Below, in pieces: positions 1 through 64,000 of a stretch of 64,000 nucleotides of DNA (its first letter is position 1; every line of letters starts with the position of its first letter). Under the pieces are notes generated by a model that saw only the letters and a program-made list of their open reading frames with translations, had not been told where the DNA came from and searched no databases. The DNA lies in the NCBI RefSeq assembly GCF_032397745.1, contig NZ_CP135921.1, forward strand, positions 7,924,501-7,988,500. The letters run 5' to 3'. This stretch comes from Bradyrhizobium prioriisuperbiae (GTDB lineage: Bacteria > Pseudomonadota > Alphaproteobacteria > Rhizobiales > Xanthobacteraceae). A program made the translations under genes and the position numbers.

Positions 1-511
1 AGTGGCCGTCCATCGCCTCAAGAGAGGCATTCAGCTGGCCATAGTCCGAACCCATCGAACCGAGATACACTCCCGTCATCGATTCACTGAGTGCATCCGG
101 CCGGAGCCCCGCTCGCTCCAGCGCCTCCCACACTACTTCGAGCACCAGTCGCTGCTGCGGATCCATAGCAATCGCTTCGCGCGGCGAGATTCCGAAAAAG
201 CCCGCGTCGAATTGGTCCACATCCTGCAGAAATCCTCCCTCGCGCGTGTAGCTTTTGCCTGCCGCATCAGGGTCCGGATCAAAGAGTGCGTTGGCATCCC
301 AGCGTTCGGGGAACGGTCCAATAACATCCCGCCCCTCCTTCAAAAGCGCCCAGTAGCTCTCAAGATCAACTACGCCTCCAGGAGCGCGGCACCCCATCGC
401 TAGAATCGCGATAGGCTCTCGCGATGCCGTAGCCTTATCCAGAACTGTGCGCAGCCGCTGAACCTCAAGCAGACTCTTGCGCAAAAGCTCGCTGGCACTC
501 CTACTGGTCAT
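1..511 (-). CDS. Type I polyketide synthase, N-terminus only (runs off left edge)
   Basis: The 170 codons seen encode a start of [12 protein letters not shown], a short helical stretch that could be a docking segment (about residues 5-28), then the beginning of a beta-ketoacyl synthase domain: [14 protein letters not shown], a [10 protein letters not shown] motif and the [10 protein letters not shown] motif, all classic for modular PKS KS domains. The KS active-site cysteine and everything after it lie outside the window. The ATG overlaps the TGA of the upstream NRPS gene (ATGA, 508-511), so the two are translationally coupled. It should extend the acyl-heterocycle delivered by the NRPS ACP by at least one ketide unit. 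Domain content beyond KS cannot be judged here. The family call is secure; the product is not predictable. Confidence 0.93.
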
Positions 512-3500
512 TTGCCTAGGATCCTCTCCGCGAGAGCGAGCAGATCATCTTCCCCGATTTCGCGAATCATTTTGGAAATGCCCGTTGACTCTTCCGTCTC
601 CGGCGGGGCCAAGGCGCGCACGATGGCCGCCACTGAGGGGTAGTCGTACGCCAGCGTCACGGGCAGCGGACGGTTCAGAGCACGCCCGAGCCGATTCCGA
701 AACCGCAACGCCAACAGCGAGTCGGCTCCCAGATCAATGAACCGAGTCTCGATAGGCACTTCTTTGACTTCAAAGGTCTCGGCCGCCACCCGCGACACAA
801 TCTCCGTCAGTTCGATGATCGACTGGGTGGATTTTCCGCCCAGCGGAGCGGCGGGTGTGCTTGCCCTTGCAGGCACATGCCAGGCTTGTTTGCTCAGGAC
901 CGCTCGATCCACCTTGCCATTGGCATTCAGCGGCAATGACTCTCGAATCTGGAATTGCACCGGCACCATGTACGCCGGCAGCACCTTCTCACAGTACGCG
1001 CGCATTGCGTCGCCGTCGGTGACATGTGATGGAGCTGGCAAGGCTTCCGCAAGGAAAGGCCACCCTCGCTGCTTCCCTGACCACTCTGCGACCCCACCGA
1101 CCAGAGCGTGCACGTACAACTCGGTGGGACTCAGATCGAATGCGGCCTCCAGCCCTCGAAAGTTGAACGAGGCTTGGCACAGACCGAGGCCGTGGATTGA
1201 AGCTTCATCCTCGAGGCTCTGACAGAGCCGGCCGGCTTCTAACCGGCACACAAGCTCACTCTGACTGCCGCAGAGCGGAGCTATGCGTTCCATCTGGCCT
1301 ACGACAAGCAGCACGAACGCCGCTGCTTCGAACATTTCCCGGTTGGCGGGCGGGATCCGTTTGGTCTCGAGGGATACGGGCCCACCCACCTGGATGAGAG
1401 CGTGTGCGACGGGATCGTAGCGGTATGTTCCGCTCTCAAGCTCCTCGACCCGGCCAGCCTTCACTGACACGTACAGATGTACCGGATACAGATGGCCTGA
1501 AACAGCTGCACCGTTTCGCGACCCTTCGTGCATCCGGCGCAAGGTACCTAACAGCCCGGCCAAGCTCTCGAGCGGTACCGCACGCGGCAGGTAGGTCCGA
1601 AAGCTGCGACGACTCACCCAGTGCTGTTCTATCTCCTCGTCCGACCGCCAGCGCGGGAGTGCGATCGACGGTGCAGCGATGCGTCGAATGCTTCGATGAT
1701 CCACCTTGAATTGCATGCGCTCCGCTGCGCTCTGTAGCGGCGCAAACTCCAAGAGGTTAGCGCTTGGCTGGGCGCGCTCCGCGGCGGCAAGCACGACGGA
1801 CCAGCCCTCCCCGCAGGGGACTGCCAGCTCGCTCCCGCCCACCAACGCGTGCAAGCAAACATCTCCCGGCGCGAGCCCAAACACTGAGGCGAGACCATCG
1901 AGTTGAAGGCCCACAAGAGAGTGCAATTGCACCCCCTCCTCCGTCGCAGCGCGCTCCAACAGATGACTCATCTCGCCCGCTTCCAACGCGCAGAACGGCT
2001 CGCTCAGCCGGCCGTACGCAGGAGCGATGGCCGCCAAGTGCCCGATCAGCAGCAGAGTGAACGCGGACGACTTCAGCAGATCTTCCTGCTCAGAGACTCG
2101 CCCGGACAGAGGAGACACTCGATTGGAGAGCTGTACCAACGTGTGCTCGATCGGATGGTAGTAGTACACGCCTCCGGTCAGCCCATCGATCCGATCTGGC
2201 GCCACACACACCAGGACTTGCACGGGATACAGGCTTCCTGGCGACGCATAGCGGGCTTTCGGTAGCGGCGAGTAATCGTTCGGCACCCGTCGCAGGGTCT
2301 CCAGCATCCTGGCCAGCGATGTCACATCGATTGCCGCGCCAGTTGCTCGACGCTTCGGGGACGTGCAGGTGGGCGCAGGTTGCCCTTCCGACAACCCCAC
2401 GACGGGTACATTTTGTCGTCGCGCCAGCGGCGTCGAAAGCATCGTCTCGACTAAGGCACGTCGTGCTGCTGAATCTTGCACCAGCGCCAGCTCACGCCAC
2501 CGTGCGCTGCCTGGCTCGGCAAGAAAATCATCCTCCGAAGCGCCCAGTACCACATGCGCCACCAGGCGCTTTTCTCGCTCTCCTACTGCAACCACCACCG
2601 CCTGCTGGACATCGGCATGACGCTCGAGCACCGCTTCGATTTCGCCTAGTTCAACCCGATAGCCATGCACCTTCACCTGTTGATCGCGACGGCCCAGAAA
2701 CTCGATATCTCCGCTAGGTAACCAGCGTCCCCAATCTCCCGTGCGATACAGCCGCTCCCCGGTGCGAGGGTGCAAGATGAAGCGCTGCTGGGTCTGCTCC
2801 TCATCACGCCAATACCCCTGGGCCAGACCAACGCCGCCCACATGGATCTCTCCCGCTACGTAGGTCGGACATGGCTCCAGGCTCGGACTGAGTATCCAAG
2901 CCGTTTGATTGGCCATGGGTTTGCCCCAAGGAATACTTGGCCAGTCCGGCTCTACCCGACCGATGTGATACAAGACTGCATTGATGGATGTCTCAGTGGC
3001 GCCGCCGACGCTGATGACAGTCGAATTGGAAACCTGGGAGCGGAAGGCGTCGGGCAGACTTACGGGTATCCAATCCCCGCTGAGCATGACCTTCTGCACA
3101 CTGCCCATGGCCTCCAGCACCTCGGGACGCTTCTCCGCATGATCCACCAGCAGCCCAAGCAATGCCGGCACCGAGTTCCACACCGTCACACCTTGACGAA
3201 GATACTGCGCCCAGAATGCGGGATCTCTCGCCTCTCCGGCCTCAGGCAACACCACAGCGCCGCCGGCCGCAAACATCCCGAACATGTCGTAGACTGACAG
3301 GTCGAAGGACAAAGACGACAAACCGAATGCGCGGTCCGTCGATCTCACGTCCAGATGGGCATTGATATCGAGCAGGTAGTTTACCGGACCGCGATGGTCG
3401 AGCATGACCCCCTTGGGTTCGCCCGTGGATCCAGACGTGTAGATGATGTAAGCCAGATCAGCAGGTGTTTGAACGAACTCCAGCGCCGGAGCCTCGTTGT

Positions 3501-6500
3501 CAGCGAGCAAATCGCAATCGATCACCAAGCGCTGTACTTCGGCGAGCCCATCCAGCTCCACCCAAGGCTGAATCAAGGCCAGGCTCGCCCCGCTTCGCTC
3601 CAGAAGCGATCGGCGGCGGGCCGGAGGAAGGCCGGCATCTATCGGCAGGTACGCCGCTCCGGAGTACAGAACACCCAACACCGCGGCCACCTGCTCCCAG
3701 CCCTTGTCCATCACAATGGCGACGGGTGTATTGGGCTTCGCACCCAGCTCGCGCAGGCGATGCCCGAGCTGCCGCCCTATCGCGTCCAGCTCTCCATAGG
3801 TAAGCGTGCGCGCCTTGGCGATCACCGCAGGCTGATCGGGTTGAGCAACCGCCTGAGCCGCAAACAACCCGTGTAAGGTCTGCGACGACGCGGGGCCGGT
3901 CGTGTCGTTGGCGGATGCGATGCGCGACTGCTGGTCTTCGGCCAAGAGCGTCGGCCAGCACGTATCCCAGGCCGTCGGCTCTCGCGCCAGCGACGTGATC
4001 CGCGCCGTGTATGCGGCCGTCATCTCCTCGACCATGCCTTCGGGGAACAATCCCTCGATGACATCCCAGCTGTACCGTAGCTCCCCTCGCACCTCCTGGA
4101 TAATGTGATCCAGCCAGACCTGCGGGGTCTGAGTGAGTTCGAAGATTAACTCCCCTAACCATGCATCCGCCGCTTCAACGGCGGAGATTGGCAGTCCCAA
4201 CAGGCTTGTGAACACCACGGGCGCCATCACCTCTCGGCCCGCTCGCCGCCAGGCGCGCAACACATCGACCCCATCCACTGCGCTATGCTCCAGGTGCTGA
4301 TGGAGCTGCCGCTGCAGGGCAGCAGCCCACGTCCGCAACGGTGTCCCCGCCGGCGGTTGGCATTCGAGGAACAGCAGGTTGGTGAAGTCGCCCGCGATAT
4401 CGTAGATATTCTGGTGGATCGGCGGACGCGTGAAGTGCGTCAGGTTCAGGAGGAAGGGCGCCTCATTCGACCAGCGGCTCAGCACTTCTGCAAACGCACT
4501 ACACAACGCCATGGTCGGCGTGATGCCTCGGCCTCGTGCTTCGGCGCCAAATCGCTCCCAGTCTGCCGCGTTCAGGCGGCCATGGTACCGGATGTTACGG
4601 TGGCGCTTCACCCGTTCCTGGGATTTGGCAAGCGGAAATTGCGGGACAGGATCGAAGCTCGGGCAACGCCCCTTCCAATACGCCAAGGCGTTCCGATGCG
4701 TCTCGGTATCGCGCGCCGCGATGCCCGTTCGAACGATCGCCTCGAACCCTCCAGGCATGAGTGCAGGTAGTTTTGCTGCTGGATTCTCGTAAAGACGCTG
4801 CCAATCGTGAAGGACGATCTGTAGACTCGCGCCATCCAGGCACAAAAGGTCGAAGTCCAGGCAGTAGCGAACGCGTCCCTCGGGCAGCAAGAACACGCGA
4901 AACTCGAACAACGGCCACTCTTCAAGCGAGCGAAACGCGCCCGACAATTCTGCCCGCACCTGAGTCAGGCGCCCCTCTCGCGCCTCATCGTCCACGGTAC
5001 GCAGATCCTCGACAGGCAGCAAATAGTCGGGCACCTTCGGAAGCACCCGCTGATGCCCATCCGGGGTGAAGACCATTCGCAACGCCTCATGACGTTGTAT
5101 CACCGCACGCCATGACGCCTCCAATCGCGGCAAGTCGACGAGTGATCCTTCGATCTCGCGGTACCAATGATACGCTACAGCTCCCGCGGAACCGGTTTGC
5201 CGTCCCACCCAGTACGCCTGCTGAATCGGTGAGAGCGGAAAGGGCTTGTAAGCAGATTCTGGGTCCCCGTTGACTTTGGATGCTTCGGGCGGACTTGCGG
5301 CGGCGCAATTTCCTCGCGCTCTCCGTCCAATTGCGACGACGAGGCCGGCGATTGTCGCAGCGTCAAAAAATTCTTCGAGCGTCAGATTGATCCGCAGTGC
5401 CTGACGAAGATCGGTGAGGATTTCGACGGCGCGCAGCGAATTGCCTCCAACGTCGAGGAAGTTTTCCGACACTGATGTCGTTTGCCGCCGGAGCCGCCGA
5501 TTCCAAGCGGCGGCGACGAGGAGCTCCAGAGATGTCGGCACTGCAACGCTCTTGCCTCGCGTTGGTGTCTCGTCGGCGTGCTGCTGCTCGTTCAGCAACT
5601 CCACCATCAGCTGTTCATGCTCTGAGCGCGCCGCTGCCACAAGTTGCTGGAACAGCACATCCTCGGCCGTGGATTGTGATCGTTTCGTTGCTCCTTGCTC
5701 TTCGTGGCCTGACCCGACGGCGCCTTCGAGGTCGTTTATCTCCTCCAACCTCCGTTTCAAAGCGCTCAGGAACCGCATTGCCTCCGCGCCGTTTATGACA
5801 CGGTGGTCGTATGCCAGGCCGACTGTGGTCACACGCCGACGCGTCACGCGTCCGTCATCGCGCAACGCCAGCTCTTCTTCGACAGCCGCCAGCGACACCA
5901 TGCATGTTTGATTTGGTACAACCAATGGAAGCGAGAAGACGATCCCGCTTTCGGGATTCAGCGAGATCGATATGTTGCCGCCGCCGAACTCACTTTCTTC
6001 AAATCCATCAGACATTGCCTTCGTCTTGTACGCCATCAATTTAGCTGCGATGTCGGAGAGCGACATGGACGCGGCGTTCTTGATGACTGGAATGAACAAC
6101 CCATGTCCTGCGTCGAGCGTGACGCCGACGTGAGCTCTCTTCGCCGAAGAAACCCTCTCGCCGTCCACAAAGTTAGCGAGCACCGCCGGCTGCTGTTCAG
6201 CGACTACGGCGACCGAATGGACGATGAGTTCAGTCAGCTCTACCGCGCGCCTGGTTCGCGCGCGAATTGCCGCAAGCGCGTCCAACGCTTGATCGCAGCT
6301 GATTTTGACCGCGAGAAACGCCTGTGGGATCGTTGCGTGCGATGTCGAAACAACCCGTGCCACTGCGGCCTGCCGCTTCGACAACGGTTCGGTTACCGAG
6401 CCTTGGGCAGACGATGATCCTCGACGGCGAAGTAGCTCTTCCACGTCGTTGCGCTTGATCAGCGACCGGCCAAGAGATTCGACCTCCCTCGCATCAAGCC

Positions 6501-6840
6501 CGTTTGCGGCCATCAGCGCTTGCGCATCCCTTGTCACCGTTACGGCATGTTCTCCTCCAGATGAGGCGGTGCGTCGGTTCCCGTCGACTGTTCCTCCAAG
6601 CTCTTCTAAATCTGCATGAACGTACGCAGCCTCTGACCCGACGGGACAAACGCTGTCGACCTGAACTGCATGACGAAGAAAACCATCAGTGGTGGAGACG
6701 AGCTCGAATGCTGCTTTTGACGTCTCCAAGAGAGCGATTACCTCGTCGGCACTCACCCGGGCGCCGTCAGCGACAATCCACTCTTTGAGAACACAACTAT
6801 CGTCGTTGCTCGTGAATTTTGGGATTTGAATCGACTGCAC
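508..6840 (-). CDS. Fused 2-oxoacid dehydrogenase E2 - nonribosomal peptide synthetase (LD-PSBD-E2-PCP-Cy-A[Ox-Ox]-ACP)
   Basis: This 2110-residue protein has: a lipoyl domain at about 1-80 (lipoyl Lys42 in ETSKA); an E1/E3-binding domain at about 100-138; an E2 acyltransferase domain at about 155-370 ending in DHRVING (345-351); a carrier at about 437-505 (Ser468 in GGNSL); a heterocyclising Cy domain at about 535-960 ([10 protein letters not shown]664/D669/S672); and an adenylation domain starting near 985 ([11 protein letters not shown] at 1134). Two SagB/nitroreductase-like oxidase regions (about 1500-1670 and 1740-1915) interrupt the A domain between motif A8 (about 1395) and A10 (NGKVDR, Lys1976). 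A PKS-like ACP follows (Ser2041). A-domain pocket residues D1180, L1181, Y1184 and N1222 begin like a cysteine code. Inference: E1/E2 loads an acyl starter on the first carrier, Cy-A makes the thiazoline, Ox makes the thiazole. Its start lies 44 nt inside the E1-beta gene. No frameshift is seen. Confidence 0.93.
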
Positions 6841-7855
6841 AAGCCGCCTCCCGAACGATGCGGTAGATACCCTCTTTTTGTATCAGTACCTGCCTCTCTA
6901 GATGACGCGCGGCAGGGATAATGCTCGGCTCCGAGCATATGATTCCGATCGGATTCCTCAGCTTGCCCCATAAGGCGCCGTACAACCCCGCGGCCACCTC
7001 GTTTCCCCATCCACCTCCCCGCACGCCCTCTTCGACGGTGAAGATGAACTCCGATGTCGCAACTGCGTTTGCCAAGGGCGCCAAGGCAATCGGATAGAGT
7101 CGCGACGCCACGATGATCTGACATTCCACCTCGACGTCGATGATGAGATCCCGGATCGCGTCAATGCATCGCAGCGCTGCGCCTCCCGTCGTGATAATCG
7201 AGCAGCGCACTTTCCGGAAATCCGCGCAGTAAATCCGCGCGTATATCTGGTCTTTGTCGATGTATTCGAACGAGAAGACATCGTCGACACGACCGTCGCG
7301 AAACATCTTGTTCGTGTAGAGGACCTTGTCCTCAAAAAAAAGACAGGGCCGACCGGCGTTTAGAAGCTTGAAGAACACTTCTCTGTTGTCCACGAAGGGA
7401 GATAATTCGTAGAGATCGAGGTTCGGAATTCCAATGAAGTGTTTCTGCAGAGACTGACTGTGTGTAGGGCCGTAACCACGACCGCCACCAATCGGGACTC
7501 GCACTACACAGTTCAATTCGCAAGGCTCACCGTACATCGTCACAGACTTCGAGAGGAAATTGACGATTTGGTCGTATGCGAGTGTCACGAAATCACCGAA
7601 CATGATCTCGACGATCGGCTTCTGTCCCATCAGCGATAGTCCAGCGGCGAAGCCGACGATGGCCGCCTCGCTTATTGGGGTCGTTAGCACGCGGTCACCG
7701 AACCTCGTTGACAATCCCCGAGATACGCCGAACGCACCGCCATACGGATCGAGAACATCTTCTCCAATGAACGACACACGCTCATCGTGTGCGAGAACCT
7801 CGTGCAACGCGCGATTGAGATTTTCTGAGACGCGCTCAGGTTGCAGTGCGTTCAT
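6797..7855 (-). CDS. 2-oxoacid dehydrogenase E1 component, beta subunit
   Basis: This is the beta subunit of a thiamine-diphosphate-dependent 2-oxoacid dehydrogenase (pyruvate/acetoin/branched-chain type), about 352 residues, a normal length. Visible family features are an N-terminal NLNRALHEVLAHDERVSF segment, FIGEDVLDPYGGAFGVSRGL, the TPISEAAIVGFAAGLSLMG stretch and GGGRGYGPTHSQSLQ. With the alpha subunit it would decarboxylate a 2-oxoacid and reductively acylate the lipoyl group on the E2-NRPS encoded next. I place the start at the ATG that overlaps the E1-alpha TGA (7852-7855), because GGAAGGGG sits 8 nt upstream; a GTG at 7873 is in frame but less likely. Substrate (pyruvate versus branched 2-oxoacid) cannot be read from the sequence. 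Confidence 0.92.
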   Translation of the reverse strand: MNALQPERVSENLNRALHEVLAHDERVSFIGEDVLDPYGGAFGVSRGLSTRFGDRVLTTPISEAAIVGFAAGLSLMGQKPIVEIMFGDFVTLAYDQIVNFLSKSVTMYGEPCELNCVVRVPIGGGRGYGPTHSQSLQKHFIGIPNLDLYELSPFVDNREVFFKLLNAGRPCLFFEDKVLYTNKMFRDGRVDDVFSFEYIDKDQIYARIYCADFRKVRCSIITTGGAALRCIDAIRDLIIDVEVECQIIVASRLYPIALAPLANAVATSEFIFTVEEGVRGGGWGNEVAAGLYGALWGKLRNPIGIICSEPSIIPAARHLERQVLIQKEGIYRIVREAACAVDSNPKIHEQRR

Positions 7856-8766
7856 GCGCAAAGCCCCTTCCACGTACTTGGCGGCCGATCGAGCACACGT
7901 CGAGCGAGGGTCGTGATCTCATCGTCGACACGAGCTCGTATCGCGGCATACTGCTCGGGAAACTTCACTTCGTAACATGTGAGGACGTCGCGTTGTCGGG
8001 CCCGCGCAATCTCGTCGGCCGTACGCGTATCGTCCCCTTTGCTATGTGGGCCGAGACGCATGGTCTCGAACGTGATGACGACTGGGCTTCGCTGCGTTCG
8101 CGAGAGCAAAAACGAAGGCGAGAGAAGCCTGCGGATCTCAGTTATGTCGGTGCTTGTAACTTCTTCGTATTCTATGCCGAATGCTCGGACGCGGGCTTCG
8201 ATATTACCCGCCATCTGCAGCGCTGTTGGTGTCGATTGGGCAATGCCATTGTTCTCAACGATCAGCGCCAAAGGAAGTTGCCAAAGAGCAGCTAAATTCA
8301 ATACCTCGTATACAATTCCTTGGCCCCAAGTACCGTCACCTACATACGCGATCGCCAGTTCATTAGAGCCAAATCGTTTGAAATGGCCCGCAACACCTGC
8401 AGCAATCCCAAGACCTTCACCTTGAATACCCGTCGACAGATAAGACCCACGCCGATAGATGTGCTGACTGCCCCCGACGCCATGACAGATGGCGCCCTGC
8501 CGTCCCGTTATTTCCGCTAGCAGGCCCTCAGCGTCGTCGAACCTCGCAATGTAGTGCCCGTGCCCTCGGTGATTGCTGAATACAAAATCACCAGGCTCGA
8601 TCAAAGTGCGCAAAGCCACCGGGATGTACTCTTGCCCGAGGCAGGTATGCGTCGTTCCACTCAACTGACCTTGAGAGAAGAGTTCTAGTAAGCAGGTCTC
8701 GAAGAGTCTAATGCGGAGGAGACACTCAAGATCCTCGTCGCTCAGCTTTCCAAGACGACTCGACAT
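7852..8766 (-). CDS. 2-oxoacid dehydrogenase E1 component, alpha subunit
   Basis: This is the alpha subunit of a ThDP-dependent 2-oxoacid dehydrogenase. From the MSSRLGKLSDEDL start it is 304 residues. The ThDP/magnesium motif is clear: GDGTWGQG followed after about 20 residues by ENNG. Other family blocks are FSQGQLSGTTHTCLGQE, SNHRGHGHYIA and HGVGGSQHI. An in-frame upstream start (8862) would add 32 unusual residues and overlap an inverted repeat that looks like an operator, so the internal ATG with GAGGTG upstream is preferred. It is the first gene of the E1-alpha, E1-beta, E2-NRPS, PKS operon. No dedicated E3 (lipoamide dehydrogenase) is in the window; a housekeeping E3 would have to reoxidise the lipoyl arm. 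Confidence 0.92.
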   Translation of the reverse strand: MSSRLGKLSDEDLECLLRIRLFETCLLELFSQGQLSGTTHTCLGQEYIPVALRTLIEPGDFVFSNHRGHGHYIARFDDAEGLLAEITGRQGAICHGVGGSQHIYRRGSYLSTGIQGEGLGIAAGVAGHFKRFGSNELAIAYVGDGTWGQGIVYEVLNLAALWQLPLALIVENNGIAQSTPTALQMAGNIEARVRAFGIEYEEVTSTDITEIRRLLSPSFLLSRTQRSPVVITFETMRLGPHSKGDDTRTADEIARARQRDVLTCYEVKFPEQYAAIRARVDDEITTLARRVLDRPPSTWKGLCA

Positions 8767-8841
8767 CTTAAACGACACCTCGGTCGGAGCAACGAGAAGT
8801 GTGACCGGAGCTAGGCGGCTACCGTCAACACACTTAATAGT

Positions 8842-8866
8842 ACAGTTGTGAATAGGACACAATTGT
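8842..8866. promoter_or_regulatory. Operator-like inverted repeat upstream of the E1/E2-NRPS operon
   Basis: The arms ACAGTTGTG (8842-8850) and CACAATTGT (8858-8866) are inverted with a 7-nt spacer and one mismatch. The site lies about 76 nt upstream of the chosen E1-alpha start, where a repressor or activator of the operon could bind. No regulator gene is adjacent within the window. A near-perfect TTCAATTG direct duplication follows around 8956-8974. Confidence 0.35.
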
Positions 8867-9577
8867 GACGAGTATTGCTAGTCGTCGATTTATTTGATCG
8901 GCGGCAGCGCCCAGTCACTAGTGTGTTCGCAAGACGACCGACTTAGGACGGTTCTTCAATTGTCTTCAATTGCTTTCGTGAATCAGCACATTGTGAGCAA
9001 CGCGATGGCCAGTGCAGCGAGAACACCTCATGCATCTACTCTCGCACAGCAGGCACTTGTCCAAGGTCAGCCGCGTGTTGGTCAACCAATCCACCCGCCT
9101 TGGAAATACTGGTAGCGTTGAAAACGGAATGCCCTTCTCGGTGATGTTGTCCCGCGGAATGCAGGGGGGGCTCTACGATTACTGAGAATGTCAACTGGCA
9201 CCATTTTTTGAATTATACTTGGATCTCCGAGCCAATCGCGCGGGCCAGGCCTCGTTTAAAAGAGCTCTTTGGGCGCCATTGGCGGGATTGTTGACGCGCT
9301 ATACGAAGCTCGATCTTTGGGCCGAGCTGGCGAGCGACCTCACCCGCTTTTGAACTCAGAAGAGTTTTCAGAGAAACCTCATGAGTTCGGGCAGCACAGC
9401 GCTCTGGCGCTCCCTTGGGCAGGCTAAATTCCATATCGTCCGTTACGCGAACAAAAAAGACTTGCGGAGGAGCCGCGCTTACTCTTGTTTCAAATAACCA
9501 GACGACGCCGAAGGTAGCCGTTTCTGACACCTGAGGGCGATCATCGGATCCAAAAGCGATCAGAGGAGCAGGAGTGA
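8867..9577. other. Non-coding, AT-richer stretch with no supported gene
   Basis: About 0.7 kb upstream of the biosynthetic operon. Short open frames occur on both strands, including a 158-codon minus-strand frame at 9213-9689, but none shows a recognisable domain, and that one runs antisense to the better-looking frame starting at 9578. The stretch should hold the operon promoter. It is probably partly remnant DNA. Confidence 0.5.
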
Positions 9578-10000
9578 ATGGATACTGACGGCACTCAGGA
9601 AATTCTGGCGCGGTACCAAAAGATGCGCAAAGCGCTCGTTGGTGCATCCGCGGTGCTCGAAAATAATGCCGATCAACGTCGGTCGGCATTTACTATCTCC
9701 CTTGGGGGCGTCCATGACTTTCTGATCGCGTTTCCTGGGCTGAATGACCCAAAGCCCTTATTCGCCTTTCGTAAATTGATGAGTGCTCTCTGGGATCTTG
9801 ACCAGGGCACCACGGTCCCGCTTTTGCGAGCAAACGTCATCGGCCGCCGCATTCGATTGCCAAACAGGGATTTTTTGTATTGGCGGGAGCCGTGATGGAA
9901 TTACTGCGGAAGGGTCAGGTCAAACGCTCAGAGGCGGCATACCGGGTCACTATCGTCACCACACATCGCGCTTGTCATGGCGCTTCAACAATGAGTTTTT
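9578..10000 (+). pseudogene. Frameshifted remnant of an unknown protein resembling a family seen in rhizobial genomic islands
   Basis: The first frame (9578-9895, AGGAG upstream) encodes 105 residues beginning MDTDGTQEILARYQKMRKAL and containing FRKLMSALWDLDQGTTVPLL. It then breaks, and the continuation VMELLRKGQVKRSEAAYRV appears in another frame from about 9890 before decaying near the thioesterase start. The order (an N-terminal helix, an 'ALWDLDQG..VPLL' block, then an 'AAMELL..GQ.KREAA..V' block) matches my memory of small uncharacterised proteins common in rhizobial genomic islands, often near integrases. The function is unknown, and the family recall cannot be checked here. It suggests the surrounding DNA has been mobile. 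Confidence 0.45.
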
Positions 10001-10012
10001 GGGGTCCTCGTC

Positions 10013-10759
10013 ATGGAAACTCCCTGGATTTTTCGGCTAGCACCTCGCCCGGATTCCAAGCTCCGATTAATTTGCTTTCCGCATGCAGGCCGCGGACCTT
10101 CGATGTTTAATTCTTGGGCGCGGGAACTCCCAGACGCCATCGAGGTGTGCGCCGTACACCTTCCCGGACGCGAGAGCCGCATCCGAGAGCCAAGCCTCAA
10201 AGCGATGTCTGACCTCGTCGAGAAACTCGTTGATGGTCTCGACAGCGCGATCGGTGGCCCCTATGCGATTTTTGGACATAGCGTTGGAGCCTTAATGGCT
10301 TTTGAGTTCACACGCGAGCTTCGGCGACGGGAAAAGCCGCTGCCTGTACATCTGTTTGTCTCCGGACGTCGGGCGCCGCAGTGCCCGCCAGGCCCTGCCA
10401 CTCACCAGCTGAACGATCAAGATTTTTTGGCCGACGTTACCAGCCGATACGGAGAGATGCCTGGCTCAGTCCTTGCTGATCCGGAAATTCTCGCCGTCTT
10501 CTTGGACATTGTCCGCTCTGATGTGCGCGTAATGGACACGTATAAATACAAGGAGGAGCCCGCCTTCCCCGTGCCGATTTCCGCATACGGCGGCAGCCTC
10601 GATCAAATGCTTACCCGTCCGATGCTCGAAGCATGGCAGACACATACCAATTTGACGTTCCGGCTGCGCATGTTTGACGACGGACACTTTTTCCCAGATC
10701 TACTGCGCGCCCAGCTTCTTCGCGCCGTCATCGACGATCTTGGACTCCTGACCTCATAA
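10013..10759 (+). CDS. Type II thioesterase (external editing thioesterase of NRPS/PKS)
   Basis: A 248-residue alpha/beta hydrolase of the GrsT/RifR type II thioesterase family. It has LRLICFPHAGRGPSMF at the N-terminus, the nucleophile elbow GHSVGA (Ser near residue 90), a catalytic Asp in SAYGGSLDQM and a catalytic His in DDGHFFPD. Length and all three catalytic elements are intact. Such enzymes free stalled or mis-primed carrier proteins in assembly lines. It lies divergent from the E1/E2-NRPS/PKS operon and is presumably part of the same pathway. A second, broken copy of the family lies at 12760-13425 on the other strand. The start codon precedes TPWIFRLAPRPDS; the adjacent upstream sequence is debris. 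Confidence 0.92.
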   Translation: METPWIFRLAPRPDSKLRLICFPHAGRGPSMFNSWARELPDAIEVCAVHLPGRESRIREPSLKAMSDLVEKLVDGLDSAIGGPYAIFGHSVGALMAFEFTRELRRREKPLPVHLFVSGRRAPQCPPGPATHQLNDQDFLADVTSRYGEMPGSVLADPEILAVFLDIVRSDVRVMDTYKYKEEPAFPVPISAYGGSLDQMLTRPMLEAWQTHTNLTFRLRMFDDGHFFPDLLRAQLLRAVIDDLGLLTS

Positions 10760-11066
10760 CCGACAATTGTTTCGCACTCTGTCTGACGGAAATGGCATCT
10801 CAAGGAAATGGCCCAACGTTCGTGGGTCGCTCAATCATCAAAGCCACTCCCGATCGCAGTTCGTCCGGCAAATGGAACAGGCGTTCGCCAGACCGTCAGA
10901 TTCCTTGGCTGAATTTCCATACGATTTCGACTGCTGCGCGACTATTGAGCATCGCGAAAGTTAATGGAATTCTATTCTTCTAAACAGCGGTGCGGCAACA
11001 CGAAGCTACTAAGCTCACGCCGAGATCGAAAAACTTTCTAGTTGATGTCCAGAGCCGTCCGCCGGG
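10760..11066. other. Intergenic stretch, nothing recognised
   Basis: About 300 nt between the convergent thioesterase and MATE genes. Only short, featureless open frames are present. I see no hairpin followed by a T-run and no repeat. Confidence 0.5.
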
Positions 11067-12488
11067 TTACGGCCGCGCATGAACGCTGCTTTGGCCGGAA
11101 TCTGACCCCCGCTGGCACATCTCGGGGCGGGCATCGCGGCCAAGCCGCGCCAGCACGCCGGGGAATCTTGCCGCGAGCCGCACCACTGCAAAGACGAACG
11201 CGAGCGCAATGCCGATCCAGATTCCGCTGCCGCCAAATCCAAGGCCGAACGCGAACAGCACGGCGCCGCCGAGCCCGACGCCCCAGTAGCCGAGCATGAC
11301 GCGCCATAGCACGGAGTTGGCGTCGCGGAGCCCGCGCAGGATGCTGCCCATGACGATAACGAGTCCCGACAACAACTGGACCGCCGCGCAGAAGCGGAAG
11401 AAGCCGCGCGCGGTTTCGATCACGGCCTCGCTGCCCGACGACCGTGACCACAGCAAGAGACGGACCAGGGTGTCAGAGCACGTGACCAGTACGACGCCGA
11501 CCGCAATCGATGCGGCACTGCCGGCAATGAGCGCCACTGTTATGGCGTGCCTGATGGCGCCGACATCGCGCTGACCGAGCAGCAGCGAGATCCGCGCCAT
11601 GGCGGCCTGCGAAATCCCGATCGGGATCATCAAACAGATGTTGAGCCACAACACGACGATGCCATGGGCACCGAGTGCGACCTTGCCGAAATAGCCCATC
11701 AGCATGGTTGAGGCTGTGAACATCGATGCTTCGGACAAGAAGATAGCGCCAACCGGAATGCCGATTCCAAGCACCTCGCGCACGGCAAGCCCGGCGCGGC
11801 GATCGCGCAGGCCTTTCGGAATGCGCGGCGCATGCCACATCGCGATGGCGAGCAAGCCGAACATCAGCCAGTTGGTCAGCGCAATAGTCAGACCGATCGC
11901 CATCAAGCCGTCGATGGCCGAGGCGCCGCCGGCAAGCAACAGATTGCAAGCGAAGTTGAAGGCCGTGCCCGCGATGATGATAGGGTTGAGCCATTTGAGA
12001 TCGTTCGCCGCGATTAGGAAGAATCTCAGCGCGACCACGATGATGCCCGGCAAATAGCCGGGCAGCAGTCCCCAAATGAAACGCTGCGCGAGCACGACCA
12101 GCGCCGGGTCCTGACCGGTGCGCGCGAGACACCATGGCACTCCCGCCATGATCGCGGTCGCGCCGAGGCCCATCATGACGGCGAGGAAAAGACCGCCGCG
12201 GATGGCGCGCGTGGCCGCCGCATCGTCACCGGCTCCGATGCCCATGCTGACGAGCGGGACCAGGCCTTGCAGCACGCCAAGGGCGGTGATGAACAACAAC
12301 AGCCCGATGCTGCCGACAAGGCTGCCAGCGGCCAGCGCGTCGACGCCAAGCCGTCCGGTCATGCTCGTTGTCACGAACGGGATCGCGAGCTGCAGCAGCT
12401 GGTTGAATGCGAGCGTCAAGCCCGAACGACCGAGGTGACGGGCTTCCTGCCGCCACAAGGCGTCGCGTGGTGCAGAGGGGACTTGCAT
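11067..12488 (-). CDS. MATE-family multidrug/metabolite efflux transporter (NorM type)
   Basis: A 473-residue polytopic membrane protein with the two-bundle MATE layout. Early FNQLLQLAIPFVTTSMTGRL and DALAAGSLVGS blocks recur in the second half as GIPVGAIFLSEASMF and VALGAHGIVV, giving roughly 12 membrane segments. MATE proteins are Na+- or H+-driven antiporters that export drugs or small metabolites across the inner membrane. It lies downstream of, and convergent with, the thioesterase. It could export the product of the E2-NRPS/PKS pathway, but it also borders the debris zone and may simply be chromosomal. The C-terminal 25 residues are hydrophilic and poorly conserved-looking. Confidence 0.88.
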   Translation of the reverse strand: MQVPSAPRDALWRQEARHLGRSGLTLAFNQLLQLAIPFVTTSMTGRLGVDALAAGSLVGSIGLLLFITALGVLQGLVPLVSMGIGAGDDAAATRAIRGGLFLAVMMGLGATAIMAGVPWCLARTGQDPALVVLAQRFIWGLLPGYLPGIIVVALRFFLIAANDLKWLNPIIIAGTAFNFACNLLLAGGASAIDGLMAIGLTIALTNWLMFGLLAIAMWHAPRIPKGLRDRRAGLAVREVLGIGIPVGAIFLSEASMFTASTMLMGYFGKVALGAHGIVVLWLNICLMIPIGISQAAMARISLLLGQRDVGAIRHAITVALIAGSAASIAVGVVLVTCSDTLVRLLLWSRSSGSEAVIETARGFFRFCAAVQLLSGLVIVMGSILRGLRDANSVLWRVMLGYWGVGLGGAVLFAFGLGFGGSGIWIGIALAFVFAVVRLAARFPGVLARLGRDARPEMCQRGSDSGQSSVHARP

Positions 12489-12540
12489 GATAGGCGCCCG
12501 TTATAGCGGACCGACCGGAAGACACAGCTCGCAATGGAGT

Positions 12541-12680
12541 TGCCCCCCCACGGCGCGCAGGCCCGCGCCGCCGGCGCCGACCACGACGACGTCGTAGGTG
12601 TGGTCTTCGATCGGATAGGCCTTGCCGTTGGTGGCGGGGCCATTGGATTTGATCGAGTTGCCGGTACCGTCAGCGGCCAT
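12541..12680 (-). pseudogene. sdhA: 5' fragment of sdhA (succinate dehydrogenase flavoprotein subunit)
   Basis: From the ATG at 12680 the minus strand encodes MAADGTGNSIKSNG, then KAYPIEDHTYDVVVVGAGG and AGLRAV. This is the N-terminus of alphaproteobacterial, especially bradyrhizobial, SdhA, including the FAD-binding GxGxxG loop. Homology stops abruptly after about 47 codons, exactly where SdhA would continue into its conserved cysteine/serine-rich segment, and the frame then runs to an unrelated stop. It is too short to function. It most likely marks a recombination or duplication break. An intact sdhA is expected elsewhere on the chromosome. Confidence 0.82.
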
Positions 12681-12759
12681 GGATCACACTCCCGACAACA
12701 ATCGAACATTGAGAGGGCCGCCAAAATTGGAGGTTGCATGAACCTATATCCTCAATCCT

Positions 12760-13425
12760 TCGCCAATGGTAGCCCGCGAGCCGTGAGCCAGTGCGATAAG
12801 TTCCTCTGACCGGGCGTGCGGGAAGAAATGGTCCCCGGAACCACCATGGAAATCGAACGTTCGAAGCGCGTAGTCACTCCAAAGCGCCACCGCCTCGGGC
12901 GGCGCCGCACTGTCCCGTTGGGCTGCGACCGCCGCGAGGGGAATACTGACCCCGCGTGGCCGTCCGCGGTCTGCCAGTTCTCGGCGATGCTGAGGTCGGC
13001 CTGTATCAGCGGCAGGATGGCATCCAGCACTTCCTCATTTTCGAGGACCCGATCGGCCAGTCCCCCCAATGTCTTCAACCGGTCGATGAGTTCGGATCGT
13101 GACAGAAGATGCCACGGCGATATTCTTCCGCTGCTGGGCGGGCGTGCCCCGCAAAGCACCAGCCTGGTGGGAACCCCGCCTTTGATTGATTCCAGACGTT
13201 GAGCCAAGCTGAAGGCCACCAGTGCGCCCAATGATCGAATAAGGCGCAGCCTCCAGCCACCCCCGCAGGTCGCGTGCCAGTCCGCCCGCCAAATCCTCGA
13301 TGGACGTTGCCAGCGGCTCGTCATGCCGAATGCCGCGACCCGGATATTCGATCGAACAGATCACCAGACCCGGACCGTTAAAGCGACGGTCGTACCGCTG
13401 ACGCTCTGTCACATTGCTAGTCTCA
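12760..13425 (-). pseudogene. Broken type II thioesterase (at least two frameshifts)
   Basis: Three frames must be stitched. The N-terminal part (from about 13425) gives LVICSIEYPGRGIRHDEPLA and GWLEAAPYSIIG. A shift at the nucleophile elbow then leads into SLGALVAFSLAQRLES, RLVLCGARPPSSGR and SRSELIDRLKTLGGLADRVL. A second shift near 12860 restores FDFHGGSGDHFFPHARSEEL, which contains the catalytic-histidine motif. Together these cover most of a GrsT-type thioesterase, ending near 12760. It is a decayed paralogue of the intact gene at 10013-10759, a hint that a larger or older assembly-line cluster once extended here. Confidence 0.8.
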
Positions 13426-13469
13426 GCGCGATCAACCAACTGGCGTTGGTGGCCGGTTCTGTCAGACGC

Positions 13470-13740
13470 CGTAAGGGTCCAACCGCCGCGCCCCGATTGC
13501 CCTTGGGAAAGTACTTCGCCAGGAATTCGTCGAAGCGGCGGATACCGGAATCGTCATTCCATTGGGCATCGGCGGCATCCCTCAGATAAGCAGCAGAAAC
13601 GATGCCCTGGCCGTTCTCCAGACCGGCCGGCTCCATTACCCACCACCGGCGCTTAAGGTCTTCACGACGCGAGAAATCCCGCGACAGTCGGCAATGCCGG
13701 TGTGTCCAATCATTCCGCCTGCCCTGCTCAAGTTGGCTGT
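13470..13740 (-). pseudogene. Fragment of a branched-chain amino-acid-type ABC substrate-binding protein
   Basis: The minus strand reads MEPAGLENGQGIVSAAYLRD then AADAQWNDDSGIRRF and FLAKYFPKGN. This closely follows the 'PAGLENAQGIISAAYLKDPTDPQWKDD' block I recall from LivK-type (Peripla_BP_6) proteins of bradyrhizobia. Upstream residues are only weakly alignable, and the downstream part passes into unrelated sequence just before the broken thioesterase. It is a non-functional piece of about 90 codons. Its exact ends are uncertain. Confidence 0.6.
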
Positions 13741-13780
13741 TGCAAGATTTTTCCCGATCTCCCGGTGCACACGCCGCCCT

Positions 13781-14113
13781 CTAATTCATTGAAAATTTGA
13801 ACTTTCTGTCCAATCCATCAGCCAAGACGTCGGGTTGCTCTCTGCCGAGGTCGACCAAGTTTGACGCCACGCTACTCCCAAAGACTCGCCCCTCATCTTG
13901 TCCCTCGGGCAAGGTTACAGAAAAAATCAATAGAGATTTCAGAACATTATACGAACTGTTCGAATCTCTCCGAGTGCGCCAGTCGAGCGGTTTCGTGCAG
14001 CCATTCTCAACGCATTGCATTGCGCCAACCGCCAGATCGCTCGTTCTCAAAACGCGGACATCAGGCGACGATGCCCCGTCCATCGCGGGCATCACGAAAC
14101 GATGATCCTGCAA
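13781..14113 (-). other. Open frame with weak receiver-domain resemblance; otherwise unexplained stretch 13741-14204
   Basis: A 110-codon minus-strand frame contains VMPAMDG and, about 20 residues later, DLAVGAMQCVENGCTKPLDW. The order and spacing loosely recall a FixJ-type response-regulator receiver (the MPxMxG loop followed by a 'VxAMxAGAxxFLTKPF' block). The rest is unrecognisable and no HTH is seen. It could be a decayed regulator or a chance frame. Base composition is AT-richer than the cytochrome gene that follows. No other feature was found in 13741-14204. Confidence 0.25.
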
Positions 14114-14204
14114 TTTAAAGCGTTTGGTGCGACCGCCGCGACAATCTTGAACCGGAACGCACAGCCTCTATCTGCATTCCATACCAGCACGTCGGAGGTG
14201 TCCC

Positions 14205-14735
14205 ATGCGTATCCTTGCGGCTATCGGTGCATTGGCAATCGCGATCGGCCTTGCCGCCGCGGCATTCTTCTTCGGCGGGTTTTATAGCATTGCAGGCACC
14301 ACGGAAGATCCCGCTGTTGTCACCTGGGCGCTGACGCGCGTGCGCACGGCGTCCATCAATCGCCACGCGACCGCAACAGCGCCCGCCTCCTTCAATGACC
14401 CCGCCACGGTGCAGTCCGGCGCTCGGGCTTACGCAACGTTCGGCTGCGCGACCTGCCACGGAGCGCCCGGCGTCAAATGGCAGAAATTCTCCGAAGGCCT
14501 GCATCCTGATCCGCCGGACCTGAAGGAGGTCGCCGGCGAGCTCTCCCCTGCCCAGTTATTCTGGGTCATCAAGAACGGCATCAACATGACGGGCATGCCG
14601 AGTTTCGAGCAGGCCGGCGCCACGGACACCGAGATCTGGTCGATCGCGGCGTTTGTCAAAAAGCTGCCGGTCGTTTCCGATGCCGACTACAAGACCTGGA
14701 CCGCGTCCCTCGATCCGGCCTCGCCCGCGAAATAG
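14205..14735 (+). CDS. Membrane-anchored or secreted class I c-type cytochrome
   Basis: A 176-residue protein with one N-terminal hydrophobic segment (about residues 3-23, signal anchor or signal peptide). It has a single haem-attachment motif CATCH (Cys81, Cys84, His85) and a likely axial methionine in MTGMPSF (Met131). The C-terminal helix region is AAFVKKLPVVSDADY. It would act in the periplasm as a small electron carrier; the partner is unknown. GGAGGTG lies just before the ATG. It is the first gene of normal chromosomal character right of the debris zone, convergent with the membrane protein downstream. Confidence 0.9.
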   Translation: MRILAAIGALAIAIGLAAAAFFFGGFYSIAGTTEDPAVVTWALTRVRTASINRHATATAPASFNDPATVQSGARAYATFGCATCHGAPGVKWQKFSEGLHPDPPDLKEVAGELSPAQLFWVIKNGINMTGMPSFEQAGATDTEIWSIAAFVKKLPVVSDADYKTWTASLDPASPAK

Positions 14736-14761
14736 TAGATTTGATCTCGGCAGGCGCTGGT

Positions 14762-16102
14762 TCAAGTCTCCAGGGAGTCGCCGCTGCGCCAACCCGACGC
14801 GGCGACAAAGGCACCGGCGATGCCGGCGATCACCGCCCAATAGCCATAACGAAAGTCGGGCGCCACACCGACGAAAAGGAAGCTCAGGATGTAAATCGTC
14901 GCGGACCCGCACAATCCAAGTGCGAAGACGCCTTCGCGCGTGTCACGTCGTCGCCAGCCCACACCGCAGACGACGAGACACAGCAACAACCACGCGCCGA
15001 GACGAAACAAGGGTGTCGGTTTCAACCAATCATGCACCGAGACCAGAGCGTTGAACGCCGCCCGATCAGGGAAAACCGTCTGATTAGGACGTTCGATATC
15101 AGCGAGCCACATCGTCAGATTGCCGGCGGTGAGGAAATTCCAGAAGTATGCAGACCGATGTTCGAGATAGGCGACCGGATGCCGCCCGATCGCGCGCAGC
15201 CACGCGTTGGAGATCGCGGACGTTCCGAACAGGCCTTCTTCCCGCTCGATCTTTCGCATCACAAAATCGCAGGGAGCCAGCCGCCAATAGACGTCCCACT
15301 GGCTGGCGTCATAGCAGGTGTTGAGCAACTGGGTGTTTTCCGACGCACTCCATGTGACCGGATACTGGTTCTCCTTGGCAAAGTGGCTGATGCCGCCGAG
15401 ATCGAAGATCATGATCGATTGCAATGGATGCTGCCGCGTTGCTCCCAGCACGCCATAATAGACCAGTTGTACCGTGGCGAAGAGGCCGATCGCCGCCGGC
15501 ACGAAGAGGATGGCCGTCCGGCGCAGCGACATCCGCTGTGGCCAGATCACATAGGCGATGAGGATCGGCGCAGCGAGCAGCGCATTCGGCCGCAGCAGCA
15601 CGCCCAGGACAACCAGCGCAAACGCCAGCCATTGCGCCGGTCGCCGAGCCGACGACGGCCTCCCACATACCGCACACACGATGCTGGCAGCGAGCAACCA
15701 GCAGCCGGCCAGCAGCACGTCCCGCCAGATGATCCCGACGAAGACCAGTGCGGGCGGCAGCAGAGCCAGAATCGGCAGCACCAACGCGCTGCGCTTGCCG
15801 CGGCTCGCCTCGACAACCGACAGGACCCCAAAGCCAAGCCAGTACAATGCGGCCGCCAGAAGAAAAATGCTGGCTGCACCGGGGGCGATCGGATCGATCA
15901 CACCCCACAGCCACGTCATGACCGGCGACTGCCAATCGCCATACGTGCCCTTGGCGATGTCCTCGTAGACGTATTTGGCATCGAAGGTCATGATGCCGGG
16001 GTAGAAGATCAGCAGGGTCAGGCCGTAGCCCGCGGCGACAAGCGCACCAACGGCCCCGACCAGACGCCATTGCGATTCCGGCCGGTCAGTCCGTGACGGC
16101 AT
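14762..16102 (-). CDS. Polytopic membrane protein, possible GT-C-type glycosyltransferase or cell-surface polysaccharide protein
   Basis: A 446-residue protein with about 10 hydrophobic segments and a large non-membrane stretch between roughly residues 230 and 350. An early DAKYVYEDIAKGTYGDWQSP loop after the first membrane segment, with acidic residues, resembles the first extracytoplasmic loop of GT-C enzymes, but I do not recognise a specific family. It overlaps the FkbM methyltransferase gene by 17 nt and follows opgH on the same strand, so it is probably co-transcribed and involved in modifying or building the same envelope glycan. The function is inferred from context only. Confidence 0.7.
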   Translation of the reverse strand: MPSRTDRPESQWRLVGAVGALVAAGYGLTLLIFYPGIMTFDAKYVYEDIAKGTYGDWQSPVMTWLWGVIDPIAPGAASIFLLAAALYWLGFGVLSVVEASRGKRSALVLPILALLPPALVFVGIIWRDVLLAGCWLLAASIVCAVCGRPSSARRPAQWLAFALVVLGVLLRPNALLAAPILIAYVIWPQRMSLRRTAILFVPAAIGLFATVQLVYYGVLGATRQHPLQSIMIFDLGGISHFAKENQYPVTWSASENTQLLNTCYDASQWDVYWRLAPCDFVMRKIEREEGLFGTSAISNAWLRAIGRHPVAYLEHRSAYFWNFLTAGNLTMWLADIERPNQTVFPDRAAFNALVSVHDWLKPTPLFRLGAWLLLCLVVCGVGWRRRDTREGVFALGLCGSATIYILSFLFVGVAPDFRYGYWAVIAGIAGAFVAASGWRSGDSLET

Positions 16103-16829
16103 AGATATCCCCGGAATTGGCCTCCTGCGGCAGATCGAGCAGCCAGCGCGAGACGTCTGCAGCGCTCATCCAGGCGCCGACAAAGGCCTGGCTTTCACCG
16201 AGTGCGGCATTGAACCTGTCATAGCCCAGTGCCGAGCAGCGCGTGATGCAGGCAAGCCCGACCTCGCGCTGAATGGTCGTGAACTCGAACGACAATGCGC
16301 GTACCGCGCGGGACAGTCCGTGCAAGGCCTCTGCCTCAAAACCTTCCACATCGAGTTTGATGAAAGTGGGAGCGCCATGCTTGGCGATCAGTGCGTCGAG
16401 CGTGGTGACGGGAACGTTCACGCTTGCGGTCCAGCGTTGCGATGTCCAGCCTGGCGCGTCGCGCGCCGCGGCAATGAACGCGGCTGATATCGACGACACC
16501 GTAGGATTGTCGGTGTTGATCGTCATCGGTGCCGTCCCCGGTTCGCGTCCAACCGCCACGGCCTCGATGGAAACCGAGCGGCTGCGGCCATACAGGAGCT
16601 TGAGAACCCTGACCATCGCAGGCTGCGGCTCGACCGCGACGACCCGGGCGCCAAGGCGCCGAAACGAGGCCACCCGGTCGCCAACATGCGCACCGACATC
16701 AAACACCAGGTCTCCGGGCCGGACAAAATCGCCGTAAAGCCGGTCCATGGCGGCGGTGCGTGCTTTGTCGCCGTAATAAATCCGCAGGGAACGAACGGCG
16801 GCGCGTACGGTCCGGAGAGCCCCGAGCAC
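16086..16829 (-). CDS. FkbM-family SAM-dependent methyltransferase
   Basis: 247 residues. SAM-binding motif I is DLVFDVGAHVGDRVASF (about 41-57), followed by an acidic-loop VVAVEPQPAM. The family block FIKLDVEGFEAEALHGL is present near residue 165. FkbM enzymes methylate hydroxyl groups of sugars, peptides or polyketides. Placed between opgH (4 nt away) and the membrane protein (overlapping), it could O-methylate a surface or periplasmic glycan. The acceptor is unknown. Confidence 0.88.
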   Translation of the reverse strand: MLGALRTVRAAVRSLRIYYGDKARTAAMDRLYGDFVRPGDLVFDVGAHVGDRVASFRRLGARVVAVEPQPAMVRVLKLLYGRSRSVSIEAVAVGREPGTAPMTINTDNPTVSSISAAFIAAARDAPGWTSQRWTASVNVPVTTLDALIAKHGAPTFIKLDVEGFEAEALHGLSRAVRALSFEFTTIQREVGLACITRCSALGYDRFNAALGESQAFVGAWMSAADVSRWLLDLPQEANSGDIYAVTD

Positions 16830-16832
16830 CGC

Positions 16833-18662
16833 TTACACCGAAGTCGGCACGACCGGCCGAACCGCCGATTGAAGCGCAGGCAACGACAGCGCCAGCAAAT
16901 CCTGCGGAGTTGTCGTCTCTTCTGGAAGCCGGCCAACACCGATACGTGCCGCAAGTGCGCCGAGCCGCGGCCATGACGTCACCATCGCAAAGGGGACGGC
17001 CAAAGCCGGACCCGCGGCCAGCAGCAGGATGTAAGGCAACGCCGCCGGTTGTGTCGCGGCGACCGCGCCGATCGCGGCCCATCCGATCAGTGTCTGCGGC
17101 CACAAATTGCGGAACGCCAATGTCAGGGGCACGGCGTGATCGTCGCGAACCTGGCCGATCCAGCCGATCTCGCGGTTGAACAGCAGGCCGAGGAGAAAGA
17201 TCGTGTGACTGATCCAGAGGATCGGGCACAGCAGCAGCGAGTACACCGTTTCGATGGCGAAGTTGACGAGAAAGCGGCCGGCCCCGCCGAAGGCATGGCG
17301 CGCATGTGGCCGAAGCAGAATGTCGACGGCGCTGGCGATTTTCGGCGCAAACCACATCGCCAGGATCCAGGCGAACAGCACGCTGCCGACATCGGCGCGA
17401 ATGATGCTGGCCGGAGTGTCGCACAGCGCCAGCGCGATGGTCGCGAGTCCAAGCAGGCCGATCCAGGCTGGAGAGCCGATGAACATCAGAATGGCCAGCA
17501 CCAGCTGATAGCGGCTCACCGGCCGAAGATTAGGAAGCGAGAGGAACGGCCAATACTGCATGTTGCCTTCGCACCAGCGCAGATCGCGGCGCATGAATTC
17601 GAGCAGGGTCGGCGGATTTTCCTCCCACCCCAAATCCTCCTGCGCGACCACGCGCACGTGGTAGCCGGCGGACCGCATCAGCGCGGCTTCGATCTGATCG
17701 TGGCTGAGGATATGCCGCTCCTCCTCGCCATCTGTGGACAACAGAGGCAGCCGGCAGTGCGTCATGAAGGGGTCGAGACGCAGAACCGCATTGTGCCCCC
17801 AGTAAGGGCCGCAATCGGATTGCCACCACGCACTGCCGACGGTGTAGGAGCGCATGCCGAGACGCATGCCGAACTGGAAGATGCGGGCGAACAGGCTTGT
17901 CGACGGCAGGCCGACGATCAGCCCCTGCAGGATGCCGAGCCTGGGGTCAGCCTGCATGATGCGCACCAGGCGCAGGATCGCGTTGGCCGTCATGAAGCTG
18001 TCGGCATCCAGCGTGACGGCGAATTCGTGATCGCGGCCCCAGCGCTCACAAAAATCAAAGACATTGCCGGCCTTGTAACCGGTATTGACGGTGCGGCGCC
18101 GGTAAGTGATTTCGATGCGATCACGCCACCGCTGCGCCAGGGCGGCGAAATGTTCTTCCTCCCTCGCTGCGACGTCGGCGGAATCGCTATCGCTGAGCAC
18201 GTAGAGATGGAAGCGCCCGCCATACCCCGATGCGTCGAGGCCCGCGAGCATCGGCTCGAGATTCCTGAGGATTCGATCCGGCAGTTCGTTGCGAATACAC
18301 AGCAGAATGGCGGTCGACGCGGTCACGGCCTCGTCCCCGCGAATCCGCGCCTCGGCCGGCAGCACCGCGACCGCTGGATCCATGGCGGACCGCAGCAGGA
18401 CAAAACCGATCACGGCATTCCAGAAGCCCGCGACCATCCATGGCAATGTGACGGCAAACAGCATAAGCGCCACACAATCGAGCAGTCCGAAGCCACCCGG
18501 CGCGAGCGTCAGCACCGCAAGCCACAGCGATACAGCGATCGTCACCACAAAGAGCAGCGCGAACATCACGCGCCGGGCGAGCACGCTCTTGTCGGCCACA
18601 TGATTTTGTATTGCCTGGGGTGCGGTTTGCTCTAACACGAGGGGGAACGACTTCTCTTTCAT
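16833..18662 (-). CDS. opgH: Glucan biosynthesis glucosyltransferase H (OpgH/MdoH-like)
   Basis: About 609 residues from the ATG before KEKSFPLVLEQ; an upstream TTG start is possible but less convincing. It is a membrane-embedded GT2 processive beta-glucosyltransferase. The order is two N-terminal membrane segments, a catalytic domain with the metal-binding TLDADS (about 218-222), then EDLGWEENPP and the acceptor motif RRDLRWCEGNMQ, then several C-terminal membrane segments. OpgH makes the glucan backbone of osmoregulated periplasmic glucans from UDP-glucose. The usual partner opgG is not adjacent. Instead FkbM and a polytopic protein follow, suggesting a decorated or variant glucan. It is divergent from the MDR gene at 18722. 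Confidence 0.86.
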   Translation of the reverse strand: MKEKSFPLVLEQTAPQAIQNHVADKSVLARRVMFALLFVVTIAVSLWLAVLTLAPGGFGLLDCVALMLFAVTLPWMVAGFWNAVIGFVLLRSAMDPAVAVLPAEARIRGDEAVTASTAILLCIRNELPDRILRNLEPMLAGLDASGYGGRFHLYVLSDSDSADVAAREEEHFAALAQRWRDRIEITYRRRTVNTGYKAGNVFDFCERWGRDHEFAVTLDADSFMTANAILRLVRIMQADPRLGILQGLIVGLPSTSLFARIFQFGMRLGMRSYTVGSAWWQSDCGPYWGHNAVLRLDPFMTHCRLPLLSTDGEEERHILSHDQIEAALMRSAGYHVRVVAQEDLGWEENPPTLLEFMRRDLRWCEGNMQYWPFLSLPNLRPVSRYQLVLAILMFIGSPAWIGLLGLATIALALCDTPASIIRADVGSVLFAWILAMWFAPKIASAVDILLRPHARHAFGGAGRFLVNFAIETVYSLLLCPILWISHTIFLLGLLFNREIGWIGQVRDDHAVPLTLAFRNLWPQTLIGWAAIGAVAATQPAALPYILLLAAGPALAVPFAMVTSWPRLGALAARIGVGRLPEETTTPQDLLALSLPALQSAVRPVVPTSV

Positions 18663-18721
18663 CGGCGGGCGGTGCAGACTGCACCTATAACACGTCAACC
18701 TGTCGGGAATTCCAGTCCGAG

Positions 18722-19720
18722 ATGGAAAAAATGGCTCTGAACGGGACCGGCGATGTTGCCTCGGCGCTCTGGTACTGTGGACCGGAACAGGTCGAGATTC
18801 GCCAGGACATTGTCGGACCGCCAGGACCAGACGAGGTGCGTGTCAGGGCACTTTATAGTGCGATCAGCCGCGGCACCGAGTCGCTGGTATTTGGCGGGCG
18901 CATCCCCGAAAGCGAGTTCGAACGAATGCGTGCGCCTTTCATGGCCGGCCGCTTTCCGTTTCCCGTAAAATATGGCTACGCGACCGTTGGCCGGATCGAG
19001 GACGGCGTCGAAGCATTGCGCAACCGGACGGTGTTTGCACTCTACCCGCACCAGACCCTGTTCAACATCGCCGCCGGCTCCGTCGCGATACTGCCGGACA
19101 ATGTGCCTCCGCAGCGGGCGGTGCTCGCCGCCAACATGGAAACCGCCCTCAATGCCGTCTGGGACGCCGCACCCGGGCCATCCGACCGCATCGCGGTCAT
19201 CGGCGCCGGCGTGGTCGGTTCTCTCGTCGCCTACCTCTGCGGGCAGCTTCCGGGGACCGACGTCACACTGGTCGACATCAATCCGGCCCGGGCGGAATTA
19301 GCGCGCGCGCTCGGTGTTGGTTTCGCAAGGCCGGGGAATGTCAAAGGCGATTGCGATCTTGTTGTTCATGCCAGCGGCGCGCCCGAGGGGCTGCGCACGG
19401 CTCTCGAACTGGCCGGCGAAGAGGCCACGGTGCTAGAGATGAGCTGGTATGGCGACACTGCGGTGACAGCAATGCTGGGCGGTCCCTTCCACAGCCGCCG
19501 GCTTCGCCTGGTCTCGAGCCAGGTCGGACAGATCGCGCCATCGCACCGGCCGCGCTGGACACATCAGCGACGGCTTGCTGCGGCCATTGCGCTGCTGAGG
19601 GATCCACGGCTCGACGCGTTGCTGGCGCCCCCGGTCGCGTTTCCGGATTTGCCTGAGCGCCTGCCAAAGATCCTCGCTGCTGGAAGCGGAATCCTCTGCC
19701 AGCCCATCGCCTACTCTTAA
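18722..19720 (+). CDS. Zinc-type medium-chain dehydrogenase/reductase family protein (pterin-like cluster)
   Basis: About 332 residues from the ATG before EKMALNGTGD; an ATG at 18731 is equally possible. It has an MDR fold: a GroES-like N-half (PPGPDEVRVRALYSAISRGTE) and a Rossmann half with IAVIGAGVVGSLVAY. The usual GHExxG zinc block is absent (KYGYATVGRIEDG instead), so it probably lacks catalytic zinc. It is related to the MDR group that includes BchC-like dehydrogenases. It opens a tight plus-strand set: the next gene's SD (AAGGAG) overlaps its stop codon. The substrate is unknown; linkage to a PTPS-like protein and a RibD-type reductase points to a pteridine or other GTP-derived compound. 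Confidence 0.8.
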   Translation: MEKMALNGTGDVASALWYCGPEQVEIRQDIVGPPGPDEVRVRALYSAISRGTESLVFGGRIPESEFERMRAPFMAGRFPFPVKYGYATVGRIEDGVEALRNRTVFALYPHQTLFNIAAGSVAILPDNVPPQRAVLAANMETALNAVWDAAPGPSDRIAVIGAGVVGSLVAYLCGQLPGTDVTLVDINPARAELARALGVGFARPGNVKGDCDLVVHASGAPEGLRTALELAGEEATVLEMSWYGDTAVTAMLGGPFHSRRLRLVSSQVGQIAPSHRPRWTHQRRLAAAIALLRDPRLDALLAPPVAFPDLPERLPKILAAGSGILCQPIAYS

Positions 19721-19729
19721 GGAGCTGAC

Positions 19730-20131
19730 TTGTTCACCGTCGAAGTTCGTGACCACATCATGATCGCTCACTCCTTCAGGGGCGCGGTTTTCGGACCCGC
19801 ACAGGCGCTGCACGGCGCGACATTCGTCGTCGACGCGGCGTTCATCGCCGAGACCCTCGACGACAACGGCATCGTTATCGACATCGGCCGTGCGCACGAC
19901 GCGCTGCGTGCCGTGCTGTCGCCGCTGAATTACCGCAACCTCGACGACATACCGGAATTCAAGGGCAAAAACACAACCACCGAATTTCTCACCAAACATA
20001 TCCATGACAGCCTCGCCAAGGCGGCGCGCGCGGATGAACTGGGACGCAACGGCCGGAAGCTCAAGGCCATCCGGGTGTCGATTTCGGAATCCCACGTCGC
20101 CCGCGCCCACTACGAGGCGCCTTTGTGGTGA
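19730..20131 (+). CDS. 6-pyruvoyl-tetrahydropterin synthase/QueD-like protein, divergent zinc site
   Basis: A 133-residue tunnel-fold (T-fold) protein that starts at TTG, 5 nt after an AAGGAG. Family landmarks are VRDHIMIAHSFRG (His14), LHGATFVVDA (His28), the substrate-binding NYRNLDDIPEF and NTTTEF blocks, and SISESHVARAHYE near the end. The canonical HGH zinc motif reads HGA (28-30), so one of the three histidine ligands is Ala30, and no cysteine nucleophile is seen at the usual place. It therefore probably does not catalyse standard PTPS or QueD chemistry, or uses another ligand. Its stop overlaps the glycosyltransferase start. Confidence 0.85.
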   Translation: MFTVEVRDHIMIAHSFRGAVFGPAQALHGATFVVDAAFIAETLDDNGIVIDIGRAHDALRAVLSPLNYRNLDDIPEFKGKNTTTEFLTKHIHDSLAKAARADELGRNGRKLKAIRVSISESHVARAHYEAPLW

Positions 20132-21177
20132 AGCGTGTTGCCTTTGCCGTGCCGGGCAGTCTCGAGACCCCGACCGGCGGCTACGCTTATGACAGGCGCA
20201 TGATTGCCGAGATCGAACGACTGGGCTGGCATGTCGAACTTGTCGATGTGGGCGAAGGATTTCCATGGCCGAGCGAGGCCATCCGATCCACCGCCCGTGC
20301 CCGGCTCCTGACGGTGCCGGCCGGCTGTCCACTCATCATCGATGGTCTTGCGCTGGGCGTCTTGCCGGAGGTGGCGGCAGAGCTCGCCGGCCATCATCCG
20401 TTGCTCGCGCTGGTGCATCATCCTCTGGCTCTGGAGATGGACCTTTCCACCGAGCAGGCTGATATCCTGCGCCGCAGCGAACACTCTGCCCTGGCTGCGG
20501 TCGCGCAGGTCGTCGTAACCAGTCCGGCCACCGCGCGGATCATTGCCACCGATTACGGTGTGTCGGCCGACCGCATCACAGTCGCACGGCCCGGCAATGA
20601 CCCTGTCCCGCGTGCGCGCGGGAGCGGGCAGGATACGCTTCATCTGCTTTCAGTGGGTAGCGTGATACCCCGCAAAGGATTTGACGTGCTGGTCGGCGCG
20701 CTTGCTCCACTTGCCAGCCTGCCTTGGCGCCTGACGATCGCCGGCGATCTCACGCGCGATCCAGCGGCGGCTGCAAAGCTTCGCACCGATATCACCCACT
20801 ACGGGTTGAGTGACCGCATCGCTGTTCTCGGAGCCGTACCGTCCCAACAGCTGGCCACGCTCTATGATAGAGCCGATCTGTTCGTCCTTGCATCGTCCTT
20901 TGAGGGATACGGAATGGCCTATGCGGAGGCCCTGGCGCATGGCCTGCCAGTCATCGGCACCACGGGCGGGGCGATCCCGGAGACCATTCCCCCTGACGCC
21001 GGCCTGCTTGTCCCTGCAGGTGATATCGCCGCGCTAACGGAGGCTTTGCGGCGCACCATCACGGATAGCGCTCTGCGGCTGCGCCTGTCGGTGGCCGCAC
21101 TTGCCGCGGCCAGACGGCTGCCGACGTGGCCGCAATCCGGAGAGATTTTCGCCTCCGCCCTCGCGAGGCTGGCATGA
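20125..21177 (+). CDS. GT4-type glycosyltransferase (pterin-like cluster)
   Basis: 350 residues with a GT-B fold. N-terminal VAFAVPGSLETPTGGYAYDR resembles the GG donor/acceptor loop. The C-half carries LSVGSVIPRKGFDVLVGAL and SSFEGYGMAYAEALAHGLPV, the GT4 E-x7-E-type nucleotide-sugar site. It starts at GTG 20125 or 20128, overlapping the PTPS-like stop, and its own stop overlaps the methyltransferase start (ATGA, 21174-21177). Tight coupling with a PTPS-like protein suggests it glycosylates a small pathway product rather than a polysaccharide; that is inference. Confidence 0.85.
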   Translation: MVKRVAFAVPGSLETPTGGYAYDRRMIAEIERLGWHVELVDVGEGFPWPSEAIRSTARARLLTVPAGCPLIIDGLALGVLPEVAAELAGHHPLLALVHHPLALEMDLSTEQADILRRSEHSALAAVAQVVVTSPATARIIATDYGVSADRITVARPGNDPVPRARGSGQDTLHLLSVGSVIPRKGFDVLVGALAPLASLPWRLTIAGDLTRDPAAAAKLRTDITHYGLSDRIAVLGAVPSQQLATLYDRADLFVLASSFEGYGMAYAEALAHGLPVIGTTGGAIPETIPPDAGLLVPAGDIAALTEALRRTITDSALRLRLSVAALAAARRLPTWPQSGEIFASALARLA

Positions 21178-21983
21178 CTGGGTTCTCGGCTGAGTGGCTC
21201 GCCTTGCGGGAACGCCATGATATCGCAGCGCGGAATCCGGACGTTCTTGCCGCCGTCACGGCTTCACTGGAATCCGCGCCTTCAGTTCACGTCACCGATC
21301 TCGCGTGCGGGGCCGGCTCCACCCTCCGCACTCTCCACGCCCGCCTCCCGGCCCAGCAACACTGGGATCTGATCGACAACGACCCGGCCCTGCTCGCTAT
21401 CGCGGGCCGCACCAGTGTTCCTGAGGATATCGAACTGAATACGGTGCAGTTCGACCTCAGTCGCGATCTGGACACAGCCCTCGACCGCAAGACCAACCTG
21501 ATCACAATCTCGGCGTTGCTGGATCTGGTCTCCCTGGCGTGGCTGGACCGGTTTCTGCGCCAAGTCGCTGTGCGGGCGTTACCGGTCTACGCCGCGCTGA
21601 CCTATGACGGCCGCGTCGATCTCTCACCGATCGATCCGTTCGACACAGCTATGATTGCCGCTGTGAACGCACATCAGCGCACCGACAAGGGCTTCGGCCC
21701 GGCGCTCGGTCCCACGGCGGCTCAGGCGGCCATCGGCGGCTTCGAGGCGCAGGGCTACGCTATTATCCAGGGACAATCCGATTGGATGATTGGGCCAAAC
21801 GATCATGCCATGCAGATCGAATTGCTTGCCGGTTGGGCTGGCACCGCACGCGAGATGGGAACGCTATCCGACGCCGATATCACAGGCTGGCTCACGCGGC
21901 GCAAGGCTGCTGTCAGCCAGAAACCTTCATCGATCCGTGTCGGTCACGTGGATGTCTTTGCGACGCCGAGGGCGATGCGCTGA
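21174..21983 (+). CDS. Class I SAM-dependent methyltransferase
   Basis: About 269 residues from the ATG that overlaps the glycosyltransferase stop (MTGFSAEWLALRERHD). Motif I is VTDLACGAGSTLRTLHARLP, followed by an acidic-loop DLIDNDPALLAIA. The C-terminal part has no recognised specificity domain. It is the last gene of the plus-strand pterin-like set, and its 3' end overlaps that of the RibD-type gene on the opposite strand by 40 nt. It presumably methylates the pathway product or its sugar. Confidence 0.82.
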   Translation: MTGFSAEWLALRERHDIAARNPDVLAAVTASLESAPSVHVTDLACGAGSTLRTLHARLPAQQHWDLIDNDPALLAIAGRTSVPEDIELNTVQFDLSRDLDTALDRKTNLITISALLDLVSLAWLDRFLRQVAVRALPVYAALTYDGRVDLSPIDPFDTAMIAAVNAHQRTDKGFGPALGPTAAQAAIGGFEAQGYAIIQGQSDWMIGPNDHAMQIELLAGWAGTAREMGTLSDADITGWLTRRKAAVSQKPSSIRVGHVDVFATPRAMR

Positions 21984-22822
21984 GCGGTCAAGTCGCAGTC
22001 GAACAGCACGTCTTCCGCGATCCTGTGCACACGTACCGGCATGCGTGGTGCTTCGTCGGCTCGCTCCAGTGACGGCAGGGCGATGCCCGGTCCACCGGAC
22101 CCCAAGATGACGGGCGCGACGGTCACGTGCAGCCGGTCCAGGCATCGGGACACCAGGAAACGCGAGACCGTATCGGCACCACCCTCGATCAAAATCCTTC
22201 GCATCCCGGCGCGGGCCAACGCGCCAACGATGTCCGCCGGGGCAATGTTGCCCTCATGGGCCGGCAAGGCGACGATCTCGACGCCAGGAGGCGGCGTGCA
22301 GCGCGTGCCCTCTGCGGTGATCAGGATGCGGCGAACGCCGTCATCCCGGAACAGCTTCGCACACGGCTTCAGGCGCCCCTGCGGATCAATCACGGCACGC
22401 ACAGGTTGCGGGCCGGCGACCTGCCGGACGGTCAATTGTGGATCATCCGCGATCGCGGTGCCGACACCGACAACAACGATATCGACCAATGCGCGCAACC
22501 GATGCAGGTGATCGATGCCGGCGGGACAATTGATGTATTTTGAATGCCCCGATGCGGTCGCGATCCGACCGTCAAGCGACTGACCGACCTGGCCGACGAT
22601 CACCAGATCGTCGACCGCGCCCTTGCGCAGGGGACCGAACACATCCCCCCACACCTGCGGAAGCGTCTGCTGCCCTCTGCGAAACAGATGGACGAACTCT
22701 TCCCAGTGGTCACCGGGTGCGAATTTGCTGGTGGGAATGCTGCTGAGCTGCACGGGTGAAATCAAAGTCGGGGTTCGATCCGATAAAAATGCGCCGATGG
22801 CCCAGTTTGCCATAAAAATCAT
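21944..22822 (-). CDS. RibD C-terminal-type (pyrimidine/dihydrofolate-like) reductase
   Basis: About 292 residues. The C-terminal 220 form a RibD_C reductase: GQVGQSLDGRIATASGHSKY, VVVGVGTAIADDPQLTVR, GMRRILIEGGADTVSRFL and VAPVILGSGG. An N-terminal extension of about 70 residues is not the RibD deaminase and is unrecognised. The start is uncertain: 22822 (before IFMANWAIGA), 22813 or an upstream 22879. It is convergent with the methyltransferase. NAD(P)H-dependent reduction of a pyrimidine/pteridine intermediate is the family role, which fits the PTPS-like neighbour. Confidence 0.8.
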   Translation of the reverse strand: MIFMANWAIGAFLSDRTPTLISPVQLSSIPTSKFAPGDHWEEFVHLFRRGQQTLPQVWGDVFGPLRKGAVDDLVIVGQVGQSLDGRIATASGHSKYINCPAGIDHLHRLRALVDIVVVGVGTAIADDPQLTVRQVAGPQPVRAVIDPQGRLKPCAKLFRDDGVRRILITAEGTRCTPPPGVEIVALPAHEGNIAPADIVGALARAGMRRILIEGGADTVSRFLVSRCLDRLHVTVAPVILGSGGPGIALPSLERADEAPRMPVRVHRIAEDVLFDCDLTAQRIALGVAKTST

Positions 22823-23038
22823 TGGGTTTCGACCGGAATGATTTGGGACTAATGGTGTTTGTGCGGGTGCGGCCAGCAAAAGAGAGCACGCGCGAACAGA
22901 CGCAGCGATGCGTTTCGGACATCACATCCTGAACAAAAGGTCTCAGTCACCGGAAAGTCCGGGAATAGTTGACCGCGAGAGGCTGGACGCCTTTATTCGC
23001 GTTGAGCGGCTTGGTGCCCTGCGCGGAAGGTCGGTGGA

Positions 23039-24484
23039 ATGTCGGGCTCCTCCTTGTCCCGTTTCGATGCACACACATTGCGACTTCTGATTGTTACGAG
23101 CGCTTTATGCTGGTCCGCCGCGTTCGTTATCGTTGCGATGCTCTATCAGCTCGAGCTCTATGGCGACGGCGCCATGTTTTCCTATGCCGTTGCCGTCCAG
23201 GACGCCTGGGCGTTCCACTGGCACAACATCTCCGGCCGGACATCGGTTTACCTGCTCTGCCTGCTCCCGGCCGAGATGATCGTCGGACTCACCGACAAAC
23301 CGTGGGCAGGAATCCTGGCCTATGGGTTTCTTTTTTATGTCACTCCCCTGGCCAGCTTGATCCTGACCTTTGTCATCGATCGCTCGCGCGGCCGCTTCCT
23401 CTTTCTTGGCGCCTGCTGCTCCACCACCCTGCTCTGCCCGCTTGTTTTCGGTTTCCCGACGGAGATGTGGGTCGCCCATGCGATGTTCTGGCCGGTACTG
23501 GCGATCTGCCATTACGCCAGACGGACTTGGACCGGAGCCGCGCTGGTTTTTATCGCCCAACTCGGCCTTGCCTTCACGCACGAGGGCGCCCTCATCTTGC
23601 TGGTCGCCATTGTCGTGACGCTGGCCCCGCGCGGCCTCAGGAACGGCCCGTTCGTGCGCGCCGCAACCAGTCTGGTCGTCGTGGTCGTGCTGGCCGTGAT
23701 TTCAAAACTGATTCTCCCGCCCGACGACTATTATGCCAGCGCCCTGCTGCGGGCCGCCCTGCACGTCTTCGACCCTGCAATCTTCAAAGTGGAGGTCGTG
23801 CTGCTGTTGCTCGTTTCACTCACGTCATACGGTGTATTGTACGCCGCGGTTCGTTTGGTGGCGCCGGCCCGCGCTCATGTTTATTCGCTGGGCGTGCTCC
23901 TGATGGCCCTCATCATGTACTGGCTCGCTATCGACCACGCCGTGCTTGCGAACAATCGCTACTACCTGAGAACGCTCATGGTGATCGGCACGCCGATATT
24001 CGGCGTGCTGGCCGCGCTGGCCGCCCTGAGCAGCGACGGCATCGTGGTCCGTGGTTTCGCCAGACTGCAGTTTGGTTTGACCTCACCAACCGACAACACC
24101 ATTCGAGCATTTGCCGCAGTGCTGCTGCTGACAACAGCAATCCATGTGGTCGAAACCGGAAAATTCGTCAGCGCGTGGACCCGCTATCGCGCGGCGATAA
24201 CGGCGCTTGCGACGGGACAGAACTCCGACCCGCAGCTCGGGAATTCGAACTTCGTATCGTCGTCGCGAACGCCGCCAGGCCTTGCTCCCTTGGCATGGTT
24301 CTCGACCATTCCGTATCTGTCAGTTATGGTCGCCAACTTTTCGCCCAGCCGCCTCGTGATCGATCCGGCGGGGAATTATTTCTGGTTATCGTGCGAGACG
24401 GCGACGACAAACAGGAATGCCGCGCGTGCGGCTCCGGTCGAGGCGCGCGAGTTCGTTCGTATCTATTCATGTCTCCATCGGTAA
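23039..24484 (+). CDS. Polytopic membrane protein, unknown function
   Basis: 481 residues with about 11 hydrophobic segments and a C-terminal soluble tail of roughly 100 residues. An early acidic loop (QLELYGDGAMFSYAVAVQD) and later HEGALILLVAIVV recall GT-C-like or 'dolichyl-phosphate mannose' type membrane proteins, but no diagnostic motif was found. GGAAGGTCGGTGG precedes the ATG. It sits 25 nt before a HAD phosphatase on the same strand and may share its transcript. Confidence 0.7.
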   Translation: MSGSSLSRFDAHTLRLLIVTSALCWSAAFVIVAMLYQLELYGDGAMFSYAVAVQDAWAFHWHNISGRTSVYLLCLLPAEMIVGLTDKPWAGILAYGFLFYVTPLASLILTFVIDRSRGRFLFLGACCSTTLLCPLVFGFPTEMWVAHAMFWPVLAICHYARRTWTGAALVFIAQLGLAFTHEGALILLVAIVVTLAPRGLRNGPFVRAATSLVVVVVLAVISKLILPPDDYYASALLRAALHVFDPAIFKVEVVLLLLVSLTSYGVLYAAVRLVAPARAHVYSLGVLLMALIMYWLAIDHAVLANNRYYLRTLMVIGTPIFGVLAALAALSSDGIVVRGFARLQFGLTSPTDNTIRAFAAVLLLTTAIHVVETGKFVSAWTRYRAAITALATGQNSDPQLGNSNFVSSSRTPPGLAPLAWFSTIPYLSVMVANFSPSRLVIDPAGNYFWLSCETATTNRNAARAAPVEAREFVRIYSCLHR

Positions 24485-24509
24485 CCTGTAAGGTCCAAGG
24501 TATTTTCAC

Positions 24510-25160
24510 GTGAAGCTGATCATCTTCGATTTCGACGGAACGCTGGTGGACAGCCGCCCATTGATCTGGGAATCCCATCGCATCGTATTTTCCCAATTCC
24601 AGCTGCCGCTTCCTCCGCCAGACATCAGCCTCGCTCTGGTCGGGCAATCCCTCAACGTCATCCTGGCCCAGCTTGCGGGTGCGTCGGCGCCGATACAGGA
24701 CATGGTAAGAGCCTATGATCTGCTGCTGCCGCAGCTCCGAGCGAACCCTGCCTTTGCCGAGAAGCCGTTCGATGGAGCGGATTCCCTGTTGTCCGATCTG
24801 AGTAGCAGGCCGGACACGATCCTGGGACTGGCGACCGGACACAGCTCCCTCACGGTCGCCCCGGCGCTGGAGGCGCTGCACTGGCGCGACCATTTCCGCA
24901 CGGTACAGGCCGCCGACATGGCGCCGTCCAAGCCACATCCGGCAATGCTGTTTCAGGCGCTCGCGGCGACGGGCGTGACAGCAGACAACGCCATTTTCAT
25001 CGGCGATACGACGTACGACATGGACATGGCCCGAGCAGCCAATTTGCGATCGATCGGTGTCAGCTGGGGATACCACAGCAAGGAGCGGCTCATTGCGGCA
25101 GGCGCGCAGCGTATTGCCCATACCATCGACAAGCTGAGAAATCACCTCCAGTCAGTTTAG
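24510..25160 (+). CDS. HAD-superfamily phosphatase (phosphoglycolate-phosphatase-like)
   Basis: 216 residues, GTG start with AAGG upstream. All four HAD motifs are present: FDFDGTLVDS (nucleophile Asp8, acid/base Asp10), ATGHSS (motif II), SKPHP (motif III Lys) and GDTTYDMDMA (motif IV). A helical cap lies between motifs I and II, as in subfamily IA. It is probably a small-molecule phosphatase acting on a phosphoglycolate- or sugar-phosphate-like substrate in the cytoplasm; the substrate cannot be assigned. It is convergent with the catabolic operon that ends at 25191. Confidence 0.87.
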   Translation: MKLIIFDFDGTLVDSRPLIWESHRIVFSQFQLPLPPPDISLALVGQSLNVILAQLAGASAPIQDMVRAYDLLLPQLRANPAFAEKPFDGADSLLSDLSSRPDTILGLATGHSSLTVAPALEALHWRDHFRTVQAADMAPSKPHPAMLFQALAATGVTADNAIFIGDTTYDMDMARAANLRSIGVSWGYHSKERLIAAGAQRIAHTIDKLRNHLQSV

Positions 25161-25190
25161 CAATCGAAAGCGCACTGCACGTGACGTTGA

Positions 25191-26126
25191 CTATGCGCGC
25201 CCAGTGGCAACATCGAGCGCAGCCGAAAGCGCGCCGATCTCGGCCGCAGTCGCGGCGTGCTGCGGCGGGCGCAGCGTATCACTCTCAAGATGGCCGAGAA
25301 GCTTCAGGCAGGCCTTGAGTCGCGCCGTCGCCCGCCCGCCGGGCGCGTCACGGTAGACCGCGACGGAGAGCGGATAGAGCTTGTCGTGCACCGCACGCGC
25401 TTGCGTCCAGTCGCCGGCTTCGGCCGCGGTCCAGAGCGCGACCACGAGTTCCGGCACCACGGCTGCAAGACTGACCTGGCTGCCGGCGCTGCCGACGATG
25501 TAGCTCGTCAGCAGATGCTCGTCGCCGGAGCCCAGCACACGGACATCGGGACGCAGCGCCCGGATCAGCCGCACATTCTCCTCATAGGCGGCGACCTCCC
25601 AGCTGCCCTCCTTGATGGCGACGACCCGCAGATCACCAGCGAGATGCTCCAGCACGGACCGCGGATACGCCATGGCGCCCGCGTCCACCGGCGCGCAATA
25701 GAGCATCAGCGGCACCGTCGTCGCGTCGCGCACCCATCGATGATGCGCGATCACGCAGGCATCGTCATGCCCCAGCGCCCAGCTGTTCGGCGGAAACACC
25801 AGTAACCCGTCCGCACCCGCCTCTTCCAGCGTTGCGGCCTCGCGCGCGGCCTCGAGACTGGCTTCATGGTTCACGCCGGAGACAATCAGGCAATCCATGG
25901 GGCTGCTTGCGCGGGCGATCTCGACAACACGACGTTTCTCGGCAAGCGACAACACGAAGTTCTCGCCGGCATGGCCGTTGACCAGAAGGCCGTTGATGCC
26001 CCGCACTGCCGTGACGCGCGAGATGTGCGCCGCCAGCGCCTCCTCGTCGATCGCGAAATCGGGCCGCATCGGCACAATGGTGGCCGCATGGATACCGCAC
26101 AGGCGGTCGACAAATGATCCGGACAT
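25191..26126 (-). CDS. DHDPS/N-acetylneuraminate lyase family protein, copy 1 (module A)
   Basis: 311-residue class I aldolase-fold protein. The Schiff-base lysine is in VAIKEGSWEV, and the Tyr of the YNxP-type motif is kept (LYCAPVDAG). Instead of the GTTGEF pocket it has NGHAGENF, a signature shared with copy 2 in the same operon (28988) and unlike true DapA. It is the last gene of module A, 36 nt after the ABC ATPase. Members cleave or dehydrate 2-oxoacid substrates via an enamine; here the substrate is probably whatever the linked transporter imports. It is not biosynthetic DapA, judging from the altered pocket and catabolic context. Confidence 0.88.
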   Translation of the reverse strand: MSGSFVDRLCGIHAATIVPMRPDFAIDEEALAAHISRVTAVRGINGLLVNGHAGENFVLSLAEKRRVVEIARASSPMDCLIVSGVNHEASLEAAREAATLEEAGADGLLVFPPNSWALGHDDACVIAHHRWVRDATTVPLMLYCAPVDAGAMAYPRSVLEHLAGDLRVVAIKEGSWEVAAYEENVRLIRALRPDVRVLGSGDEHLLTSYIVGSAGSQVSLAAVVPELVVALWTAAEAGDWTQARAVHDKLYPLSVAVYRDAPGGRATARLKACLKLLGHLESDTLRPPQHAATAAEIGALSAALDVATGRA

Positions 26127-26162
26127 GCATCGCCTCGGGAGATCTTGGTGACGACGGCCGAT

Positions 26163-26960
26163 CTAGTGAATGATCTGCTCGAGGAACGTCGCGGCGCGCT
26201 CGGACGCCGGATGATGGAAAAAGTCCTCCGGCTTGGCCTGCTCGAGAATCCTGCCTTGGTCCATGAAGACAATGCGATCGGCCACTTCCCGTGCGAAGCC
26301 CATTTCATGGGTCACGCAGAGCATGGTCATGCCCTCTTCCGCCAGCTTCTTCATGGTCTCCAGCACCTCCTTGACCATTTCCGGATCGAGCGCCGAGGTC
26401 GGCTCGTCGAACAGCATGATTTTGGGCTGCATGCAGAGTGCGCGCGCGATCGCGACACGCTGCTGCTGTCCACCGGACAATTGCCCGGGAAACTTAGCGG
26501 CCTGGTCCGGAATCCGGACCTTGGTCAGGAAATGCATCGCGAGATCTCTGGCTTCCGGCTTTGCCAGGCCGCTGACCGTCATCGGCGCGATGATGCAGTT
26601 CTCCAGGATCGTCATGTGCGGGAACAGGTTGAAGCTCTGGAACACCATGCCGGTGTCGCGCCGGACCAGGTCGATATTCCCGGGCTGATGGTCCAGTTCG
26701 ACGCCGTTGACGTAGATCAGCCCCTGGTCGTGCTTTTCAATGTGATTGATGCAGCGGATCAGCGTCGATTTTCCCGAACCGGACGGGCCGCAGATGACGA
26801 TCTTCTCGCCCTTGGCCACGCTGAGATCGATCTCGTTCAGGGCGGTGAAATCGCCGTAGTATTTGTAGACCGCCTCCATCCGAACCGCGGGCACCGCGCG
26901 CGCGCGCGACTGTCCCTCGACGCTGTCGATCTCGGTCGTCATCGATCCCGGGGTTCTCAT
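26163..26960 (-). CDS. Polar amino acid ABC transporter ATP-binding protein (GlnQ/HisP-like)
   Basis: 265 residues with Walker [11 protein letters not shown]-loop [11 protein letters not shown], signature [15 protein letters not shown], Walker [15 protein letters not shown] and the H-loop CVTHEM. The start is the ATG overlapping the permease stop (26957-26960); MTTEIDS at 26942 is an alternative. It powers the adjacent permease and the binding protein at 27706-28548. It could also serve the orphan paralogous binding protein at 40179. Confidence 0.95.
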
Positions 26961-27688
26961 GCTCTGGCCTCGAGGGCCGCCTTGGGCAGTGGCGCCTTCG
27001 CGACCGCTCTCGGCGCTCTCGCCGTGCTGGAGCGGCCAAAGTGCTTTTCCAGACGGCGCTGAGCCACGTCCCAGACCGAGGTGAGGATCAGGTAATAGGC
27101 GGTGGCGGCCGCATAGACTTCGAGAATCTGAAAATGCTCCTGCATCAGCATGTCGCTTCGGCGCATGATTTCCTCCACCGAGATGACGGAGGCGAGCGAG
27201 GTCGCCTTCAAGAGCGAATTGATGGAGTTGCCGAGCGGCGGGATCATCAGGCGAAAGGCCTGCGGCAGCGTGATGCGCCAGAACGTCACCCATGGCGACA
27301 GGCTCAGGGCCCAGGCAGCTTCCCGCTGTCCGGCCGACACCGCCAGGAAACCGCTGCGAACGATTTCAGCCAGATACGCCGCTTCATTGAGGATCAGCCC
27401 GACCAGGGCGCAGGTGATCACGCCGAACTTGATGCCCAGTTGCGGCAGGCCGCTGTAGATCACCACAAGCTGGATCAGCAGCGGCGTGCCGCGAAAGAAC
27501 CAGATGTAGAACCTGGCAAAGCCGCTGAGTACGGGATTGGACGACATGCGCATCAGCGCAATGCCCATCCCGAGAATTAGTCCGCCGACCACGCCGGCAG
27601 CGGTCAAGCCGATGGTGACGAGCACGCCCCTCATCAGGAAGTAATTGAAGAAGTAATCGACGCAGGCCGCCGGACTGAAGTGACTCAT
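26957..27688 (-). CDS. Polar amino acid ABC transporter permease (HisM/GlnP-like)
   Basis: 243 residues with about five membrane segments and the family EAA loop ([20 protein letters not shown]) that contacts the ATPase, plus an [17 protein letters not shown] block typical of HEQRo-type permeases. A C-terminal basic, alanine-rich tail is not conserved. It is the only permease of this type in module A and probably works as a homodimer. It lies 17 nt after the binding-protein gene and overlaps the ATPase gene. Confidence 0.94.
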
Positions 27689-27705
27689 CGGCTTGTCTCC
27701 ATCTG

Positions 27706-28548
27706 TCAGGCCGGGCCGGGACCGGCGATCGCGAGCGGCTGATCGGCGGGCATCGTGGTCAGACCGAACTTGTCGAACAGCGCCTGATAGCTGCCGTCCG
27801 CGCGCATGGCATTGAGCGCCTTGACCACTGCCTCGGCCGCCGTCTTGTTGCGGAAAGTGAGCGTGGTGCGGGCGAGGCCAAGACCGGTCAGAACCTCCCT
27901 GACGCGACCGCGGCCGACAAGATCGCGCGCCACGCTGTCGACGAGCAGCGCGTTATCGACCTGCTTGGCGAGCAGCGCGCTGACGACGTTGGTGGCGGTC
28001 GGAAAGGTCCGCATCTCCACCGCCGCGCCGCCCTTTGCGACGCTGGTGTCGCTGAGTTTCTTGAGCCAGTTCATCTGATAAGTGCTGACCTCGACAGCGG
28101 ACGTTTTTCCGATCAGGTCCTGTTCACTGGCAATTTTCGTGCCGCTATCAGGAGGAACCACCACCGAAATCGCCTGGATAGCGTAGGGCACCATGTACAT
28201 CAGCTTTGAACGTTCCTCGGTCCAGAACATGCCGGTGTCGGTTCCGTCGATGCGCGCTGCAGTCATCGCAGGCATCATCGCAGGAAAATCCATCCGGACG
28301 AGTTCCACCGGAAGACACATGCGCTTGCCGAGCTCCTGGGCGAGCTCGACATTGAGCCCCTGCAACTGACCATCCTTGTCCACAAACTGCTGCGGCGGAT
28401 TGGTCGGATTGATGGAGAGCTGCAATTTCCCCGGCGCAACCAGGTTGTCATCACCAATGGCGGGCGTGCACGCGGCATGCGCCGCAACCGACGAGAGAGA
28501 AAAGATGACCGCGCCAAAAGCGCTCGCGCGGAGCAGTGTCGAGACCAT
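27706..28548 (-). CDS. Polar amino acid-type ABC substrate-binding protein (module A)
   Basis: About 280 residues with a Sec signal peptide (VSTLLRASAFGAVIFSLSSV, cleavage after AAHA). ATG 28548 has TGGAGGT just upstream. Family 3 solute-binding features are LQGLNVELAQELGKRMCLPV and FWTEERSKLMYMVPYAIQAI. It is strikingly similar block by block to the orphan protein at 40179-41015 (both have a 'SINPT.PPQQFVD..G.LQGLNVELA' core), so the two modules probably import related compounds. The ligand is unknown; the NPPQQF segment near the mature N-terminus is unusual for amino-acid binders. Confidence 0.92.
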   Translation of the reverse strand: MVSTLLRASAFGAVIFSLSSVAAHAACTPAIGDDNLVAPGKLQLSINPTNPPQQFVDKDGQLQGLNVELAQELGKRMCLPVELVRMDFPAMMPAMTAARIDGTDTGMFWTEERSKLMYMVPYAIQAISVVVPPDSGTKIASEQDLIGKTSAVEVSTYQMNWLKKLSDTSVAKGGAAVEMRTFPTATNVVSALLAKQVDNALLVDSVARDLVGRGRVREVLTGLGLARTTLTFRNKTAAEAVVKALNAMRADGSYQALFDKFGLTTMPADQPLAIAGPGPA

Positions 28549-28664
28549 GTGATACCTCCAATAAGACCCCAAATGACCGATGCAATCCCTCGCCCTAGCT
28601 TCCCCATTCCACTATTTTTGGATGCAGTGCATTGCGATCTAGGCGATCGCGCCGCAACGCATCG

Positions 28665-28976
28665 TCAGCCCGGCGAAGACGATCCCGACATCGGCTTCAA
28701 CTGGATACGCGCAAAGTTTTTCACGAGAGGCGCGAACGGACCAAAGCCCGCGACCTTCTGGAATTCCGGCGTTTCAAACGCCCAGCGCCCGGCGACCTCA
28801 TACACAGCCGCATACTTCGGTCCGTCGCCGATGGAGACAAAGCGCTTCGCTGACAGCCAGCCGGGACACGCCAGCAGATCGGGAAAATGCGTATCCTCGT
28901 ACCAGGCGTTGAAAGCAGCCTCATGCTTCGGATCGATGTCGACCCGGACGATATGGATGAAGGCATCGTCGGACAT
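28665..28976 (-). CDS. Small dimeric alpha/beta-barrel protein (EthD/ABM-like)
   Basis: 103 residues with the pattern FIHIVRVDIDPKHEAAFNAW, YEDTHFPDLLACPGW and YAAVYEVAG, as in EthD/antibiotic-biosynthesis-monooxygenase-like ferredoxin-fold proteins, often small isomerases, decarboxylases or accessory proteins in catabolic operons. No cofactor site is visible. It lies between the DHDPS copy 2 gene (11 nt) and the binding protein (116 nt) in module A. Confidence 0.75.
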   Translation of the reverse strand: MSDDAFIHIVRVDIDPKHEAAFNAWYEDTHFPDLLACPGWLSAKRFVSIGDGPKYAAVYEVAGRWAFETPEFQKVAGFGPFAPLVKNFARIQLKPMSGSSSPG

Positions 28977-28987
28977 CGCGGCGCTCC

Positions 28988-29941
28988 CTAAGCCAGCCTG
29001 ATGTCGCCGGTGCGATGCGTGGCGCGGACCGTGGCGGAAATCGCCTCGCAGAGGTCCGGCGTGACCGGCATCAACGGCGGCCGCGGATCGGCGTTGGCGA
29101 TGACGCCGAGCGCCTTGAGCCCGACCTTCATGCGCGTGTGCATATCCATGATCGGAGCCGGCCCGTAGATGGCCCGCACGATCGGATGCAGGCGCTCGTT
29201 GACGGCGCGCATCGCCTTGAGATCATCGGCCAGGGACGCCTGCCAAAGTTCGACGAACAGCTGCGGCACCAGGCTGATCAGGCCGGACAGAAGACCGTCG
29301 CCGCCGAGCGCGAGCTGCGGCAGGAACCAGTTGTAGTTCGACGGCAGGATCGCAACATCCGGATTGGCCTGCTTCACGGCGCGCCGGTTCTCGTCATAGG
29401 CCAGCATGGTGTCGCTGCCCTCCTTGATGGCGACGACACCGTCGATCGCCGCAATCTCGGCCAGCGTTTGCGGCGAATAGCCGAGACCCGACGCCACCGG
29501 ATACTGGAAGATCGACACCGGGATATCGATCGCCGCGCTGACGGCACGCACAAATGCGACCGGTGCGCGCGACGTGGCCGACGCACCACCGCCGAGCGGC
29601 GCGGGCGGAAACAGCACGGCGCAGGCGGCACCTGCAGTCTCGGCGAGCTTCGCCTGCCGGATCGCCTCCGCGGTGGAATGCGCAATGATTCCGGCCAGCA
29701 GCGGCCTCGCGCCGATATGGGCCCGGGTCCGCGTGATGACCGCATGGCGCTCTTCATCCGACAATGATCCGCCCTCGCCGGCATGGCCATTGACGAACAC
29801 GGCGGCGATCCCGTCCTGACAGGCGCAGTGATCGAGAACGCGGGCGTAGCCGTCCCAGTCGATCGCAAGATTTTGGTCGAAAGGAAGCACGGTGGCGACG
29901 GTAACGCCGCGAAGGTCGAGTTGTTTCATCGGGCCGCTCAT
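28988..29941 (-). CDS. DHDPS/N-acetylneuraminate lyase family protein, copy 2 (module A)
   Basis: 317 residues from the ATG that overlaps the MaoC stop (29938-29941). The Schiff-base lysine is present (VAIKEGSDTM) and the substrate pocket reads NGHAGEGG, as in copy 1. The catalytic-tyrosine motif YNxP is replaced by FQYPVASG, so phenylalanine occupies the Tyr position and a tyrosine sits two residues later. This implies altered proton transfer or a different reaction. It is flanked by hydratases and acyl-CoA enzymes, suggesting a CoA-linked catabolic route that releases or consumes a 2-oxoacid. Confidence 0.88.
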   Translation of the reverse strand: MSGPMKQLDLRGVTVATVLPFDQNLAIDWDGYARVLDHCACQDGIAAVFVNGHAGEGGSLSDEERHAVITRTRAHIGARPLLAGIIAHSTAEAIRQAKLAETAGAACAVLFPPAPLGGGASATSRAPVAFVRAVSAAIDIPVSIFQYPVASGLGYSPQTLAEIAAIDGVVAIKEGSDTMLAYDENRRAVKQANPDVAILPSNYNWFLPQLALGGDGLLSGLISLVPQLFVELWQASLADDLKAMRAVNERLHPIVRAIYGPAPIMDMHTRMKVGLKALGVIANADPRPPLMPVTPDLCEAISATVRATHRTGDIRLA

Positions 29942-30369
29942 GAGGCTTTCCGGCGCGGAAATTTCAGGGTGGCGCGCGCCTTCAGCACTTCGAGGCTGTC
30001 CTCGTTGCGGGCGCTGGCTTCCCAGACAATGGTGCGGGTGTCGTCGTGCTGCTCGGCAATCCACACTTCGAAGGTGACGGTATCGCCGTAAAACACCGGC
30101 CCGGTGAACCAGAAGCGATCCTCGATCGACACGCCGATGGTGCCTGCGAGTTCGCTGGTGAGGATACTGGTACAGAGACCGGCCACCATGATGCCCGGCG
30201 CCAGACGGCGACCGAACCGCGTTGCGCCTGCATAAACCTCGTCGACATGGACGGGCCCGAAATCGCCGGTCGCGGCGATATAGAGCGCACCGTCCGCCTC
30301 CGTAATGGTCTTGCTGAGACTGACCTTGTCGCCAACCTTGAGGTCGTCGAACGATTTTGGCTCATACAT
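29938..30369 (-). CDS. MaoC-like (R)-enoyl-CoA hydratase, catalytically intact partner
   Basis: 143-residue hot-dog protein. The hydratase motif is present as AATGDFGPVHVDEVYA (Asp and His of the D-x4-H dyad), with RFGRRLAPGIMVAGL following. It starts 4 nt after the stop of a second, degenerate MaoC-like gene, and its stop overlaps DHDPS copy 2. It hydrates enoyl-CoA or dehydrates 3-hydroxyacyl-CoA. The pairing suggests a heterodimer. Confidence 0.88.
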   Translation of the reverse strand: MYEPKSFDDLKVGDKVSLSKTITEADGALYIAATGDFGPVHVDEVYAGATRFGRRLAPGIMVAGLCTSILTSELAGTIGVSIEDRFWFTGPVFYGDTVTFEVWIAEQHDDTRTIVWEASARNEDSLEVLKARATLKFPRRKAS

Positions 30370-30372
30370 GGC

Positions 30373-30786
30373 TCAGCCCTTCGGCTCGAACGGAACCAGC
30401 GTCGCGCTGCCTTCCACGACCGTGTCGCCGGACGAGGACAGCGTGCAGACGATGCGGCAGAGCGCCTCATCGCCATGGACGGACACGATCTCCGCCTTCG
30501 CCTCCACCGAATCGCCAACAATGACCGGGGTCGCGAAGTTCAGCGCGATGCTGCCGATCCGGCGGGTGGGGCCGCCGAGCTGGCTGAGGCAGGTGGTGGC
30601 GAGGCTGCTCACCGCAAGCTCGAACGCGACCATGTTGGACGCGCCGGCCTTCCGAGCCCGCACCGCATCGACATAAAGTCCGCCGAGGTTGCCGCTGATA
30701 CCGGTGAACATGGCCTGCTCGGCCACCGTCATGGTCTTGCGAAATGAAAATGCCGCGCCGGTCTTCAGGGTTTGGGCTGAGGTCAT
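30373..30786 (-). CDS. MaoC-like hot-dog protein lacking the catalytic dyad
   Basis: 137 residues of MaoC fold (FSFRKTMTVAEQAMFTGISG and RIGSIALNFATPVIVGDSV). The hydratase motif region reads SGNLGGLYVDAV: where the family has Asp and His, this has Asn and Tyr. It is therefore probably a structural or substrate-binding subunit for the neighbouring intact MaoC protein, as in known two-gene hydratases. It lies 11 nt downstream of the acyl-CoA dehydrogenase. Confidence 0.83.
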   Translation of the reverse strand: MTSAQTLKTGAAFSFRKTMTVAEQAMFTGISGNLGGLYVDAVRARKAGASNMVAFELAVSSLATTCLSQLGGPTRRIGSIALNFATPVIVGDSVEAKAEIVSVHGDEALCRIVCTLSSSGDTVVEGSATLVPFEPKG

Positions 30787-30797
30787 CGAAACAGGTC

Positions 30798-31961
30798 CTA
30801 GAGTTGCAAGCCGTTCTTGATGGTGCTGCGCGCGATCAGCATGCGGTGAATCTCTGAAGTGCCGTCATAGATGCGAGTGACGCGGGCGTCGCGGTACATG
30901 CGCTCCAGCGGCAGGTCCTTGCTGAAGCCCATGCCGCCGAACACCTGGATGGCGCGATCGACCACGCGACCCTGCATTTCCGAGGCCGCGACCTTGATCA
31001 TCGACACCTTGTCGCGCGGCTCCAGACCCTGATCGATCTCCCATGCGGCATTCGTCACCATCATCTTGACACCAAAGATCTCGGTGGCGGAATCGGCGAT
31101 CAGCTTCTGCACCATCTGGAAATCACCGATGGCCTGGCCGAACTGCCGCCGCTCGCCGGCATGCTTGCGCATCATCTCCAGCGCCCGCTGTGCCATACCG
31201 ACGGCGCGGGCACCGATGTGAGCGAGACGGATCTGCAGCACGCTCTGCATGATCAGCTTGAAGCCGGCGCCGACCTCGCCGAGAACGGCGTCCTTTGGGA
31301 TGCGGCACTCCTGGAATGTCAGTTCGGCATGGCCGTAACCGCGGTGGCCCATCATCGGCTGGGTGCGGGCGACCTTGAAGCCCGGTGTGCCCTTGTCGAC
31401 CAGAAACAGCGTAATGCCGCCGCGGGCGCGCTTGTCCTTATCCGTCAAAGCCATCAGGATCACATAGTCGGCGATGTCGCCGTCGCTGATGAAGTGCTTG
31501 GTGCCGTTCAGCACCCACGCATCACCCTCAAGACGGGCCGTGGTGCTGATCGACGCCGCATCGGACCCGGCATCGGGCTCGGTGATCGCCATGGCACAGA
31601 TCTTGTCGCCCCTCACCGTCGGCAGCAGATACTTGTCTACCTGCTCGCCCTTGCAGGCCATCAGCATCGGATAAACCTGCCCGAACACGCGGCGGATCAG
31701 TGCGTCCGAAGTCTTGCCGAATTCTTCTTCCACCAGGCAGTGCTCGACGCAGGACAGCCCACCACCGCCGACAGCGGTTGGCATGTTCATGGCGTAAAGG
31801 CCGAGCTCTTTGGCCTTGGCCTTGATGCGCTTCAGGGCGTCGGCCGGCACGGCAGCCGTGCGCTCGACCTCGTCCTCGAGCGGCTGCACTTCGGTTTCGA
31901 CAAAGCGGCGGACCGTGTCGACCAGCAGGCGGGCATCATCAGGCAGCGAAAAATCGATCAT
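30798..31961 (-). CDS. Acyl-CoA dehydrogenase (module A)
   Basis: 387 residues, FAD-dependent. Signature blocks are CAMAITEPDAGSDAASI (FAD/substrate), WVLNGTKHFISDGD, AGERRQFGQAIGDFQMVQ and GGMGFSKDLPLERMYRD. Near the C-terminus IYDGTSEIHRMLIAR carries Asp where many family members have the catalytic Glu (YEGT). It oxidises an acyl-CoA to the enoyl-CoA that the MaoC pair would hydrate. The ATG overlaps the CoA-transferase stop (31958-31961). Electrons would pass to ETF. Confidence 0.93.
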   Translation of the reverse strand: MIDFSLPDDARLLVDTVRRFVETEVQPLEDEVERTAAVPADALKRIKAKAKELGLYAMNMPTAVGGGGLSCVEHCLVEEEFGKTSDALIRRVFGQVYPMLMACKGEQVDKYLLPTVRGDKICAMAITEPDAGSDAASISTTARLEGDAWVLNGTKHFISDGDIADYVILMALTDKDKRARGGITLFLVDKGTPGFKVARTQPMMGHRGYGHAELTFQECRIPKDAVLGEVGAGFKLIMQSVLQIRLAHIGARAVGMAQRALEMMRKHAGERRQFGQAIGDFQMVQKLIADSATEIFGVKMMVTNAAWEIDQGLEPRDKVSMIKVAASEMQGRVVDRAIQVFGGMGFSKDLPLERMYRDARVTRIYDGTSEIHRMLIARSTIKNGLQL

Positions 31962-33148
31962 CGCGACACCCCGACAGCTCTGCCGGCAATCATTGCTTCG
32001 ATGTCAGTGGAGCCGTACCCGGCTTCCGCAAGAACTTCGCGCGTCTGCGCTCCAAGCGGCTGTGGCACCAATCGGATGTCCGGGGATTGGCCATCATAGC
32101 GGGCGGGATGCATGACCATGGTGATGGGCGCGCCGCGCGCCCCTTCAGTGTCCCTGAAAACACCGAGATGTTTGAGTTGGGGGTCCGCCTGAAGGTCCGA
32201 ATAGTCCTGCACCGGCGCATGCCAAATGCGCGCGGCTTCCAGAACCGGAAGCCACTCCGCCGTCGGCTTCTGCCTCAGCCGCTCGGCGACGAACCGCGTG
32301 ATGTCCTCACGCCGCGAAAAACTGTCGGCTTCGCCGAACTGCTTCAGGTCATCGCTGTCGAGCGCAGCCGCCAGCGCCTTGGGCGAGGCCATGGAGATCG
32401 CCATATGGCCGTCGGCGGTTGCGTGAATGCCGTAGGGACCGGGACTGAACCAGGCGGCGATGCCCGAGGGGGCGCGCGATGACGGCGACGGCGCGCCGTT
32501 CAGCCACGCGGTCAACGGTTCGACCTGGAGATCGATGGCCGCCTGGTAGAGATTCACCTCCACCAACTGACCCTTGCCGGTTTTCGTGCGAGCGAACAGC
32601 GCGGCGAGAATGCTCATCGCATAGAGCGACGCCGCATGCTGATCGACGATCACGGCGCCGACCGCGGTCGGTTGGCCGTCGGCCCGTCCGGTCCGCATCG
32701 CAAGCCCGGACAGCGCCTGCAGCAACAGGTCCTGGCCCGGCCGATCCTTGTAGGGACCGTCGGATCCGAACCCGGTCGCGACCGCGTAGATCAAGCTCGG
32801 ATTGAGCGCTTTCAGCGTGTCGTAGCCGAGGCCGAGCTTGGCCATGGTGCCGGGTCGGAAATTCTCCATCACCACGTCGGCGGTCGCCACCAGCTTCTTC
32901 ACCGCGGCAACACCGTCGGGATGCTTGAGATCAACCGCGAGGCTGCGCTTGTTGCGTCCCGTCGCCAGGTGATTGACGCTGTCACCCGCAACGAAATGGT
33001 TGGCGACCGCCCAGTTGCGCTGGAATGCACCCTCGATCGGTTCAACCGCGATGACATCGGCGCCGAGATCGGCGAGCGTCTGCGCGGCCAGCGGTCCTGC
33101 GAGGTAGTGGTTGAAGCTCAGAATTTTGATGCCATCGAGCAGATTCAT
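31958..33148 (-). CDS. Family III CoA-transferase (CaiB/BaiF type)
   Basis: 396 residues from ATG 33148 (start NLLDGIKILSFNHYLAGP); an upstream ATG adds 22 atypical residues. Family features are an early DLGADVIAVEPIEGAF, RNKRSLAVDLKHPDGVAAVK, and the probable catalytic Asp in GQDLLLQALSGLAMRTG. It activates an organic acid by CoA transfer. It is the first gene of the ten-gene module A operon (33148 down to 25191), divergent from the LysR gene at 33346. Confidence 0.93.
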   Translation of the reverse strand: MNLLDGIKILSFNHYLAGPLAAQTLADLGADVIAVEPIEGAFQRNWAVANHFVAGDSVNHLATGRNKRSLAVDLKHPDGVAAVKKLVATADVVMENFRPGTMAKLGLGYDTLKALNPSLIYAVATGFGSDGPYKDRPGQDLLLQALSGLAMRTGRADGQPTAVGAVIVDQHAASLYAMSILAALFARTKTGKGQLVEVNLYQAAIDLQVEPLTAWLNGAPSPSSRAPSGIAAWFSPGPYGIHATADGHMAISMASPKALAAALDSDDLKQFGEADSFSRREDITRFVAERLRQKPTAEWLPVLEAARIWHAPVQDYSDLQADPQLKHLGVFRDTEGARGAPITMVMHPARYDGQSPDIRLVPQPLGAQTREVLAEAGYGSTDIEAMIAGRAVGVSR

Positions 33149-33345
33149 CGGGTCACACCATTCTTGAGCCGTGCGACGTGTGCCCTCCGGGCAGGCACCT
33201 TTGTCGCCAGGCATTCTTGTCGGCTCGAACCTTGGCCGTTGATTTCACCGCGGACAACATCACGATCAATTATTTTGCAAGCCAAGTTGATAACCGAAAT
33301 CTATGATGCGCCTTCACATCGCTGACCATTTCAGGATCGCCCCTT

Positions 33346-34251
33346 ATGAATCTTCGCCAGCTTGAAATCCTGCGAGCCGTGATGCGAACACGCTCCGCCG
33401 TTGCCGCCGCGCAAGATCTCGGCATGTCGCAGCCAGCGATCAGCAACGCCATCAAGCACGCCGAATCCTCGCTCGGCTTTCTTCTGTTCGACCGGGTCAA
33501 CAAGCGCCTGATCCCCACCCAGGAAGCGCAGATCCTGCTTGCGGAAGCCGAACCGCTGTTTCTGATGCAGGACCTGATCAGCCAGACCGCCGCTCACCTG
33601 CGGGCCGGCAGCAAGGGACGCATGCGGATCGTCGCCACCTCGGAGCTGTCGGAAACGCTGCTGCCGCAGGTCGTCGCCAGATTCAGCCGGGATCACCAAG
33701 GCGTTGAGGTGTCGCTGGAAACCATGACGATCGACAGGCTTCTGGAGTATGTCGAGATCGGCATCGTCGATGTCGGCTTCGCCATGGAGCCGAATCCGCG
33801 CCAGGCGCTGGACTGTCTGCCACTGGCGCAGCTCGACATGGTCTGCGCCTGTCACGAGGACAGCCCGCTCACGCAACTGAGCTTCGTTTCGCCGACCGAT
33901 CTGCGCGATCTTCCGCTGATCAGCGCTCCACCGTCCGGCAGCAGGATCAACACCCTCGTCCGGGAGGCCTTTCGGCGCAGCGCCACCGACTACGCACCCG
34001 CATTCCATGTCCGCTTCATGAATGTCGCCGGACACTTCGTCGAAGAGGGATTGGGAGTCGCGATCATCGACGAATTGACCGCCTCCTCCAAACGCTACAG
34101 CCGCCTGAGAAGCCTGCCGTTCAAGCCGAAGACACAGATCACGGTGTCGGCGATCGTGGCCTCCGAGCGACCGCAACAGCGGCTGACGCAGGCGCTGATC
34201 CGGCATGCCCGCGAAGAGATCGCGGCCCGGCTCACAGCGTCGACCGCGTGA
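33346..34251 (+). CDS. LysR-family transcriptional regulator (module A)
   Basis: 301 residues. An N-terminal winged HTH (NLRQLEILRAVMRTRSAVAA, DLGMSQPAISNAIKHAE) is followed by a periplasmic-binding-fold effector domain. It is transcribed divergently from the module A operon, with a 197-nt shared promoter region, the classic LysR arrangement, so it probably activates module A in response to a pathway intermediate and represses itself. Its 3' end lies 5 nt from that of the DHDPS copy 3 gene on the opposite strand. Confidence 0.92.
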   Translation: MNLRQLEILRAVMRTRSAVAAAQDLGMSQPAISNAIKHAESSLGFLLFDRVNKRLIPTQEAQILLAEAEPLFLMQDLISQTAAHLRAGSKGRMRIVATSELSETLLPQVVARFSRDHQGVEVSLETMTIDRLLEYVEIGIVDVGFAMEPNPRQALDCLPLAQLDMVCACHEDSPLTQLSFVSPTDLRDLPLISAPPSGSRINTLVREAFRRSATDYAPAFHVRFMNVAGHFVEEGLGVAIIDELTASSKRYSRLRSLPFKPKTQITVSAIVASERPQQRLTQALIRHAREEIAARLTASTA

Positions 34252-34256
34252 CGCCA

Positions 34257-35171
34257 TCATGCGTACCGCCTTGAGACCGCCGACGCTCCCGGCCAGGCCA
34301 GGCCGAGCTTCTCAACCAGCGCGCGTGCCGCGGCATCCTGCTCAGCCGGCAATGGCAGGCGCGGCGGCCGCGGGTGACCTGCGGCAAACCCCATATGGCT
34401 CAGCAGCGCCTTGGTGCCGGCAACATAAGCCTGGCCGCCGACGAACTCGATCAGCGGCAGGTACTCCAGATAGAGGTCACGCGCCGGCTTGATCGCCCCC
34501 TCGTCGGCCACAAGTTCGAAGATGCGCGCCATTGCCGCTGGCGCGACGTTGGAGGCGACCGCGACCCAGCCCTGCGCGCCTTCCACGAAGGATTCGAAAC
34601 CGAGGATGCCGCCGAACACCGTCATCCGGTCGCCGCACAGCCGGATGATGTCGCGCACGCGCGTGACTTCGAGCGTCGATTCCTTGATGTAGAGGCAGTT
34701 GTCGATCTCGGCGAGCCGCGCCACCAGCGGCGGCTTGAGATCGACATTGGCGGTGGCGGGATTGTTGTAGACCATGATCGGCAGCGCGATCGCGTCAGCC
34801 ACCGTCTTGTAATGATGAACAAGCTCGTCGTCGGTGGGCGTCGAATAGAACGGCGGAATGATCATGACGCCGTCCGCGCCCAATTTTTCAGCACGACGGC
34901 TGCGGCGGACCACCTCGCGGGTGTCCTCCGCGCCGGTTCCGATCAGCACGGGCACGCGCCCCGCCGCCTGGGCGATCACCGTCTCGGCCACCAGGGCGTT
35001 CTCATCGTCGTTGAGCGAGAGGAATTCACCGGTCGAACCCAGCGGAATCAGGCCATGGATGCCCTGCGCGATCTGCCAGTCGACAAAGGCGCGCAGCGCT
35101 GCGACGTCGACATCTCCCGCCGGCGTGAAGGGCGTGATCATGACGGTGTAGGTGCCGCGAAACGTCTTCAT
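34257..35171 (-). CDS. DHDPS/N-acetylneuraminate lyase family protein, copy 3 (module B)
   Basis: 304 residues with the most DapA-like active site of the five copies: LIPLGSTGEFLSL pocket, VYNNPATANV tyrosine motif and LYIKESTLEV Schiff-base lysine. It starts MKTFRGTYTVMITPFTPAG. It is divergent from the lacI-family gene across a region with two LacI-type operators, so it is probably controlled by that repressor. Context is catabolic (module B). It could be a 2-oxoacid aldolase/dehydratase, though a DapA paralogue cannot be excluded. Confidence 0.9.
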   Translation of the reverse strand: MKTFRGTYTVMITPFTPAGDVDVAALRAFVDWQIAQGIHGLIPLGSTGEFLSLNDDENALVAETVIAQAAGRVPVLIGTGAEDTREVVRRSRRAEKLGADGVMIIPPFYSTPTDDELVHHYKTVADAIALPIMVYNNPATANVDLKPPLVARLAEIDNCLYIKESTLEVTRVRDIIRLCGDRMTVFGGILGFESFVEGAQGWVAVASNVAPAAMARIFELVADEGAIKPARDLYLEYLPLIEFVGGQAYVAGTKALLSHMGFAAGHPRPPRLPLPAEQDAAARALVEKLGLAWPGASAVSRRYA

Positions 35172-35242
35172 CAGGGACTTCCGTTTAGTCAGGGTGAATT
35201 TCGGACAGCAGCGACCGCCTTGCGGCTGCGCCGCAAAGTTTA

Positions 35243-35256
35243 TGGAAACGTTTCCA
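35243..35256. promoter_or_regulatory. Perfect LacI/GalR-type operator palindrome O1
   Basis: TGGAAACGTTTCCA is a perfect 14-bp palindrome centred on CG, the standard LacI/GalR-family operator form. It lies 72 nt upstream of the DHDPS copy 3 start and 105 nt upstream of the lacI-family start. Binding there would block the minus-strand promoter. Confidence 0.8.
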
Positions 35257-35329
35257 GTATTGTCGCTGCATTGAGCAGCGATGATCCATAATTTAAGCTT
35301 GCACAGCGCATATTATGCCAATAGCGTTT

Positions 35330-35343
35330 TGCAATCGTTTCCA
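35330..35343. promoter_or_regulatory. Second, imperfect LacI-type operator O2
   Basis: TGCAATCGTTTCCA matches the perfect operator at 11 of 14 positions and keeps the intact right half CGTTTCCA. It ends 17 nt before the lacI-family ATG and is centred about 87 bp from the first site, a spacing that would allow a repression loop and autoregulation. Confidence 0.6.
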
Positions 35344-35360
35344 GTCTATCGGCAGGTTTG

Positions 35361-36449
35361 ATGAGCGTCACGCTCAAAGATGTGGCAAGGGCAGCACGCG
35401 TTTCGGTCAGCACGGCGTCGCGCGCGCTGGGCGGCGGCGGACTTGCCAGCGAGCGCACGCAGCAGCGTCTGGCCCGCATCGCACGTGAACTCGGATATCG
35501 TCCCAACCCCATCGCGCGCGGACTGAAGACCGGACAATCGCGGCTGGTGGGGCTCTTGGTGCATAACCTCACCAACGCATCGTTCCAGGTGATGGCCGAG
35601 GTGGTGCAGGCGCGGTTGAAGGCACTCGGCTACCAGATGCTGCTGTGCATCGGCGGCGACGATCCGCAGCAGGAGAGCGACACGCTGACCACCCTCGCCG
35701 ATCACCGCGTCGACGGGCTGATCGTCGTTCCCACCGGCAAGAACGGCGCGCAGTTGACGGCGCTGGCGCAGGACATTCCGATCGTCTGCCTGGTACGCCG
35801 CGACAATGACACCGACCTCGAAACCGTGCTCGCCGACGACCCGCAGGGGGCTTATCTCGGCACACGCTACCTGATCGAGCTCGGGCACCGGCGCATCGGC
35901 TTCATTGTCGGCCGTCCGGACGCGACGTCCGGACGCGAGCGGTTATCGGGTTATATCCGCGCCATGCGCGAGGCCTCGCTTCCCGTGGACAACAGCTTGA
36001 TTCATCCCGGCCATTTCGTGCCGGAAACCGGCGCCACCGCCTGCCGCAAGCTCTTGGACCTCGCAGAGCCGCCCAGCGCGATCTTCGTCGCCAATCATGA
36101 GGCGACGCTCGGCGTGCTGCGCGTGACGGCCGAACGGAACCTGTCGATTCCCAATGAGCTCTCGCTGCTCTGCTACGAGGACATGCCCTGGTTCGAATGG
36201 CATCGCCCGGCCATCAGCATCGTGGACAACGGCGCACGCGATCTCGCCAACCTCGCCGTCGACCGCTTGCTGCAACGCATGGATGCCAAGGGGAACGGCA
36301 ATGACGGCGTGCGCGAATACCGGGTCGGTGCCCGGCTGGTGAAGCGCGACTCCTGCCGCCCGTTCGAGCCCTCCGCAGCGGATGCATCGAAATCATTGCA
36401 ACCATCAAAATCATCCAAGTCCAGATCGTCCAAATCGAAATCTTTGTAA
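35361..36449 (+). CDS. LacI-family transcriptional regulator with Ser/Lys-rich tail (module B)
   Basis: About 362 residues from the ATG before SVTLKDVARAARVSVSTASR, the LacI HTH; the following hinge region is NPIARGLKTGQSRLVGLLV. A sugar-binding-type effector domain follows (HRVDGLIVVPTGK, LGHRRIGFIVGRPDATSGR). After the normal domain end (VKRDSCRPF) there is an extra tail of about 24 residues rich in Ser and Lys, encoded by short imperfect DNA repeats (36390-36449). It probably represses the divergent DHDPS gene and its own downstream operon through the two operators. The effector is unknown. Confidence 0.92.
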   Translation: MSVTLKDVARAARVSVSTASRALGGGGLASERTQQRLARIARELGYRPNPIARGLKTGQSRLVGLLVHNLTNASFQVMAEVVQARLKALGYQMLLCIGGDDPQQESDTLTTLADHRVDGLIVVPTGKNGAQLTALAQDIPIVCLVRRDNDTDLETVLADDPQGAYLGTRYLIELGHRRIGFIVGRPDATSGRERLSGYIRAMREASLPVDNSLIHPGHFVPETGATACRKLLDLAEPPSAIFVANHEATLGVLRVTAERNLSIPNELSLLCYEDMPWFEWHRPAISIVDNGARDLANLAVDRLLQRMDAKGNGNDGVREYRVGARLVKRDSCRPFEPSAADASKSLQPSKSSKSRSSKSKSL

Positions 36450-36479
36450 TCCAGATCTTCCCAATTCAAGGCTGACCGC

Positions 36480-36848
36480 ATGCCCTATGTCGAAGTTCTC
36501 GCACCATCCGCCCCGCCTGAACACAAGGCCGCGCTGGCGAAATCCGTCACCGACAGCCTGATGTCGGCCTTCAATGTCGGCGCCGAGACCGTCACGCTTT
36601 ATTTCCTGCCGATCGTGCCCGGCGACTACGCCCATGCCGGCGAGATGGGCGCACAGGGCGCCGGCCAGCGCATCCTGCTCAAGGTGCATGCCTTCCGCCG
36701 CACCGAGGCCGCGCGCCGCGCCGCCGCCGCGGCACTGACGCGCAGCGTCTGCACCGCCTATGGCGTGCCGGCCGACGACGTCGCCATCTACTTCCTCGAC
36801 CGGGACAAGAACGAGGTCGCCCACGCTTCCATTCTTGCCAGCGACTGA
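36480..36848 (+). CDS. Tautomerase-superfamily protein (tandem 4-oxalocrotonate-tautomerase-like repeats)
   Basis: 122 residues starting MPYVEVLAP; after Met removal Pro1 would be the catalytic base of the superfamily. Two beta-alpha-beta units are visible (about 1-60 and 65-122; EVLAPSAPPEHKAALAKSV and LKVHAFRRTEAARRAAAAA), like a fused dimer. The second unit lacks its own terminal proline. It probably ketonises or isomerises an enol intermediate in module B. It lies 30 nt after lacI and 15 nt before the acyl-CoA dehydrogenase. Confidence 0.82.
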   Translation: MPYVEVLAPSAPPEHKAALAKSVTDSLMSAFNVGAETVTLYFLPIVPGDYAHAGEMGAQGAGQRILLKVHAFRRTEAARRAAAAALTRSVCTAYGVPADDVAIYFLDRDKNEVAHASILASD

Positions 36849-36863
36849 GGACAGCGACACGCC

Positions 36864-38006
36864 ATGGACCGTTTCTATACCGACGACCAGAAGGCGCTGC
36901 GCGACACCGCACGGCGCTTCGCCCAAACCGCGATCCTGCCGCGCGCCGCCGCGATCGACCGCGACGACCGTTTCGACCGCGCGCTCTACAAGGGCATGGC
37001 CGACCTCGGCCTGTTCGGCATCTGCCTGCGCGAGGGCGCGGGCGGCGCGGGCCTCGATGCCGTTGCCGCCTGCATCGCCATGGAGGAACTGGCGCGCTGC
37101 TCCGGCGCGGTCGCCAATGCCTTCGCGATCCCCGTCGAAGCCGTGCTGTTCTTCGACCAGCACGGCACCGAGGCGCACAAGGCGCTGATTCCGCAGATCC
37201 TCAGCGGCGACATCATTCCCGCCACCGCCGTCTCCGAGCCCGACCACGGCTCCGACGTCGCCGGCATCCGGACGACGGCCACCCGCGACGGCAATGGCTG
37301 GCTGCTCAACGGCACCAAGGCCTGGGTGACGCTGGGCGGCGTCGCTGACCGCATCATGGTGTTCGCCCGCACCAGTGCGGACGCCGGGCACCGCGCCATC
37401 TCCTGCCTGCTGGTCGACGGCGCGCTACCGGGCATCACGCGCGGCAAAAACGAAGAATTGCTGGGCATGCACGGACTGGAGGATTGCCAAGTCACCTTCT
37501 CCGACGTGCGGCTGCCGGCCGATTGCATCATGGGCCCGGAGAACCAGGCCTTCAAGATGGCCATGAGCAATTTCAATTTCAGCCGGCTGATGATGGCCGC
37601 GATGGCGCTCGGCATGGCGCAGGCCGCGTTCGAGGATGCCACCGCCTATGCCAAAACGCGCAAGCAGTTCGGCCAGGCGATCATCGGCTTCCAGGCGGTG
37701 CAGTTCATGCTCGCCGACATGGCCACCGACATCGCCGCCGCACGCCTCCTGATCCACCACGCCGCACGCCTGCACGACGCCGGCCATCCCATCGCCAAGG
37801 AGGCCGCGCAGGCCAAGCTGTTCACCACCGACATGGCCATGAAGCATGTGTCGAACGCACTGCAGATCCACGGCGGCAACGGCTATTCGCGCGAATACCG
37901 CATCGAGCGCCTGTTCCGCGATGTGCGCCTTGCCCAGATCTACGAGGGCACCAACCAGATCCAGCGCCTGATCATCGCCCGCCAGGTCGAAAAAGAGGCT
38001 GCGTGA
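36864..38006 (+). CDS. Acyl-CoA dehydrogenase (module B)
   Basis: 380 residues with AVSEPDHGSDVAGI, WLLNGTKAWVTLGG, KTRKQFGQAIIGFQAVQ, QIHGGNGYSREYRIERLF and IYEGTNQIQRLIIARQ, where the Glu in YEGT is the usual catalytic base. It is FAD-dependent and oxidises acyl-CoA to enoyl-CoA, passing electrons to ETF. It is the module B counterpart of the gene at 30798-31961, but that one has Asp at the catalytic-Glu position. Confidence 0.94.
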   Translation: MDRFYTDDQKALRDTARRFAQTAILPRAAAIDRDDRFDRALYKGMADLGLFGICLREGAGGAGLDAVAACIAMEELARCSGAVANAFAIPVEAVLFFDQHGTEAHKALIPQILSGDIIPATAVSEPDHGSDVAGIRTTATRDGNGWLLNGTKAWVTLGGVADRIMVFARTSADAGHRAISCLLVDGALPGITRGKNEELLGMHGLEDCQVTFSDVRLPADCIMGPENQAFKMAMSNFNFSRLMMAAMALGMAQAAFEDATAYAKTRKQFGQAIIGFQAVQFMLADMATDIAAARLLIHHAARLHDAGHPIAKEAAQAKLFTTDMAMKHVSNALQIHGGNGYSREYRIERLFRDVRLAQIYEGTNQIQRLIIARQVEKEAA

Positions 38007-38022
38007 TGGGGAGCCGACGCGC

Positions 38023-39606
38023 ATGCTGAGTATCATCACCGCAGCGGAGGCCGCGGGCCTGATCCGCGATGCCGACACGCTGATTGTCGGCGGCAATGGC
38101 GGCACCGGCGTGGCGGAAGCCGTGCTCGATGCGCTGGAGCAGCGTTTCCTCGGCGGCGCGGGACCACACAGGCTGACGCTGATCAACATCACCGGCGTCG
38201 GCGCCGTGACCGAGAAAGGCCTGTGCCACCTCGCCCATGAGGGCATGATCGCGCGGGTGATCGGCGGCAATTTCGGGCTGCAAGTGCCGTTCATGCGGCT
38301 GGTGCGCGACGAACTGATCGACGCTTACAACTTTCCGCAAGGCGTGATGAGCCAGCTCTGCCGCGCCATGGCGGCCAAACATCCCGGCGTGCTCACTCAC
38401 GTGGGCCTCGACACCTACATGGATCCGCGCCAGGACGGCGGCCGCATGAATGCGCGCACCACCGCGCCGCTGGTCGACCTGGTCGAATTGCAGGGACAAC
38501 AGTGGCTGCTGTATCGCGTGCCGGCCTCGCCTGACGTCGCCATCATCCGCGGCACCTCGGCGGATGAGGACGGCTACATCAGCATGGAGCACGAGGGCAC
38601 CACGCGCGAGGATCTCTCGATCGCGCAAGCGGTGCACAACGCCGGCGGCACGGTGATCTGCCAGGTGAAGCGGATCGTCGAGCGCGGCTCGATACATCCG
38701 CAGATGGTCAAGATTCCCGGCTTCCTGATCGACCATGTGGTGCTCGAGCCCGACCAGATGCAGACCTATGGCACCGCGCACGATCCCGCCCGCTGCGGCG
38801 AGACGCGGGTGCCGGTGGCGATGATCGCACCCGATCCGCTCACCCAGCGGCGGGTGATTGCGCGGCGCGCCGCCTTCGAGCTGCGTCCGCGCGACGTGGT
38901 CAATCTCGGCGTCGGCATTTCGGCTATGATCCCCAATGTCGCGGCGGAGGAAGGCATCGAGGACCTGATCACGCTGACGGTGGAATCGGGCGTGGTGGGC
39001 GGCGTGCCCGGACACGCGCGCGAATTCGGCACCGCCATCAATCCGCGCGCCATCCTCGACCAGGCCTACCAGTTCGATTTCTACGACGGCGGCGGGCTCT
39101 CCTGCGCCTTCCTCTCGTTCGCGGAAGTCGACGAGGGCGGCAACGTCAACGTCACCCGCTTTGGCGACCGCCGGGACGGCTCGGGCGGCTTCATCGACAT
39201 CACGCAAAATGCCAGGCGGCTGATCTTCAGCGGCACCATGACCGGCGGCAAGTTCGATATCGGCGTCGAGAACAGCCGCCTCGCCATACGCCGCGACGGC
39301 GCCTTCCGCAAGTTCGTGCCCCAGGTCGGCCAGATCAGCTTCAGCGCAGCGCTGGCGGCGCGGCGCGGCCAGGACGTAACCTTCATCACCGAGCGCGCCG
39401 TCTTCCAGCTGGAAAACGGCGGCATCACCCTGACCGAAATCGCGCCGGGCGCACGGCTGGAAGAGGACGTGCTCGCGCACATGGGCTTCCGTCCCTGCAT
39501 CAGCCCGGACCTCCGTGACATGGACTCGCGCATCTTCCGGCCCGGACCGATGGGCATCCGCCAGAGCTTCATCGCCCTGCCCGCGCGGCAGCGCAAGGTG
39601 GCGTGA
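38023..39606 (+). CDS. Family I acyl-CoA:carboxylate CoA-transferase, fused alpha-beta chain
   Basis: 527 residues. The alpha half has a glycine-rich LIVGGNGGTGVAEAVLDALE; the beta half carries the catalytic Glu in LTVESGVVGGVPG, followed by QFDFYDGGGLSCAFLSFAEV. Length and order match single-chain propionate/acetoacetate CoA-transferases (Pct/YdiF type). It would swap CoA between acyl-CoA and a free acid, activating the module B substrate. Module A uses an unrelated family III enzyme for the equivalent step. Its stop is followed at once by the MaoC gene. Confidence 0.92.
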   Translation: MLSIITAAEAAGLIRDADTLIVGGNGGTGVAEAVLDALEQRFLGGAGPHRLTLINITGVGAVTEKGLCHLAHEGMIARVIGGNFGLQVPFMRLVRDELIDAYNFPQGVMSQLCRAMAAKHPGVLTHVGLDTYMDPRQDGGRMNARTTAPLVDLVELQGQQWLLYRVPASPDVAIIRGTSADEDGYISMEHEGTTREDLSIAQAVHNAGGTVICQVKRIVERGSIHPQMVKIPGFLIDHVVLEPDQMQTYGTAHDPARCGETRVPVAMIAPDPLTQRRVIARRAAFELRPRDVVNLGVGISAMIPNVAAEEGIEDLITLTVESGVVGGVPGHAREFGTAINPRAILDQAYQFDFYDGGGLSCAFLSFAEVDEGGNVNVTRFGDRRDGSGGFIDITQNARRLIFSGTMTGGKFDIGVENSRLAIRRDGAFRKFVPQVGQISFSAALAARRGQDVTFITERAVFQLENGGITLTEIAPGARLEEDVLAHMGFRPCISPDLRDMDSRIFRPGPMGIRQSFIALPARQRKVA

Positions 39607-39617
39607 GGGACGATGCC

Positions 39618-40103
39618 ATGAGCGATACCCGCACCGCATCGATCAACCTCCGCTACGAAGACATCGAACTGGGCATGCAGTTTCAGAGCGCGGAGCACAC
39701 CGTGACGCCGGCGGATATCGCAGGCTTCGCCGACGTCACCCGCGACCATCATCCACTGCACCTCGACGATGCCTACGCCCGCTCGCGCGGCTTTCCGGCC
39801 GTGATCGCGCATGGATTGTTCGGCCTGTCGCTAATGGAAGGGCTGAAGTCGGAGTTGAAGCTTTACGAGGAAACCTCGGTCGCCTCGCTCGGCTGGGACG
39901 AGGTCCACTTCAAGGCCCCCGTCGTCGCCGGAGATCGATTGCGCGTGCGCTTTCAGTTTGTCGAGAAGCGGCCGACCCGCAATCCGGCACGCGGGATCGT
40001 CATCGAAGCGCTGGACTTGATCAACCAGCGCAACGAGGTGGTGACGGAAGCCCGCCACACCTCACTGATCCTGACCCGGCAGCCGGATCACGACGCAAGC
40101 TAA
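39618..40103 (+). CDS. MaoC-like enoyl-CoA hydratase (module B)
   Basis: 161 residues from ATG 39618 (SDTRTASINLRYEDIELG); a GTG at 39603 overlaps the preceding gene. The dyad motif is intact: GFADVTRDHHPLHLDDAYA, then FPAVIAHGLFGLSLMEGL. It hydrates the enoyl-CoA made by the linked dehydrogenase. Unlike module A there is only one MaoC gene here, so this one probably works as a homodimer. Confidence 0.9.
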   Translation: MSDTRTASINLRYEDIELGMQFQSAEHTVTPADIAGFADVTRDHHPLHLDDAYARSRGFPAVIAHGLFGLSLMEGLKSELKLYEETSVASLGWDEVHFKAPVVAGDRLRVRFQFVEKRPTRNPARGIVIEALDLINQRNEVVTEARHTSLILTRQPDHDAS

Positions 40104-40178
40104 GGCGACAACGAAAAAGACTGCGAGAGCGGAGAACGCCTCCTTTAGCCATCCACGTTTTTGCACAGGAGTTCACGC

Positions 40179-41015
40179 ATGCGATTGCTTACAACCTTCT
40201 CCACTTTGGCTGTCCTGATCGGCCTTGCCGGCGCGGCGCAGGCCCAGAGCTGCACACCGAAAGTGCCGGCCTCCAGCCTGATCGAGGCCGGCAAGTGGCA
40301 GATGTCGATCAATCCGACGCTGCCGCCGCAGCAGTTCGTCGACGACAAGGGCGAACTGCAGGGGCTCAATGTCGAGCTCGCCAGGGAAATCGCCAAGCGC
40401 ATCTGCCTGGAGCCGGTGTTCTTGCGGATGGACTTCCCGCCGATGATTCCGGCCTTGCGCAGCGGCCGCTTCGACGCCATCAACACCGGTCTCTTTTGGA
40501 CCGAGGAGCGCTCGAAGATGCTGTACCTCGTGCCCTATGCGATCCAGGCGATCAGCATCTACACCGATCCCGCCTCCCCCCTGAAACTCGAAAAATTCGA
40601 GGATCTCGCCGGCCGCATCGTCGGCGTCGAGTCCGCCACCTACACCGAGCGCAAGGCGCGCGAGTTCAACACAGAGATGGTAGCGAAAGGCCTCAAGGGG
40701 ATCGACCTTCGCACCTTCACGACCGTGACGGCGACCTCGGCGGCGTTGCGTGCCGGACAACTCGAGGCGGCGCTCAACATCAATGAGACCGCCAACTCGC
40801 TGGAGCAGCGCGGCATCGCCAAGATCTGGGTCAGGGACATCGCCGGCACCGACATCACCTTCGCCTTCCGCGACAAGCTGCTTGCGCAGGCAGTGGCGGA
40901 CGCGCTGACCGCAATCCGCGCCGACGGCACCTACGACAAGCTGTTCGAGAAGTTCGGCATGACCAGGCTGAAAGCCCCGGCCTTCGCCATCCGCGGTGAC
41001 GGGCCGACCAACTAA
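40179..41015 (+). CDS. Polar amino acid-type ABC substrate-binding protein, orphan (module B)
   Basis: About 278 residues with signal peptide RLLTTFSTLAVLIGLAGAAQ (cleavage after AQA). ATG 40179 has AGGAG 8 nt upstream. It is a family 3 solute-binding protein with LQGLNVELAREIAKRICLEP and FWTEERSKMLYLVPYAIQAI, a clear paralogue of the protein at 27706-28548. No permease or ATPase follows; the next genes are on the other strand. It probably docks on the module A transporter (26163-27688) or a distant one. It is the last gene of the module B operon. Confidence 0.9.
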   Translation: MRLLTTFSTLAVLIGLAGAAQAQSCTPKVPASSLIEAGKWQMSINPTLPPQQFVDDKGELQGLNVELAREIAKRICLEPVFLRMDFPPMIPALRSGRFDAINTGLFWTEERSKMLYLVPYAIQAISIYTDPASPLKLEKFEDLAGRIVGVESATYTERKAREFNTEMVAKGLKGIDLRTFTTVTATSAALRAGQLEAALNINETANSLEQRGIAKIWVRDIAGTDITFAFRDKLLAQAVADALTAIRADGTYDKLFEKFGMTRLKAPAFAIRGDGPTN

Positions 41016-41060
41016 CGGACCGCAGCCGCTTCCATCGGTCAATCGCCCCCCGCCCCCAGG

Positions 41061-42476
41061 CTACGGCCTGCGCGGCGGTGCGGCATATTGCGAGGCCTCG
41101 CGCGCCAGATGCTGCCCGGCCCCCTTGCGGCCGACCAGTTCGCCATCCACCACCACGACTTCACCGCGCACCAGTATCGTGACCGGCCAGCCGGTGACGC
41201 GCAGTCCCTCATACGGCGTGTAGTCCGCGCCGTGATGCAGGATGTCCTGGCCGATCGTGACCTCGCGGGTCGGATCCCAGATGGCGATATCGGCGTCGGA
41301 GCCGACCGCAATGGTCCCCTTGCGCGGATAGAGGCCGTAGGTCTTGGCATGGTTGGTCGCCGACAGCGCGACAAACCGGTTCAGATCGATGCGGCCCTTG
41401 ACCACGCCTTCCGAGAACAGGATCGGCAGCCGCGTTTCCACACCGGGAATGCCGTTCGGCACCCAGCGGAAGCTGGTGCGCCCCTTGGGAACGAGCTTGC
41501 CGGTGGTGTCGTAGCGGAACGGGCAGTGATCCGAGGAGAACACGCTGAACACACCTTGCTGCAGCCCTTCCCAGCAGGCGACCTGGCTCGCGGCATCACG
41601 CGGCGGCGGGCTGCAGACATACTTGGTGCCCTCCATGTTGAGCCCCTCCATGTCCTTCTCGGTCAGCACGAGATATTGCGGACAGGTCTCGCCGAACACT
41701 TTCAGGCCGCGCTGCTGGGCCCGGCGGATTTCCTCCATGGCCTCGCGGTTGGAGACATGGACGATCATGACAGGCACGTCGATCAGCTCAGCCAGCGCGA
41801 TGGCGCGATGGGTGGCTTCGCGCTCCACCGGGATCGGCCGCGACGCGCCGTGGTAGTGCGGCGCGGTCTTCCCTGCCCGCTCCAGCCGGTCGGTGAGAAA
41901 GCGGATGGCATCGAAATTCTCGGCGTGCACCATGACCAGCGCCCCGGTCTCGCGGGCAACCGACATCACTTCGAGAATTTGCCGGTCGCTCAGCGCCAGG
42001 TCCTCGTAGGTCATGAACACCTTGAACGAGGAGTAGCCGTCCTTGATCAGGGCCGGCAGTTCCTGTCCCAGCACCTGCTCGGTCGGATCGGAGATGATGA
42101 GGTGGAAGCTGACGTCGACATAGCAGTTGCCGTCGGCCTTGGCGTGATAATCGATGACCGCCTGGCGCAGGCTTTGGCCACGCTCCTGCATGCAAAACGG
42201 CAAGAGCGTGGTGTTGCCGCCGAACGCGGCCGCGCGCGTGCCGCTCTCGAAATCGTCGGCCATGACGATGCCGGGTCCGCTGGGCTGGGCAATATGCACA
42301 TGGCTGTCGATGCCGCCGGGCAGCACCAGCCGGCCGGTGGCGTCGATAACCTGGCGGGCAGCGCCGAGATCGTGTCCGAGGGTGGCGATGCGGCCATCGG
42401 TGATGCCGACGTCGCAGGTGAAGGTGTCAGACGCCGTCGCTACAGTGCCGCCGCGGATGATCGTGTCGAATGTCAT
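41061..42476 (-). CDS. Dihydropyrimidinase/D-hydantoinase family amidohydrolase
   Basis: About 471 residues from the ATG before TFDTIIRGGTVATAS; an in-frame upstream start adds 14 residues. Metal ligands are present: GGIDSHVHI (HxH), carbamylatable Lys in SSFKVFMTYEDL, HAEN and VHVSNREA histidines, and SSDHCPF Asp. It hydrolyses cyclic amides such as hydantoins or dihydropyrimidines to N-carbamoyl acids in the cytoplasm. It follows the racemase gene by 38 nt in a gntR-racemase-hydantoinase operon. No N-carbamoylase is adjacent. Confidence 0.92.
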   Translation of the reverse strand: MTFDTIIRGGTVATASDTFTCDVGITDGRIATLGHDLGAARQVIDATGRLVLPGGIDSHVHIAQPSGPGIVMADDFESGTRAAAFGGNTTLLPFCMQERGQSLRQAVIDYHAKADGNCYVDVSFHLIISDPTEQVLGQELPALIKDGYSSFKVFMTYEDLALSDRQILEVMSVARETGALVMVHAENFDAIRFLTDRLERAGKTAPHYHGASRPIPVEREATHRAIALAELIDVPVMIVHVSNREAMEEIRRAQQRGLKVFGETCPQYLVLTEKDMEGLNMEGTKYVCSPPPRDAASQVACWEGLQQGVFSVFSSDHCPFRYDTTGKLVPKGRTSFRWVPNGIPGVETRLPILFSEGVVKGRIDLNRFVALSATNHAKTYGLYPRKGTIAVGSDADIAIWDPTREVTIGQDILHHGADYTPYEGLRVTGWPVTILVRGEVVVVDGELVGRKGAGQHLAREASQYAAPPRRP

Positions 42477-42514
42477 ATCTGGGTCCAGAGATTCCAAGTT
42501 CAAGTGGATGCCGG

Positions 42515-43279
42515 TCATCCGGCGACTGAGGGATTATCGCGGTGTTCGATCCGGATCGCCAGCTTGTCGACGAGGCCGCGGGTCGGTTTTGCCGCCGGCC
42601 GCCGGAAGGTGCCTGCAATCGCCTTGCGCGGCGCCAGCGTCACGATCGCTTCCGCCTGCTTGACCGCAGCCGCGATCGGATCGACCAGCGGCACCGCCAC
42701 ACGGTCGCGGATCTTTCCGGCGAGGCCCGCGAGCGGCGCACCACCGAGAATGACCACCTCAGCGTCATCCTCGGCCACAGCCTTGTTGGCGAGCGCGACT
42801 AGCAGCTCTTCCTTCTCGTCCTGCACGTCCGCGATCGAGGTGAACGACTGATCGAGCATGCGCACCGAACAACAGCGATCGCGCAGGCCATGCATCTCGA
42901 CGCAGTCGCGATACCAGCCGCCCAGCGCCGCGGCGAAGGTGACGATGGCGAAGCGCCGGCCAAGCATGCAGGCGGTCAGCATCGCCGCCTCCGACATGCC
43001 GACAACAGGAATGTCGAACAGCTCGCGCGCGCCGAACAGGCCGGGATCGCCGAACGCCGCGATGATCGCAGCGTCGACGTCGGTATGATGCTCGGCCAGC
43101 ATCTCCAACGCGATCGCGCCGCCGATCTGCGCTTCAGCCAGTGTCGCGATATAGGGAACACCGCGGGTCGCGGTCAGCGGCACAAGCTCGGTGCCGGGCG
43201 CGGCCGCGGCCTGCGCGGCGCCGGTCAAGCGCTCGGTCACAGCCTCAGTGGTATTCGGGTTCAGGAGCAGCAATCGCAT
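42515..43279 (-). CDS. Asp/Glu/hydantoin racemase family protein lacking both catalytic cysteines
   Basis: 254 residues starting MRLLLLNPNTTEAVTERL, a hydantoin-racemase-type N-terminus. The two places where racemases carry cysteines read IIAAFGDPGL (usually CFGDPGL or similar) and VVILGGAPLAGLAG (usually GCAG), so neither catalytic Cys is present. Either it uses other residues or it catalyses a different reaction. It is in operon with gntR (10 nt) and the hydantoinase. Confidence 0.85.
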   Translation of the reverse strand: MRLLLLNPNTTEAVTERLTGAAQAAAAPGTELVPLTATRGVPYIATLAEAQIGGAIALEMLAEHHTDVDAAIIAAFGDPGLFGARELFDIPVVGMSEAAMLTACMLGRRFAIVTFAAALGGWYRDCVEMHGLRDRCCSVRMLDQSFTSIADVQDEKEELLVALANKAVAEDDAEVVILGGAPLAGLAGKIRDRVAVPLVDPIAAAVKQAEAIVTLAPRKAIAGTFRRPAAKPTRGLVDKLAIRIEHRDNPSVAG

Positions 43280-43289
43280 CGGATTCCTT

Positions 43290-44069
43290 TCAGGCAGCGT
43301 CGGTGCGGGCCGTCGCCGGCGGCTGTTGCGCCAGCGCCTGGACGACCTCGCGACCGGTGTTCATGACATGATTGGCGAGCAGCCGCCCGGCCGTCGGCGC
43401 ATCCTGCGCCTGCAGGGCGGCCAGGATATCGCGGTGCTCCTGCACCGATTCATCCCAGCGCCGCCGCGAATCCAGCGCCGCATAACGCGCCCATTCCGCG
43501 CGCGCGATCAATCGCTCATGGGTTTCGCGCAGCAGCGGATTGCGGGCGCCGGCGACGATCGCCTGGTGCAGCGCCTGATTGAGCTGGAAGTAGGCGTCGA
43601 TGTCGTTGCCGGCAAAGTGGCGCTCCATCTCGTCCTGCATCACGCATAGCCGCTCGATCTCGGCGGCGCTCATGCGTTCGGCGGCCAATTCGGCGGCGTG
43701 ACGCTCGAGCCCGCTCAAGGTCTCGAACAAGGCGACGATCTCCTCGCTGTTCATCACGGCGACGCGAGCGCTGCGGTTCTGGCGCAACTCCACAAGGCCG
43801 GCGGCAGCAAGCAGCTTGAGCGCCTCACGCAGCGGCGTTCGCGACACGCCGATCAGCGCGCACAGCTCGGCTTCGACAAGTTCGGTGCCCTGGGCCAGTT
43901 CGCCGCCGATGATCAGCCTGCGCAGCCGCTCGACGGCGCGTTCGTGCAGGCTGACGCGGCGCAGCCGCAGATGCCGGCCGGCAGCCGTGCCGATGAGGCC
44001 CGCCTTGCGCGGACGACCACGTTTCTTGGGGGAATGTTCGCTCACGGGTGGGCGCTCCAGGACGTGCAT
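43290..44069 (-). CDS. GntR-family (FCD) transcriptional regulator with N-terminal AT-hook
   Basis: About 259 residues if translation starts at the ATG before HVLERPPVSEHS; two more in-frame starts lie upstream (44129, 44267). The N-terminus has an AT-hook-like KKRGRPRKAG, then the winged HTH (RLRRLIIGGELAQGTELVEA, LIGVSRTPLREALKLLAAAG) and an all-helical FCD ligand domain with LNQALHQAIV and EHRDILAALQAQD. It probably controls its own operon and the divergent transporter through the 44070-44242 interval. Confidence 0.88.
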   Translation of the reverse strand: MHVLERPPVSEHSPKKRGRPRKAGLIGTAAGRHLRLRRVSLHERAVERLRRLIIGGELAQGTELVEAELCALIGVSRTPLREALKLLAAAGLVELRQNRSARVAVMNSEEIVALFETLSGLERHAAELAAERMSAAEIERLCVMQDEMERHFAGNDIDAYFQLNQALHQAIVAGARNPLLRETHERLIARAEWARYAALDSRRRWDESVQEHRDILAALQAQDAPTAGRLLANHVMNTGREVVQALAQQPPATARTDAA

Positions 44070-44242
44070 TATGGCAGCGCAGAAGCTGCATCTTGCGCCC
44101 TTATAATAGACAATTACTGTTTGTTTCATAGCCACTTGGCGTAAATTGTATGCAGCATTCAAAAAATGCTTGCGGCCCGAATTTTCCCCTGCGAGGTTCA
44201 CGCACAAGCTGGCCCCACGTCCTCGTTTCGGAGGTTCGCATC
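44070..44242. promoter_or_regulatory. Shared divergent promoter region between gntR and the NitT/TauT transporter
   Basis: A 173-nt AT-rich island between divergent genes. It contains TTATAATAGACAATTAC (44100-44116) and AAATTGTATGCAGCATTC around 44145-44162; the second carries an ATTGTAT half-site of the sort bound by FCD-type GntR proteins. No perfect palindrome was found, so the operator assignment is tentative. Confidence 0.35.
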
Positions 44243-45259
44243 GTGCGACACAAGCTCTTCGCCTCACTTATTCTTGGATCTTTTTTCGCATCGCTCGCCG
44301 TCCTGACACTGCCTGCCCGGGCTGCGGACGCCGCGCCGCTGAAGCTCGGCTACGCCAAGTGCGCGCACTGCCTACCGATGGCGCTGACGCCGGGTCTCGC
44401 GCAAGGCGTCACGATCGAGGCCACCGGTTTCAATTCCGGCAATGATGTGCTGACCGCACTCGTCTCCAAGAGCATCGACGTCGCGCAGGTGACTTATCTC
44501 CACTACGTCACCGCGCTGGATAAAGGTTTTGACGTCGTCGCCATCTCCGGCCAGGTGAACGGCGGGTCCGAATGCCTGTCGACGCCGGCGCTTGACCTGC
44601 CCAAGGACAACTGGACCGCCTTCAAGGCCCAGGTCGAGAAGGCGAAGGCCGCGGGCACCCCGCTCAAGATCGCCGCGTCACGCGGCAACGCGCAGGACAT
44701 TCACATGCGCGGCGCGTTCGCCAAGCAGGGTATCGACGTCAACAAAGACCTGCAGTTCGTCAACATCCCCAACCCGTCCGACCACATCGCGGCATTGCGC
44801 CGGGGCGAGATCGACATGGTCTGCACCGTCGAACCGTTCGCCTCGCAGATCCGCCTGGCCGGCGCGGGAAAACCCTTCATGCTGCCCTACGACCAGGCCG
44901 CCGGCAAGCTGACCAACCTCATCGTGACCCGGTCCGACGTGATCGCGGCGCGCCGTGCCGACGTGCAGGCGACGGTGGCGGCGGTGGTCGCGCTGGTCGA
45001 CAAGCTCAAGGCCGACAAGAGCGTGTGGACCGACGCCATCGTTAAGCAGACCGGCCTCGACAAGAGCATCGCGGAATCGGCGCTCGACAACGCCTTTCCG
45101 GACTACGCCATCCACAAGCCGGAGACACTGGCGATCGCCCGCATGATGAAGGACCTCAAATACATCAGCAACGACGTGACGCCGGCCATCGACAAGACGC
45201 TGGACTATTCCTTTCTTGAAGCTGTGACCAAGAGGTCAAAGAATGATCTCGGCTACTGA
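44243..45259 (+). CDS. NitT/TauT-family ABC transporter substrate-binding protein
   Basis: 338 residues from a GTG with GGAGG about 8 nt upstream, which yields a proper signal peptide (RHKLFASLILGSFFASLAVL, cleavage after ARA). Family features are LKLGYAKCAHCLPMALTPG, NDVLTALVSKSIDVAQV and GEIDMVCTVEPFASQI, as in SsuA/ThiY-type binders. The cysteine pair CAHC near the mature N-terminus is unusual. The ligand is unknown; the divergent hydantoinase operon suggests a cyclic amide or aromatic acid. Confidence 0.9.
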   Translation: MRHKLFASLILGSFFASLAVLTLPARAADAAPLKLGYAKCAHCLPMALTPGLAQGVTIEATGFNSGNDVLTALVSKSIDVAQVTYLHYVTALDKGFDVVAISGQVNGGSECLSTPALDLPKDNWTAFKAQVEKAKAAGTPLKIAASRGNAQDIHMRGAFAKQGIDVNKDLQFVNIPNPSDHIAALRRGEIDMVCTVEPFASQIRLAGAGKPFMLPYDQAAGKLTNLIVTRSDVIAARRADVQATVAAVVALVDKLKADKSVWTDAIVKQTGLDKSIAESALDNAFPDYAIHKPETLAIARMMKDLKYISNDVTPAIDKTLDYSFLEAVTKRSKNDLGY

Positions 45260-46112
45260 ATCAGCCGGACACATCGCGGCCCAGCCCGGAATCGGCAAGC
45301 GACTCCGCAAGCAGATCGGCCGGCGGCTCGACCGGTTCGTGGTCCCGCTGCTGTTGTTGCTCGGATGGGAAGCGTTTGCCCGCTCGGGCGTCCTGCCGCC
45401 AGCGCTGCTGCCCGCGCCCTCGGCGGTGCTGCATGCGCTCGCCGACTGGATGCTCGGCATCGACGAGACAACGCAAAGCTATTCCGGCCTCTGGCTGCGC
45501 GATGCCTTTTCCAGCGCCTGGCGCGTCGCGTTCGGCTTCGCCATCGCGGCAGCGACGGGGGTGATAGCCGGCACGGCGATCGGCTGGTGGCGCACCGCCG
45601 AGACCATGCTCGAGCCGACGCTGCAGATGCTGCGGCCGATCCCGCCGGTGTCGTGGATTCCACTTGCGATCATCTGGTTCGGCATCGCCAACAAACCGGC
45701 GATCTTCCTGGTGTTCCTCGGCGCGTTCTTCCCGATCCTGATGAACACCATTCATGGCGTAAAGGGCGTCGACCGCAACCTGATCCGCGCCGGCGCCATG
45801 ATGGGCGCGAGCGAGCGGCAGTTGCTTCGGCACATCGTGCTGCCGGCCGCCCTGCCCTCGATCTTCGCCGGCCTGCGCATCGCCATAGGCTCCGCCTGGA
45901 TGCTGACAGTTACTGCCGAGATGGTGGCCGTGAAAAGCGGCCTCGGCTACGTGCTGTGGGATTCCTATTATTTCCTGCGCTACGACATCGTGCTCGCGGC
46001 AATGATTTCGATCGGACTGCTCGGCTTCATCTCCGACCTCGCCATCAAGCGGCTGATGAATTGGGTGCTGCATTGGCAGAAGGCGACCACCGTCGCCGGG
46101 CGCCAGGGCTGA
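45243..46112 (+). CDS. NitT/TauT-family ABC transporter permease
   Basis: 289 residues, six or so membrane segments, overlapping the binding-protein gene by 17 nt. The EAA loop is NLIRAGAMMGASERQLLRHI then VLPAALPSIFAGLRIAIG, and the later VKSGLGYVLWDSYYFLRYD matches SsuC/TauC-type permeases. It functions as a homodimer with the ATPase encoded 15 nt downstream. Confidence 0.93.
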   Translation: MISATESAGHIAAQPGIGKRLRKQIGRRLDRFVVPLLLLLGWEAFARSGVLPPALLPAPSAVLHALADWMLGIDETTQSYSGLWLRDAFSSAWRVAFGFAIAAATGVIAGTAIGWWRTAETMLEPTLQMLRPIPPVSWIPLAIIWFGIANKPAIFLVFLGAFFPILMNTIHGVKGVDRNLIRAGAMMGASERQLLRHIVLPAALPSIFAGLRIAIGSAWMLTVTAEMVAVKSGLGYVLWDSYYFLRYDIVLAAMISIGLLGFISDLAIKRLMNWVLHWQKATTVAGRQG

Positions 46113-46127
46113 ACCGGGGAGCACATC

Positions 46128-46901
46128 GTGGCCGAGATCAACATCGAAGCGATCACCAAGACCTTCCACGACAGTTCGCGCGGGCGTGAGGTCGCGGCAC
46201 TCGACGACATCAATCTGTCGATCGCCGCCAACGACTTCGTCTGCCTGCTCGGCCCATCCGGCTGCGGCAAGTCGACCCTGCTCAACATCATCGCCGGCTT
46301 CGAGACACCGACCAAAGGCCGGGTCACCGTCGACGGCAAGGCGGTCGAGGCGCCCGGCGCCGACCGCGGCGTGGTGTTTCAGCAGCCGACCCTGATGCCG
46401 TGGCTGACGGTTGCGGAGAACATCGCGTTTCATCTCAGGCTCAAAGGCATCGCCAAGGCGGAGCGGCGTGAGCAGGCACAGACGTTCATCGACCTTGTCG
46501 GCCTGAAGGGCTTCGAGACGCACTACCCGTCCGAATTGTCCGGCGGAATGAACCAGCGGGTCGGAATCGCGCGGGCGCTGATCATGAATCCACGCGTGAT
46601 CCTGATGGACGAGCCGTTTGCCGCGCTCGATGCCCAGACCAAGAGCGAGATGCAGGAGGAACTGGTCGCGATCTGGCAGCGCCATCGCGGCACCATCGTG
46701 TTCGTGACGCACAGCGTCGATGAAGCCTTGGTGCTCGGCAACAGGATCGTGGTCATGACCCGGCGGCCGGGGCGCATCCGGGAGCTGATCGAACTCGACC
46801 TGCCGCGTCCGCGCGACGTGACCGGCGCTGATTTCAACGATATGAAACGGCATGTGCTGAACCTGATCAAGGAGGTGGCCGCGCAGCCGGCGGCGGCCTA
46901 G
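46128..46901 (+). CDS. NitT/TauT-family ABC transporter ATP-binding protein
   Basis: 257 residues, GTG start with GGGGAG upstream. Walker A is GPSGCGKST, Q-loop VVFQQPTLMPW, signature LSGGMNQRVGIARAL, Walker B VILMDEPFAALDAQ and H-loop FVTHSV. It is the SsuB/TauB type. The stop codon lies inside the left arm of a long palindrome (46898-46938) that probably terminates the transporter transcript. Confidence 0.94.
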   Translation: MAEINIEAITKTFHDSSRGREVAALDDINLSIAANDFVCLLGPSGCGKSTLLNIIAGFETPTKGRVTVDGKAVEAPGADRGVVFQQPTLMPWLTVAENIAFHLRLKGIAKAERREQAQTFIDLVGLKGFETHYPSELSGGMNQRVGIARALIMNPRVILMDEPFAALDAQTKSEMQEELVAIWQRHRGTIVFVTHSVDEALVLGNRIVVMTRRPGRIRELIELDLPRPRDVTGADFNDMKRHVLNLIKEVAAQPAAA

Positions 46902-46938
46902 ATCTTCCGTTCCGATAGAATCGGAACGGAAGATCTAG
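46898..46938. terminator. Perfect 19-bp inverted repeat, likely terminator/stabiliser hairpin
   Basis: The arms CTAGATCTTCCGTTCCGAT (46898-46916) and its exact complement (46920-46938) surround a 3-nt AGA loop. The hairpin includes the ATPase stop codon and is followed by the T-rich ATTCTTGTTTTGACG. It probably ends or stabilises the transporter mRNA. Confidence 0.65.
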
Positions 46939-47005
46939 ATTCTTGTTTTGACGCGTTTTCTTCACGCAAACCGGTATCCACTTTGCTCGAAAATGCTCTG
47001 CACAC
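46898..47005. repeat. Bradyrhizobial-type intergenic repeat element (palindrome plus conserved flank)
   Basis: After the palindrome comes TTGTTTTGACGCGTTTTCTT, then CACGCAAACCGGTATCCACT and TTGCTCGAAAATGCTCT. From memory this follows a short intergenic repeat found many times in Bradyrhizobium and Rhodopseudomonas genomes, which I cannot check here. Only one copy is seen in this window. It runs almost up to the AMDase-like gene and may supply part of its leader. Confidence 0.5.
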
Positions 47006-47051
47006 CGCGGCCCAGCCGGACACTTCGCAACTCTTGCACGAGACCGACCAA

Positions 47052-47774
47052 ATGCCCTCTTCCGCGCGCCTCGGCATGCTGACACCGTCATCCAACACCG
47101 TGCTGGAGCCGATGACGAGCGCCATGCTCGCCGGGCTGCCCGACATCACGGCGCATTTTTCCCGCTTCAAGGTCACCGAGATCGCCCTGTCCGACCAGGC
47201 GCTGCGGCAATTCGACGACACCGAGATCCTGCGCGCGGCGGAACTGCTGGCGCATGCCAAGGTCGACGTCATCGCCTGGAACGGAACATCGGCGGCCTGG
47301 CTGGGGTTCGATCAAGACGAGCGCCTGTGCGAGCGTATCCGCGCCGCGACCGGAATCCCCGCCTGCACTTCGGTGCTGGCGTTCCGCGATGTCTTCGCGC
47401 GAACCGGCGTCAACCGCGTCGGACTGGTGACGCCTTATCGGGACGACGTCCAGGCCAAAATCATCGCCAACTGGTCGGCGGTGGGCTTCGCCTGCCCGGC
47501 GGAACGCCACCTACGCCTGCAGGACAATTTTTCGTTCGCGACCGTCGACCCTGATGAGATCGCAACCATGGCCCGCGCAGTGGTCAGCGAAGGCTGCGAT
47601 GCGGTCGCGATCGTCTGCACCAACATGCGCGGCGCCGCGATTGCGGCCCCCCTCGAAGCCGAGCTCGGCGTGCCGGTCTACGACTCGGTGGCCCTGACCT
47701 TGTTTCAGAGTCTGCGCGTTGCCGGACAGGATCCCCGCATGATCAAGGGCTGGGGCTGCCTGTTTCTCAGCTAG
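47052..47774 (+). CDS. Arylmalonate decarboxylase / maleate isomerase-like protein (Asp/Glu racemase superfamily)
   Basis: About 240 residues from the ATG before PSSARLGMLTPSSNTVLEP; an upstream TTG (46983) lies within the repeat element and is unlikely. The first cysteine site of two-Cys superfamily members reads AWNGTSAAWL, with Gly, while the second is retained in AIVCTNMRGAAIAAP. One cysteine only, with Gly at the other site, is the arrangement of arylmalonate decarboxylase rather than of maleate isomerase or racemases. It could decarboxylate or isomerise a dicarboxylate. It is downstream of the NitT-type transporter and overlaps the LysR gene 3' end by 8 nt. Confidence 0.8.
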   Translation: MPSSARLGMLTPSSNTVLEPMTSAMLAGLPDITAHFSRFKVTEIALSDQALRQFDDTEILRAAELLAHAKVDVIAWNGTSAAWLGFDQDERLCERIRAATGIPACTSVLAFRDVFARTGVNRVGLVTPYRDDVQAKIIANWSAVGFACPAERHLRLQDNFSFATVDPDEIATMARAVVSEGCDAVAIVCTNMRGAAIAAPLEAELGVPVYDSVALTLFQSLRVAGQDPRMIKGWGCLFLS

Positions 47775-48639
47775 CCCCCGCCGTCTCTTCAACGGCCGAT
47801 GCAAAGACGTCGATCAGGGTTGCGGCGGGCCCACGGCTGCCGAAAACACCCACTGCGCGGGCGTATTTCGGATCCGGGATCGGCACCATGTGAATGTCGC
47901 GGCCGACCGGAGGCGTGATACCCCAATCCGGCAGCAGCGACACACCGACGCCCTCGGCGACCAGGATGACGATGGTCTCCGGCGCGTCGAGTTCAAACAG
48001 CTCGCGCACGGTGATGCGCCGATCGTGAAGGAAACGGCTCACCAGTTGGCCGGTCCAGGCATTGCGATCCATCCGGATGAATGGCGCGCCGGCAAGCATG
48101 GCGCCGATGGGCTGCCGTTCGGTCGTCGACGGAGCGATCATCACCAGAGGCTCGTCGCGCACCAGGCGCCAGGACAGGCTCTTGGGCAACCGGAATGGTG
48201 GACGCACCGCCAGCGCGCAATCGATCTCTCCGGTTTCCAACATCTGTAGAAGTCCCGCCGACGTTCCCGGCACGACCTTGATCTCGATGTCCGGATGCTG
48301 CTGCGACAGGGTCCGCAGCGCCGCCGGCATCATCGCGATCAGCGCCGTGGAAATCGCGCCGACCCGCAACCGGCCGGTCAGCCGCCGCGCCTGCGCCAGA
48401 TGCCGCAAATGGTCCGCCTGCACCACAATCTGCCGGGCCGCGCCGAGCACCGCCTGGCCGGCATCGGTCAACGCGACGCCCTGCCCGCGTCGAACGACCA
48501 GCGCCGTGTTCAGCTCGGCTTCGAGGGCGCGAATCTGCTCGGCGACCGAGGCATTGGCCAAGCCTAAGTGCCGCGCGGCAGCCGCCAGCGATCCCCGGTC
48601 GGCAACCGTGCAAAAGGTGCGCAAAAAGCGTGTATTCAC
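47767..48639 (-). CDS. LysR-family transcriptional regulator
   Basis: About 290 residues if it starts at GTG before NTRFLRTFCTVADRGS; an ATG at 48690 is also in frame but would overlap a good operator candidate. The HTH is SLAAAARHLGLANASVAEQI RALEAEL-like, followed by an effector-binding domain (LRVGAISTALIAMMPAALRT, EGVGVSLLPDWGI). It is divergent from the DHDPS copy 4 gene and is presumably its activator. Confidence 0.9.
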   Translation of the reverse strand: MNTRFLRTFCTVADRGSLAAAARHLGLANASVAEQIRALEAELNTALVVRRGQGVALTDAGQAVLGAARQIVVQADHLRHLAQARRLTGRLRVGAISTALIAMMPAALRTLSQQHPDIEIKVVPGTSAGLLQMLETGEIDCALAVRPPFRLPKSLSWRLVRDEPLVMIAPSTTERQPIGAMLAGAPFIRMDRNAWTGQLVSRFLHDRRITVRELFELDAPETIVILVAEGVGVSLLPDWGITPPVGRDIHMVPIPDPKYARAVGVFGSRGPAATLIDVFASAVEETAGAS

Positions 48640-48681
48640 AGTGCTATCAGCCCGATTTCCAGGCTCCCATAATGACGGATA

Positions 48682-48702
48682 TTCCGGCATTTGAAAACGG
48701 AA
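48682..48702. promoter_or_regulatory. LysR-type operator candidate TTCCG-N11-CGGAA
   Basis: Perfect 5-bp inverted arms TTCCG (48682-48686) and CGGAA (48698-48702) with an 11-nt spacer, extendable to ATTCCG/CGGAAA. This fits the T-N11-A layout of LysR operators and lies 45 nt upstream of the divergent DHDPS copy 4 ATG. A second small inverted pair (CGGT-TTT-ACCG, about 48709-48719) is adjacent. Confidence 0.55.
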
Positions 48703-48746
48703 ATATTACGGTTTTACCGAACGCAGGGATTGCGTAGGGATGGCAT

Positions 48747-49712
48747 ATGTCAACAACAGACCGGATTTTGCCCATGCGCCTCGATAACACCGCGAAGGGA
48801 GTATTCCCCATCGCCCCGACGCCGTTCACCGCCGACGGCCAGATCGACATGGCCTCGATCGACCGCCTGACCGACTTCTATCTGTCCTGCGGCAGCACCG
48901 GTCTCACCGTGCTCGGTGTGCTGGGCGAGGCCCCGAAGCTCGATAACCAGGAAGCGATCGATGTCGCCGTTCGCTTCATCAAGCGTGCGCGTTCGCTACC
49001 GGTGATCGTCGGTGTGTCGGCACCCGGCTTCGCCGCCATGCGCACACTGGCAAAGGCCTCGATGGATGCCGGCGCCGCCGGCGTCATGATCGCGCCGCCG
49101 AACTCGCTGCGCACCGACGACCAAATCGTCACTTATTATCGCCAGGCTGCCGAAGCGATCGGCGCCGACGTGCCGTTCGTGATCCAGGATTACCCGCTCA
49201 ATTTCACGGTGGTGATGACACCCGGCGTCATCCGCAAGATCGTGACGGACAATCCGTCCTGCGTCATGCTCAAGCATGAGGACTGGCCCGGACTGGAGAA
49301 GATCTCGGCCCTGCGCAAATGGGAATCGAGCGGCGAGATGCGGCACATCTCGATCCTCTGCGGAAATGGCGGGCTGTTCCTCGACTTCGAAACCGAGCGC
49401 GGCGCCGACGGCGCCATGACCGGATACGCCTTCCCGGACATGCTGGTCGACACGGTGCGGCTGGCGCAGTCCGGCGAGCGCGACGCCGCCCACGACCTGT
49501 TCGACGCCCACCTGCCGCTGCTGCGCTACGAACAGCAGCCGGGCGTCGGCCTGTCCGTGCGCAAATATGTGCTGGCGCGCCGGGGGTTGATCAGCTCGGA
49601 CGCGCTGCGCGCCCCGGGCGGCTCGCTCAGCGCAACGGCGAAGACGGAAATCGAATATCTGCTCGCCCGCGTGGCGCGAACCGACAAACGCGCCCTGCAG
49701 CGCGTCGCCTGA
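48747..49712 (+). CDS. DHDPS/N-acetylneuraminate lyase family protein, copy 4
   Basis: 321 residues. The Schiff-base lysine is in CVMLKHEDWPG. The pocket reads LGVLGEAPKL in place of GTTGEF, and the tyrosine motif is IQDYPLNFTVV, so the Tyr of YNxP is replaced. It is the most divergent of the five copies. It stands alone, divergent from a LysR gene and followed by a strong terminator, so it is a single-gene unit. An ATG nine codons in (48774) is an alternative start. The substrate is unknown. Confidence 0.87.
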   Translation: MSTTDRILPMRLDNTAKGVFPIAPTPFTADGQIDMASIDRLTDFYLSCGSTGLTVLGVLGEAPKLDNQEAIDVAVRFIKRARSLPVIVGVSAPGFAAMRTLAKASMDAGAAGVMIAPPNSLRTDDQIVTYYRQAAEAIGADVPFVIQDYPLNFTVVMTPGVIRKIVTDNPSCVMLKHEDWPGLEKISALRKWESSGEMRHISILCGNGGLFLDFETERGADGAMTGYAFPDMLVDTVRLAQSGERDAAHDLFDAHLPLLRYEQQPGVGLSVRKYVLARRGLISSDALRAPGGSLSATAKTEIEYLLARVARTDKRALQRVA

Positions 49713-49741
49713 TAACAGGCGACAACAGCTCTGGAATGATG

Positions 49742-49777
49742 ACACACCCGGCAGCGATGCCGGGTGTGTTGTTTTTT
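49742..49777 (+). terminator. Rho-independent terminator after DHDPS copy 4
   Basis: The 12-bp stem ACACACCCGGCA / TGCCGGGTGTGT with GCGA loop is followed by TGTTTTTT, a textbook intrinsic terminator for the plus strand. It also lies just beyond the 3' end of the convergent aminotransferase gene, on whose strand no comparable T-run is seen. Confidence 0.88.
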
Positions 49778-49781
49778 GGCC

Positions 49782-51002
49782 TCAGCTCAACTTGCTGCAG
49801 GCCTCCGCGATGCGCGTGCAGGCTGCCTGCAGACGCTCGGTCGCCGTGGCGAAGGAGATGCGGAAGAACGGCGCGAGGCCGAAAGCCGAACCGGGAACGA
49901 CGGCGACATTGGCCTCCTCCAGCAGGAAGGTCGCGAAGTCGACATCGGTCTCGATGATCCGGCCATCGCTCCGCTTGCGCCCCAGCACGCCCTGGCAGGA
50001 CGGAAACAGATAGAACGCGCCGTCCGGCGTGCGGCAGCTCAATCCGTCGGTGCTGTTGAAGGCCGCAAGACACAGATCGCGGCGCTGGCGGAACACCTCG
50101 TTGCGCTCGGAGAGGAAGTCGAGCGGACCGGTGAGCGCCGCGACCGCGGCCGCTTGCGACACCGAGCTCGGATTGGTGGTGCTCTGCGACTGGATCGTCG
50201 CCATCGCCTTGATCAGATCGGCCGGGCCGCCCGCATAACCGATGCGCCAGCCCGTCATCGCATAGGCCTTGGAGACGCCGTTGCAGGTCAGCACGCGATC
50301 AAACAGCTTCGGCTCGACCGCGGCGATGGTCGTGAACTCCCAGCCGTCGTAGCGGATGTGCTCGTACATGTCGTCGGTGAGGATCAGCACCTGCGGGTGA
50401 TCGAGCAGCACGGCGGCGAGCGCCTTCAGATCGGCAGCCGAATAACCGGCGCCGGTCGGATTGCTCGGCGAGTTGAGCACCAGCCACCTGGTGCGCGGGG
50501 TGATCGCCGCGCACAGCGATGCGGCGGTGAGTTTGAATCCATCAGCCTCGCCGCACGGCACGGTCACCGGCACGCCACCGGCCAGCAAAACCATATCGGG
50601 ATAAGACACCCAGTAAGGCGCCGGGATGATCACCTCGTCGCCGTGGTCGAGGGTGGCGCACAGCGCGTTGTAGAGCACCTGCTTGCCGCCGGTGCCGACG
50701 CTGATCTGCGAGATGTCATAGGACAGCCCGTTCTCCTTGCTGAACTTGCCGACGATCGCCTTCTTCAACTCCGGTGTTCCATCGACGTCGGTGTATTTGG
50801 TCGCGCCCGCATCGATCGCGGCCTTGGCGGCATCCTTTACATGCTGTGGCGTGTCGAAATCCGGCTCGCCCTGCGACAGCCCGATGACGTCGCGCCCCTG
50901 GCGGCGCAATTCGTTGGCGAGCCGGGTGATGGCGATGGTCGGCGACGGGCGGACGGCCGACAGTCGCGACGACAGCGGGGTCGGCTTGGTATGGGCGTTC
51001 AT
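49782..51002 (-). CDS. Class I/II pyridoxal-phosphate aminotransferase (aspartate aminotransferase type)
   Basis: 406 residues from ATG 51002 with AGGAG upstream. Blocks are GLSQGEPDFDTPQHV, VLNSPSNPTGAGYSAADL, ILTDDMYEHIRYDG and the PLP lysine in CNGVSKAYAMTGWRIGYAG; C-terminal Arg is in FRISFATA. It exchanges amino groups between a 2-oxoacid and Asp/Glu-type donors. It is the last gene of the liv-pxp minus-strand run, so it could process the glutamate released by 5-oxoprolinase. A much longer in-frame open stretch upstream is antisense to pxpC and not part of the gene. Confidence 0.92.
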   Translation of the reverse strand: MNAHTKPTPLSSRLSAVRPSPTIAITRLANELRRQGRDVIGLSQGEPDFDTPQHVKDAAKAAIDAGATKYTDVDGTPELKKAIVGKFSKENGLSYDISQISVGTGGKQVLYNALCATLDHGDEVIIPAPYWVSYPDMVLLAGGVPVTVPCGEADGFKLTAASLCAAITPRTRWLVLNSPSNPTGAGYSAADLKALAAVLLDHPQVLILTDDMYEHIRYDGWEFTTIAAVEPKLFDRVLTCNGVSKAYAMTGWRIGYAGGPADLIKAMATIQSQSTTNPSSVSQAAAVAALTGPLDFLSERNEVFRQRRDLCLAAFNSTDGLSCRTPDGAFYLFPSCQGVLGRKRSDGRIIETDVDFATFLLEEANVAVVPGSAFGLAPFFRISFATATERLQAACTRIAEACSKLS

Positions 51003-51013
51003 GTGAAAGGCTC

Positions 51014-52060
51014 CTATGGATAGCTTGCGATGGCTTGCTCGGTCGAACTGACGACGCCGTCGATCAGGTTCAGGCCGAGCAGGAATTCGGACGAGAATTG
51101 CGTGCGCACCAGCGGCTCGACGACGGGGCCGCGCGCCAGAACGGCCGCTTCGTTGCGTCGCGCCTCGACAGCGTCGGCGATCGAGATCGCGGCGAAGCGG
51201 AATGTCGTCCCTGGCCGCGCCTGGGCCAGCCTGCCGAGGTCGGGGCCGATGACGGTGGCGATCTTGGGATAGCCGCCGGTCGACTGGCGATCGGCCATCA
51301 GCACGATCGGCTGGCCGTTGCCCGGGACCTGAACCGCGCCCATGGCAATGCCGTCGGAGACGATGTTGTAGCCGCGGATGTGGGTGAGTTGCGGCCCTTC
51401 GAGGAAGTAGGCCATGCGATCGGCCTTGTTGGAGAGGATCCATGGCCCTGCCAGAAACGCCGTGATCTGGTCGTCGCTGAAATAATCGTCCTGCGGTCCG
51501 AGCACGACACGAATGACACCGAGCGGCCGATCGAGCCATGGCGCCGCGATAACGCCGAACGACGGCGCCGACAGATGCGACGGCTCGACACGCAAAACGT
51601 CGCCGGCCGCCAGCGCACGGCCATCCACGCCGCCAAAGCCGGTCCTGGTGTGCGTGGCGTTGGAGCCGAGCACCTGCGGCACAGCAAGATGGCCGGCGAT
51701 GGCGAGGTAGCACCACGAGCCGCTCTGCCCCGCGCGGATTTTCAGCACGGCACCGGGCTCGAGGATCAGGAGAACGGCTGATGGCAATGGACGGCCGTCG
51801 AGCGTGATGGCGAAATCGCCGCCGGCAACGGCGACGGTGAGCGGCCTCGCTTCCGCCGTCAGCTCAACACCCCCCAGGGAGACTTCGATGGCGGTTGCGC
51901 CCGGCGCATTGCCGACGGCCAGATTTGCCGTGGCGTGTGCCAGCGGATCCATCGGCCCCGCAGCGGTGACGCCATAGCGCAGATAACCATGGCGGCCGGC
52001 GTCCTGCAGCGTGGTGCCGGGACCGACGGACAGGATGCGAAGGGCATGCGAAGCAGACAT
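51014..52060 (-). CDS. pxpC: 5-oxoprolinase subunit C (biotin-dependent carboxyltransferase-like)
   Basis: 348 residues, AHS2 domain. Blocks are GTTLQDAGRHGYLRYGVTAA, GPMDPLAHATANLAVGN, VRVVLGPQDDYFSDDQITAF, RMAYFLEGPQL and MADRQSTGGYPKIATVI. The ATG overlaps the pxpB TGA by one base (TGATG at 52058-52062). With PxpA and PxpB it forms the ATP-dependent enzyme that opens 5-oxoproline to glutamate. It lies 12 nt before the aminotransferase start. Confidence 0.93.
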   Translation of the reverse strand: MSASHALRILSVGPGTTLQDAGRHGYLRYGVTAAGPMDPLAHATANLAVGNAPGATAIEVSLGGVELTAEARPLTVAVAGGDFAITLDGRPLPSAVLLILEPGAVLKIRAGQSGSWCYLAIAGHLAVPQVLGSNATHTRTGFGGVDGRALAAGDVLRVEPSHLSAPSFGVIAAPWLDRPLGVIRVVLGPQDDYFSDDQITAFLAGPWILSNKADRMAYFLEGPQLTHIRGYNIVSDGIAMGAVQVPGNGQPIVLMADRQSTGGYPKIATVIGPDLGRLAQARPGTTFRFAAISIADAVEARRNEAAVLARGPVVEPLVRTQFSSEFLLGLNLIDGVVSSTEQAIASYP

Positions 52061-52815
52061 CACGCACTCATCTTTCGGGCGATGATCTCGCCGCTGGCGG
52101 ACCGCCGCTCCAGCGCGGTGAAGGTCGTGGTGTCGATCGCCTCAAAGTGCATGATATCGCCGGCCTGGACCATGAAGGCGTCGGCCCGCTCGGCCGCATA
52201 GAGACGCTCGGGCGTGCGGCCGATGACGTACCAGCCGGTCGGCATGGCAAACGTCGAGACGCCGCAGAGCCCGCCGCCGATCAGCACCGCGCCAGCCGGA
52301 TGCGGGGGCCGCGGCGACAGACGCCGCGAAATGGCGAGCGGCTTCGGCAATCCGCCGAGATAGATATAGCCCGGCACAAAGCCGTACATGTAGACACGAA
52401 AGGTGGCCGCGACGTGCTGAGCGACCAGTTCGTCCCGCGTGATGTCGAGCAGGTGCGCCGCCTCGTCGATGTCCTCGCCGAGTGCGGGGTCATAGCAACA
52501 GGGGATGATCCAGTTGGTCGGCTTCGCCGCCCATGCCGCAGATGTCGCCAATACGTCGCGGACGGTGGCGACGAGCACATCGCGATCGATCTGCAGGGGA
52601 TCGTAGTGGATCATCAGCGAGCGATAGGTCGGCACGAACTCCTGTGCCCCCGCAGGCGGGTTGTCACGCAACGCCGCATCCAGAGCCAGGACTCTGTCGT
52701 TAAGCGCGGGATCGACGGTGTCGCCGAACTCGACCACGAGCGCGGCTTCACCGGCGTCCAGAAAGCGTGGCACGGCCGGCGCGGTCCCCGCCTCCGACCC
52801 GGTTTGCAGCATCAT
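52060..52815 (-). CDS. pxpB: 5-oxoprolinase subunit B (KipI family)
   Basis: 251 residues, AHS1 domain. Blocks are RFLDAGEAALVVEFGDTVDP, VPTYRSLMIHYDP, IIPCCYDPALGEDID, YGFVPGYIYLGGLPKPLAI and AMPTGWYVIGRTPERLY. The start overlaps the pxpA stop (52812-52815). It probably works as a complex with PxpC. Confidence 0.93.
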   Translation of the reverse strand: MMLQTGSEAGTAPAVPRFLDAGEAALVVEFGDTVDPALNDRVLALDAALRDNPPAGAQEFVPTYRSLMIHYDPLQIDRDVLVATVRDVLATSAAWAAKPTNWIIPCCYDPALGEDIDEAAHLLDITRDELVAQHVAATFRVYMYGFVPGYIYLGGLPKPLAISRRLSPRPPHPAGAVLIGGGLCGVSTFAMPTGWYVIGRTPERLYAAERADAFMVQAGDIMHFEAIDTTTFTALERRSASGEIIARKMSA

Positions 52816-53582
52816 GTGGCGTTCGGTCCGAAGGGCTTGAGCGTGATGCCGGCCTCATCCAGCCGCTCTCGGATGCGCTGGGCGGTGGCAACGGCGTGAC
52901 TGGAATCGCCATGGACGCAGATCGAATGGATCGCCGTCGGCAGACGCGTGCCCTGCGCGGTGATCACGGTCCCGCTCTGGACCATGTCAAGCACGCGCGC
53001 CGCTGCCTCTTCCGATTCCTCGATCATCGCGCCCGGCAGGCCGCGCCGGATCAACTGCCCCGTCTCGGTGTAGCCGCGGTCGGCATAGATCTCCTGATAG
53101 ACGTCGAGGCCGACGGCGTCGCCGGCGGCGACCAGTTCGGTCAACGCGGTGGCCAGCAGTCCAAGGCTCGGATCGACCGCCCGCGTCGCCCGCGCCACCG
53201 CATCCGCCACATCGCGCTCCTCGCAGGCGATGTTGCCGAGCGCACCATGGGTCTTCACATAGGTGATGCGATGGCCGGCATAGGCGGCGAGCGCCGCGGC
53301 GGCGCCGATCTGGTAGGCAACGAGGCGCTCGATCTCGCCGGTCGAGAACGGCAGGCGGCGGCGACCAAACCCCCACAGATCCGGGAATCCCGGATGGGCG
53401 CCGACGGCAACGCCACGCTCGCGGGCGATGGTGAAAGTTTTCGCCATCACCTCGGGATCGCCGGCATGGAGGCCGCAGGCGACATTGGCTGATGTGACGA
53501 TCGACAGCATGGCGTCGTCGTCGCCGCAGCGATAGGTGCCGAAGCCTTCGCCAAGATCGGAATTCAAGTCGACGGATGGCAT
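52812..53582 (-). CDS. pxpA: 5-oxoprolinase subunit A (LamB/YcsF family)
   Basis: 256 residues from ATG 53582 with AAGGAGG 5 nt upstream; an upstream in-frame ATG (53639) would overlap livF. Family features are VDLNSDLGEGFGTYRCGDDD, NVACGLHAGDPEVM, YVKTHGALGNIACE and ICVHGDSSHAVATAQRIRE. It supplies the third subunit of PxpABC. Directly behind livF, it links 5-oxoproline hydrolysis to the Liv-type transporter. Confidence 0.93.
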   Translation of the reverse strand: MPSVDLNSDLGEGFGTYRCGDDDAMLSIVTSANVACGLHAGDPEVMAKTFTIARERGVAVGAHPGFPDLWGFGRRRLPFSTGEIERLVAYQIGAAAALAAYAGHRITYVKTHGALGNIACEERDVADAVARATRAVDPSLGLLATALTELVAAGDAVGLDVYQEIYADRGYTETGQLIRRGLPGAMIEESEEAAARVLDMVQSGTVITAQGTRLPTAIHSICVHGDSSHAVATAQRIRERLDEAGITLKPFGPNAT

Positions 53583-53635
53583 GGGGCCTCCTTGGTCTTG
53601 TTGTGGCACGACATGTGATTCAATGAGAGTATAGT

Positions 53636-54343
53636 TCACATCCCGAGGTAAATCCGCCTCACCTCCGGGTTATCGCGGATCTCGCTTGCGGGGCCGCTCA
53701 TGACGATGCGGCCGGTCTGCAGCACATAGGCGCGGTCGGAAATCTCCAGGCTCTCCGACAGCCGCTGCTCGACCAGCAGCACGGTGACGCCGGTGTCGCG
53801 GATCTTCTGCACGGCGGCAAAGATCTCGTCGACCAGCTTGGGCATGATGCCTTGTGACGGCTCATCCAGCATCAGCAGCCTGGGACGGGTCATCAGGGCA
53901 CGGGATATCGCCAGCATCTGCTGCTCGCCGCCCGATAGCGTCGCCGCACGCTGCTCCAGCCGCTCTTGCAGCCGCGGAAACAGCTTGAACACGAACTCCA
54001 GCGGCGCATCACGATCGGGCTTGTCGCGGAACAAATAGCTGCCGAGCCGCAGATTGTCGGCCACCGACAACCGCGGGAACAGCCGCTTGTTCTCCGGTAC
54101 ATAGGCCAGGCCCCGTGCCGTGATCTGGTGGGCCGGCACGGTGTCGATGCGCTCGCCGGCGAAGTTCACGGTGCCAGAACGGGCCTTTTCCATCCCGGCG
54201 ATCGACTTCAGCAGCGTCGACTTGCCGGCGCCATTGGCGCCCGCCACCGTCACGATCTCGTTGGCGGCAACCGAGATCGAGATGTCGGAGATGGCAACCA
54301 GGCCCCGATAAGCGGTGGTGATATTTGCGACCTCAAGCAGCAC
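53636..54343 (-). CDS. livF: Branched-chain amino acid-type ABC ATP-binding protein LivF
   Basis: 235 residues if it starts at the GTG before LLEVANITTAYRG; a TTG at 54370 adds nine residues and overlaps livG more. Walker A is GANGAGKST, signature LSGGEQQMLAISRAL, Walker B LLMLDEPSQGIMP (Asp-Glu), with a VLLVEQRL H-loop region in which the usual His is replaced by Gln, as in other LivF proteins. Short LivF-type length is normal. Confidence 0.93.
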   Translation of the reverse strand: MLLEVANITTAYRGLVAISDISISVAANEIVTVAGANGAGKSTLLKSIAGMEKARSGTVNFAGERIDTVPAHQITARGLAYVPENKRLFPRLSVADNLRLGSYLFRDKPDRDAPLEFVFKLFPRLQERLEQRAATLSGGEQQMLAISRALMTRPRLLMLDEPSQGIMPKLVDEIFAAVQKIRDTGVTVLLVEQRLSESLEISDRAYVLQTGRIVMSGPASEIRDNPEVRRIYLGM

Positions 54344-55064
54344 GGTGGCGATCTCCGAGATAGGCGGCAATAACGCCGTCGTCCTTGACCACGTCCTTGG
54401 GATGTCCCTCCGCCAGCACCCGCCCCAGATTGAGCACCACGGCGCGGTCCACCAGCGGCATCACCACCTCCATGACATGCTCCACCATCACAATGGTGAT
54501 GCCGCTGTCGCGGATCTTGCGCACCAGTTCAGCGCCGGCGCGGGATTCCGCCGGCGTCAGTCCGGTCAGCACTTCATCGAGCAGCAGCAATTTGGGTTCG
54601 GTGGCGAGCGCGCGCGCCACTTCCAGCCGACGCTTCTGCGGCGGGGTCAGGTCACCGGCCGAGACATTGGCTTGCGCAGTGAGTCCGACATAGTCCAGCA
54701 CCTCCAGCGCCTTCAGCCGGGCCTGGCTGGCCCTTGGATGGCGGACGAAGGCGCCGACAATGACATTCTCCACCACCGACATCGAATCGAAGGAGCGCGG
54801 CACCTGGTAGGTGCGGGCGATGCCGAGGATGCAGCGATCCGCGGCCGGCATGGTTGTGACGTCACGGCCCTCGAAGTGGATCGATCCCGACGACGGCGGA
54901 AACGCACCGGCGATCAGGTTGAACAGCGTGGACTTGCCGGCACCGTTCGGCCCGATGAGTCCCAAAATCTCGCCCCGGTTGATGGTCATGTCGATGGATT
55001 CGTTGGCCACCAGGCCGCCGAAACGGCGGGTCACCTTGTTGCAGATCACCAGCGTCTCGCTCAT
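54333..55064 (-). CDS. livG: Branched-chain amino acid-type ABC ATP-binding protein LivG
   Basis: 243 residues. Walker A is GPNGAGKST, followed by RTYQVPRSFDSMSVVENV and a signature region LTPPQKRRLEVARALA, which departs from the usual LSGGQ at its first residues. Walker B is LLLLDEVLTGLTP and the H-loop MVEHVMEVV. The start overlaps the livM stop (55061-55064). The altered signature (TPPQKR) also occurs in some LivG homologues. Confidence 0.93.
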   Translation of the reverse strand: MSETLVICNKVTRRFGGLVANESIDMTINRGEILGLIGPNGAGKSTLFNLIAGAFPPSSGSIHFEGRDVTTMPAADRCILGIARTYQVPRSFDSMSVVENVIVGAFVRHPRASQARLKALEVLDYVGLTAQANVSAGDLTPPQKRRLEVARALATEPKLLLLDEVLTGLTPAESRAGAELVRKIRDSGITIVMVEHVMEVVMPLVDRAVVLNLGRVLAEGHPKDVVKDDGVIAAYLGDRHRAA

Positions 55065-56113
55065 GACGCCGCCCTCTTCCGTCCGAAGCCGTCGAAGATG
55101 CTCATGATGCCCTCGGGACGGGTCAGCGACACCACCATGATCAGGGCGCCATAGACCGCGAGGTCGAGTCCCGAGCCGCTGCCGCCCATGTAGGAGCGGG
55201 TGAACTCGGCCAGCGGGATCAGGATCAGGGCGCCGACCGCCGGCCCCCACAGCGAGCCGATGCCACCCAGCACCGCCGGCAGCGCCATCAGCAGCGAGAA
55301 GCGGAACTGCATCACGCTTTCCGGGTCGATGTAGGAGACGAACGCCGCGTAGAAGCCACCACCGATGGCGGTGAAGAAGGCAGAGACGCCCGCCGCCGCC
55401 ATCTTGGAATGGAACACGGTGACGCCGAGGCTCTCGGCGGCTTCCGGGTTGTCCTTCACCGCCCGCCACCAGTAACCCCAGCGCGACTCCACAATGGCGA
55501 AGGTGACCAGCCACACCACCGCAAACAAGCCCAGCACGAAATAGAAGTACGGCGCCTTGTCGCGGGCGAATTGCAGTGTCCACCAGCTGTCGGGGCCGAA
55601 CGGCCACTGGATGCCGAGCGCAGCCCCTGCATAATCCCAGTTGTGCACCAGCAAGAGGCCCATCTCGGCGATCACGATGGTGGCGATCGAGAAATAATGC
55701 CCCTTCAGCCGAAAACAGGGATAGCCCAGCGCCAGCGCCAGCAGCGAGGCCAACACCCCGCCGGCGGCCAGGCCCACCCAGGGCACGATGCCGAACTTCA
55801 CGAACAGGATGCTGGTGACATAGGCGCCGATCCCGAAATACAGCGCATGCCCGAGCGAGACCTGGCCGCAATAGCCGCCGAGGATGTTCCAGCTCTGCGA
55901 CAGCGCCGCGAACAGCAGCGTCAGGATCAGCACATTCATCAGATAGACGTCGGAGATCAGCTTGGGCACCAGCGCCAGCGCCGCAAACACGATCAGCGCC
56001 GTGATCAACTGGCGGCGGCGGGCGGTGAGATGGCCGGCGATCGGAGACAAACTGACCGGCGTTGGTGTCGTTGCAGGTGTGGCCACTGGTGTGGTCATGG
56101 CATCGTCGCTCAT
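55061..56113 (-). CDS. livM: Branched-chain amino acid-type ABC permease LivM
   Basis: About 350 residues, ten or so membrane segments after a Pro/Thr-rich N-terminal tail (VATPATTPTPVSLSP). Family blocks are NILGGYCGQVSLGHALYFGI, RLKGHYFSIATIVIAEMGL and RWGYWWRAVKDNPEAAESLG. The ATG overlaps the livH TGA by one base. It pairs with LivH. Confidence 0.93.
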   Translation of the reverse strand: MSDDAMTTPVATPATTPTPVSLSPIAGHLTARRRQLITALIVFAALALVPKLISDVYLMNVLILTLLFAALSQSWNILGGYCGQVSLGHALYFGIGAYVTSILFVKFGIVPWVGLAAGGVLASLLALALGYPCFRLKGHYFSIATIVIAEMGLLLVHNWDYAGAALGIQWPFGPDSWWTLQFARDKAPYFYFVLGLFAVVWLVTFAIVESRWGYWWRAVKDNPEAAESLGVTVFHSKMAAAGVSAFFTAIGGGFYAAFVSYIDPESVMQFRFSLLMALPAVLGGIGSLWGPAVGALILIPLAEFTRSYMGGSGSGLDLAVYGALIMVVSLTRPEGIMSIFDGFGRKRAAS

Positions 56114-56991
56114 CACAGCCTCCCGAACAGGCCGCTCGGCCTGATGAACAACACACCGAGATAGAGCGTGTAGATGCCGACCGACTTCAGCGCCGGCGGC
56201 AGGATCACCGTGGTCAGCGCCTCGACCAGCCCGACAACGACACCGGCGACCAGCGCGCCGAAGATGCTGCCGAAACCGCCGAGCGCCACCGTGACATAGG
56301 CGATCAGGCCGAAGGTGCTGCCTACATTGGGATGGATGTAATAGAAGACCGCCAGCACCGCCCCGGCAAGTCCGACAAGCGCGGCACCAAGCCCCCAGCC
56401 CAGCGCGAAGACGCGGTTGCGGTCGATGCCGACCAGGGCCACGGCGCCCTGGTCCTCACGCGTCGCCTCCAGCGCCTTGCCGAAATCGGTGCGGGTGATC
56501 AGCAGGAACAGGCCGCCGAAGGTCGCAAGCGAAATCAGGCCGCCATAGATCTGCGGCCAGGGCAGGAACACGCCGCCAACATCGAGGGTGCGGCCGCCGA
56601 GCCAGGAGTGCTGGATGCTCTTGAAGTCAGGCGTGAAGAAATACTGCGCCAGGCCCTGGATCAGGATGGCCAAACCAAAGGTGGCGAAGATCTGCACCAT
56701 GCCCTGGTTGGTGGTGGCGCGCATCGCATAACGCACCACGCCGGCATAGGCCGAGACCCCGACCGCGAACATGACCGCGACCACCAGCGGCATCAGCAGG
56801 ATCGGATCGAGCGTGGTGGCCAGCACCAGGCCGAAGGTGGCGTACATCGCCAGCATCAGGAACTCGCCATGGGCGAAGTTCACCACGTCCATCAGCCCGA
56901 AGATCAGCGACAGCCCCACCGCGATCAGGGCGTAGATCAGCCCCATCAACAGCCCGCTCGCCAGCACTTGCAACAAAGCCTGCGTGGTCAT
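56113..56991 (-). CDS. livH: Branched-chain amino acid-type ABC permease LivH
   Basis: 292 residues from ATG 56991 (TTQALLQVLASGLLMGLIY); a TTG at 57036 adds 15 residues but starts in the intergenic hairpin region. Conserved LSLIFGLMDVVNFAHGEFLM, FGKALEATREDQGAVALVGI and FGLIAYVTVALGGFGSIFG are present. It forms the membrane channel with LivM. Confidence 0.93.
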   Translation of the reverse strand: MTTQALLQVLASGLLMGLIYALIAVGLSLIFGLMDVVNFAHGEFLMLAMYATFGLVLATTLDPILLMPLVVAVMFAVGVSAYAGVVRYAMRATTNQGMVQIFATFGLAILIQGLAQYFFTPDFKSIQHSWLGGRTLDVGGVFLPWPQIYGGLISLATFGGLFLLITRTDFGKALEATREDQGAVALVGIDRNRVFALGWGLGAALVGLAGAVLAVFYYIHPNVGSTFGLIAYVTVALGGFGSIFGALVAGVVVGLVEALTTVILPPALKSVGIYTLYLGVLFIRPSGLFGRL

Positions 56992-57049
56992 GAACACAAC
57001 ATCCGGAAACACCGTTTCAAAGCAATGTGAAAACAAAGACTACTCGAAA

Positions 57050-57087
57050 AGCGGGGAGGTATCGATGGATGCCGATACCTCCCCGCT
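57050..57087 (-). terminator. Hairpin between livK and livH (attenuator or mRNA stabiliser)
   Basis: A 15-bp perfect stem: AGCGGGGAGGTATCG at 57050-57064 and its complement at 57073-57087, with an 8-nt loop. Read on the minus strand it lies 8 nt after the livK stop and is followed by TTTTCGAG, only a partial T-run. Such elements after binding-protein genes usually let that gene be expressed more than the permease genes. Confidence 0.65.
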
Positions 57088-57095
57088 CACGATCA

Positions 57096-58355
57096 TCAGG
57101 CGTTCATCGGCCAAAGCGGTTCGGCGACGGCTACCGCCGAGGGGAAAATCGTGACGAACGTACCGCCGATGTACTGGATCAGCACGGGATCGGCGTCGAC
57201 GTTCTGCCCGTCGGCGCCGAAGCCCACCTTCTTCCACGGCATGATGGTGCGTTCGCCCGGGATATCGGTCGCCGCCAGCGCTTCACGCATCTTCTCGCCG
57301 TCGGTCGACTTGGCACGGTCGATGGCGTCCGCGAGAACGAGCAGCCCCATCAGCTCACGCGACGTGCTGTCATTGAGATCGCGGTTGGAGCGCGCCTTGT
57401 ACATGGCGTTGACCTTGAGGATCGAGGGCCGCTTCTGCGCCATGTCCAGCGAGAAGCTGGCGCGAGAAATGACGCCGACCGCCTTGTCGCCCAGCGCGTC
57501 GAAGAACGCCTTGTCGGAAAAGCCGCTGGCCTGGGCGACGATGTTCTTCGGCTTGTAACCGAGCTCGTCCATGGTCTTCATCAGCAGGATGGCGTCGGTG
57601 GTGTAGCTCGACGGCAGCAGCACGTCCGGATTGGCCGACTTGAGCTGCTGCACTTCGGCGGTCAATGACGGCGAATTGGACTTGTACTTGATATCTGCCA
57701 CGATCTTGTAGCCGCGATCAGTCGCCAGCTTGCGCTGGATGTTCGCGGAATCGGTGCCGAAGATGGTGTCCTCGAAGAAAATGCCGACAGTCTCGACCTT
57801 CTTCCCCGCTTTCTTCTGCGCATCGAGGAAATCGAACATCGCGGCCGAAAACATCTCGTCCTGGGCGGCGGGGCGGAAGAAATACTTCAGGCCGCGGCGC
57901 GCCAGGCTTGGCGAGGAAGAATCGCAGCACAGGAACGGCAGGCTGTAGCGTTCAGCGACGGCACTGACGGTGGCCGATACCGATGACATATAGCAGCCGT
58001 ACAGGGCACAGACCTTCTCCTGGGTGATCAGCCGCTCGGCTTCGGCACGGCCCTTCTGCGGGTCGGACTGATGATCGGCGAACACCAGCTTGATCTTGGC
58101 GTTGCCGAGCCCGGCAAGGCCGGCGTTCTTCGCCATCGGCAGGTCGAGGTCGTGGGCGTTGTTAATGATGTCGGCGGCCGTCTCCACGGCGTGGCGCGCA
58201 TCGACACCGACCTGCGCATTGGCGCCGGACATCGGGAACAGCACCCCGATGACGACCTCCTGTCCGCTCTGCGCAATGGCCGGTCCGGTCAGACTCGCCG
58301 CGGCGGCGAACGAGAGAATGGACGCGCCGCTCATCAACAACTGCCTGCGATTCAT
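57096..58355 (-). CDS. Branched-chain amino acid-type ABC substrate-binding protein (LivK-like)
   Basis: 419 residues. The leader MNRRQLLMSGASILSF has a twin-arginine-like RRQLL and a long hydrophobic core ending in GPAIA, so Tat export is possible. The mature part is a Peripla_BP_6 protein: IGVLFPMSGANAQVGVD, GRAEAERLITQEKVCALYG, PFLCCDSSSPSLARRGLKYF. The ligand may not be a branched-chain amino acid: the transporter is joined to pxpABC, so 5-oxoproline or a related lactam or amide is plausible. Confidence 0.9.
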   Translation of the reverse strand: MNRRQLLMSGASILSFAAAASLTGPAIAQSGQEVVIGVLFPMSGANAQVGVDARHAVETAADIINNAHDLDLPMAKNAGLAGLGNAKIKLVFADHQSDPQKGRAEAERLITQEKVCALYGCYMSSVSATVSAVAERYSLPFLCCDSSSPSLARRGLKYFFRPAAQDEMFSAAMFDFLDAQKKAGKKVETVGIFFEDTIFGTDSANIQRKLATDRGYKIVADIKYKSNSPSLTAEVQQLKSANPDVLLPSSYTTDAILLMKTMDELGYKPKNIVAQASGFSDKAFFDALGDKAVGVISRASFSLDMAQKRPSILKVNAMYKARSNRDLNDSTSRELMGLLVLADAIDRAKSTDGEKMREALAATDIPGERTIMPWKKVGFGADGQNVDADPVLIQYIGGTFVTIFPSAVAVAEPLWPMNA

Positions 58356-58425
58356 TTTTTGACTTCTCCTGCAAATGATCTGTGTGTGCCGTCATCACGC
58401 GTCGTTGTCGTTGCGCGTGTTAGAA

Positions 58426-59349
58426 TCAGGCGGCCAGCGCAACGCTGGATCGCCGGTCGGCGGCCAGCTCTTGCAATACTCGGGCCACCGCCGCGATGTT
58501 GGCGGCGCCGAGATCGCGCAACGGCAGGCGCACCGAGCCGCCGTCGAAGCCGCGCAGGCTCATAGCCGCCTTGGTGGTCTGCGGCTGCCCGAACTCGCGG
58601 GCCAGGGCCCGGAACGGATACCAGAGCCGATGCAGATCGCGCGCGGTAGCAGCATCACCAGATTCCAGCGCGCGATAGGCCGCGAGAATGAGCTCCGGCA
58701 GCGCACAGCTGTTGGTCGAGCTGATGCCGTCAAAGCCGCACATCATCGGTCCGAGAAAGGCGAGGTCCGAGGCACAGAACAAACGGATACGTCCACCGAT
58801 GCGGTTGGCGATCTGGTCGATCGCCGTCGGCGACAGGTCACCCTGCTTGACGCCGACCACGCCCGGAATCTCGGCAAGCTGCTCCAGCGTCGAAGGAGAC
58901 AGAGTGATGCCGATGCCCGGCGCATTGTAGACCAGCACGCCGGTGCGCGAGAGCGGGATCATGTCGCGGAAGAACGCGACGATCTGCGCATCCGTCACCT
59001 CCGAGACGAAGGGCGGCGTCACCATCGGCAGTCCGCCGAGATCACCGGCCAGCGCCGTCAGTTCGCGGACGACGCGCACGTCGGAGCCGGCGCTGCACAG
59101 CATCACCGGCACCCGATCGCCGACGATATCCATCACCCGCCGGAACAGATCGGCGCGTTCCTGGGTCGACATCGCCGGAAACTCGCCGTAGGTGCCGCCG
59201 ATCAAAATGCCATCGAAGCCGAGACCGATGACCCGTTCAATGTTGCGGGCCAAGCCCGCATGGTCGAAGGCGCCGTCAGGCTTGAACGGCGTGACGGTGA
59301 TGTTGAACAGACCGCGCAGCCGCGCGTGACATTCCCCGATATCTTTCAT
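58426..59349 (-). CDS. DHDPS/N-acetylneuraminate lyase family protein, copy 5
   Basis: 307 residues with a standard lyase active site: GGTYGEFPAMS pocket, VYNAPGIGITL tyrosine motif and VGVKQGDLSP Schiff-base lysine. It starts MKDIGECHARLRGLF. It is placed between the M24 protein (29 nt upstream) and livK (70 nt downstream), all on the minus strand. It probably cleaves or dehydrates a 2-oxoacid produced in the local pathway. Confidence 0.89.
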   Translation of the reverse strand: MKDIGECHARLRGLFNITVTPFKPDGAFDHAGLARNIERVIGLGFDGILIGGTYGEFPAMSTQERADLFRRVMDIVGDRVPVMLCSAGSDVRVVRELTALAGDLGGLPMVTPPFVSEVTDAQIVAFFRDMIPLSRTGVLVYNAPGIGITLSPSTLEQLAEIPGVVGVKQGDLSPTAIDQIANRIGGRIRLFCASDLAFLGPMMCGFDGISSTNSCALPELILAAYRALESGDAATARDLHRLWYPFRALAREFGQPQTTKAAMSLRGFDGGSVRLPLRDLGAANIAAVARVLQELAADRRSSVALAA

Positions 59350-59378
59350 GATTCTTGCCCTTGCAAAATGAATGGCGT

Positions 59379-60551
59379 TCAGGCGGCGATGCGCAGGATC
59401 GGACGATCGATCGCGCTGAGCGCACGGCAGCCGGTTTCGGTGACGACCACGGTCTCGCTGACGCCGACCGTGAACTGGCCGAACACGCGCAGCGCCACCG
59501 GGATGTGGAAGGTCATGCCCGGCCGCAGCTCGGTGGTGACGCCGGTGTAGAGACTGAGGATGCCGCCCTCGCCCCAGTCCGGTGCAAAGGCGATGCCGAT
59601 GCTGTAGCCCGCGCGCTTCCTGAAGTTGTCGGTATAGCCGGCGCGATCGATCACCTGTTGGCAGGCGATGTGCGGCGCCTCACATGCAGCCCCGGGGCGA
59701 ATCGCCTCCATCGCCGCGCGAAGGCCGTCCTGGCAGGTCTTTTCCATGTCGACGGCCTGCTGCGGCATGGCGCCGAGCCAGGCGCAACGCATCAGCGCGG
59801 CGTGATAGCGATCGTGGCAGGCGGCCATTTCAAGAAACACCGGCTCATCTGCAGCGAGTTTGCCGCGACGCCAGGTGCCGTGCGGCACGCCCGAGCGGCG
59901 GCCGGCGGACACCAACGGCTCCATGCCGACATATTCGGAGCCGGCGGCGATCGCCGTGCCCACCATGGCGGAGACGAAATCGTTCTCGCTGGCACCGGCT
60001 TTCACCGCGGCAAGCCCGGCGCGCATGCCGGCTTCGACATAGGAGGCAGCGGTCGCGATCTTTTCGAGTTCGGCCGATGACTTCACGATCCGCAGCTGCT
60101 CGATGATCCCGGCACCGTCGAGAATCGCGCCGAGCTTGTCACGCAGCGCCTCATAAGTGGCGACCGGAAGGAACCAGCCGCGCTTGTCGATGGCAATGCG
60201 CTTCGACGCCCAGCCGCGCGCCTTGATGACGTTGACCAGGAAATTCACCGGCTGGTCGCCGTCCTGGTAGATTTCCGCATTGGTGATGAAGGTGTTGGCG
60301 ATGAAGTTGAAATATTCGAGCTGCCGGACAACGAACGCCGGCTCGCCCTCCACCGGCAGCACCAGCGCCTGGAAGGTGTAATAGCCCGGCGTCTGCTGGC
60401 CGGTGAGGTAAAAGATATTTTCCGGCCCGGTCACGACCATGACGTCGATGCCGGCGGTAGCCAGAAGCTTGCGCGCGCGTGCCACGCGCTGGTCGTATTC
60501 CGTCTTCGGGAAGGCTGATTCCGCGCCCTGGCGAACGCCGACGTTATCCAT
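59379..60551 (-). CDS. M24 (pita-bread) family hydrolase, DoeA/creatinase-like, metal ligands missing
   Basis: 390 residues from ATG 60551, overlapping the enolase-family gene by 8 nt. The N-terminal creatinase domain has VTGPENIFYLTGQQTPGYY; the C-terminal pita-bread domain has VFLEMAACHDRYHAALMRC where M24 peptidases have two Asp ligands, and YSIGIAFAPDWGEGGILSL where they have His. At least three of the five metal ligands are absent, as in creatinase and ectoine hydrolase (DoeA/EutD); the APDWGE block recalls the latter. It probably opens a C-N bond in a small amidine or lactam rather than a peptide. Confidence 0.82.
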   Translation of the reverse strand: MDNVGVRQGAESAFPKTEYDQRVARARKLLATAGIDVMVVTGPENIFYLTGQQTPGYYTFQALVLPVEGEPAFVVRQLEYFNFIANTFITNAEIYQDGDQPVNFLVNVIKARGWASKRIAIDKRGWFLPVATYEALRDKLGAILDGAGIIEQLRIVKSSAELEKIATAASYVEAGMRAGLAAVKAGASENDFVSAMVGTAIAAGSEYVGMEPLVSAGRRSGVPHGTWRRGKLAADEPVFLEMAACHDRYHAALMRCAWLGAMPQQAVDMEKTCQDGLRAAMEAIRPGAACEAPHIACQQVIDRAGYTDNFRKRAGYSIGIAFAPDWGEGGILSLYTGVTTELRPGMTFHIPVALRVFGQFTVGVSETVVVTETGCRALSAIDRPILRIAA

Positions 60552-61644
60552 GTCCGTAGTCTCCGATAAGGTGAGTGGCCGCGGCGTCGAAGACGACGCC
60601 AAGGCCGGATGCATGGGCCACCCGCACGGCGCCCGCCGTGTACGAAAGGCCCGAAACAGGGTCGTTGACGAGGCCGTCGGCGCCGTAGAGTTCGGCGAAA
60701 GCGGGCGACGTCGCGCAGGCCACGTGAAGCGTTGCCGCGGTGGCAGCAGCGCCTTCATTCATCTGGCCGATCATGAAGGGAACGCCTGAAGCCGACAGCC
60801 GCCGCGCCGCGACAACCGTCGGCGCGATGCCACCGAGTTTCACCAGCTTCAGATGCGCGAAAATGCGACCGCCATAGCCACAGATCCGCGCAATGTCGTC
60901 CTCCGCAGCAACGCTTTCGTCGAGCATCACGGGTATCGGACTTCGGTCGGCGAGACGGTCGATGGCGTCCCAGTCTCCTGGCGGAATGGGCTGCTCGACA
61001 TAGGCAAGATCGTAACGAGCCAGCGCATCGAGCTTCTCGAGCGCCTCCGTCGCCGACCAGCGGCCATTGGCATCGGCCGCAAGCTTGACCTGCGCGCCGA
61101 AGCGCGCACGCAACGCCGCGACCCGGCGCAGATCCTCGGCGAAATCAGCGACGGCAATCCGCACCTTGAGATCGGTGAAACCGCGATCAACATAGGCTTG
61201 CGCTTGCGCAAGAAACTCGTCGAAGGACGACCAGAACAGCGTCTGATTGGTCGGTCGGACCACATCCGGTTCGGCCGCACCGAGCCAGGCTGCAACGCTC
61301 AGACCCTCGCGACGGGCGATAAAATCATGCAGCGCGCAGTCGATCAGGGTCCGCACCGGCGCAATGAATGGCGCGCTCCATTCCGTCATGGTCGCGATCA
61401 ACTCGGCCGGATCGCGCGCCCAATCCACGGTTCCGACTGCGGCGGCAGCGCTCTCTCTCACCTCGCCCACGGCGAAACCATTGAGGTAGGCGATGTTGGC
61501 CCGGACTTCGCCGATGCCGATCGTCTCGCCATCGTCGAGCCGCAGATAGATTTCCGCAAGATATGGAATGCTGCCCGACGACGCCGTGTGCAGCAGGAGG
61601 CCGCCGCCGTAATGCAGATCCGACTGATGCAGCGAGACGCGCAA
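60544..61644 (-). CDS. Enolase-superfamily enzyme (mandelate racemase/muconate lactonising group)
   Basis: About 366 residues if it starts at TTG 61644, which follows the M20 stop by 4 nt with GGGAGC upstream; a GTG at 61683 is an alternative. Catalytic Lys is in TDLKVRIAV (KxR), metal ligands Asp/Glu/Asp in LAADANGRW, AYVEQPIPPG and VMLDESVAAE, and the opposite-face Lys in AHLKLVKLGG. The two-lysine layout fits racemases/epimerases and dehydratases acting on amino-acid derivatives. In operon with M20 and M24 hydrolases, it may epimerise an N-acyl or cyclic amino acid. Confidence 0.88.
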   Translation of the reverse strand: MRVSLHQSDLHYGGGLLLHTASSGSIPYLAEIYLRLDDGETIGIGEVRANIAYLNGFAVGEVRESAAAAVGTVDWARDPAELIATMTEWSAPFIAPVRTLIDCALHDFIARREGLSVAAWLGAAEPDVVRPTNQTLFWSSFDEFLAQAQAYVDRGFTDLKVRIAVADFAEDLRRVAALRARFGAQVKLAADANGRWSATEALEKLDALARYDLAYVEQPIPPGDWDAIDRLADRSPIPVMLDESVAAEDDIARICGYGGRIFAHLKLVKLGGIAPTVVAARRLSASGVPFMIGQMNEGAAATAATLHVACATSPAFAELYGADGLVNDPVSGLSYTAGAVRVAHASGLGVVFDAAATHLIGDYGHG

Positions 61645-61648
61645 CGGC

Positions 61649-62812
61649 TCAGCTCCCGTTCCGCAGCATGGCTTTCGCCACATCGCGATAGATCAGGCTG
61701 GCGGCGATAAACTCATCCACCGGCACGAACTCGTCGGGCTTGTGGGCGACGGCGAGGTCGCCCGGGCCGATCACCGTTCCCTGCGCCCCGATGCCACGGA
61801 AATGGACGAGATCGCAGCCCCCCTGGAAACCGAAGGGGCCGGGCTTGGCGGCGCCATGGGCGCGGCTTGCAGCCAGGCTTGCCTGCACGATCGGGGTGTC
61901 GAGCGCCGTCTCGGTCGCGCCGCCGGTGGTCGCCTTGTAGTCGACGATCTCCGCGCGCAATCCGAAGCGCTCGCGAGCGAAGGCGAGAAGGTCGCCGATC
62001 TCACTCTTGACGACCTCCTCGTCCTCTCCCGGCACCATCCGGCGATCCAGCAGCAGATCGCAGGCGCCGGGCAGCACGTTGTCGGCATGGCCACCGCTGA
62101 TGCGGGTGACCGTCAGGCTTGCGGCACCGACAAGCGGATGCGTGCGATGGCGCACGACCTTGTCGTGATGCTCGGCGACAAGGCCCAGAAGTTCGCCGGC
62201 CCGATAGATCGCGTTCTCGCCGAGATGCGGCGTGCCGGAATGGGCCGACACGCCGTGCACCCGCACCACTGGACGCAGGCTGCCCTTGTGCGCGGTAAAG
62301 GTGGCGTTCGAGGTCGGCTCGCCGACCACGGCGGCGTCGATCTTCGGACCGCCGGCGGCATAAAACTTGGCACCTTCGCTGGCGATTTCCTCGTCTGCAA
62401 CGAAGACCCCGAGCAACGTGCCCGACCATGCGGCGCGATCGGCCGCGAGCATCCGCATCGCCTCCAGCATCGCCGCCAGCGGCCCCTTGCAGTCGCAGGC
62501 GCCGCGGCCATAGAGCCGCCCATCGGATTCCTTGAGAACGAAGGGATCCGACGACCAGCCGTCGCCCACGGGCACGACGTCCATGTGGGTGTTGAAAGCG
62601 AACACCGGGCCGGCGCCGTTCTCCAGCCGCGCAATCACGTTGACGCGCGCCGGCTTATACTCCTGCAGCGCGACGTCGAAGCCCGCGCCAGCAAGCAGAC
62701 TGTGCAGGTATTGCGCGGCGCGAGCTTCGTCACCGGGAGGATTTTGCGTGTCGATCGCGACGAGACTCGCCAGTTCGCGCTTCATGCGGGCGACGTCGGG
62801 TGACTGGGACAT
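61649..62812 (-). CDS. M20-family metallohydrolase (ArgE/DapE type)
   Basis: 387 residues. Zinc ligands and acid are all visible: His76 and Asp78 in FNTHMDVVP, bridging Asp107 in GACDCKGPL, Glu141 (general base) and Glu142 in FVADEEIASEG, plus a later FQGGCDLVHF His. The dimerisation domain lies in between. It probably removes an N-acyl group from an amino-acid derivative. It is 23 nt after the ABC ATPase gene. Confidence 0.92.
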   Translation of the reverse strand: MSQSPDVARMKRELASLVAIDTQNPPGDEARAAQYLHSLLAGAGFDVALQEYKPARVNVIARLENGAGPVFAFNTHMDVVPVGDGWSSDPFVLKESDGRLYGRGACDCKGPLAAMLEAMRMLAADRAAWSGTLLGVFVADEEIASEGAKFYAAGGPKIDAAVVGEPTSNATFTAHKGSLRPVVRVHGVSAHSGTPHLGENAIYRAGELLGLVAEHHDKVVRHRTHPLVGAASLTVTRISGGHADNVLPGACDLLLDRRMVPGEDEEVVKSEIGDLLAFARERFGLRAEIVDYKATTGGATETALDTPIVQASLAASRAHGAAKPGPFGFQGGCDLVHFRGIGAQGTVIGPGDLAVAHKPDEFVPVDEFIAASLIYRDVAKAMLRNGS

Positions 62813-62835
62813 TCAGCAGGCTCCAGGCATCGGGC

Positions 62836-63570
62836 TCAATGAAGGATCTGGTCAAGAAATCGCCGCGCACGATCGTTGACCGTACCGCCGAAAAACTGAT
62901 CGCTCGGCGCGCTTTCGATGATCTCGCCGTGCTCCATGAACACGATCCTGTCGGCAGCGCGGCGGGCAAACCCCATTTCGTGGGTCACGACAATGCTGGT
63001 CATGCCCTCTGCGCTGAGCTCGGCCATGACGTCGAGCACTTCACGGATCATTTCCGGATCGAGCGCGGAGGTCGGCTCATCGTAGAGCATCAGCTTGGGA
63101 CGCATGGCGAGCGCGCGGGCGATCGCGACGCGCTGCTGCTGGCCGCCCGACAGTTCGTCGGGAAAGGCATCCGCCTTCTCCGGGATCTGAACCTTGCGCA
63201 GCAGCTCGACGGCGATGTCGTGCGCATCCGCCCGGTCGACGCCAAGGATCTTCACCGGCGCCAGCATCACGTTCTCGACCGCCGACAGATGCGCGAACAG
63301 CTCGAAATTCTGGAACACCATGCCGATCTGCTGGCGCAGCAGATGCGCCTTCTTGCGCTCGCGCGTGATGTTTTCGCCCGCAAAAAAGATATCCCCGCTG
63401 TCGACGGGCTCCAGCAGATTGACGGAGCGCAGTAGCGTCGACTTGCCGGAGCCGGACGGGCCGATGACCACAACGGTCTCCTTCGCCGCCACCGTCATGC
63501 TGCAGGTCTTCAGCACCTGCACCGATCCGAAACTCTTGTTGATGCCGACGATTTCGAGAAGGTGCTGCAT
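62836..63570 (-). CDS. Polar amino acid ABC transporter ATP-binding protein (GlnQ-like), second system
   Basis: 244 residues from ATG 63570, which has GGGGGAAG at SD distance; an ATG at 63585 abuts the permease stop and is less likely. Walker A is GPSGSGKST, signature [15 protein letters not shown], Walker [15 protein letters not shown] and the H-loop VVTHEM. It serves the permease at the right edge. The binding protein is presumably beyond the window. Confidence 0.94.
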   Translation of the reverse strand: MQHLLEIVGINKSFGSVQVLKTCSMTVAAKETVVVIGPSGSGKSTLLRSVNLLEPVDSGDIFFAGENITRERKKAHLLRQQIGMVFQNFELFAHLSAVENVMLAPVKILGVDRADAHDIAVELLRKVQIPEKADAFPDELSGGQQQRVAIARALAMRPKLMLYDEPTSALDPEMIREVLDVMAELSAEGMTSIVVTHEMGFARRAADRIVFMEHGEIIESAPSDQFFGGTVNDRARRFLDQILH

Positions 63571-63585
63571 GACCGCTTCCCCCAT

Positions 63586-64000
63586 TTATCGGACGGCAAA
63601 CGTTTTGGAGGTGCCGAGCATCCGCTCGGTCAGCGACAGGCGCCGCATCCGCTGGCGTTTCTTGGGATCGAGCACCGTCTCGATCAGGATCTGCAGGCCC
63701 ATGAAAGCCGTCGTCATCGCGAGATAGTAGATGCCGGCGGCGGTCAGCGCCTCGAAGTAGCGAAAGTCGGCGCTCGCGGTCTGGTTGGCGACCAGCAGCA
63801 GTTCCTCGACGGCAATCACCGAGACCAGCGCGCTCAGCTTCAGCATGCCGATCATCTGGTTGCCGATCGGCGGCAGCACGATCCGCGCCGCCTGCGGAAC
63901 GACGACATGACGCATCATCTGGCCGCCGGTCATGCCGAGCGCGAGGCCGGCGGTGCGCTGGCCCTTCTTCACCGCCTGCAGGCCCGAGCGCAGGATTTCC
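63586..64000 (-). CDS. Polar amino acid ABC transporter permease, C-terminal part (runs off right edge)
   Basis: The 137 codons seen begin inside the EAA loop (EILRSGLQAVKKGQRTAGLA) and continue IVLPPIGNQMIGMLKLSALV and a last membrane segment, as in HisM/GlnP-type permeases. A stop at 63586 is followed directly by the ATPase gene. The N-terminal half lies outside the window. Confidence 0.92.
   Translation of the reverse strand, partial: EILRSGLQAVKKGQRTAGLALGMTGGQMMRHVVVPQAARIVLPPIGNQMIGMLKLSALVSVIAVEELLLVANQTASADFRYFEALTAAGIYYLAMTTAFMGLQILIETVLDPKKRQRMRRLSLTERMLGTSKTFAVR

Follow-up and report, generated by a model that had tools for sequence, protein, structure and literature searches.

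A lipoyl-E2 acyltransferase fused to a carrier and a Cy-A(Ox) module as a candidate cis-acting loading system in Bradyrhizobium prioriisuperbiae

A gene of Bradyrhizobium prioriisuperbiae encodes parts of a 2-oxo-acid dehydrogenase and a heterocyclizing NRPS module in one chain, which raises the question of how, and with which acyl unit, the assembly line that follows it is loaded. The window, the 64,000-nucleotide stretch of NZ_CP135921.1 analyzed here, contained this gene at 508..6840 on the minus strand, as are all features below unless stated otherwise. Pfam matches and motifs resolve the 2,110-aa product into lipoyl-E2-PCP-Cy-A(Ox)-PCP. The source genome is a single 9.08-Mb contig and the frame is free of stops over 6.3 kb; with one contig and an open frame, a chance product is ruled out, and an assembly artifact is an unlikely origin. 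We hold with evenly balanced confidence that the E2 part may act as a cis loading module whose C2 unit would most likely be glycolyl from a ketose phosphate.

The lipoyl domain (6673..6828; Biotin_lipoyl, residues 5-56, 7.7e-5) carries the lipoylation site Lys42 (codon 6715-6717) in an ETSKA motif, and this lysine is invariant in 34 of 34 sequences of our E2 alignment A1, hybrid included. The E2 acyltransferase catalytic domain (5728..6399; 2-oxoacid_dh, residues 148-371, 1.8e-39) contains the active-site motif DHRVING with catalytic His346 (codon 5803-5805), of which DHR and NG are invariant in the same alignment. PDH E2 equivalog scores were not reached, as the NCBIfam E2 models fell far below cut-off (e.g., TIGR01349, 105 versus 445 bits). 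Between the two domains is a peripheral-subunit-binding-like region (6424..6549, limits approximate). Pfam gave no E3_binding (PF02817) match in the hybrid even at an E value of ≤5, and the 49-aa putative binding stretch alone had no PDB match at an E value of ≤10; the 34-sequence profile A1, which includes the hybrid, aligned this stretch with the binding domain of 7b9k. We regard the region as at most a divergent binding domain.

The carrier fused to E2 (5317..5553, limits approximate) is one of two PP-binding stretches and has GGNS at residue 465, with Ser468 encoded at 5437-5439. It is followed by a Cy (heterocyclization) domain (3901..5241, end approximate; Condensation, residues 534-872, 2.1e-27) with DLLCLDGAS matching DxxxxDxxS, by an adenylation core delimited by Pfam and alignment to BmdB (2533..3864; AMP-binding, residues 993-1344, 1.3e-77), by a nitroreductase-like Ox region (991..2403, limits approximate), and by a second carrier with GADSL (610..807; PP-binding, residues 2012-2077, the better of the two stretches). 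The Ox region appears by eye to consist of two similar halves, the second matching Nitroreductase (residues 1743-1905, 1.4e-13) and the first matching BmdC (2.7e-18), its closest solved structure. AMP-binding_C was only partially matched by Pfam (residues 1400-1436). By motif reading, the closing A-domain sequence AYMVPVQF...NGKVDR lies C-terminal of the Ox region, and Ox is therefore inserted inside A, as an earlier note on this DNA had proposed.

Among solved structures, the Cy-A part was closest to 6lta (1.2e-176) and bacillamide BmdB (5.6e-175), and the Cy matches included the EpoB, Irp2, and BmdB Cy structures. The A-domain specificity residues, which we take to be D L Y N M S V I N from a reading by hand, equal those of BmdB at 6 of 9 positions, with a terminal Asn in place of the Trp of BmdB; the predicted code is cysteine-like with an atypical final residue. 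Bacillamide BmdB/BmdC and epothilone EpoB resemble the hybrid in combining Cy-A with a thiazoline oxidase. The epothilone starter is delivered by a PKS loading module, whereas here E1/E2 would take that place.

Directly upstream of the hybrid gene are genes for E1beta (6797..7855; Transket_pyr, 5.8e-22; Transketolase_C, 3e-8; open reading frame to 7873, likely ATG at 7855) and thiamine diphosphate-dependent E1alpha (7852..8766; E1_dh, 1.3e-42; open reading frame to 8862, likely ATG at 8766). E1alpha and E1beta meet at an ATGA junction, E1beta and the hybrid overlap by 44 nt, and a second ATGA joins the hybrid to the next gene. This gene (1..511 in the window) starts in the window, lies mostly to its left, reaching G000:C1:7911014, and encodes 4,665 aa comprising KS-AT-DH-KR-ACP twice and then C-A-PCP; the NRPS-PKS line downstream of the hybrid extends beyond the window. 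Its last PKS protein stops after its own ACP and is followed by a partial condensation domain containing an in-frame TGA, and the distal end of the line looks truncated. The one-chain architecture and gene coupling described in the earlier note are thus borne out by Pfam, motifs, and junctions for the lipoyl, E2, carrier, Cy-A(Ox)-carrier, E1, and PKS parts, the exception being the E1/E3-binding domain, which is at most divergent. A divergently placed type II-like thioesterase (10013..10759, plus strand; Thioesterase, 4.4e-40) and a MATE-family exporter (11067..12488, minus strand; MatE, 8.3e-31) probably belong to the cluster. A six-frame search of window positions 4001-16000 revealed no separate carrier near the E1/E2 genes. 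Elsewhere the genome contains a separate PDH with E1, E2, and E3-like genes, the E3-like gene adjoining it, as well as lipA and four PPTase-family matches.

In the proposed mechanism, E1alpha/beta would take the C2 unit with thiamine diphosphate and load it onto lipoylated Lys42. From dihydrolipoyl, the acyl group would be moved by the fused E2 to the Ser468-bound pantetheine, not to CoA, and the lipoyl group would be reoxidized by the genome's ordinary E3. Cysteine supplied by the A domain would then be condensed with the acyl unit and cyclized by Cy, and Ox would yield the thiazole, so that a 2-substituted thiazole-4-carbonyl unit would go to the PKS; a glycolyl starter would give 2-(hydroxymethyl)thiazole, not 2-methylthiazole. 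That E2 loads its fused carrier in cis, in place of a loading A or AT domain, is most plausibly the best reading, and on this point the earlier suggestion that Cy-A(Ox) is fed by its own E1/E2 through a fused carrier was upheld. Counted for it are the intact domains and motifs, a carrier within the E2 chain without a separate one, the kinship and layout of the E1/E2 trio, the in vivo results on pepteridine, and the E3-like gene, lipA, and PPTase-family matches of the genome; counted against it are the departures of E1/E2 from their family, the NRPS-type carrier, the use of 2-oxo acids by Plu2796, the Asn-ending A code, and the truncated line. The more specific scheme, in which the built-in E2 passes sugar-phosphate-derived glycolyl in-chain to the heterocyclizing module and makes a 2-(hydroxymethyl)thiazole starter that would require neither adenylation nor AT nor CoA, is tentative, its probability falling just short of even.

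The acyl unit is suggested by the relatives of the E1/E2 trio. E1alpha, E1beta, and E2 occurred together in 80 of 83 related loci, in none of which was E2 fused to NRPS domains. Carriers in these loci were sought by HMMs; a carrier-like stretch was within 2.5 kb in 62 of the 83 at a loose cut-off and in 21 of the 83 with a stricter ACP model. One locus, L014, has an annotated ACP, and another, L091, has the order E1alpha, carrier stretch, E1beta-E2 fusion. E1alpha is 31% identical to the genome's own PDH versus a median of 56% to the related loci, and E1beta is 29% versus 51% identical. GTTHTCLGQE, SNHRGHG, and LGPHSKGDD of E1alpha are common to 198 close relatives and absent from the genome's own PDH E1alpha, and Thr70 is as in those relatives where the PDH has Phe; because the relatives were chosen by similarity to the query and a single PDH served as the contrast, these residues are shared partly by construction. 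Exceptions among the family residues include Q181, G150, and G152. In all, E1alpha deviates at 10 positions conserved at ≥85% in the family, one being Gln181, where 175 of 198 relatives have Glu and the genome's own PDH has Gln; there are further departures at 7 E1beta positions (81 relatives compared) and 6 E2 positions. The fused carrier scored 2.0 bits against the family's stand-alone ACP model, barely a match, and resembled an NRPS carrier in a second model, the seed of which included it; the E2 would therefore have to accept another carrier type. From the layout, L091, and the tables of published papers, we infer that the trio belongs to the same biosynthetic family as SclQ/Qnc/Nap. Peng in 2012 is said, in papers citing that work, to have shown glycolyl transfer.

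Glycolyl appears somewhat likelier than acetyl because the trio shares its family and layout with SclQ2-4, which are assigned ketose-derived glycolyl, and the earlier best guess of acetyl from pyruvate is to that extent displaced. The same cis-E2 loading with an E1 that decarboxylates pyruvate would give an acetyl starter and 2-methylthiazole, as in epothilone; we consider this unlikely, if a serious contender. It draws on Gln181, which agrees with the genome's own PDH and not with the family Glu, on the response of pepteridine output to pyruvate and ketobutyrate (PMC5384830), and on the nearest named NCBIfam models for E1, which are PDH E1 although far below cut-off (171 versus 394 bits), but it sits poorly with the family grouping, with residues unlike those of PDH, and with a genome that already has a separate PDH. 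It is improbable that lipoyl-E2 is vestigial or has CoA as its acceptor, with the carrier loaded from elsewhere or the pathway decaying: the damaged distal line, the degenerate binding domain, and a carrier unlike the family ACP would fit, but the catalytic motifs are kept in a long open frame, the genes are tightly coupled, and an E1alpha with 95% identity is present in P0107, an independent metagenome-derived record labeled as a Bradyrhizobium MAG. It is very improbable that the machinery uses a longer or branched 2-oxo acid and yields a 2-alkylthiazole; the earlier note had also entertained a branched unit, for which nothing turned up in favor. Carrier priming from branched acids has been proposed in other pathways (Craig and Brady 2011 and Brachmann 2012, as cited in PMC5384830), and E1alpha matches bacterial PDH E1alpha (1w85 and 3dva, 53-54 bits) no more strongly than human BCKDH (57 bits), but its top PDB match is human PDH (117 bits) and the unit described for the family in PMC6335953 is C2.

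Glycolyl loading by E2 in cis, if true, would make a 2-oxo-acid-dehydrogenase acyltransferase usable as a portable, CoA-independent cis loading domain for modular lines, and the compact E2-PCP didomain could serve for testing and engineering lipoyl-to-carrier acyl transfer. It would also caution that acetyl loading should not be the default reading of E1/E2 genes in clusters of this kind.

The principle is known from a few other pathways, and the exact fusion was seen nowhere else among the proteins and loci searched. No second E2-carrier-Cy-A protein was found among proteins outside the range of ~665 to 1,160 aa; the search did recover two lipoyl-E2-ACP-PKS proteins, P0003 and P0004 (jgi). 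In the family around G221, 54 of 392 genomes matched at 1e-18, and no match spanned E2 and PCP-Cy among at most two candidates scored per genome. When 12 chosen genomes were rescored with an E2+PCP query, all 12 matched, and none of the matches listed covered both parts. Four phage records matched the E2-PCP-Cy query, with 80% query coverage reached by none. A 916-aa candidate homolog of Plu2796 was rejected, as by eye it is an A-carrier-thioesterase protein, and these searches recovered no homolog of Plu2796.

P0003 and P0004 likewise begin an assembly-line protein with lipoyl-E2 fused directly to a carrier, but their E2 is of a different lineage (26% identity across about one-third of the query) and the fusion is to a PKS. 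In PMC6335953, SclQ1-4 of scleric acid, in the layout ACP/E1alpha/E1beta/E2, are described as homologous to QncM/N/L, with SclQ2-4 homologous to QncN/QncL of quinocarcin; ketose-derived glycolyl is reported to be placed on the ACP, and deletion of sclQ1-4 retained residual product. These systems share with ours an E1alpha and E1beta beside a lipoyl-E2, a carrier, and similar lengths (305, 338, and 386 aa), but there the ACP is a separate protein and the unit is assigned as glycolyl from ketose phosphate, whereas here E2 and carrier form one chain. The E1 proteins of our trio are of the E1_dh/Transket type and have residues of the related loci that are distinct from those of the one PDH compared (exceptions include Q181, G150, and G152). 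DinU/T/S of dnacin, homologs of NapB/C/D of naphthyridinomycin, likewise supply a C2 unit to an NRPS through E1alpha, carrier, E1beta, and E2 parts, but they have no E2-carrier fusion and the unit is added to the growing chain (PMC7570522). By analogy with QncL, DinS (754 aa) and its homolog NapD are probably E1beta-E2 fusions, and the arrangement of L091 resembles that of DinU/T/S.

An E2-T-C fusion supplied by 2-oxo acids has been published as Plu2796, encoded in the Photorhabdus pepteridine locus plu2792-plu2799 (PMC5384830), so that the earlier statement that no described natural E2-PCP-Cy fusion was known holds only in its narrow form: an E2-carrier-C protein exists, but its C domain is atypical and not Cy-A-Ox. 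As in the hybrid, a single chain combines a PDH-E2-like part with a carrier and a condensation-type domain, there is an E1-like partner but no dedicated E3, and the carrier serine (434 there, 468 here) is the proposed priming site, taking the role of CoA. In vivo, pyruvate and ketobutyrate raise pepteridine output and S434A abolishes the product, which lends in vivo support to priming of an E2-fused carrier. Compared by description, the atypical C domain of Plu2796 acylates a free pteridine, whereas the hybrid continues into Cy-A(Ox)-PCP and a modular NRPS-PKS line.

The hybrid ORF at 508-6840(-) encodes lipoyl and E2 catalytic domains, a carrier, Cy, an A domain with an inserted Ox domain, and a second carrier in one 2,110-aa chain. 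The E1alpha and E1beta genes lie upstream with ATGA or overlapping junctions, the junction between the hybrid and its downstream gene is an ATGA overlap, and the source genome assembly is a single 9.08-Mb contig, on which the window spans G000:C1:7924501-7988500. Re-reading of the domains and gene junctions showed that the architecture in the earlier note is real and was well described. An ORF of 158 aa without a Pfam match lies between the E1alpha gene and a thioesterase gene, at 9213-9689(-).

The ETSKA motif of the hybrid holds Lys42, a residue that all 34 aligned E2s share, the hybrid's included. His346 lies in DHRVING, where Asn replaces the more usual Asp; this Asn is invariant in the same alignment, and DHRxxNG is found in the E2 ORF of all 83 loci of the E1/E2 family (Scl/Qnc/Nap-like), 80 of which came from a scan in which DHRxxNG was one of two patterns. 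Pfam gave no match to the E3_binding domain at E ≤ 5 in the hybrid E2 and two relatives; the family profile aligns the same stretch of the hybrid with 7b9k, at the binding domain of its PDH E2. Ser468 is the carrier serine of the fused carrier, and the Cy motif is intact. The closest solved structures to Cy-A are 6lta and the bacillamide protein BmdB, and the closest to Ox is BmdC. Read by hand under the customary residue numbering, the A code comes out as D L Y N M S V I N, and that of BmdB, treated likewise, as D L Y N L S L I W (6/9 equal); cysteine is the likeliest, though not certain, predicted substrate.

Across six frames of window positions 4001-16000, the only significant carrier match was that of the hybrid; its 37 bits come from a mixed carrier model that had this very carrier in its seed. 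Scored against a model built on the stand-alone ACPs of the family, the fused carrier reached 2.0 bits, which argues that it is of the NRPS type and not a family ACP moved beside E2. Such a carrier would fit fusion to an NRPS module, and E2 must then accept another kind of carrier.

A search with the E2 part scored the 7,999 candidates that shared most words and found 102 proteins at E ≤ 1e-3, with a best identity of 45%. Scanning a single genome for each species yielded 193 pattern matches, 152 of which encode a relative; the best 80 of these plus three plasmid loci make up the 83 loci. E1alpha, E1beta, and E2 occur together in 80 of them, and in 48 the stretch examined includes an ORF of 600 aa or more with an NRPS A domain; E2 is fused to NRPS domains in none of the 83. 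The E2 ORF ends at most 38 residues past the motif in 82 loci and 99 residues past it in the remaining one (L057). At a loose cutoff (i-E < 0.05), 62/83 loci have a same-strand carrier-like stretch no more than 2.5 kb away; under a stricter ACP model the count falls to 21/83. One locus, L091, has E1alpha, then a carrier stretch, then a joint E1beta-E2 ORF, the order given for DinU/T/S of dnacin (PMC7570522). A further subunit fusion, E1alpha-E1beta in one 671-aa ORF, was seen in L060. An unexpected host was found for L085 and L087, which come from Gastranaerophilales bins, have the order E2/carrier/E1alpha/E1beta, and show 28 to 29% E2 identity.

Median identities of the hybrid locus to the loci are 56% for E1alpha (n = 79), 51% for E1beta (n = 81), and 36% for E2 (n = 83), slightly lower than the medians inside the family (64%, 59%, and 40%; 15 sampled members each); identity to the genome's own pyruvate dehydrogenase (PDH) is 31% for E1alpha and 29% for E1beta. 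We compared 198 E1alpha relatives, namely 79 from the loci and 119 of the 120 best matches (P0107, a 95%-identical record from a separate metagenome-derived source, was left out). Thr70, Thr71, Cys74, Ser96-Asn97-His98, Gly271-Pro272, Lys275-Gly276, and Asp278 each occur in at least 96% of them; all are kept in the hybrid-locus E1alpha and missing from the genome's own PDH E1alpha. The hybrid-locus E1alpha deviates at 10 positions conserved in at least 85% of the 198; E1beta, against 81 relatives, shows a like pattern with 7 deviations, and E2 has 6. With relatives picked for their similarity and just one PDH as outgroup, this comparison shows grouping and not substrate.

The best reading is that the E2 domain would load the fused carrier at Ser468 in cis. 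It rests on the E2-carrier fusion, the tight coupling to E1, the intact motifs, the lack of any other loading domain ahead of Cy, and the published behavior of Plu2796, the pepteridine E2-T-C fusion. Housekeeping genes would supply E3 and lipoate: next to the PDH genes is an E3-like frame that scored 385 bits as a 333-aa piece, just below the 409 cutoff, and lipA is also in the genome. The donor is less certain than cis-loading itself. Grouping with the Scl/Qnc-like family and Thr70, where PDH has Phe, argue for a hydroxylated C2 unit; residue 70 presumably lines the acyl pocket, as in PDH structures. Pyruvate is a less likely but credible donor, favored by Gln181 in the hybrid-locus E1alpha, where the family has Glu, and by the use of 2-oxo acids in the pepteridine system. 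The earlier proposal that E2 loads the fused carrier is likely right, though it has precedents, and the acetyl or branched acyl unit suggested with it is probably not the best choice.

Left of the window, the line continues with proteins of 4,665 aa (KS-AT-DH-KR-ACP twice, then C-A-PCP), 2,892 aa (KS-AT-DH-KR-ACP and C-A-PCP), and 1,775 aa, a PKS in whose final 967 residues Pfam identified DH-KR-ACP, with KS and AT recognized from motifs. In the first-module dehydratase (L013:3014-17011(-), residue ~949), YDYRVGE replaces the YDHRVGE of the other copies, and this first DH may be inactive given Tyr for His. Two PKS stretches of one gene outside the window, G000:C1:7914449-7917076 and 7919711-7922338 on the source contig, are 99.9% identical as DNA across 2,628 bp, the apparent product of recent duplication or gene conversion. 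The last PKS protein ends shortly past its ACP. Beyond it, outside the window at G000:C1:7896180-7897400, come a fragment of a condensation domain carrying an in-frame TGA and then an ORF that weakly matches zinc-dehydrogenase. This arrangement suggests that the end of the assembly line has been lost; breakage or rearrangement of the distal line is possible. A 2,588-aa NRPS ~22 kb farther along that strand, holding two C domains, two A domains, two carriers, and a thioesterase, and a PPTase-family match near 7864.6 kb are candidate members of the pathway. A second large NRPS region, at G000:C1:7484000-7516000, has open frames of 5,515, 2,680, and 3,284 aa.

A word search with residues 1-430 scored the 7,997 candidates of ~1,160 to 3,690 aa that shared most words, and four proteins came back: the hybrid, a fish record, and two lipoyl-E2-ACP-PKS proteins; E2 fusions of ~665 to 1,160 aa, the size expected for a Plu2796-like protein, fall between the ranges of both protein searches. 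These two PKS proteins, P0003 and P0004, have lipoyl-E2-ACP ahead of polyketide synthase domains and belong to another E2 lineage, apparently an independent E2-carrier fusion. The E2-PCP-Cy query matched 524 plasmid and 4 phage records, none covering 80% of it. The source genome itself was the one match both in 60 related genomes at 1e-40 and in 398 genomes of the phylum at 1e-35 (at most three candidates scored per genome); in the phylum of Streptomyces xylophagus, the host of L067, 4/396 genomes matched at 1e-25, with frames of 402 to 465 aa, none fused. In the open-licence PMC literature, no E2-PCP-Cy-A-Ox fusion appeared in titles or abstract beginnings among the matches listed; the exact fusion may be new in print.

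Related chemistry has been described. On the strength of homology to QncN/L/M of quinocarcin, SclQ1-4 of scleric acid were assigned a glycolyl unit of ketose origin; deletion of SclQ1-4 left residual product, and glycolic acid returned production to a similar level (PMC6335953). DinS and DinU are homologues of NapD and NapB of naphthyridinomycin (PMC7570522), and Rif15 has been shown to be a two-subunit transketolase (PMC6002545). Nothing decisive comes from PMC9570651, PMC9268379, or PMC3943440. In Plu2796, an E2-like part is fused to T and C; deleting it or introducing S434A abolishes pepteridines A and B, pyruvate and ketobutyrate raise both, and 13C from labeled ketobutyrate enters pepteridine A (PMC5384830). 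Priming of its T domain in place of CoA was proposed there, citing Craig and Brady 2011, Brachmann 2012, and Peng 2012 (PMC5384830).
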